From positions 1 through 35,190 of the forward strand of contig JAJTGR010000050.1 in assembly GCA_021299375.1 (NCBI GenBank): a DNA stretch of 35,190 nucleotides, in the 5' to 3' direction. A program made the translations under genes and the position numbers. This DNA is from Gemmatimonadota bacterium. Lineage in GTDB: Bacteria > Gemmatimonadota > Gemmatimonadetes > Gemmatimonadales > Gemmatimonadaceae. The notes under the pieces were generated by a model. That model saw nothing but the letters and a program-made list of their open reading frames with translations. It had not been told where the DNA came from and did no database searches. This document shows positions 1-35,190 of the stretch, in pieces (position 1 is the first letter of the stretch; each line of letters begins with the position of its first letter).

Positions 1-2859
<2,859 letters not shown>

Positions 2860-2863
2860 GCAC

Positions 2864-7195
<4,332 letters not shown>

Positions 7196-7216
7196 TCTCT
7201 ACGTGGTATGTGGATG

Positions 7217-7254
7217 GAACGGGCGAGCCTTGAGGCTCGCCCGTTCTCGTTTCC
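7217..7254 (+). terminator. Rho-independent terminator of rpoBC
   Basis: A perfect 13-bp GC-rich stem (7217-7229 with 7234-7246) with a TTGA loop is followed by a short T-rich run (TCGTTT). It starts 22 bases after the rpoC stop. The stem is symmetric, but the T-run is only on the plus side, so it should act mainly on rpoBC. Confidence 0.9.
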
Positions 7255-7267
7255 GGTCCTCTGAGTG

Positions 7268-7293
7268 CTGCGATCCGAGAATTCAGATCGCAG
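7268..7293. repeat. Small stem-loop between rpoC and hairpin element copy 1
   Basis: CTGCGATC (7268-7275) and GATCGCAG (7286-7293) form a perfect 8-bp stem with a 10-base loop. It lies between the rpoC terminator and hairpin element copy 1. It may be a second terminator for the convergent minus-strand transcript, or the outer part of the element. Confidence 0.4.
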
Positions 7294-7300
7294 TGCCTAG

Positions 7301-7469
7301 AATCCAGACGATGATAGATGATTGAGAAGTGAGCCACCCAAGAGTGTCGAGAGCACCGAGCACTTCGTCCGCGAGGTGGTGCCGGGCACACACGCGCGGA
7401 GGCCACTGCTCGGTACTCTCGATGTCTTGCGTGACTCACTTCTCAATCGATCTCTCGCCGTCCCGGATC
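7301..7469 (-). repeat. Long imperfect hairpin element, copy 1
   Basis: Two arms fold on each other. 7321-7333 pairs perfectly with 7435-7447. Pairing continues outward to about 7302 and 7468, and inward with small bulges to about 7363 and 7407, around a GC-rich inner hairpin. The arms resemble copies 2 and 3 (motifs TTGAGA, TGAG.CAC, ACCGAGCA, GACGGCGA). Imperfect pairs such as C opposite A on the plus strand would be G-U wobbles in a minus-strand RNA, which favours transcription on minus. The right arm encodes the last ten or so residues and the stop codon of the four-helix-bundle gene. Confidence 0.85.
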
Positions 7470-7855
7470 TGCCGGCTGGACTCTCCTGCTCGATTCTGTT
7501 GCAGGTGCCGTCTCAACCCGAAGCACATCTTGCGGATCTCGATGACCTCGTCGACGAGCGTGTCGTAGTCGGCGGCGATCACGTCGAGGGCTCGCCCCAG
7601 GCGCCGTTGCCGTTCGACTTCGTTGGCCGACGCAATGGCGACCATCAGCTGAGCCGACGTACGGGTGGGCGACGTGTGTCCGGCCGCTTCGGTGATGTTG
7701 AGCGCAATGGAATCCACCGCGCGAAGCAACTGACTGCGCAGGCCCGGTGACACGCGTGCGATCTCGGCCTGGTGGCGATCCGCCAGCTTGTGGACATCCA
7801 CGGCGAGCGCAAAGGCGCGCTCGAGCACCTTGAGACGACTGGGATTGTGCGGCAT
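7436..7855 (-). CDS. Four-helix-bundle protein, 23S rRNA intervening-sequence (IVP/S23, Avd-like) family
   Basis: A 139-aa helical protein. The segment from about residue 38, SQLLRAVDSIALNITEAAGH, matches the family pattern (Q..RA..SI..NI.EG.G) of PF05635 proteins. These were first found as ORFs inside 23S rRNA intervening sequences and are related to the Avd accessory protein of diversity-generating retroelements. The exact function of free-standing members is unknown; the fold is basic and Avd binds RNA. I chose the ATG giving MPHNPSRLKVL, where the family usually begins; a GTG at 7870 adds five residues. No clear SD was seen. The C-terminal RDGERSIEK and the stop codon are encoded inside hairpin copy 1, and copy 2 lies about 60 bases upstream of the start. 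The gene is thus bracketed by two related hairpins. There is no reverse transcriptase or rRNA context. Confidence 0.85.
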   Translation of the reverse strand: MPHNPSRLKVLERAFALAVDVHKLADRHQAEIARVSPGLRSQLLRAVDSIALNITEAAGHTSPTRTSAQLMVAIASANEVERQRRLGRALDVIAADYDTLVDEVIEIRKMCFGLRRHLQQNRAGESSRQIRDGERSIEK

Positions 7856-7914
7856 GGGCCACACTCGCACCGTCGCCGTACCAACGCGTCATCGAAACTA
7901 CGCTTGTGAGATCA

Positions 7915-8127
7915 TGAGAGCTCAGCGCTGAGCGTGGAGAACCCAGACGACGATAGATCGATTGAGACGCTGAGCCACCAACGAGTGCTGAGAATACCGA
8001 GCAGTGGCCTCCGCCGGCGCGTGCAGGGCACGACCCAGCGGATGGAGTGCTTGGTACTCTCTACACTCGTTGGTGGCTCAGCGTCTCAATCCTCTATCGC
8101 CGTCTCGGTTCTCCCCCGCATCTCTCA
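7915..8127 (-). repeat. Long hairpin element, copy 2
   Basis: A perfect 27-bp inverted repeat (7961-7987 with 8064-8090) extends outward through near-complementary arms to 7936/8114. Outermost TGAGAG (7915-7920) pairs with CTCTCA (8122-8127). Inward, interrupted pairing continues to about 8005 and 8048, with an inner GTGC-CCT-GCAC hairpin on the minus strand. The minus-strand 5' arm carries the 20-base block GAACCGAGACGGCGATAGAG, shared exactly with copy 3. It lies between the four-helix-bundle gene and the 3' end of the lipoprotein gene. A 14-bp palindrome (7920-7933) is embedded in its left flank. Confidence 0.88.
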
Positions 8128-8134
8128 CCTTTCA

Positions 8135-10513
8135 TCATCTCGGCCGTCGCTGCTCGTCGGCGGGTAGGAGCCTGACCCCGGTACTTCTCGTGATGCGCCG
8201 GCCGCTGACGAGGTCGGTGACCGTGATGGCGATGACGTGCCGCCCTGGCGAGGCATTGCTTGGCAGCGGAATCCGGATGTGCTCAACGATGGCCTGGGAC
8301 GCCGGTGCTTCTCTCGAATAGTTGAGCGACGACGCATCGGGTTCGTCGGCGACCACCTTGCTCGCCGCGGTGCGCGTCGTGACGAGTGCCTGTCGTACAT
8401 CGCGGCTATCGACGCGGGCACCGATCTCTCGGCGGATCTCCACCTGCCAGCGTACGCGACCATCAGCGTCTGGCCGGAGGTCGTAGATCTCCCAGAGCAC
8501 ACTGAACGGCTGCAGCGCGGCCACCACGGCGGCGTTCGGCGTGAGGTCGAAGTCGGTCCATCGGGCCGGCCGTCGCGCGCGTTCCCTGACATCGCCGGCG
8601 ATGAGAATGTCGCTCATACCGAAACCACGCAGCGGAATGGTGACCGACGAGTCGGAGGTGAACAGCATCGCACCGCGCGCCCCAGAGGGTCGTCCGGTCT
8701 CGAGCGCCTCCACCCGGTGCAGGGCAATCCCGCTGCCCACGCGCGCGGTCCATTGGCCGAACCACGCGCGTACCGACGACGCGGGAAGCGCGCGCGATTC
8801 GAGCTGCTCCGTGAGCGGGTGGCCAAGGACATCGGCGATGATGAGGCCCCAGCGAATCTGGTCGCCGACGCCTGCGCCTGGTGCCGTGCGGTGCCGGAAG
8901 GTTCGGAGTGGCAGTCGCGCTGCCGCGTGCACGTCCACCGAGTCGCGCGGGCCGCGGAAGCGCGCCACCATGACGTCGATGGTGTCGAGACCCGACGCCA
9001 ACGGGACATCCGACCAGTCGGCCACCTGCTGGTCGGCACAGGTGGCCAGCGAGACACCAATCGGCGCCATCGGACACGCCGGGCTGCCGAATGGCAGCCG
9101 CGAACCGGCGACCGACTGGGGGAGGAACGCATCGCTGTAGAAGCTCTTCCAGAACTCGCGCGTCTCGTCGATCCACGGCACGTGGTCGATGCCGCGCCAG
9201 CCGCCACGTACCTGTCGCGCGAAGACAGGAGGATCCCTCGATACCTGCCGTCGCGCTCCCAGCAGCCGGCGCCGTTGTGGTGCGCCGTGGCGCAGCAGCA
9301 GCTGGCCGGCCGGCGTGTCGCTGCCGCTGGCCCCGTTCGGGACGATGTCGGCGTAACGGTAGTCGGCTTCGATCACCCTCGCGCGCCGTGCCAGCCGAAT
9401 CTCGTTGACCGCCGTGCTCCAGAGCGGGTCGAGCAACTTCCAGCCTCGGGCCTCGATCGTCAGGCGGTCGGACGGGAGAAAGCCGTAGCGCCATGTGTCG
9501 TCGTCGCGCGTCAGCACCTGGTCGAAACCGTCGATCCTGGCGGAATCCACCCGCGGCATCACACGCAGGACCGAGTCGAACAGGGCATTCACCCGGTCCT
9601 GCTGGAACACCGGGCGCCCCATGCGTCGGTAGGCGGCGAGCGCACGGGCCGGAAGGGCCCCGGTGTCGAGCGGCGTGTAGCGCAGCGCCTCGAGTGCTGC
9701 CGAGTCCAGCGATCGCCAATCGCCCATGATCACCCAGGGCGCCAAGGCCATGCGACTCCAGCGGCTGCGGGCCGGCATGGGTGTGAGCGTCGCCGCGACG
9801 CTGAACAACTGGGCCGACCATCGGGCCTCGGAGACCCCGAACTCGGCGCTGCGCATAGGTGGGGAGGGAAGCACGCGCAAACGGCCCACGTTGGCGGTGA
9901 GGTGGCGCACCTCGCGCTCCATGGCATGGAGCGACTCGACGGGACGCGCGAGCATCAGCTGCGCGCGCTCCCAGATGCCGTTGGCGAAGCGGCCGACGGC
10001 CTCACCGGCCGCCGCGCTGTCACCGCGGAGTACCGCCGCGTGCACCACCGAGTCGAAATGGGCGAGCGACGCGCCCCGGAACGGGGCGTGCACGGAGGCC
10101 ATGGCCACCACGGTGGCCTCGGCGAGGTCCGGCAGTATGGAGCCGGGCTGGCTGTCGATCGCGATGCGCCACGCGCGACGCACACAGGCGGCGTGTGTCT
10201 CCAGCGAGTCGTGCGCATGTCGGCCGCGCCGATTCCACAGCAGTCGGGCGTGGGCAGCCGCCGCCTCCGACGAGACCATCGCGGTGTATGGCAGGCACGG
10301 TGTGCACACGAAGCGCCGCCGCACCCGCGTCGTTTCACTCCGTCCGAGCGAATCGGCACACACCAGCAGCGTCGCGAGACGCGATTCGGCCATCTGTTCG
10401 CGGGCCTCGTACACCGGGGGAAGGGCCGCCGCTGCCCATGCCGACTCCTTCGAGCCTCCACGCCAGCAGGCCGAGAGCAGCACGAGCGCGGCCATCAGGC
10501 CGAGCAACCTCAC
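8135..10513 (-). CDS. Large predicted lipoprotein with a GWxTD-like segment
   Basis: About 792 aa. A GTG start gives VRLLGLMAALVLLSAC, a typical lipoprotein signal with Cys16 as the lipidated residue. An in-frame ATG at 10579 adds 22 residues and makes an unusually long Arg-rich leader, so I prefer the GTG; neither has a clear SD. The N-terminal half looks helical, perhaps TPR-like. Around residue 400 the stretch TPAGQLLLRHGAPQRRRLL resembles the core of GWxTD-domain proteins, common in secreted proteins of Bacteroidota and Gemmatimonadota, though the Gly-Trp-x-Thr-Asp motif itself is not visible. The C-terminal third looks beta-rich. Function unknown. It lies between the kinase and the four-helix-bundle gene with a hairpin element on each side, and its stop codon is just outside the outer arm of copy 2. 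Confidence 0.75.
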   Translation of the reverse strand: MRLLGLMAALVLLSACWRGGSKESAWAAAALPPVYEAREQMAESRLATLLVCADSLGRSETTRVRRRFVCTPCLPYTAMVSSEAAAAHARLLWNRRGRHAHDSLETHAACVRRAWRIAIDSQPGSILPDLAEATVVAMASVHAPFRGASLAHFDSVVHAAVLRGDSAAAGEAVGRFANGIWERAQLMLARPVESLHAMEREVRHLTANVGRLRVLPSPPMRSAEFGVSEARWSAQLFSVAATLTPMPARSRWSRMALAPWVIMGDWRSLDSAALEALRYTPLDTGALPARALAAYRRMGRPVFQQDRVNALFDSVLRVMPRVDSARIDGFDQVLTRDDDTWRYGFLPSDRLTIEARGWKLLDPLWSTAVNEIRLARRARVIEADYRYADIVPNGASGSDTPAGQLLLRHGAPQRRRLLGARRQVSRDPPVFARQVRGGWRGIDHVPWIDETREFWKSFYSDAFLPQSVAGSRLPFGSPACPMAPIGVSLATCADQQVADWSDVPLASGLDTIDVMVARFRGPRDSVDVHAAARLPLRTFRHRTAPGAGVGDQIRWGLIIADVLGHPLTEQLESRALPASSVRAWFGQWTARVGSGIALHRVEALETGRPSGARGAMLFTSDSSVTIPLRGFGMSDILIAGDVRERARRPARWTDFDLTPNAAVVAALQPFSVLWEIYDLRPDADGRVRWQVEIRREIGARVDSRDVRQALVTTRTAASKVVADEPDASSLNYSREAPASQAIVEHIRIPLPSNASPGRHVIAITVTDLVSGRRITRSTGVRLLPADEQRRPR

Positions 10514-10579
10514 CGTCCCGCCCGCCCGCGCGTCACGACGAGAGGGAACGGTCCGGCGTACACCACCGTCGGGGGCCAT

Positions 10580-10848
10580 TGAGAGGGCAGGCTGAGAATT
10601 GAGAGAACAGTCGGCGGAACCGAGACAGCGATAGAGGGTTGAGACGGTGAGCCACGCAGGACACTCGGAGTACCGAGCACCTCATCCGCTGGCCGTTCAC
10701 GACAAAAGGCCTCGCCGGCAGCAAGGGCGCACCCGCAGGGTGCCGCCTCCCGCGGATGAAGTGCTCGGTGTTCTCAAGCATCGTACGTGGCTCACCGTCT
10801 CAACCCTCTATCGCCGTCTCGGTTCTCCCACTCGCCTCTCCCCTCTCA
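10580..10848 (-). repeat. Long hairpin element, copy 3 (fullest copy)
   Basis: The 40-base arms 10617-10656 and 10786-10825 are complementary except at one position (A opposite C, a U-G wobble in minus RNA). Further in, 10672-10689 pairs with 10752-10769, again with one wobble. An outermost 8-bp pair joins TGAGAGGG (10580-10587) to CCCTCTCA (10841-10848). The loop holds a further hairpin (GCACCC/GGGTGC). The element fills the gap between two genes: its outer right arm contains the kinase TGA stop and its left end abuts an ATG of the lipoprotein frame. Sequence 3' of the arms (AGATGRTGARAGG on minus) is also shared with copy 2, so the repeat unit is larger than the stem. Confidence 0.9.
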
Positions 10849-12777
10849 CCATCTGCGTCCGTCGAGGGAGGTGGGAGGGCGTGGTGTCCCCCGCCGCGCC
10901 GCGAGCATGGCCGCCGTGTCCAGCCAGGCGGCCACCTGCTGTTTGGCCGGTTCGAAGGCCCGGCTCGGATCGGTCAGCGGCACCGCCGTTTCGGCGGCCT
11001 TCGAAAACCGGCCGGAGCGCACGTCGGTGAGCATCGTCACGACGGCGAGCGAATCGCCACGCACCATGAGCATGCCACTCACCACGTAGTCGGCACGCAG
11101 TGCCCAGCCGGCGGCCATGCGATCGGGGAGCGAGCGTACGGCGCGGTCGGTGAGTTCGTCCGAGACGACATCGAAGCGATCCACGGCAATCGCGCCGCGC
11201 ACCACGTGCGCCACCTCACGCGCCGCACCAGTGAACTCCCGCTTGCCCGTGGTGTTGGTGTAGTTCGTCACCACGATGCGCAGCCGCGCATCGTTGGGCG
11301 GGGCCAGCAGGGGGGTGATCATCTGCGCTGACCGCGGCAGGTCGACGCGCGCGGTGCGCGGCGCTCTGGCCAGGGCGGAATCCATGTGCTGGAGCGCCCG
11401 GCTCATGGAATCCGCGAAGATCTGGCCGAGTTCCGCCAGCAGGAGGTCACGGGCGATCTCGGTGGTCGCACCGTCGGCCGTGCGGATGAAGATGCGGGTG
11501 CCGGTGGTCGGTGCCGGCGCCGCAGCGACACGGGATTTCGTTTCCGTCGCGGCGGGCACGGCGGCCTGTGTCGAGCGAGCGGCGGCCTGCCGTTTGCGCA
11601 CCGCCTCAGCGATGGCCAGCGACTCCGCCCGCGTGATGACGAAGGGGACCGCCGTCGAGGGGGCGCCGTCGGTGATTTCGCGAAACACCGGGATCGTCTC
11701 GGCGGGTGGGCGTACGCCCGTGGTGTTGCCGGTGGCGATCTCCATGGGTCGCGCGGCGCCGCCCGGACCGGTGTCCCGCGCATCGAGCGAGTCGACGCCC
11801 GGTGTTGCCTCTCGCACATCGCGCCACGTCCTGGTGCTGAGGGCCCAGGCCAATGCGGCCACGCCCAGTGCGCCTGCGGCGAGCACGACCGGCGAACGCC
11901 GTCGCACACGCCGGGCAACCGCGGTGCCGCTCGACATTGGCGGTAACGCCTCCAACTCGGCGAGCAAGGCCTGCGCCGTTGGGGGGCGCCGGGCAGCGTC
12001 CTTCTCCAGGCAGTGCATGATGAGCAGGGACAACGGCTCGGGGATGTCGCTGAACGACCCGTGCGGGGGCTTCGGCATCACGGTCAGCTGCGCCGCGAGC
12101 GTGGCCTGAGGCGAGGGGCCGACGAACGGACTCGTCCCGGTGAGCAACTCGTACGCAAGCAGCCCCACGGCATACAGATCGACACGGTGATCCATGGCCG
12201 GGTCGGCGGCGAGCTGCTCGGGCGCCATGTAGGCCGGCGTGCCGATTGCCGTGCCCGTGGTGGTGCCGCCATGCGCCGGCGTGGCCGCGCTCAGCGCCTT
12301 CGCCACACCGAAGTCGGTCACGAGCGCGTGCATGCCCGACGTGAGGATGTTGTCGGGCTTGATGTCGCGATGCACGACGCCACGGGCGTGTGCATAGGCG
12401 AGCGCGTCGACAACGTCGTGAAGAATGCGCACCACGTCGCGCGGTGCGAGCCGGCCGCGCCGGGCGAGTGCACCGCGCAGCGACTCGCCTTCGATGTACG
12501 GCATCGAGAACCAGAGGAGCCCATGACTGTCGCCAGCGGCGAGCAGGGGCACGATGTGCGGATGCTGGAGCTGGGCGGCCAGCTGAATCTCCCGCCGGAA
12601 GCGCTCCACGTTCACGCCGGCGGCAAGCTCCGGCGGGAGCACCTTCACCACGACCGTGCGATTGAGGGCCCGCTCGGTTGCCACGAACACCCGGGACATA
12701 CCGGCCCCACCGAGTTCGCGGTCGATCGTGAACTCGGCCGCCAAGGCGGTCTGCAGGCGGTCCTGAAAATCAGTCAC
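10846..12777 (-). CDS. Membrane Ser/Thr protein kinase (PknB/Hanks type) with periplasmic C-terminal domain
   Basis: A 643-aa bitopic kinase from a GTG start. Cytoplasmic kinase domain at about 15-280: glycine loop LGGAGMSRVF, catalytic Lys45, HRDIKPDN (His136 to Asn143), DFG at 155-157 and APE at 185-187, all intact, so it should be active. A membrane segment follows at about 295-314 after an Arg-rich stretch. The outer part has a low-complexity linker, then at about 495-630 a domain (LRIVVTNYTN ... ADYVVSGMLMV ... LTDVRSGRF) that resembles the TolB N-terminal/FlgO-like fold often fused to kinases in this lineage. Substrate unknown. It is downstream of the D-aminoacylase (217-base gap) and upstream of the lipoprotein. 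The stop codon lies in the outer arm of hairpin copy 3. Confidence 0.93.
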   Translation of the reverse strand: MTDFQDRLQTALAAEFTIDRELGGAGMSRVFVATERALNRTVVVKVLPPELAAGVNVERFRREIQLAAQLQHPHIVPLLAAGDSHGLLWFSMPYIEGESLRGALARRGRLAPRDVVRILHDVVDALAYAHARGVVHRDIKPDNILTSGMHALVTDFGVAKALSAATPAHGGTTTGTAIGTPAYMAPEQLAADPAMDHRVDLYAVGLLAYELLTGTSPFVGPSPQATLAAQLTVMPKPPHGSFSDIPEPLSLLIMHCLEKDAARRPPTAQALLAELEALPPMSSGTAVARRVRRRSPVVLAAGALGVAALAWALSTRTWRDVREATPGVDSLDARDTGPGGAARPMEIATGNTTGVRPPAETIPVFREITDGAPSTAVPFVITRAESLAIAEAVRKRQAAARSTQAAVPAATETKSRVAAAPAPTTGTRIFIRTADGATTEIARDLLLAELGQIFADSMSRALQHMDSALARAPRTARVDLPRSAQMITPLLAPPNDARLRIVVTNYTNTTGKREFTGAAREVAHVVRGAIAVDRFDVVSDELTDRAVRSLPDRMAAGWALRADYVVSGMLMVRGDSLAVVTMLTDVRSGRFSKAAETAVPLTDPSRAFEPAKQQVAAWLDTAAMLAARRGTPRPPTSLDGRRW

Positions 12778-12994
12778 GGCGGTCTTTCCCCAGTCGCAGC
12801 GGCATCGTCGAGATCACCCTAGTCTACGCGCGACAGCCCCGTTTGTTACTGCACCGACCGGGCGTCGATCATGACCCGGCGCCGACGCCATCCACCATCC
12901 GGCCGCTGCCCTGGCGGCGGCGACGACGCCTGATGGCGAAACAGGTCAGGGGCAGGTCGACGGACCGGAACGTCCCATGAGCGCTCCGTACCGT

Positions 12995-14581
12995 CTATGG
13001 GGCGGCCCACCCGCGCCCCCGCAGCACCACGCCGGGGCGCGCGCCGGTGACCTCGCCATTCCGGACAACGGCCACGCCGCGGACGAATACATGCGGAATG
13101 CCCGCCGGATACTGGTGCGGGGCCTCGAACGTGGCCCGGTCGGCAACCGTGGCCGGGTCGAAGACCACCAGATCCGCCACCGCTCCCGGTTGGAGACGGC
13201 CTCGGTCTGCCAGCCCGAGCAGGGCGGCCGGCGCCGAGGTCATGCGACGCACGGCTTCCTCGAGGCTGATCACGCGCCGCTCCCGCACGTAGCGCCCCAG
13301 CACGCGCGGGTAGGTCCCGTAGGCGCGTGGGTGGGGACTCGAGACCCCGAAGGCCACCAGTGCCCCGTCGGACCCGATCATGCCGTACGGCGAGGCCAGC
13401 AGCCGCTCCACGTCGCCTTCGTCGAAGGAGTGGAAGATGGCACTGCAGCCACCGCGGCGAACGAGTTCGAGAATCAGCGCCGAGATTGCCTCGGGGCTGA
13501 CGGCCGTGCGGCGGGCGGCCAGGACGTCAGCCAGGGTGCGTCCAGCCAGGGTGGCGTCGAAACCGCAGCGGGCGAGCTGGATCCTCGACGGGTCATTCGA
13601 GAAGCGCATCGCCACGAAGGCCTGCATCTCGTCGAGAACGCGTTGGCGTGTCGCCGCCCGGGCCAGGTTCCCCTCGAGCCCATCATCCGCCCGCGCCCAC
13701 GCCGGAATGATGCTGGCAATGCTGGTGTGAGATGCGGTGTAGGGGTACTGGTCGAACGCGACCGTGACCCCGGTCTCCCGTGCCTCCCGCATCAGCGTCA
13801 GCGACTGCACGGTGCGGCCGTAGTTCCGGCGCCCGCCCACCTTGTGGTGGGAGATCAGCACCGGGATCCCGGTCTCGCGGCCAATGCGGAGGGTTTCCGT
13901 CACCGCCGCCAGCACGCTGTCGTCCTCGTTGCGCATGTGCGAGCTGTAGATCCCCCCGGCGGCGTGGGCCACGCGGGCCAGCGCCACCAGCTCCTCGGTG
14001 GGGGCGAAGCTCCCCGGCACGTAGAACAACCCCGAGGAGAGCCCCACGGCGCCGTCGGCCATGGCCTGCCGCACCAGTGCTTCCATGGCGGCGAGTTCGT
14101 CGGGGGTCGCTGGCCGGTTGGCGGTGCCCATGACCTGCCGGCGTACGCTGCCGTGCCCCACGAAGAGCGCCACGTTCGGCGCCACGTCCCACTGCGCGAG
14201 CGAATCGAGGAACGGCCCCAGCGGCAGCGGGGAGCTGCCATCGTTGCCATCGACGATGGTGGTGATGCCCTGCCGGATCAGGTTGTCGGCGGTGGGGATG
14301 TCGCGCAGCCTTTCGCGCCCGTGCGTGTGCGGGTCGATGAAGCCCGGCGCCACCACGTGGCCGGAGACGTCCACGGTGTCCGCGGCCGTGCGCGTCCGGA
14401 GATCGCCGACCTCGACGATGCGACCATCGCGGATGCCCACATCCGCAACCATGGCCGGCGCCCCAGTGCCATCGAGGACGCGCCCACCGCGCAGCAGGAC
14501 ATCGAAGGGAGCGGGCGAGCAGGCGCCAAGGCTCAGCGTCAGGGCCACGCGATTGAGGCTGCGCACGAGAGCAGGTCGCAT
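12995..14581 (-). CDS. N-acyl-D-amino-acid deacylase (D-aminoacylase), exported
   Basis: A 528-aa amidohydrolase that removes the acyl group from N-acyl-D-amino acids. The chosen ATG gives MRPALVRSLNRVALTLSLGACS, a lipoprotein-type signal with Cys21; an upstream start would add 26 residues ahead of it. Metal-site motif PGFIDPHTHGRE carries His85 and His87. Other family motifs are DGNDGSS, SSHMRNE, LISHHKVGG and IGSDGAL with its catalytic-type Asp, then PHPRAYGTYPRVLGRYVRE. The C-terminus returns to the small beta domain (GAVADLVVFDP). Export fits degradation of D-amino-acid derivatives or peptidoglycan fragments outside the cytoplasm; the substrate is inferred. It diverges from the esterase gene across about 340 bases. 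Confidence 0.93.
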   Translation of the reverse strand: MRPALVRSLNRVALTLSLGACSPAPFDVLLRGGRVLDGTGAPAMVADVGIRDGRIVEVGDLRTRTAADTVDVSGHVVAPGFIDPHTHGRERLRDIPTADNLIRQGITTIVDGNDGSSPLPLGPFLDSLAQWDVAPNVALFVGHGSVRRQVMGTANRPATPDELAAMEALVRQAMADGAVGLSSGLFYVPGSFAPTEELVALARVAHAAGGIYSSHMRNEDDSVLAAVTETLRIGRETGIPVLISHHKVGGRRNYGRTVQSLTLMREARETGVTVAFDQYPYTASHTSIASIIPAWARADDGLEGNLARAATRQRVLDEMQAFVAMRFSNDPSRIQLARCGFDATLAGRTLADVLAARRTAVSPEAISALILELVRRGGCSAIFHSFDEGDVERLLASPYGMIGSDGALVAFGVSSPHPRAYGTYPRVLGRYVRERRVISLEEAVRRMTSAPAALLGLADRGRLQPGAVADLVVFDPATVADRATFEAPHQYPAGIPHVFVRGVAVVRNGEVTGARPGVVLRGRGWAAP

Positions 14582-14918
14582 GGTGTTCAGGAGGTCTCGG
14601 GAAGGCCCGCCGCGACGCGCGGGAACGCGCCGCGCCTGGCGGAGACGCGGTGGGACCACGGATACACTGCCCGTGGGTGCGTCGGGACGGAGATAGCCCC
14701 CGCACCCCGTGGCCGCCAGCCCCGGAGCGCGCGAGTCGCGGCGCCTGGGAGCCCAGCGTGACCGCGGCAGCCGCTGCCGCCGCCGTGCCGGCAGGTGAAG
14801 GCCCGCGCGACCGGCGGTTCACGGAGATGCCGCGCGACGGCGCCCTTAACGTTCGCCCCGGTCGGTCGTCACCCGAGTGACGCCATTACGCCGCGACCTC
14901 CCTCGTCTCTCTCCGCCC
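14582..14918. other. Divergent intergenic region, no gene seen
   Basis: 337 bases between the oppositely oriented D-aminoacylase and esterase genes. It is very GC-rich, with alternating CG/GC runs and a repetitive GCCGC tract near 14760-14790. It must hold both promoters, but I see no convincing -35/-10 pair, operator or RNA structure. Confidence 0.5.
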
Positions 14919-15926
14919 ATGCGACCAGCGCTTCCTGCCATCATCTTCGGTGCCCTCCTGTCCGCCTGCACCAGTGCGGCCACCCAGCCGGACGCGTCCG
15001 GCCCCACACCGTCGACGCCGCCATACCCCGTGGGGCAGATGACCGACCAGACCCTCGTGGTCGGTGGGGTCACGCGACAGTATCGCGTGCATGTGCCGGC
15101 GGGGCTCACGACCCCGAAGGCGGTGGTGTTCGTCCTGCATGGCGGCGGGGGCGAAGGACTCGATGTGGCGATCCTCGGGCGGCACCCGCTCTCGGTGTTC
15201 CGCACCGTGGCGGACCGTGAAGGCTTCGTGGTGGTGTACCCCGGGGGCTTACCCGCGAACGATGCCCAGCGCCTGCCGGGGTGGGTCGACTGCCGGGCTG
15301 ACAACACGGTCGAAAGCAACGCCGACGACATTGGCTTTCTTTCGGCGCTCGTGGAGCGTGTGCGCGGCGAGTACGGGTTGACCACATCACGCATGTTCAT
15401 GACCGGCGGATCGAACGGCGCCCAGATGACCCACGCGTTCGCGTTCCAGCGTGCCGATCTCGTGAGTGCCGTCGCCACCGGCGCCGGCAGTCTGCCCGTG
15501 ACCCCGAAGCCGGGCCGCTGCACCACCGGCCCCGCACGCCCGCTCCCCATTCTGCTGCTGCACGGCAGCGGTGACCCGCAGATGCCGTGGAATGGCGGCT
15601 GCGTGGCCGACATCGGCGGCGCCTGCAATCGGGGACGCGTGATCTCCGCCCTCGCCACTCGCGACCGCTGGCTGGCCATCAACGCCCTCTCGAGCGTCAC
15701 GCCAACGACCGCTGTGATCGATTCGAGTACCGCCGACACCGGCCCCGCCAATCGGTTCGATTACGCCGGCGCGCCCCCCGTGCAGTGGTGGCGCCTCGAT
15801 GGGGCAGGGCACGCGGTGCCCAGTCGTACCGTGTTCTCGGCCAGCAACCCCACCACCGGCACGCAGAATCGGGATGTGGAGTTCGCCGAGGTCGTGTGGG
15901 CGTTCTTCAAGGCGCGGCTGCCGTAG
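14919..15926 (+). CDS. Secreted PHB-depolymerase / feruloyl-esterase family alpha/beta hydrolase (lipoprotein)
   Basis: A 335-aa serine esterase. The ATG gives MRPALPAIIFGALLSAC, a lipoprotein signal with Cys17; an in-frame GTG at 14877 would put 14 residues before it. Catalytic triad by motif: nucleophile Ser165 in GGSNG, Asp219 in LLHGSGDPQMPW, His298 in DGAGHAVPS. The oxyanion-hole segment is VLHGGGGEG near 72-80. Even-numbered cysteines (125, 201, 228, 236) suggest disulfides in the envelope. Members of this family (LpqC/esterase_phb) cleave polyhydroxybutyrate, feruloyl or acetyl esters; the actual substrate is unknown. A 27-bp tandem repeat begins within the stop codon and continues in the same frame. 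Confidence 0.9.
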   Translation: MRPALPAIIFGALLSACTSAATQPDASGPTPSTPPYPVGQMTDQTLVVGGVTRQYRVHVPAGLTTPKAVVFVLHGGGGEGLDVAILGRHPLSVFRTVADREGFVVVYPGGLPANDAQRLPGWVDCRADNTVESNADDIGFLSALVERVRGEYGLTTSRMFMTGGSNGAQMTHAFAFQRADLVSAVATGAGSLPVTPKPGRCTTGPARPLPILLLHGSGDPQMPWNGGCVADIGGACNRGRVISALATRDRWLAINALSSVTPTTAVIDSSTADTGPANRFDYAGAPPVQWWRLDGAGHAVPSRTVFSASNPTTGTQNRDVEFAEVVWAFFKARLP

Positions 15927-15982
15927 GTCGGGGTGCGCTTCGCGTCACAGAAGGTCGGGGTGCGCTTCGCGTCACAGAAGGT
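15925..15982 (+). repeat. 27-bp tandem repeat after the esterase stop
   Basis: Two identical 27-base units (15925-15951 and 15952-15978) are followed by the first four bases of a third. The unit starts in the TAG stop of the esterase. Because 27 is nine codons, readthrough would give two copies of VGVRFASQK and end at a TAG at 16012. Most likely a minisatellite-type expansion, perhaps a fragment of a dispersed repeat. Confidence 0.85.
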
Positions 15983-16018
15983 AAGTGCGCGCCCGGACCC
16001 GGAGCTCCCGAGGTAGCC

Positions 16019-16060
16019 CACACCGTTTCGACATATACTTCCCAAGAGGTGAACGGTGTG
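16019..16060 (+). promoter_or_regulatory. Inverted repeat around a -10-like box upstream of the HxlR-GNAT gene
   Basis: CACACCGTT (16019-16027) and AACGGTGTG (16052-16060) form a perfect 9-bp inverted repeat with a 24-base spacer. The spacer contains CATATACTT, with TATACT (16034-16039) a good -10 match in an otherwise GC-rich area. HxlR dimers bind inverted repeats near their own promoters, so an autoregulatory operator is plausible. No good -35 was seen. Confidence 0.55.
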
Positions 16061-16128
16061 TCGGAAGGCCAGCGCCTGCGTTCACGCGTGACCGCTTCCC
16101 CCTTCTGAGATCCTTCAGGGAGGCACGC

Positions 16129-16977
16129 ATGCCGGAGTTTCTCTTTGCCGGAGAGCGGTACCAGAGTCCCGTCGAGCTCGCGCTCGAGGTCATCGGCGGC
16201 AAGTGGAAAATGCCCATCCTCTGGCGCCTCCATCAGCGTTCGTGGCGCTACGGCGAACTGCAGCGGGACCTGCCTCGTGTGACGCACAAGATGCTCTCCC
16301 AGCAGCTGCGCGAACTGGAGGAGGCGGGGCTCATCACGCGCACCGTGCAGGCGGTCGTCCCGCCGCGCGTGGACTACGCCATCACCACCTTGGGCCAATC
16401 GGCGCTCCCGGCCATCGACGCGCTTCGCAGTTGGGGGGCGGCGTATCGCACGGCACGCGATCCCGGCTGGCAGCCCACGCTCGATGGGCCCCGGCTGCGA
16501 GTGCGCCCACTCGCGGCGTCCGATCTCGAGCCCCTGTACGCGGTCGCCAGCGATCCTGATCTGTGGGCCCAGCACCCGGAACCCACGCGGTGGCAGCGTC
16601 CGGTGTTCGAGACGTTCTTCGCCGGCGCCTTGGCGTGTGGCAGCGCGGTAGTGGCCGAAGCGCGCGCGACGGGACAGATCGTCGCGTGCTCCCGCTACTA
16701 CGACATCGATCCGGCGGCGCGCAGTATGGCGATCGGCTACACCTTCGTGGCGCGTTCGCATTGGGGCGGCGCGACCAATGGGGAGCTCAAGGCGCTGATG
16801 CTGGCCCACGCCTTCAGACAGGTGGAGACGGTGTGGTTTCACATCGGGCGCGACAATCACCGGTCGCGCAAGGCCGCCGAGAAGATCGGCGCGGTGCTCG
16901 ATCACGAGGGGATGCGGGCGCAGCACGGAGCCATGGTGCCCTACTGCTGGTACCGGATGGATCGGCCCGAGGGATGA
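16129..16977 (+). CDS. HxlR-type winged-helix regulator fused to a GNAT acetyltransferase
   Basis: 282 aa. Residues about 15-105 form an HxlR winged helix: VIGGKWKMPILWRL, then YGELQRDLPRVTHKMLSQQLRELEEAGLI (written here only to mark the recognition region), then the wing. Residues about 121-275 form a GNAT domain of the RimJ/RimL-like kind: LRVRPLAASDLEPLYAVASD, AIGYTFVARSHWGGATNGE and IGRDNHRSRKAAEKIGAVL. The start is fixed by AGGGAGG five bases before the ATG and by homology; earlier in-frame starts give no recognisable protein. HxlR proteins sense small molecules or redox state, and GNAT enzymes move acetyl from acetyl-CoA to amines. A fused regulator that also modifies a ligand or target is inferred. 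Alternatively this is an acetyltransferase under direct control of its own DNA-binding half. Confidence 0.85.
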   Translation: MPEFLFAGERYQSPVELALEVIGGKWKMPILWRLHQRSWRYGELQRDLPRVTHKMLSQQLRELEEAGLITRTVQAVVPPRVDYAITTLGQSALPAIDALRSWGAAYRTARDPGWQPTLDGPRLRVRPLAASDLEPLYAVASDPDLWAQHPEPTRWQRPVFETFFAGALACGSAVVAEARATGQIVACSRYYDIDPAARSMAIGYTFVARSHWGGATNGELKALMLAHAFRQVETVWFHIGRDNHRSRKAAEKIGAVLDHEGMRAQHGAMVPYCWYRMDRPEG

Positions 16978-17001
16978 CGCGCCTGCGCTCTTGATGTGAC
17001 C

Positions 17002-17640
17002 TCAGGGGTGGGCTGCCGCTGACGTCGCAACCTTGTCGAGGCCGCGCAGCCACGCCAGCGTATCGATCCACCGTGCCGAGGCCGGTGGCCGGAAGGAACC
17101 CCTGTGCCCGAGATCGCAGTGGTCGAGCGTCTGCGTATTGAGCGCCGGCACCGCGCGTACGGGTATGCGGACCGCCGCCGACTGCTCTTTCAGCCCGGGT
17201 AGCACCGGGGTTTCGAAGAAGTCACGCGGCCACCGGCATCAGCCGTGCCACCCTGCGCCGGTGGCGAACGGGCGCACCCACTGGATCCGTTCGTGTCTGG
17301 GCGGCCGTCCGATGACGTGACCGCCGGAGGAATGCCCCACCATCCAGAGCAGGGCGTCACCCCGTCCGGCGCAACCGTCGGGCCGTACGGCCGGATCGAG
17401 ACGGGCCCGGTCGCGGGAGTCCGTGCGGAAACCCCGGGGCGACGTGGGGCGCGAGGCGCCGACGCCGCGAGCGTCCAGCGTCCATGCCGCGATCCCCTGG
17501 GCGGCAGCACGCCGGGCGACGCACACGTCGACGCGCTGCGGGAGCCCCGTCGCGTCGGCGACGAGGCGAGCCCCTGCGCCGGTGCCGCTACGACGCGGCC
17601 CGGAGCGCGCCCCCAGCCCCCCCGTTGCCCATCCGCCGAT
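17002..17640 (-). pseudogene. Decayed alpha/beta-fold hydrolase
   Basis: Pieces of one hydrolase lie in different minus frames. The upstream piece (about 17239-17600) reads ATGLPQRVDV, AAAQGIAAWTLDARGVGASRP and then the nucleophile elbow WMVGHSSGGHVIG, and stops after ATGAGWHG. The downstream piece (17002-17226, another frame) reads DFFETPVLPGLKEQ and ends with DLGHRGSFRPPASARWIDTLAWL, the catalytic-His region typical of these proteins. Between them roughly 80 expected residues are missing, and the N-terminal strands are not recognisable. I read this as an internal deletion plus frameshift, so no functional product is expected. A sequencing error could explain the frameshift but not the missing residues. 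Confidence 0.65.
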
Positions 17641-17655
17641 GGTGCGGGCCGGCCG

Positions 17656-17685
17656 TTGACCGCAGTAGTAAGTATGGTTACCATA
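17656..17685 (+). promoter_or_regulatory. Promoter with overlapping palindromic operator for the SRPBCC-marR operon
   Basis: TTGACC (17656-17661) and TACCAT (17679-17684) are spaced by 17 bases and make a plausible -35/-10 pair. The -10 lies in the 13-base palindrome TATGGTTACCATA (17673-17685, 6-bp arms and a central T). This is an AT-rich island in GC-rich DNA. The second gene of the operon encodes a MarR repressor, so autoregulation through this site is a reasonable inference. Confidence 0.6.
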
Positions 17686-17732
17686 ATCGCTATGGCGAAG
17701 CGGGTTCCCCACGCATCAGGAGCGCATACCGC

Positions 17733-18158
17733 ATGATTTGGTCGACAGTGGCAACGGCACGGACGAAGGCGCGACCCGAGGACGTATGGAGACTCTGGAC
17801 GGACGTGGCCGGATGGCGGCACTGGGACGACGGGGTCGCGTCGAGCGATCTTGACGGCGCGTTCGTGGAGGGGGCACGTGGATGGTTGAAGCCCACGGCC
17901 GGTCCGGCAACGCGCTTCGTGCTCACGCAGGTCGAGCCGCACGTGGCGTTCACCAACCGGTCGAGGCTGCCGCTCGCCACGATCGACTTCATCCACACGG
18001 TGCAGCGCGACGGGCATGACACCGTCATCGTGCATCGCGTCGAGATGGCGGGGCCGCTCACGTTCCTCTTCCGTCGCCTCATCGGCGCGTCCATCGCGCG
18101 CGGACTGCCCGCCGTTGTCGATCGTCTGGCGCGCGTCGCTGAGGGCATGGCCGCTTGA
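17733..18158 (+). CDS. SRPBCC-family (START/polyketide-cyclase-like) protein
   Basis: A 141-aa small hydrophobic-pocket protein. The N-terminus TARTKARPEDVWRLWTDVAGWRHWDDGV is the usual SRPBCC first strand and helix with the W..W.D signature. A ligand-cavity beta sheet follows (FVLTQVEPHVAFTNRSRLP, TIDFIHTVQRDGHDTVIVHRV) and a long C-terminal helix. The start is the ATG preceded by CAGGAG. It overlaps the marR start by TTGA, so translation is coupled. In such pairs the SRPBCC protein may bind or modify the molecule sensed by the regulator; the ligand is unknown. Confidence 0.85.
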   Translation: MIWSTVATARTKARPEDVWRLWTDVAGWRHWDDGVASSDLDGAFVEGARGWLKPTAGPATRFVLTQVEPHVAFTNRSRLPLATIDFIHTVQRDGHDTVIVHRVEMAGPLTFLFRRLIGASIARGLPAVVDRLARVAEGMAA

Positions 18159-18622
18159 CCAAGCGGGCGTTCGCGTCACGTTTTCCTTCCCCCTCCGCGA
18201 GCCCCGGCTTTCTCCTGTGGAAAGCGGCGAACGTGCACCAGCGGCTGCAGCGTCAGGCGTTGGCGGAGTTCGGCATCAGCCCGACCCAGTTCTCGCTGCT
18301 CGCGAGCTACTTCTTTCTTTCGAGCAGGATGCGAGGGCCGGTGTCGCAAGCCGACCTGGCACAGTACGCTTCGCTCGACAAGATGCTCGTCTCCGACGGA
18401 ACACGCGCGCTGCTGGGCCAGCGACTCATCGTCCGTCGACGAAGCCGGACCGACGGGCGAGCGTTCGCGATCGAGCTCACCGAACAGGGGGTGGCCGTCT
18501 GCAACCGGGCGCTTCGCGTGATCGAGGAAACCGATGCCGCGTTCTTCGCCCGGACGGGGGACGTGCCCGCCTTCGTCGATCTTGTGGCGAAGCTGCTGAC
18601 CGACCCATCCGCTGGGGATTGA
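18155..18622 (+). CDS. MarR-family transcriptional regulator
   Basis: A 155-aa winged-helix repressor. Dimerisation helices come from GFLLWKAANVHQRLQRQALA. The DNA-binding core is ISPTQFSLLASYFF, then VSQADLAQYASLDKMLVSDG and the wing RLIVRRRSRTDGRAFAIELTEQG. It begins with a rare TTG whose last bases overlap the TGA of the SRPBCC gene. No ATG or GTG occurs before the conserved part, so the TTG is needed for a full-length protein. It probably represses its own operon at the palindrome upstream of 17733. Confidence 0.88.
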   Translation: MTKRAFASRFPSPSASPGFLLWKAANVHQRLQRQALAEFGISPTQFSLLASYFFLSSRMRGPVSQADLAQYASLDKMLVSDGTRALLGQRLIVRRRSRTDGRAFAIELTEQGVAVCNRALRVIEETDAAFFARTGDVPAFVDLVAKLLTDPSAGD

Positions 18623-18937
18623 GACGGAGGCGACAGCTGCCCGGGACGTGCGGAGGTGACCCCGTCCGCGGCCGCACGGGCCACCGCCAGAGTCGCCGTG
18701 TCGGCGCCGTGGCCAGCGCGTGGCCCAGCGCACGGCCACGCGTTGGCCACGGGGGCGGTCCTGCCCGCGGAGCCTGCCGCCGGGTGCGCAGGCAATCGCT
18801 CGCGTGACGCAGAGCACGACCAGCCTGCCGCCGCATGCGGTCGTCGGGCATCAGCCGAAGGCCGGCGCTGCATCGGCGGCCGGCCTCCGCTCTCTCATGA
18901 CTCCCTCATGACGCGTACGGTCGCGCCGGGCGCTCCC
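18623..18937. other. Convergent intergenic region with weak hairpin
   Basis: 315 bases between the convergent marR and LanC-like genes. AGGCCGGC (18859-18866) and GCCGGCCT (18879-18886) form an 8-bp stem with a 12-base loop. It may serve as a bidirectional terminator, but no T-run follows. Two direct copies of CTCATGAC lie near 18893-18911. No coding potential was recognised. Confidence 0.4.
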
Positions 18938-20359
18938 CTACCACACCGGCGTGTCGGGAAGCACCACCAGCGGCGCGCGTCCCTGCTGCGCTCCCTCCAG
19001 GTGCAGCAGCGCCACCCCCACGCCGGCGCTCCCTTGCATGTACCCGGTTTGGGCCTTGAGGTCCTCCGGCGTCGCGCGATTTTCCGCTTGCACCCATCGC
19101 AGGGTGTCCCCCTCGGTGGTCGCGCGCGCCACGGTGTTGTCCATCACCCGCTGCGCGAACGCCAGGTCGGCGGGATCACGCGTGACCCGGAAACGCGCCG
19201 TGAAGTACTCGGCCACGCCACAGTTGCCGCAGCACTGCGAGATGTTGTTCCAGAATCCCGACCGATCGGGGTGCTGCTCGGGGACGCCGCTGTCGATGAT
19301 CCCACGGCTCAACTCCGGGAGGCGCGCACTCCACGCGGGGTTGCCGGTCAGGCGCGTCAACTGCCGGTAGAGGCGTGCGGTACCAGCGGGCCCGTGACAC
19401 CAGCTCAAATAGAACAGCTGCTCGCCTCCCGGCTCGGAGTGAAAGATGCGGCGCCCGCCGTTGCTGGTGCGGGTGGTGATGCGCTCCAGATACCGCGCGG
19501 CAGCCAGCGCGCCCTCCTGCGCAGCGGCGGCAGGGGCCCCACCCTGCGTGCCCCGCAGCGCCTCATGCTGCGCCAGCGTGGCCAAGGTGTACCCCACTCC
19601 CGCGGCACCGTGCGAGAAGTTGGGGTAGCGCCGCGGCATGAGGGGGGTGATGGCCCACGTGAGACCGTCAGCGGCCGGGCGGCCCGCCGCCAGCAGGGAC
19701 TGTGATGCGCCACGCAGCAGGGCATCGGTGTTCGCGCCGTGCGGCGTCTGCGCGCCCAACCACGCCAACGTCAGGGCAATCCCCGCGGTCCCCGAGATGA
19801 TGTCGGTGGAGTCGTTCCAGGCAATGCCGGCATCGGACGGGCGCGCTGACTGCTTCAACAGCGCGACCAGGTGCGCCACGCCACGGTCCAACTCGGGGGC
19901 GTTGGCTATCCGCTGCACCAGCGCCGCCACGTATGCGAGACCGGCCACCCCGGTGTACAGCCCCGCCCCGTCGCCGCTGATGCCCCCCGCTGACGACGGC
20001 GCCGCCGCTGTCAGCGCGCGGGTACCGGCTACGGCCTCCTTCAGGTAGCGCTCGTTGCCGGTGGCGTGGTGCAGCTCGAGGTAGAACAGCACCACGCCGG
20101 CGCTGCCGCTGTAGAGGTCGGGGGTGATGGCCGAGGGCATCGCCGGATCGGCGGGCCAGCGTACGCCGTCGCGGTCGCGCACCGCACTGGCTGCGATCCA
20201 TCGTTCGGCCGACAGCGCGGCGGCGCGATAGTCGGCGGGCGCACCGCGATGGCGCACGCTGTCGGGGGAGGAGGCGAGGGCGCGTAGCACGCGCGGGGGG
20301 GCCACCCACGAGGCAGCGGCAAGGGCGGCGGTGTGCGCCAGGGCAGTCCGGCGGTCCAT
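18938..20359 (-). CDS. Exported LanC-like protein with Cys-Cys-Gly zinc motif
   Basis: A 473-aa alpha/alpha toroid. Seven repeats carry the LanC glycine motif: LYSGSAGVVLF, LYTGVAGLAYV, IISGTAGIALT, FSHGAAGVGYT, SWCHGPAGTAR, QCCGNCGVAEY and YMQGSAGVGVA. In LanC cyclases a zinc is held by the Cys of WCxG and by the Cys and His of CHG. Here the first is Cys321 (WCHG) and the second motif is CCG (Cys376-Cys377), a three-Cys set known from some LanM/ProcM-type cyclases. The N-terminus MDRRTALAHTAALAAASW is a Tat-like signal, so the enzyme should act outside the cytoplasm; an ATG at 20413 would add 18 residues. No lanthipeptide precursor or dehydratase was seen nearby, so a role in lanthionine formation is unproven. 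It diverges from the lipoprotein gene. Confidence 0.85.
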   Translation of the reverse strand: MDRRTALAHTAALAAASWVAPPRVLRALASSPDSVRHRGAPADYRAAALSAERWIAASAVRDRDGVRWPADPAMPSAITPDLYSGSAGVVLFYLELHHATGNERYLKEAVAGTRALTAAAPSSAGGISGDGAGLYTGVAGLAYVAALVQRIANAPELDRGVAHLVALLKQSARPSDAGIAWNDSTDIISGTAGIALTLAWLGAQTPHGANTDALLRGASQSLLAAGRPAADGLTWAITPLMPRRYPNFSHGAAGVGYTLATLAQHEALRGTQGGAPAAAAQEGALAAARYLERITTRTSNGGRRIFHSEPGGEQLFYLSWCHGPAGTARLYRQLTRLTGNPAWSARLPELSRGIIDSGVPEQHPDRSGFWNNISQCCGNCGVAEYFTARFRVTRDPADLAFAQRVMDNTVARATTEGDTLRWVQAENRATPEDLKAQTGYMQGSAGVGVALLHLEGAQQGRAPLVVLPDTPVW

Positions 20360-20521
20360 GGAGCGAAGGGGAGGGGGGAGTCGATCTGTCGTCACGTGCC
20401 ATTTCCCGTTCATTCACGCTACCATCATTGGTGCAGGCCGGCCATCTCCGGTCATCGAGGCTCGGCTCCCGTCAAGGGCCACGAGCGAGTATGGCGCGAG
20501 CTCCCTCTGTTCCATAACGTT

Positions 20522-20533
20522 GCACCGCGGTGC
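20522..20533. promoter_or_regulatory. Perfect palindrome in the LanC-lipoprotein divergent region
   Basis: GCACCGCGGTGC is a 12-bp perfect palindrome in the 234-base region between two divergent genes, 61 bases before the lipoprotein start. It could be an operator, but short GC palindromes are common in such DNA. Confidence 0.3.
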
Positions 20534-20593
20534 CCCGTCAGGACATCCGGTCAGGCACCCGATGTCTCCGAAACCAATGCCCTGGAGAGTCCG

Positions 20594-21214
20594 ATGGTCA
20601 AGCGCCCGTTGATGTTGCATCCCGGTGGTCCGATTCGCCTGGCCGCCGCGGGGTTCCTGCTGGCGGCAGGCGTCGTGTCCGGGGCATGCGCCAGCGGCGC
20701 CGGGAGAGCGGCCCGCGCTGATGACATGGGCGGAGCGCAGGTGCAGACGGCCGTGCTTCAGAACGCGTCCGGCGCGGCGCGGGGCATGAACATGGTGTCG
20801 GTGACGGACGTGAACAAAACCCTCATCAGTTCACCACCCGACCAGACCTTTCAGGCGCTTTCCGCCGCCTACGCCACGCTGAACATCCCGATCACCGACA
20901 TCAACCAGCAGGCGCGGACGCTCGGCAACGCGGCCTACCGGGTACGCCGGCGGATTGGGGATGTGCCGACGATGCGGGCGGTGGATTGTGGCGGCGATTC
21001 CGGCATGCCCAATGCGGAGACTTACCAGCTGATCCTGTCCATCCAGTCGCGGGTCGTCCCGAACGATGCGGGTGGCAGCGTCATCCAGACCACCGTGGAA
21101 GGAGTCGGCCGGAACCCCACGACGTCGGCCTCCAGCGACGTGCGCTGTGCGTCGCTGGGCGGGCTGGAAAAGCGGCTGAGCGAACTGGTCAAGCAGCGGC
21201 TCGCTGGCAAGTAG
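20594..21214 (+). CDS. Small predicted lipoprotein of unknown function
   Basis: 206 aa. The start is the ATG preceded by GGAGAG. The signal segment IRLAAAGFLLAAGVVSGAC gives a lipobox (SGAC) near residue 30. The mature part has DQTFQALSAAYATLNIPITD and two separated Cys residues (in AVDCGG and DVRCAS) that could form a disulfide, with alternating beta/alpha character. I do not recognise the family. It ends just before the rpsL promoter region and is divergent from the LanC-like gene, so the two may share regulation. Confidence 0.75.
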   Translation: MVKRPLMLHPGGPIRLAAAGFLLAAGVVSGACASGAGRAARADDMGGAQVQTAVLQNASGAARGMNMVSVTDVNKTLISSPPDQTFQALSAAYATLNIPITDINQQARTLGNAAYRVRRRIGDVPTMRAVDCGGDSGMPNAETYQLILSIQSRVVPNDAGGSVIQTTVEGVGRNPTTSASSDVRCASLGGLEKRLSELVKQRLAGK

Positions 21215-21237
21215 GGGCCAGGGCCGGGGCCGGGGGG
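21214..21237 (+). other. Potential G-quadruplex after the lipoprotein stop
   Basis: Four G-runs of 4, 3, 4 and 6 bases are separated by loops of CCA, CC and CC. This fits the classic intramolecular G-quadruplex pattern on the plus strand. It starts at the last base of the TAG stop and lies about 47 bases upstream of the rpsL -35. It may act on transcript ends or the adjacent promoter; formation is inferred. Confidence 0.5.
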
Positions 21238-21283
21238 CCAGCGGCCAAGGCGCCGGCCGCGCGAAGTTGCCGACCGCTTCCCG

Positions 21284-21312
21284 TTGACCCGCCCTTGGGG
21301 GCGGACTAAGCT
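21284..21312 (+). promoter_or_regulatory. Candidate promoter of rpsL-rpsG
   Basis: TTGACC (21284-21289), a 17-base spacer and TAAGCT (21307-21312), which keeps the three most conserved -10 positions. A leader of about 110 bases follows before rpsL, long enough for ribosomal-protein feedback, though no clear S7 site was seen. Confidence 0.55.
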
Positions 21313-21429
21313 TAGGGTTCTGTTCCGTGCCGTCCTCCGTCCGGTGCTGCCGTCGGGAGGGCGATCCACGTAGAGGTCGGAGTACGAACTTCCCGGCAGA
21401 GACACCATCCGCCGGGCCACCAGAATCTG

Positions 21430-21833
<404 letters not shown>

Positions 21834-21837
<4 letters not shown>

Positions 21838-22304
21838 GCCGTCGCAAGAGTGCCGTGAAGCGCACCGTCCTGCCGGACGCGCGCTACGATAGCCAGACTG
21901 TCTCGAAGTTCATCAACAACCTGATGATTCAGGGCAAGAAGTCCACCGCCGAAGGCATCTTCTACGGCGCCATGGACATCGTCGAGGCGAAGACCAGCCA
22001 GCCCGGTGTGGGCGTGTTCAAGCAGGCGCTCAACAACCTCAAGCCGGTCGTCGAAGTGAAGAGCCGCCGTGTCGGTGGTGCTACCTACCAGGTGCCGGTC
22101 GAAGTCCGTCAGGACCGCCGCACGGCCCTGGCCATGCGGTGGCTCATCGGATATTCGCGCGATCGTAACGAGAAGAGCATGGCCGAGAAGCTCGCGGCCG
22201 AAGTGCTGGCGGCGTCGCGTGGCGAGGGCAACGCCATCAAGAAGAAGGAAGACACGCACCGCATGGCCGAAGCCAACAAGGCGTTCGCGCACTACCGCTG
22301 GTAA
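21834..22304 (+). CDS. rpsG: 30S ribosomal protein S7
   Basis: A 156-aa S7 that nucleates assembly of the 30S head. It starts with [20 protein letters not shown] and ends with [12 protein letters not shown], as usual for the family. The start is a GTG overlapping the rpsL stop (GTGA), preceded by GGAGGT. A terminator palindrome follows 18 bases after the stop, so fusA is not in this transcript, unlike the usual str operon. Confidence 0.99.
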
Positions 22305-22322
22305 GTGTTCCGCTGGACACTC

Positions 22323-22358
22323 CGAAGGCCCCGGGAATTCCCGGGGCCTTCGACGTTT
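22323..22358 (+). terminator. Terminator of rpsL-rpsG
   Basis: A perfect 30-base palindrome (22323-22352, centred on GAATTC) gives a 13-bp GC-rich stem with an AATT loop, followed by ACGTTTCG. A second weaker inverted repeat (GTGGACCATGG at 22365, CCGTGGTCCAC at 22411) follows downstream. Confidence 0.85.
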
Positions 22359-22526
22359 CGCCCGGTGGACCATGGTGGTTTCGTGGGGGGGTCACTGGCG
22401 AAAGCCGTCGCCGTGGTCCACGTTAAGGCCTTCTCGGGGCCGGTCCGCCGGTCTGCAGCCCTTGCGCCGCAGCGGTGTGCAGGCAACGGTCGGTTACGCG
22501 GCATTTTCGCCGCGCGTCCTGCCGAT

Positions 22527-23417
22527 GTGTCCGGCTCTCACGCGTTGCACTCTCCGATCTCCCTGCGAATCCCGCGCTTGCCTCACGTCTTGCCATTTTT
22601 TCGCGCCGTCCGGCGTGGCGCCCGAGTCTTGACGCTGCTCGCGCCGGTCGGCCTCGCTGCACAACCTGGCGACAGCGTCCGCGTCGTGGCGCCTGCCAAG
22701 CCGGCCTCCTGGCATGTGCAAGCCTCAGGGTACTACAGCTCGGCAGACAACGGTTTCGGCGTCTGGCGCGGTCAGGATGTGCGCCTCCTCTATTCCGGCA
22801 AGCGCTTCAGCCCCTTCTTCAGCTTCGGTTCGCAATCGCGCTCCAACGGGCACCAGGAAGCGTACGGCGCCGGGTCCTACGTGGTGCTTACCCCGTGGAT
22901 GTTCAGCATCGTGGGGGTGGGCGTGGCGCCCGACCGCGGGACGGTGCTGTTCCCCCGGGTACGCACCGACGCGAGCCTCTTCGTGGCCGTGCCGGGCGTG
23001 AAAGGCGTGCTGATGTCCGGCGGCGTGACCGACTTGCGGTTCACCGATTCGCGCGCCGGTGGCCGCATCTACTCGCTGGGGCCGACGGTCTACAAGGGGC
23101 GCGGCATTTACTCCGGGGCCGTCTATCTCAACCGGGATCGGGCAAGCGGCGCGCGATCGCACTCGTGGCAACTCGGTGGCCAGTGGGGCGCCCAGGGACA
23201 GTACTGGGTCGGCGCGGGCGTCGGCGCGGGCAACGAAGCGTACCGGCTCCTGTCGGCCACGCCGTTTGATGCCCGCTTTCGGAGCCAGTTCGCCTCGGCG
23301 TTCGTGTCGAAGTGGATCACGAAGGGCACCGGGGTCTCCGTGCGCTTCGATGGCGAGCGCAAGCTCGACGTGTTCAATCGGCGTGCGATCGGCCTGACGT
23401 ACTTCGTTGACTTCTGA
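22527..23417 (+). CDS. YaiO-like outer-membrane beta-barrel protein
   Basis: About 296 aa. After a signal-like segment (RRGARVLTLLAPVGLAAQ) the protein is a run of amphipathic strands rich in Tyr, Gly and Ser, for example WHVQASGYYSSADNGFGVWRG and KGTGVSVRFDGERKLDVFNRRAIG, and it ends in YFVDF with a terminal Phe as in barrel proteins. It resembles the YaiO family, found beside GT2 polysaccharide synthases. The start is uncertain: GTG 22527, TTG 22578 or TTG 22590, none with a clear SD. It is the first gene of a tight plus-strand operon (3 bases to the next gene). A role in exporting or anchoring the polysaccharide is inferred. Confidence 0.75.
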   Translation: MSGSHALHSPISLRIPRLPHVLPFFRAVRRGARVLTLLAPVGLAAQPGDSVRVVAPAKPASWHVQASGYYSSADNGFGVWRGQDVRLLYSGKRFSPFFSFGSQSRSNGHQEAYGAGSYVVLTPWMFSIVGVGVAPDRGTVLFPRVRTDASLFVAVPGVKGVLMSGGVTDLRFTDSRAGGRIYSLGPTVYKGRGIYSGAVYLNRDRASGARSHSWQLGGQWGAQGQYWVGAGVGAGNEAYRLLSATPFDARFRSQFASAFVSKWITKGTGVSVRFDGERKLDVFNRRAIGLTYFVDF

Positions 23418-23420
23418 TTG

Positions 23421-25424
23421 ATGGCGGAGCCTCGCGCCAGCCGTTCGTTCTTCGGGGCCACGCGCACCGCGGTGGCCTTCGGGCTGGCCGCCGTGGGCAG
23501 CCTCGCGCTCTACCTCGCGCAAAGCCAGGCGGTGGTGCAGTGGCGATCGGGGGTCGACTACCTCGCCTTCGTGCTACGCTCGTTCGCGCAGACGCCGGTG
23601 CTGCATCCCATACCGCTCGATGGCCCCGCACTTCCGTGGGCATTCGGCACGATGGCCGTGGGGCTGGCGGCGTGTGTCGCCGTGGGGTGGTTCGTCTCAC
23701 GTGGCATGCGGGCCAGTCGAGGCGCCGCGCCGATGGGATGGGTCGCTGGCCTCGCGGCGGCCGTCGTGCCGCCCATGCTCATCGCGTCGGCGCGTTGGCC
23801 AGACGGTCAGGGGAGTGTCACGAACGGCGTGCTGGCCATCGGACACGCCCTCCTGGTGCCCCTCGCGTGGTGGTGGGCGCGGTCCCAACCGTTCAACCGC
23901 GTCGTGCGTACCGCGCCGCTTCCACCACGCAGCAGTGCCCCACCGCCTCTCGCCGACCTGCCGCGGGGCTGGGCGACGATCCTGCTCGTGGTCGCCGTTC
24001 CGCTCGCCGTGCTCGTGCTGGTGAACGGTCTGTCGTCGATCAAGGGATACGACTCCTTCAGCGACCACATCGCGAGACCGGCACGCTGGCTGGCCACGGG
24101 CCGGCTGGTCCCCGGCGTCGCCGAAGAAGTGGTCACGCATTATCCAGGCAACTTCGAGTTGCTCGTGCGCTGGACCCTCTCGCTGGGGACTGATCGTTTC
24201 GCGTTTCTGGTAGCCTACGGCAGCAGCGCGGCCTCGACGTGGGTCGTGTACCGACTGGCGCGTGAGGTCGACCAGGGACGGGTCGCCGCGTTGGTGTCGG
24301 CGCTCGCGGCTGCGTCGCTGCAGGTGCTCGCCTATCAGAGCGTCGTCGTATACAGCGACAGCTTCACGGCGCTCTGCCTGTTGCTGGCCACTTGGCTGTT
24401 GCTCGTCTGGATCCGTGAGGGTGCCGCCGACCGCCGGCTGGTGTTCGGGTTTGGGCTCGCGCTCGGCCTGGCCATGGGGGCGAAGTACTCGGCCGGCCCG
24501 CCGGCCGTCGTGCTGGGGCTGCTGTGGACGTGGCATGCCTGCCGCGACGTCACGCGGGAAGGCTTCGAGCAGCCGCTGGTGGACGTGCGTTGGCTGGCAC
24601 CGCAACTGGCGTGGCTCGTGGCGGGCGTGTTGCCGGGCATGGCCTTCTGGTATGCGCGCAATCTCGTGCTGCAGGGCAATCCCTTCTATCCGCTGTCGGT
24701 GGCGGGGCTGCCCGGCATTCCGCTGGGCAGCCTGCTTGCCGGCGCGCCGGGGCCGAAGACGCTCGGCGAGATCGTGAGCTATCCGTGGTTGGAAACCGGC
24801 CATGGCCCCGGCTTCGAAACGGGACTCGGCGCCACCGTTGCCACCATCGTGGTCCTGGCCCTGCTGGCCGGCCCGCTCGTGGCCAACAGGCGGCCGCGCC
24901 TGCGCCTCCTGTGGCTCGTGTGGGGCCTGACGTTTCTGGCGTGGGTGCAGTCGGGGGTCATGGTGCCCCGTTATGGACTGTACCCGATCCTGCTGGCGTT
25001 CGTGTTCGTGGGTGCATTGTTGAGCGCCTATCCCTCCGGGCTGCTCCGTTCGGTGGCGACCATCGCCATCACGGGGACCATGCTGGCGGTGGGCTTCGAG
25101 ATGGCGGGTGGCACCGCGTACAGTGCGTTGCTCTACGATCCACGCCCTCCGGTGCCAGCGGCCATCGATTCGCTGCCGGCAACGCAGATCTTGAACCTGG
25201 CGGGTGAACCGGCCGGCTACTACGCCATGGGGCACGACTATCGGCATCGCGTGCTGTCCCCCTTCCGGCAGTTCTCGCCGGATGATGCCCGTGCGGCCAA
25301 GTTGCCGTATCTCCTGCTGCCGCCGGCACGCGAAGCCGAGTTTCGTCGGGCGCTTCCCCTTCAGTTCATGGGTCGGTACGGGAGCGACAACGGACCCGGT
25401 TCATCGCTCTGGCATCTGCCCTAG
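23421..25424 (+). CDS. Polytopic GT-C glycosyltransferase (GT39/ArnT-like)
   Basis: A 667-aa membrane protein with roughly ten or more hydrophobic segments. The first periplasmic loop after TM (about 209-223) reads GYDSFSDHIARPARW, with the acidic residues expected for the catalytic loop of GT-C enzymes that take sugars from polyprenyl phosphate. A later loop has FWYARNLVLQGNPFYPLSV, a frequent signature of this group. The ATG follows the YaiO stop by 3 bases. It probably transfers a sugar onto a lipid-linked or surface glycan; donor and acceptor are unknown. Confidence 0.82.
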   Translation: MAEPRASRSFFGATRTAVAFGLAAVGSLALYLAQSQAVVQWRSGVDYLAFVLRSFAQTPVLHPIPLDGPALPWAFGTMAVGLAACVAVGWFVSRGMRASRGAAPMGWVAGLAAAVVPPMLIASARWPDGQGSVTNGVLAIGHALLVPLAWWWARSQPFNRVVRTAPLPPRSSAPPPLADLPRGWATILLVVAVPLAVLVLVNGLSSIKGYDSFSDHIARPARWLATGRLVPGVAEEVVTHYPGNFELLVRWTLSLGTDRFAFLVAYGSSAASTWVVYRLAREVDQGRVAALVSALAAASLQVLAYQSVVVYSDSFTALCLLLATWLLLVWIREGAADRRLVFGFGLALGLAMGAKYSAGPPAVVLGLLWTWHACRDVTREGFEQPLVDVRWLAPQLAWLVAGVLPGMAFWYARNLVLQGNPFYPLSVAGLPGIPLGSLLAGAPGPKTLGEIVSYPWLETGHGPGFETGLGATVATIVVLALLAGPLVANRRPRLRLLWLVWGLTFLAWVQSGVMVPRYGLYPILLAFVFVGALLSAYPSGLLRSVATIAITGTMLAVGFEMAGGTAYSALLYDPRPPVPAAIDSLPATQILNLAGEPAGYYAMGHDYRHRVLSPFRQFSPDDARAAKLPYLLLPPAREAEFRRALPLQFMGRYGSDNGPGSSLWHLP

Positions 25425-25446
25425 GCGACAGACGAGTCCGCCGCCC

Positions 25447-26181
25447 ATGGATCGTGACGCCTACCAGCTGATGGCGGCGGCCGAGCGGGACCACTGGTGG
25501 TTCCGCGGGCGTCGGGTCTTCATCGAGCGCGCGGTACGCACGCTGGCGTTGCCGGCGATGCCACGCATCCTCGACGCGGGCTGCGGATCGGGCGGCAACC
25601 TGGCGTTGCTGGCGCGGTTCGGCACCGTGTACGGCTTCGAGTACGATGCGGAGGCGCGGGCGGTAGCCGCGTCGCTCGGTATCGGCACCATCGCACCAGG
25701 GGCGCTGCCGGACGACGTGCCGTTTCCTGGCACCCCGTTCGACGTGATCGGTCTTTTCGACGTGCTGGAGCACCTGCCGCAGCCCGTCGAGTCGCTGCGA
25801 GCGCTGGCTGCGCGCCTCGCACCGGGTGGGGCGCTCATTCTCACGGTGCCGGCACTCCCATGGCTCTGGGGGCCACACGATGTGGTGCACAATCACTTCC
25901 GGCGCTATACGGCCGCTACGTTGCGTGCGCATGTGGCCGAAGCCGGGCTGCGTGTGGAGCGCCTCACGTACATGAACGCGCTGCTGCTGCCGTTGGCTAT
26001 TGTGCAGCGCGTGAAGGAGCGCCTGTTCGGGTACCGCGTCGAGGCCCTGTCTCCCTCGCCGGTGGTGAACCGGCTGCTGTACCGCACGTGGATGCTGGAG
26101 CAAGCATGGATCCCGCAGCGGCGGCTGCCGATCGGGCTCTCGCTGCTGGCCGTGCTCCGGTGTGCCGAGAGGTCGTCATGA
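25447..26181 (+). CDS. Class I SAM-dependent methyltransferase
   Basis: A 244-aa enzyme. SAM motif I is ILDAGCGSGGN (41-51), the acidic motif II is VYGFEYD, and the later LFDVLEHLPQP and LAPGGALILTVPALPWLWG are typical of methyltransferase 11/23 proteins. The start HWWFRGRR is common in sugar or lipid methyltransferases next to glycosyltransferases. It overlaps the GT2 gene by ATGA and is likely to modify a glycan or its carrier; the target is unknown. Confidence 0.88.
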   Translation: MDRDAYQLMAAAERDHWWFRGRRVFIERAVRTLALPAMPRILDAGCGSGGNLALLARFGTVYGFEYDAEARAVAASLGIGTIAPGALPDDVPFPGTPFDVIGLFDVLEHLPQPVESLRALAARLAPGGALILTVPALPWLWGPHDVVHNHFRRYTAATLRAHVAEAGLRVERLTYMNALLLPLAIVQRVKERLFGYRVEALSPSPVVNRLLYRTWMLEQAWIPQRRLPIGLSLLAVLRCAERSS

Positions 26182-26951
26182 GCGACGGACCACGCGTGGC
26201 GCTGGTGGTGCCGTGCTACAACGAGGCCCGTCGTCTCGACCGCGACGCCTTCGCCGAGGCCCTGGCCGCGTCACCGTGGCTCGACCTCATCTTCGTCAAT
26301 GATGGCAGCACCGACGGGACCGTGGGCCTCCTCCACGCGCTCCGGGACCAGTGGCCAACGCGGGTCGAGGTGCTCTCCCTCGAGCGGAACGCCGGCAAGG
26401 CCGAGGCCGTGCGTCAGGGCCTGATGCGCGCCCTCGCCCACGAGGGCGTGTGTGGCTTCTGGGACGCCGACCTGTCGGCGCCGCTGGATGAAGTGCCCGG
26501 ACTGCGTACCGTGCTGGCGGAACATCCCCAGGTGGAATGGGCGTGGGGCATTCGCCTGCGCGCCCTCGGTCGCGAGGTCACGCGGCGCCCGGTGCGGCAC
26601 TATCTCGGCCGGCTCTTCGCGACCGTCAGTTCCCTGCTGCTGGCCATCGATTCGTACGACACGCAGTGCGGCGCGAAGCTCTTTCGTGTCTCGCCGCTGC
26701 TGCGTGCCGTACTGGCCGAGCCCTTTCGCTCACGCTGGATCTTCGATGTCGAACTGCTGTCCCGGGCCGATGCTCTCCTGCGCTGCGGCGGCACACGTAC
26801 GCTGTCCCAGGTGGTGTATGAGCAACCGCTCGCGGTGTGGCGTCACAAGCCGGGGTCGAAGCTCCGGAGCGGGGACTTCGTGAAGGCACTGCGCGAACTG
26901 CTGGTGGTGCGTTCGGCACGCCGGCGGTGGTATCGCGCCGGCGTGCCCTGA
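26178..26951 (+). CDS. GT2 family glycosyltransferase (dolichyl-phosphate-mannose-synthase-like)
   Basis: A 257-aa GT-A fold: VALVVPCYNEARRL, FVNDGSTDGT (Asp42), and the metal-binding GFWDADLSAP (Asp96, Asp98). It lacks membrane helices, like the DPM1/Alg5 group that makes polyprenyl-phosphate sugars. Such a product is the donor used by GT-C enzymes, so pairing with the GT-C gene in the same operon is functionally coherent (inference). The start ATG overlaps the methyltransferase stop. Its own stop is only 6 bases from the stop of the convergent bactofilin-like gene. Confidence 0.9.
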   Translation: MSDGPRVALVVPCYNEARRLDRDAFAEALAASPWLDLIFVNDGSTDGTVGLLHALRDQWPTRVEVLSLERNAGKAEAVRQGLMRALAHEGVCGFWDADLSAPLDEVPGLRTVLAEHPQVEWAWGIRLRALGREVTRRPVRHYLGRLFATVSSLLLAIDSYDTQCGAKLFRVSPLLRAVLAEPFRSRWIFDVELLSRADALLRCGGTRTLSQVVYEQPLAVWRHKPGSKLRSGDFVKALRELLVVRSARRRWYRAGVP

Positions 26952-26957
26952 GCCCCA

Positions 26958-28007
26958 TCAGCCCACCGTCAGTCCGCTCTCGCTGGCCATGACCGCCCCG
27001 TAGATCGTGGCGCCCGGCAAGAGCCGAATCACGGGCGCCGTGACCGTGGTGGGCTTACCACTGCCACCGACCACGGCGGCCTCGATGACGATGGCCGACT
27101 CCGAGATCACCGGTCCGCTGACGCGTGCCCCGCGCTCGATGGTGATGCGTTTTCGAGCCGCCAGGGAGCCAGCCACGACGGCGCCACTTCGCACGATGAT
27201 CTCGTCGTGCGCCTTGAGTGATCCGGTCACACGAGCCCCATCGTTGATGACGATCGCGCCGGTCGCCACGACGGAACCCGCCAGCATGGCGCCGGCCGGG
27301 ATGGGCAGGCCGCCGTCAATGCGCCAATAGCTGGGACCGACCTGCTTGCCGTATGACGGGACGAACCGCGCGTAGGCACCGCTCGGCAGCAGCGCGGCTT
27401 CGCTTGTTTCCTGATCCGTGACGCGCACGACAGCCGACTCCAAGCGATCGAAGGCGACACCCGTCCCGAGAATGATCGCGCGCTCCGCGGTCGCGCGGCC
27501 GAGCAGGCGGCTGCCATTGCCGACTTCGAGCCGCCCGCGCGCGTGGATCCACCGCAGGACGGTGGACGCCTCGCCGAGCAGGATGTCGCGCTGGCCGAGG
27601 ACGGCGCGATACGTACCCCGCCGCCCCCCGCGCATCGTGAGGCGCGCCAGGCACTCCGCCACCAACTCGCAGCCGTCGGGCAGCGGTTCGCTGTCCATGA
27701 GCACGACCAGGTCGGTGATCGGCGTCCGCTGCGCCGGCAGGGGAGCGTTGACGGAGTGCGCGCGAATGCCGGTGCCGTCCGACAAGCGCGGGGGCACCAT
27801 CGTCCCCAGCAGGCCCTCACGGGTGGCACGCTGCGTAAACGACTCGGCAAAGTAGGTCAGGCGGCCAGCGTCGTTGCCCACGGCGTTGAGCGGCGCCGCA
27901 TCGCGGGGGCGTAGCAGCTCGAAGACCGCCGGCAGCAGCGGGATCGCCATCCAGCCGATCAGCGCGAGCAACAGCAGCGCGAACGCTGCTTCGGGAGAGC
28001 CGGCCAT
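26958..28007 (-). CDS. Membrane-anchored bactofilin-like protein (polymer-forming cytoskeletal)
   Basis: 349 aa. A single hydrophobic segment at about 7-27 is followed by a middle domain, then from about residue 225 short repeats such as IPAGAMLAGSVVATGAIVIND, GARVTGSLKAHDEIIVRSGA and GARVSGPVISESAIVIEA. These make the right-handed beta-helix of bactofilins (DUF583). Bactofilins polymerise under the membrane and localise cell-wall or envelope enzymes. An N-terminal anchor and a long middle part are unusual. Its start overlaps the GT2 stop (ATGA), so it is translated with the synthase and may act as scaffold for it (inference). Confidence 0.8.
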   Translation of the reverse strand: MAGSPEAAFALLLLALIGWMAIPLLPAVFELLRPRDAAPLNAVGNDAGRLTYFAESFTQRATREGLLGTMVPPRLSDGTGIRAHSVNAPLPAQRTPITDLVVLMDSEPLPDGCELVAECLARLTMRGGRRGTYRAVLGQRDILLGEASTVLRWIHARGRLEVGNGSRLLGRATAERAIILGTGVAFDRLESAVVRVTDQETSEAALLPSGAYARFVPSYGKQVGPSYWRIDGGLPIPAGAMLAGSVVATGAIVINDGARVTGSLKAHDEIIVRSGAVVAGSLAARKRITIERGARVSGPVISESAIVIEAAVVGGSGKPTTVTAPVIRLLPGATIYGAVMASESGLTVG

Positions 28008-29287
28008 CAGCGCGTCTCCTCGCCACCGGGGCGGGTTTCACGGTGGCGCTCCGTCTTCTGCCAGCGCACCGGCTGGCCGCGCAGCCATGACGCGCGCGAG
28101 AACGAGGCGCGACCCACCGCGAAGGTGCTCACGAGGAACCCGAGAAAGAGCAGCGGAAGCATCCGGATGCGCTCACGCGATCCGTCGAGCCGGCTGGCCG
28201 CGGCCACCTGGAAGAACGCCGCGAAGTTGCCGACCGTATTGAAGGACGAGATGGCGAGGATGGTGAGGATGCCCCATTCCGGCGGATACCCCGCGTAGAA
28301 GAGCAGGATGGTGCAGGACCACCCAAGCAGCAACACCAGCGGCACCACGAAGACGCCCAGCAGGAGCACGCCGTCGATCACTTGCCAGAAGGGCAGGTGG
28401 GTTCGGTTGAGGATGAGGGCCGTGACGTAGCGGCGCAGCGCCTGGTTGTGCCCCTTGGCCCAGCGCTTGATCTGCCGGATGCGCGACTCCCATGTCTCGG
28501 GCACCTCCTCGTAGCACTCGGACCGGTTCTGGTAGACCACGTCCCAGCCGGCGATCACGAGGCGGACGGTGAGGTCGGTGTCTTCGGCAAGCGACGACGT
28601 GTTCCAGCCGCCCACGTGCTCGAGGGCCACGCGACGCACTCCCCCGACCGTGCCCCCGTACTGCGGCACCAGGCGCAGATTCATGCGCGCCTGCTGGTCC
28701 ACCTGATAGCCGCCGGCGCGCTCGAGGTCGAGCAGGCGCGTGAGCAGGGACACGCCCACGTTGAGCGGCACCACGCGGCCCATGACGGCACCCACCTCGG
28801 GGTCGAAGAACGGGGCCACGAGCTGCTTGAGGAGCCGTTCGCCGGGGATGTAGTCGGCGTCGAAGACCAGGAAGATCTCGTCGTCGTGCAGGGCCATGGC
28901 CTCGGACAGCGCGGCTGCCTTGCCGGGCATCCCGCCGTCGCGCAGGAACGGCACCACCTGCCCGGCGTACCCCTCGGCATACTCGAGGAGGATGGCCCGG
29001 GTATCGTCGGTCGACCGGTCGTCGATCGGCACGATCTTGAGCCGGTCGGTCGGATAGTCACAGGTGAGCAGCGCGTCGAGCGAGTCGCGAATCACCCGCG
29101 ACTCGTTGTGACAGGGCACGTACACCACCAGCGACGGCCAGTCGGCCTGGATGACGTCGACGAAGGGCTGGCGATGTCGCCCGAACAGCCGGTTCAGCGT
29201 GAAGAAGTAGTGACGGAACGTGTAGATGGCGAGGATCGCGATGCAGATCCACAGGCCGGTATTCGCGAGGGCGATGAGGGTACTCAC
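28007..29287 (-). CDS. BcsA/YaiP-like processive GT2 glycosyltransferase
   Basis: 426 aa. One N-terminal membrane helix is followed by a GT2 domain with Asp89-Asp90 (PIDDRSTDD), the metal motif FDADYIP (143-145), AEDTD (catalytic Asp at 236 or 238) and QIKRW (272-276), then three or four C-terminal helices. The D, DxD, D, QxxRW set marks processive synthases of cellulose, hyaluronan or poly-GlcNAc type. No PilZ domain was seen, so no c-di-GMP switch in this subunit. It starts at a GTG overlapping the upstream stop. The nearby epimerase suggests an N-acetyl-hexosamine polymer (inference). Confidence 0.92.
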   Translation of the reverse strand: MSTLIALANTGLWICIAILAIYTFRHYFFTLNRLFGRHRQPFVDVIQADWPSLVVYVPCHNESRVIRDSLDALLTCDYPTDRLKIVPIDDRSTDDTRAILLEYAEGYAGQVVPFLRDGGMPGKAAALSEAMALHDDEIFLVFDADYIPGERLLKQLVAPFFDPEVGAVMGRVVPLNVGVSLLTRLLDLERAGGYQVDQQARMNLRLVPQYGGTVGGVRRVALEHVGGWNTSSLAEDTDLTVRLVIAGWDVVYQNRSECYEEVPETWESRIRQIKRWAKGHNQALRRYVTALILNRTHLPFWQVIDGVLLLGVFVVPLVLLLGWSCTILLFYAGYPPEWGILTILAISSFNTVGNFAAFFQVAAASRLDGSRERIRMLPLLFLGFLVSTFAVGRASFSRASWLRGQPVRWQKTERHRETRPGGEETR

Positions 29288-30261
29288 GCCCGTCCTCCGA
29301 AGCCGAGGCGGCGCCAGAGCAGGCCACCGACGCTGAGGGCCCGTACCACCTGCGTGCCGATCGGCGTGATGGCGCGAACGGAGCCGGGCGTGGGTGTCGG
29401 GCGCGGACGGGAATCGGGGTAGCGGGCGGGCGTCGTGGGCGGGCGCCGGTCAGTGGCATCGAGCACACCACCCGAGCGCCAGCTCATGCCCCAGCCGTAC
29501 AGCGCGACGTACACGAACACGTCGAGCAGCACCCCGAAGACGAGAAACATCATCGGCATCGCCAGCAGCGACCCGCGATAGATGACCCACGTATGGACGG
29601 CAGCCTGCAGCGGCAGCAGCACGGCGAGATGCCCGAGCAGCAGCGCGCCCATGGCGAACTTCTGCCAGAGCAGAAAGTCGAAGATGTGGAAGGTGAAGGC
29701 CACCAGGAACGGGGACAGCACCAGGATCACGACGCCGCACACCAGCAGCCCGCTGACGTACACCGGTAGGTCATACGTGAACGGCGGGTGCATGAACGTG
29801 AACCACAACTGCGCGGTCAGTTGGATGATGGACAGGAAGCGCAGGAAGTACTTGACGGGTGTGAGGCGACCATTGAGGAAGAAGCTCACGGCGAAGAGCA
29901 GCACCGTCACCAGCCAACCCGTCTGCAGGTCGCGCGCTTCCGGCCAGTAGGTGCCGGCGGTGAAGTACGGAATGGCCACGGCGAGCGGGCCGACTTCGAA
30001 GACACGGGTGGCCGTGAGGCCAGGCAGGCCAAGCGGTTCCCGCACGGCATCGAAGAACTCGCGCCACCCACTCATCAACGGGTCGATGAAGGCGAGGGTG
30101 AAGGTCGCGAAGAGCACCGGCAGCACCAGCAGGTCCACGAGCAGCGTCCACGAGACCTCGAGGCCGATCATGGCCCGATGCGGGGCGATGCGGCCGCCGC
30201 GGAAGCCGCGGTCCCGCAACTGGTCGATGCGGCGGGACGGTCTACCTGTTACACGAGACAC
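29284..30261 (-). CDS. Polytopic membrane protein of the polysaccharide operon
   Basis: 325 aa with about seven hydrophobic segments between residues 35 and 255, and a Pro/Arg-rich tail. Family not recognised. The GTG at 30261 gives a basic N-terminus; a later start at MIGLEVSWTLLV (about 30171) is possible. The gene overlaps the BcsA-like gene by GTGA and follows wecB by 53 bases. It may be a partner channel or accessory subunit of the synthase, judged only from position and topology. Confidence 0.7.
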   Translation of the reverse strand: MSRVTGRPSRRIDQLRDRGFRGGRIAPHRAMIGLEVSWTLLVDLLVLPVLFATFTLAFIDPLMSGWREFFDAVREPLGLPGLTATRVFEVGPLAVAIPYFTAGTYWPEARDLQTGWLVTVLLFAVSFFLNGRLTPVKYFLRFLSIIQLTAQLWFTFMHPPFTYDLPVYVSGLLVCGVVILVLSPFLVAFTFHIFDFLLWQKFAMGALLLGHLAVLLPLQAAVHTWVIYRGSLLAMPMMFLVFGVLLDVFVYVALYGWGMSWRSGGVLDATDRRPPTTPARYPDSRPRPTPTPGSVRAITPIGTQVVRALSVGGLLWRRLGFGGRA

Positions 30262-30314
30262 CGAAGTTCGCTCCGGAGAAAACGGACCATGGGCGTACGG
30301 CGCGGCGCGGGCAT

Positions 30315-31523
30315 TCAGCCGCCACCGGCGAGGCGTTCCAGGGTCGCATTGATCTGGTCATGATGGAGGCGGCGGGGGCCGCGATGTTCGGGCGGATGCC
30401 GCAGGCGCGTGTCGACGACCTCGGCGATCCGGTTGGCGGCGCGGCCGTCACCGAAGGGATTGGCGCCGGACGTACGCGCCGCGTACAGCGCCCGGTCCGT
30501 GAGGAGCGCGGATGCGCGGGCGAGGATGCGGGTGGCATCGGTGCCCACCAGCTCCCCGAATCCGGCGTGCACGACCTCGGGGCGTTCGGTCGTATCGCGC
30601 AGGATGAGGATGGGCTTGTTGAACGACGGGACCTCTTCCTGGATCCCGCCGGAATCGGAGAGCACGAAGGCTGAGCGGCGAATGAGCTCGAGGAGTTCCG
30701 GATATGGCAGGGGTTCGAGCAGGTGGATGCGGGGCACGTTGCCAAGGCGCGCGAACACCACGTCGCGGACGCGGGGATTGAGGTGCACCGGAAACGCGAT
30801 CTCGACGTGCTCGTGCATGCGCACGATGCCCTCGAGGGCATCGCAGATCGCCTCGAGGTGTTCGCCGAGCGACTCGCGTCGATGCACCGTCGTGAGCAGC
30901 ACACGGTGCTGGTCCCACGGGAGGCGATCGAGGACCGGGGTGTCGAAGCGCTCGCGGGCCGGAATCATGTGCAGCGCATCGACGACGGTATTGCCCGTGA
31001 CGAAGATGTCGCCATCGGGGATGCCCTCGGCGATCAGGTTGTTCCGGGCCTCGGTGGTCGGCGCAAAGTGGACGTCGGCCGTACAGGTGGCGATCCGGCG
31101 GTTCACCTCTTCGGGAAACGGGCTGGAGAGGTCGAAAGAGCGCAATCCGGCCTCGACGTGCCCGATCGGGATGCCCTGGTAGAAGCCGGCCAGGCAGGCG
31201 GCGGTCACCGTGGAGGTGTCACCCTGCACCAGCAGGAAGTCGGGCTGGTGCGCCAGAAAGGTCTCGGTGAGGGCGGCCATGGCCCGCGATGTGAAGACCC
31301 CGAGGTTCTGGCCGTTCTGCATGAGACCGAGGTCGATGTCCGGCACAATCCCGAACACGTCGAGCGCCTGGGTGAGCATCTCACGATGCTGGGTCGTGGC
31401 GATGACGAGCGGTTCAAGCGCGGGATGAGCCCGAATGGCGTCGACGACCGGGGCCATCTTGATGGCTTCCGGCCGGGTGCCGATCACGAGACACACGCGC
31501 TTGGGACTGGGGGGAACAGACAT
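30315..31523 (-). CDS. wecB: UDP-N-acetylglucosamine 2-epimerase (non-hydrolysing)
   Basis: A 402-aa enzyme converting UDP-GlcNAc to UDP-ManNAc. Signatures: VIGTRPEAIKMAPVV, GDTSTVTAA, HVEAGLRSFD, FPEEVNRR, TVHRRES, LSDSGGIQEE and RDTTERPEV, which cover both Rossmann lobes and the catalytic acidic and His residues. The start MSVPPSPKRVCLVIG fits the family; a longer frame would add 17 unlike residues. It heads the minus-strand operon with the membrane protein and BcsA-like synthase, suggesting UDP-ManNAc or GlcNAc as precursor. It diverges from fusA. Confidence 0.95.
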   Translation of the reverse strand: MSVPPSPKRVCLVIGTRPEAIKMAPVVDAIRAHPALEPLVIATTQHREMLTQALDVFGIVPDIDLGLMQNGQNLGVFTSRAMAALTETFLAHQPDFLLVQGDTSTVTAACLAGFYQGIPIGHVEAGLRSFDLSSPFPEEVNRRIATCTADVHFAPTTEARNNLIAEGIPDGDIFVTGNTVVDALHMIPARERFDTPVLDRLPWDQHRVLLTTVHRRESLGEHLEAICDALEGIVRMHEHVEIAFPVHLNPRVRDVVFARLGNVPRIHLLEPLPYPELLELIRRSAFVLSDSGGIQEEVPSFNKPILILRDTTERPEVVHAGFGELVGTDATRILARASALLTDRALYAARTSGANPFGDGRAANRIAEVVDTRLRHPPEHRGPRRLHHDQINATLERLAGGG

Positions 31524-31962
31524 CGGGTGGCGGCATCCGGGGACGGGGAGTACGAAAGACGGCGGCCCTGCCACCGACCGGTTGGGCCCGGGGCAATATG
31601 GCGGGTGCGCGCCGGGCGGCTAGGGGCGTGGGGAGCGACGGGAGGCCGCGAGGGGCGACGCGGCGGTGCGGGAGGGTTGACATCCGCTCCCGAGGGCGCG
31701 AGGTTAAGAGTCTGCCGAAAAACCCGTGCCACGCACCGGGACCGGCCCCGTTTCACGCCAACTCAACGTCGGTCATTGAAGTCTGCAGGTCTTCGATGAT
31801 CGGCGCGCCTTGGGTCCCCACTCGTGCTGCAGCGGCGAGCGTACCCGGCGACAGCGGATGGATACCGCTCCCGCGCCACGGCGGGGGGACTGGTCCAGCC
31901 GTTTTTTTGCTGGTCCACTCAGCTCACTTACTGCGCCGTCTCGGCGGCGCTGACCGAAGACT
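31524..31962 (+). promoter_or_regulatory. wecB-fusA divergent region with fusA promoter and long leader
   Basis: 439 bases without a gene. A perfect TTGACA (31677-31682) is the best -35; the nearest AT-rich -10 candidate is GTTAAG (31703-31708), 20 bases on and weak. The leader would be about 250 bases. It contains a small hairpin (AGCGG/CCGCT, 31853-31869), a run of seven T between CCAGC (31895) and GCTGG (31909), and a direct repeat CTGGTCCA (31890 and 31910). These could be attenuator parts, but no specific riboswitch is recognised. Confidence 0.45.
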
Positions 31963-34083
<2,121 letters not shown>

Positions 34084-34125
34084 GCCTCACCCACTCATTC
34101 ACTACCCAAATACCAGAACCGAACC

Positions 34126-35190
<1,065 letters not shown>

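Follow-up and report, generated by a model that had tools for sequence, protein, structure and literature searches.

A candidate synthase-dependent exopolysaccharide system that combines a WecB epimerase, a PgaC-class glycosyltransferase, an anchored bactofilin and a YaiO-family barrel in Gemmatimonadota and other phyla

Eight genes that lie between rpsG and fusA, and thus inside a ribosomal-protein (str) operon, raise the question of what they make and which of them belong together. The window (the whole stretch of DNA analyzed, a complete contig of 35,190 bases) has the gene order rpoB, rpoC, rpsL, rpsG, cassette, fusA, tuf, and the closest relatives of its source genome appear to be members of the genus Gemmatimonas. 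Within this genus a cassette of 9 kb interrupts the str operon (rpsL-rpsG-fusA-tuf; window positions 21430-34083), and the rpsG-fusA distance is ∼240 bases in G055, a genome of the same order and another family. The initial annotation described two convergent operons 6 bases apart, with a bactofilin added by overlapping translation, and both descriptions held: all eight genes were found where it had placed them (Table 1), the gap between the operons is 26952-26957, and the translational overlap is real because GT2 and bactofilin share 1 base and the membrane protein (MEM) and GT2 share 4 bases at their starts and stops. Its family assignments for YaiO, GT-C, methyltransferase, DPM-like GT2, WecB, and bactofilin were borne out by Pfam/NCBIfam models. 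The yaiO open reading frame spans 22305-23417 and its true start is uncertain, with 22527 being plausible; the wecB reading frame reaches 31574, and its first conserved start is 31523. Upstream of rpsL, the minus strand (18938-20413) has sequence motifs, recognized by eye, that point to a LanC-like protein of the lanthionine cyclase type. From sequence comparisons, we conclude that the minus-strand operon together with YaiO probably constitutes an undescribed synthase-dependent exopolysaccharide system (rough probability of 0.75 for this explanation as a whole).

Table 1. Features of the rpsG-fusA slot in the window, with the PEP-CTERM-type genes found in relatives.
Feature	Position	Strand	Evidence or remark
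rpsL	21430-21837		precedes rpsG
rpsG, left slot border	21834..22304	+	sequence; relatives 92-99% identity, cassette at same border
YaiO-family outer-membrane beta-barrel, divergent "type A"	22527..23417	+	TIGR04390 E 3e-48; C-terminal Phe
GT-C (PMT/PMT_2-like), multispan glycosyltransferase, optional module	23418..25424	+	PF13231 1e-6, PF02366 2e-5
SAM-dependent methyltransferase, optional module	25447..26181	+	PF13489 (Methyltransf_23) 1e-20; travels with YaiO and GT-C
GT2, polyprenyl-phosphate-sugar (ArnC/DPM-like) kind, optional module	26178..26951	+	PF00535 (Glycos_transf_2) 1e-15
Membrane-anchored bactofilin	26958..28007	-	PF04519 3e-8
Processive-type GT2 synthase (PgaC/NodC class), predicted	28007..29287	-	PF13641 2e-29; catalytic motifs
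Membrane protein MEM, six predicted TM helices	29284..30261	-	no Pfam/NCBIfam family
WecB, non-hydrolysing UDP-GlcNAc 2-epimerase	30315..31523	-	TIGR00236 3e-132
fusA, right slot border	31963..34083	+	sequence; relatives 88-97% identity
PEP-CTERM-type genes	L021:6003-7109; L023:7010-7978; L024:12047-12823; L025:12565-13677; L032:3416-4420; L046:7605-8459		in relatives, between wecB and fusA

The family matches and motifs of the minus-strand GT2 are consistent with an inner-membrane synthase of the processive type. The window protein possesses D90, D143xD145, E235D236, and Q272xxR275W276; among 81 GT2 sequences the D90, DxD, ED, and QxxRW positions are invariant or nearly so, with Q272xxR275W276 present in 81 of 81. 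A QxxRW motif is typical of processive family-2 synthases. The enzyme had been labeled BcsA-like, a label that we abandon because it scored higher against the PgaC/IcaA model (TIGR03937; 121.9 bits, cut-off 422.3) than against the BcsA/CelA model (TIGR03030; 78.5 bits, cut-off 699) and Pfam/NCBIfam models revealed no PilZ domain. The same curated cut-offs exclude both a BcsA-like and a PNAG identity. No NfrB or c-di-GMP model matched the window GT2 at E 0.05, whereas the GT2 of a sister cassette (see below) does match. Conceivably, the enzyme is not processive and adds single amino sugars onto lipid or protein to yield a glycolipid or glycoprotein, as its scores lie far under the cut-offs of every characterized polymer synthase and the solved structure nearest to it by sequence is a family-2 enzyme other than cellulose synthase. 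We consider this improbable in view of the invariant QxxRW motif, the outer-membrane barrel that is nearly always linked to GT2, and the polysaccharide deacetylase and possible glycoside hydrolase encoded in related loci; a processive-type synthase is the assignment that we favor.

The putative outer-membrane partner, YaiO, matches TIGR04390 over its full length (164.6 bits versus a cut-off of 32). The window and E. coli YaiO proteins have no significant BLASTP match to each other and are linked by the profile alone. The initial annotation had drawn a parallel to E. coli, where yaiO sits beside yaiP; the parallel is limited: YaiP is 23% identical to the window GT2, and the E. coli K-12 locus contains neither bactofilin nor wecB. 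At that level of identity, yaiP was also rejected as the GT2 orthologue. Searches of the window cassette proteins yielded no TPR match (Pfam), and no PilZ or MshE-type domain was detected in the eight proteins (Pfam/NCBIfam). MEM exhibits a beta-hairpin at 83-100, the core of its AF2 model has a pLDDT of about 90, and no convincing fold match was obtained (Foldseek best E 0.27; VIA best Z 6.8). This six-helix protein could be a co-polymerase.

The bactofilin scores 34.4 bits against PF04519 (cut-off 27.9) and comprises an N-terminal TM segment (5-31), a beta-helical N-domain (80-196), and the bactofilin domain (about 232-330), in an AF2 model with pLDDT 88.5. A TM-like segment begins all 80 bactofilins from the related loci described below, and the arginines that follow the TM helix suggest that the beta-helices are cytoplasmic. 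The bactofilin domain superposes on Thermus bactofilin 6ria, its top fold match, with Z 10.2 and 1.6 A over 88/90 residues. One could instead regard the protein as a glycan enzyme or chaperone, like the left-handed beta-helix acyltransferases, rather than a scaffold: there are weak matches to Ice_binding and Hexapep_GlmU, the N-terminal beta-helix is not a bactofilin domain, and other beta-helical proteins, acyltransferases included, reach Z 7-9 against the model. We give this proposal little credence, however, as the protein passes the Pfam cut-off with Thermus bactofilin as its best structural counterpart, the Escherichia fergusonii version retains mainly the anchor and the bactofilin domain, and the operon of that species encodes a separate acyltransferase. 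A scaffolding bactofilin is the reading we retain.

We examined the distribution of the system in 30 genomes of the genus, several of them incomplete. MEM was detected in 15 of these and bactofilin in the same 15, while YaiO was found in every genome with the system (15/15) and in none of the others (0/15; counts uncorrected for shared ancestry). The order WecB-MEM-GT2-bactofilin between rpsG and fusA is found wherever contigs permit, and most of the system-positive members that have no plus operon beside it have a yaiO internal to the minus operon, between wecB and MEM. The two operons had been viewed as one set that co-occurs in relatives, which stands for the minus operon with YaiO and does not stand for the full plus operon: among the 15 genomes with the minus operon, the latter is absent in complete form from 10, and these mostly contain the internal yaiO. 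An indivisible unit of two operons is thereby ruled out, and GT-C, methyltransferase, and DPM-like GT2 are optional. The plus operon adjoins the minus operon only in the window, G004, and G020. The YaiO/GT-C/methyltransferase/DPM-like module of G026 and that of G011 reside on a separate contig from the minus operon; wecB of G026 directly adjoins MEM with no yaiO between, and both YaiO matches of G011 are on other contigs.

Such a distribution might mean that the plus operon serves glycosylation of the surface or of proteins and has no tie, apart from its position, to the exopolysaccharide operon next to it, a reading to which its absence in complete form from two-thirds of the minus-operon genomes (10/15), its unlinked position in two genomes, and the strong divergence of type A YaiO from type B all lend something. 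We regard it as rather unlikely, because GT-C occurs in exactly 5 of 61 genomes searched, each of them with the minus operon even where the two are unlinked, and the internal yaiO is missing in 5/5 GT-C genomes versus 1/10 others (Fisher p 0.002, uncorrected for phylogeny). In the YaiO tree, type A and the solitary YaiO of G012 group together on one branch (100/100), separately from the internal YaiO of the genus and of other phyla. The internal YaiO is therefore the general form, for which the module swapped in a diverged relative, and this strongly supported separate branch excludes the idea that the minus-operon yaiO simply moved into the plus operon. For a module that serves the polymer, the usual logic of side-group addition offers a model: a DPM-like GT2 charges a polyprenyl carrier, which a GT-C enzyme uses in the periplasm. 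The DPM-like GT2 here weakly matches, by sequence, ArnC and DPM synthases of known structure. From the co-occurrence, the GT-C/DPM-like GT2/methyltransferase module probably places a lipid-linked side group on the polymer, and its own YaiO variant, which replaces the original yaiO of the operon, may suit the decorated chain.

The rpsG-fusA interval is a site at which polysaccharide cassettes are swapped. In system-negative members of the genus it often contains an NfrA/NfrB/WecB-type cassette instead. G005, G006, G015, G017, G028, and G029 have a second type of WecB there, and an NfrB-like GT2 is also present in G005, G006, G013, G015, and G017. In the G028 slot, which was read through, WecB comes after a TPR-barrel protein and an NfrB-like GT2 that carries a c-di-GMP domain. 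Near rpsG of G008 and G025 (L050:1973-12000; L052), we observed a third type of polysaccharide cassette, which encodes a cellulose-synthase-like GT2; that of G008 also encodes a TPR protein bearing a BCSC_C domain. In G007 (L031:4482-7670), a second copy of the last 31 codons of rpsG directly precedes bactofilin, ∼2.6 kb downstream of the complete gene, a layout that resembles insertion of an element accompanied by duplication of the rpsG 3' end. Whichever cassette is present, relatives have a PEP-CTERM-type gene (VPEPS...RRR end) between wecB and fusA; no gene of this type lies in the corresponding gap of the window, which is <450 bases.

WecB scores 441.2 bits against TIGR00236 (cut-off 210), matches solved 2-epimerases down to E 3e-105, and has invariant active-site residues K39 (E. 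coli K15), D119, E141, and E155. The lysine equivalent to K39 is needed for function of the E. coli enzyme (WecB K15A; PMC8669472). Among 19 genomes of the genus, wecB occurs once each in the 9 with the system and the 5 with the Nfr-like cassette and in 0/5 with neither; none of the 19 has both systems. UDP-ManNAc thus seems to be made in the genus only for these two cassettes. The glycan of the E. coli Nfr system has been proposed to contain ManNAc (PMC8669472). Both the presence of an Nfr-type cassette in the same slot and the restriction of wecB to genomes with either cassette favor an earlier guess that the polymer is built of N-acetylmannosamine or glucosamine, and the polymer probably contains ManNAc.

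To survey the system beyond the genus, 84,980 species genomes were scanned with two GT2 motifs, giving 361 relatives, of which the best 80 were examined. These 80 GT2 relatives share 54-88% identity, and their hosts include Gemmatimonadota, Acidobacteria, Beta- and Alphaproteobacteria, Eisenbacteria, Rhodothermales, and others. Core genes were detected with profiles built from the genus sequences; when run on 15 rpsG regions from system-negative genomes, these profiles gave no match for bactofilin, MEM, or YaiO. In the best 80 of the 361, bactofilin adjoins GT2 in 80/80 loci, MEM is present in 74/80, WecB in 68/80, and YaiO in 65/80, with the core genes on a single strand in 78/80. When only the 46 loci with 17 kb or more of sequence are counted, 40 have all five core genes; the other six lack one core gene each (WecB in four, YaiO in two), and for one of the YaiO-less loci, L060 (that of G026), YaiO is elsewhere in the genome. 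The most frequent gene orders were WecB-GT2-bactofilin-YaiO-MEM (31), GT2-bactofilin-WecB-YaiO-MEM (15), and WecB-YaiO-MEM-GT2-bactofilin (10), and across orders GT2 is paired with bactofilin and YaiO with MEM. A phylum-wide search located MEM in 22 of 298 Gemmatimonadota. Beta- and acidobacterial loci encode extra proteins, among them a polysaccharide deacetylase (PF01522, in the loci of Ralstonia and Terriglobia) and a protein with weak resemblance to glycoside hydrolases. One contig with Gemmatimonas-like rpsG and cassette (L067, CALQGY020000163.1; GT2 84% identical) is filed under Candidatus Kuenenia stuttgartiensis and, because of those genes, is probably misbinned or mislabelled.

The operon is also found on an E. 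fergusonii conjugative plasmid and on the E. coli AH19B041 chromosome, where NCBI annotation, which labels the bactofilin a polymer-forming cytoskeletal protein, gives the order bactofilin-wecB-YaiO-hypothetical-acyltransferase-hypothetical-GT2; the hypothetical protein after YaiO on the plasmid is MEM by profile (E 1e-19). In both Escherichia settings (L143:4693-14580 for AH19B041, L141:2581-11117 for the plasmid) the operon adjoins genes for a phosphoadenosine phosphosulfate reductase and an IbrB/ParB-like protein, suggesting that the operon and these two neighbors were transferred as one block. Taken together, the conserved unit consists of five proteins: WecB, the PgaC-class GT2, the anchored bactofilin, the six-helix MEM, and YaiO. 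The initial annotation was right to join YaiO, WecB, GT2, and bactofilin in one system, as they recur together across many phyla and YaiO tracks the minus operon in the genus; of the wider gene set that it expected to be conserved, the five-protein core recurs and GT-C, methyltransferase, and DPM-like GT2 do not belong to the fixed part.

We propose the following scheme. WecB, given its strong family membership, would turn UDP-GlcNAc into UDP-ManNAc. GT2, which has the catalytic motifs, would polymerize an N-acetylhexosamine, most likely ManNAc or ManNAc/GlcNAc, and extrude the chain. MEM would pair with the synthase and, since its gene constantly accompanies yaiO, may link the synthase to the outer membrane, where the YaiO barrel is a plausible, putative exit pore. 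The helix-anchored bactofilin, if it polymerizes as its family does, would cluster or position the synthase. Related loci additionally encode a polysaccharide deacetylase, a possible glycoside hydrolase, or an acyltransferase. A bolder picture, which we put forward only tentatively, is of a phylum-spanning machine in which an obligate anchored bactofilin arrays the synthase-exporters and its filament directs a ManNAc polymer through a TPR-free YaiO pore. If these proposals are true, one more widespread synthase-dependent system exists, with soil and water bacteria as its hosts and Escherichia as a rare one, and the latter occurrence makes it testable in tractable hosts. They would also provide a concrete function to test for YaiO, an outer-membrane protein of unclear role, and a bactofilin partner outside peptidoglycan synthesis, and they would make the spatial organization of bacterial polysaccharide synthases directly testable.

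A 2020 survey puts the number of known synthase-dependent polymers at five; bactofilin, YaiO, and WecB go unmentioned in it (PMC7112194). Our searches of the open-licence literature found no paper joining YaiO with bactofilin, or a polymer-forming cytoskeletal protein with UDP-GlcNAc epimerase. Like the described systems of this type, the present one has a predicted processive-type inner-membrane GT2; most of them also possess a periplasmic TPR protein, a deacetylase, or a c-di-GMP domain, whereas the window has none of the three, and its operons encode no periplasmic polymer-modifying enzyme. The E. coli Nfr system similarly combines a GT2 synthase, an outer-membrane barrel, and WecB, and an Nfr-like version fills the same slot in sister genomes, but the window lacks the TPR-barrel NfrA and the c-di-GMP domain of GT2 and adds bactofilin, the six-helix protein, and YaiO. 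For Pga/Ica, PgaC/IcaA provides the nearest curated model of GT2 and related loci encode a deacetylase, as PgaB; in contrast, GT2 is below the cut-off, and the window has WecB and bactofilin and no PgaA TPR porin, PgaB, or PgaD. The E. coli yaiO-yaiX-yaiP-yaiS locus likewise places a YaiO-family barrel beside a GT2, with an acyltransferase and a deacetylase as in some relatives of the system, yet in K-12 it is devoid of wecB and bactofilin and its yaiX is broken by IS2. Bcs and the cortical belt of Gluconacetobacter share with our system an inner-membrane family-2 synthase and the idea of a cytoskeleton: a cytoplasmic cytoskeleton has been proposed to array the cellulose synthases of Gluconacetobacter, with the belt protein unnamed and not tied to bactofilin (PMC7811197). 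Unlike Bcs, the GT2 scores far under the CelA cut-off, and BcsB, BcsC, and PilZ are absent from the window. The bactofilins of Caulobacter (BacA/B), Helicobacter (CcmA), and Thermus resemble the window protein in domain and fold; the window bactofilin differs in its TM anchor, its extra beta-helical domain, and its genetic tie to a polysaccharide synthase instead of peptidoglycan enzymes. The system thus resembles a synthase-dependent exopolysaccharide system yet, judged by their curated models, stands outside the Pga, Bcs, and Nfr families.
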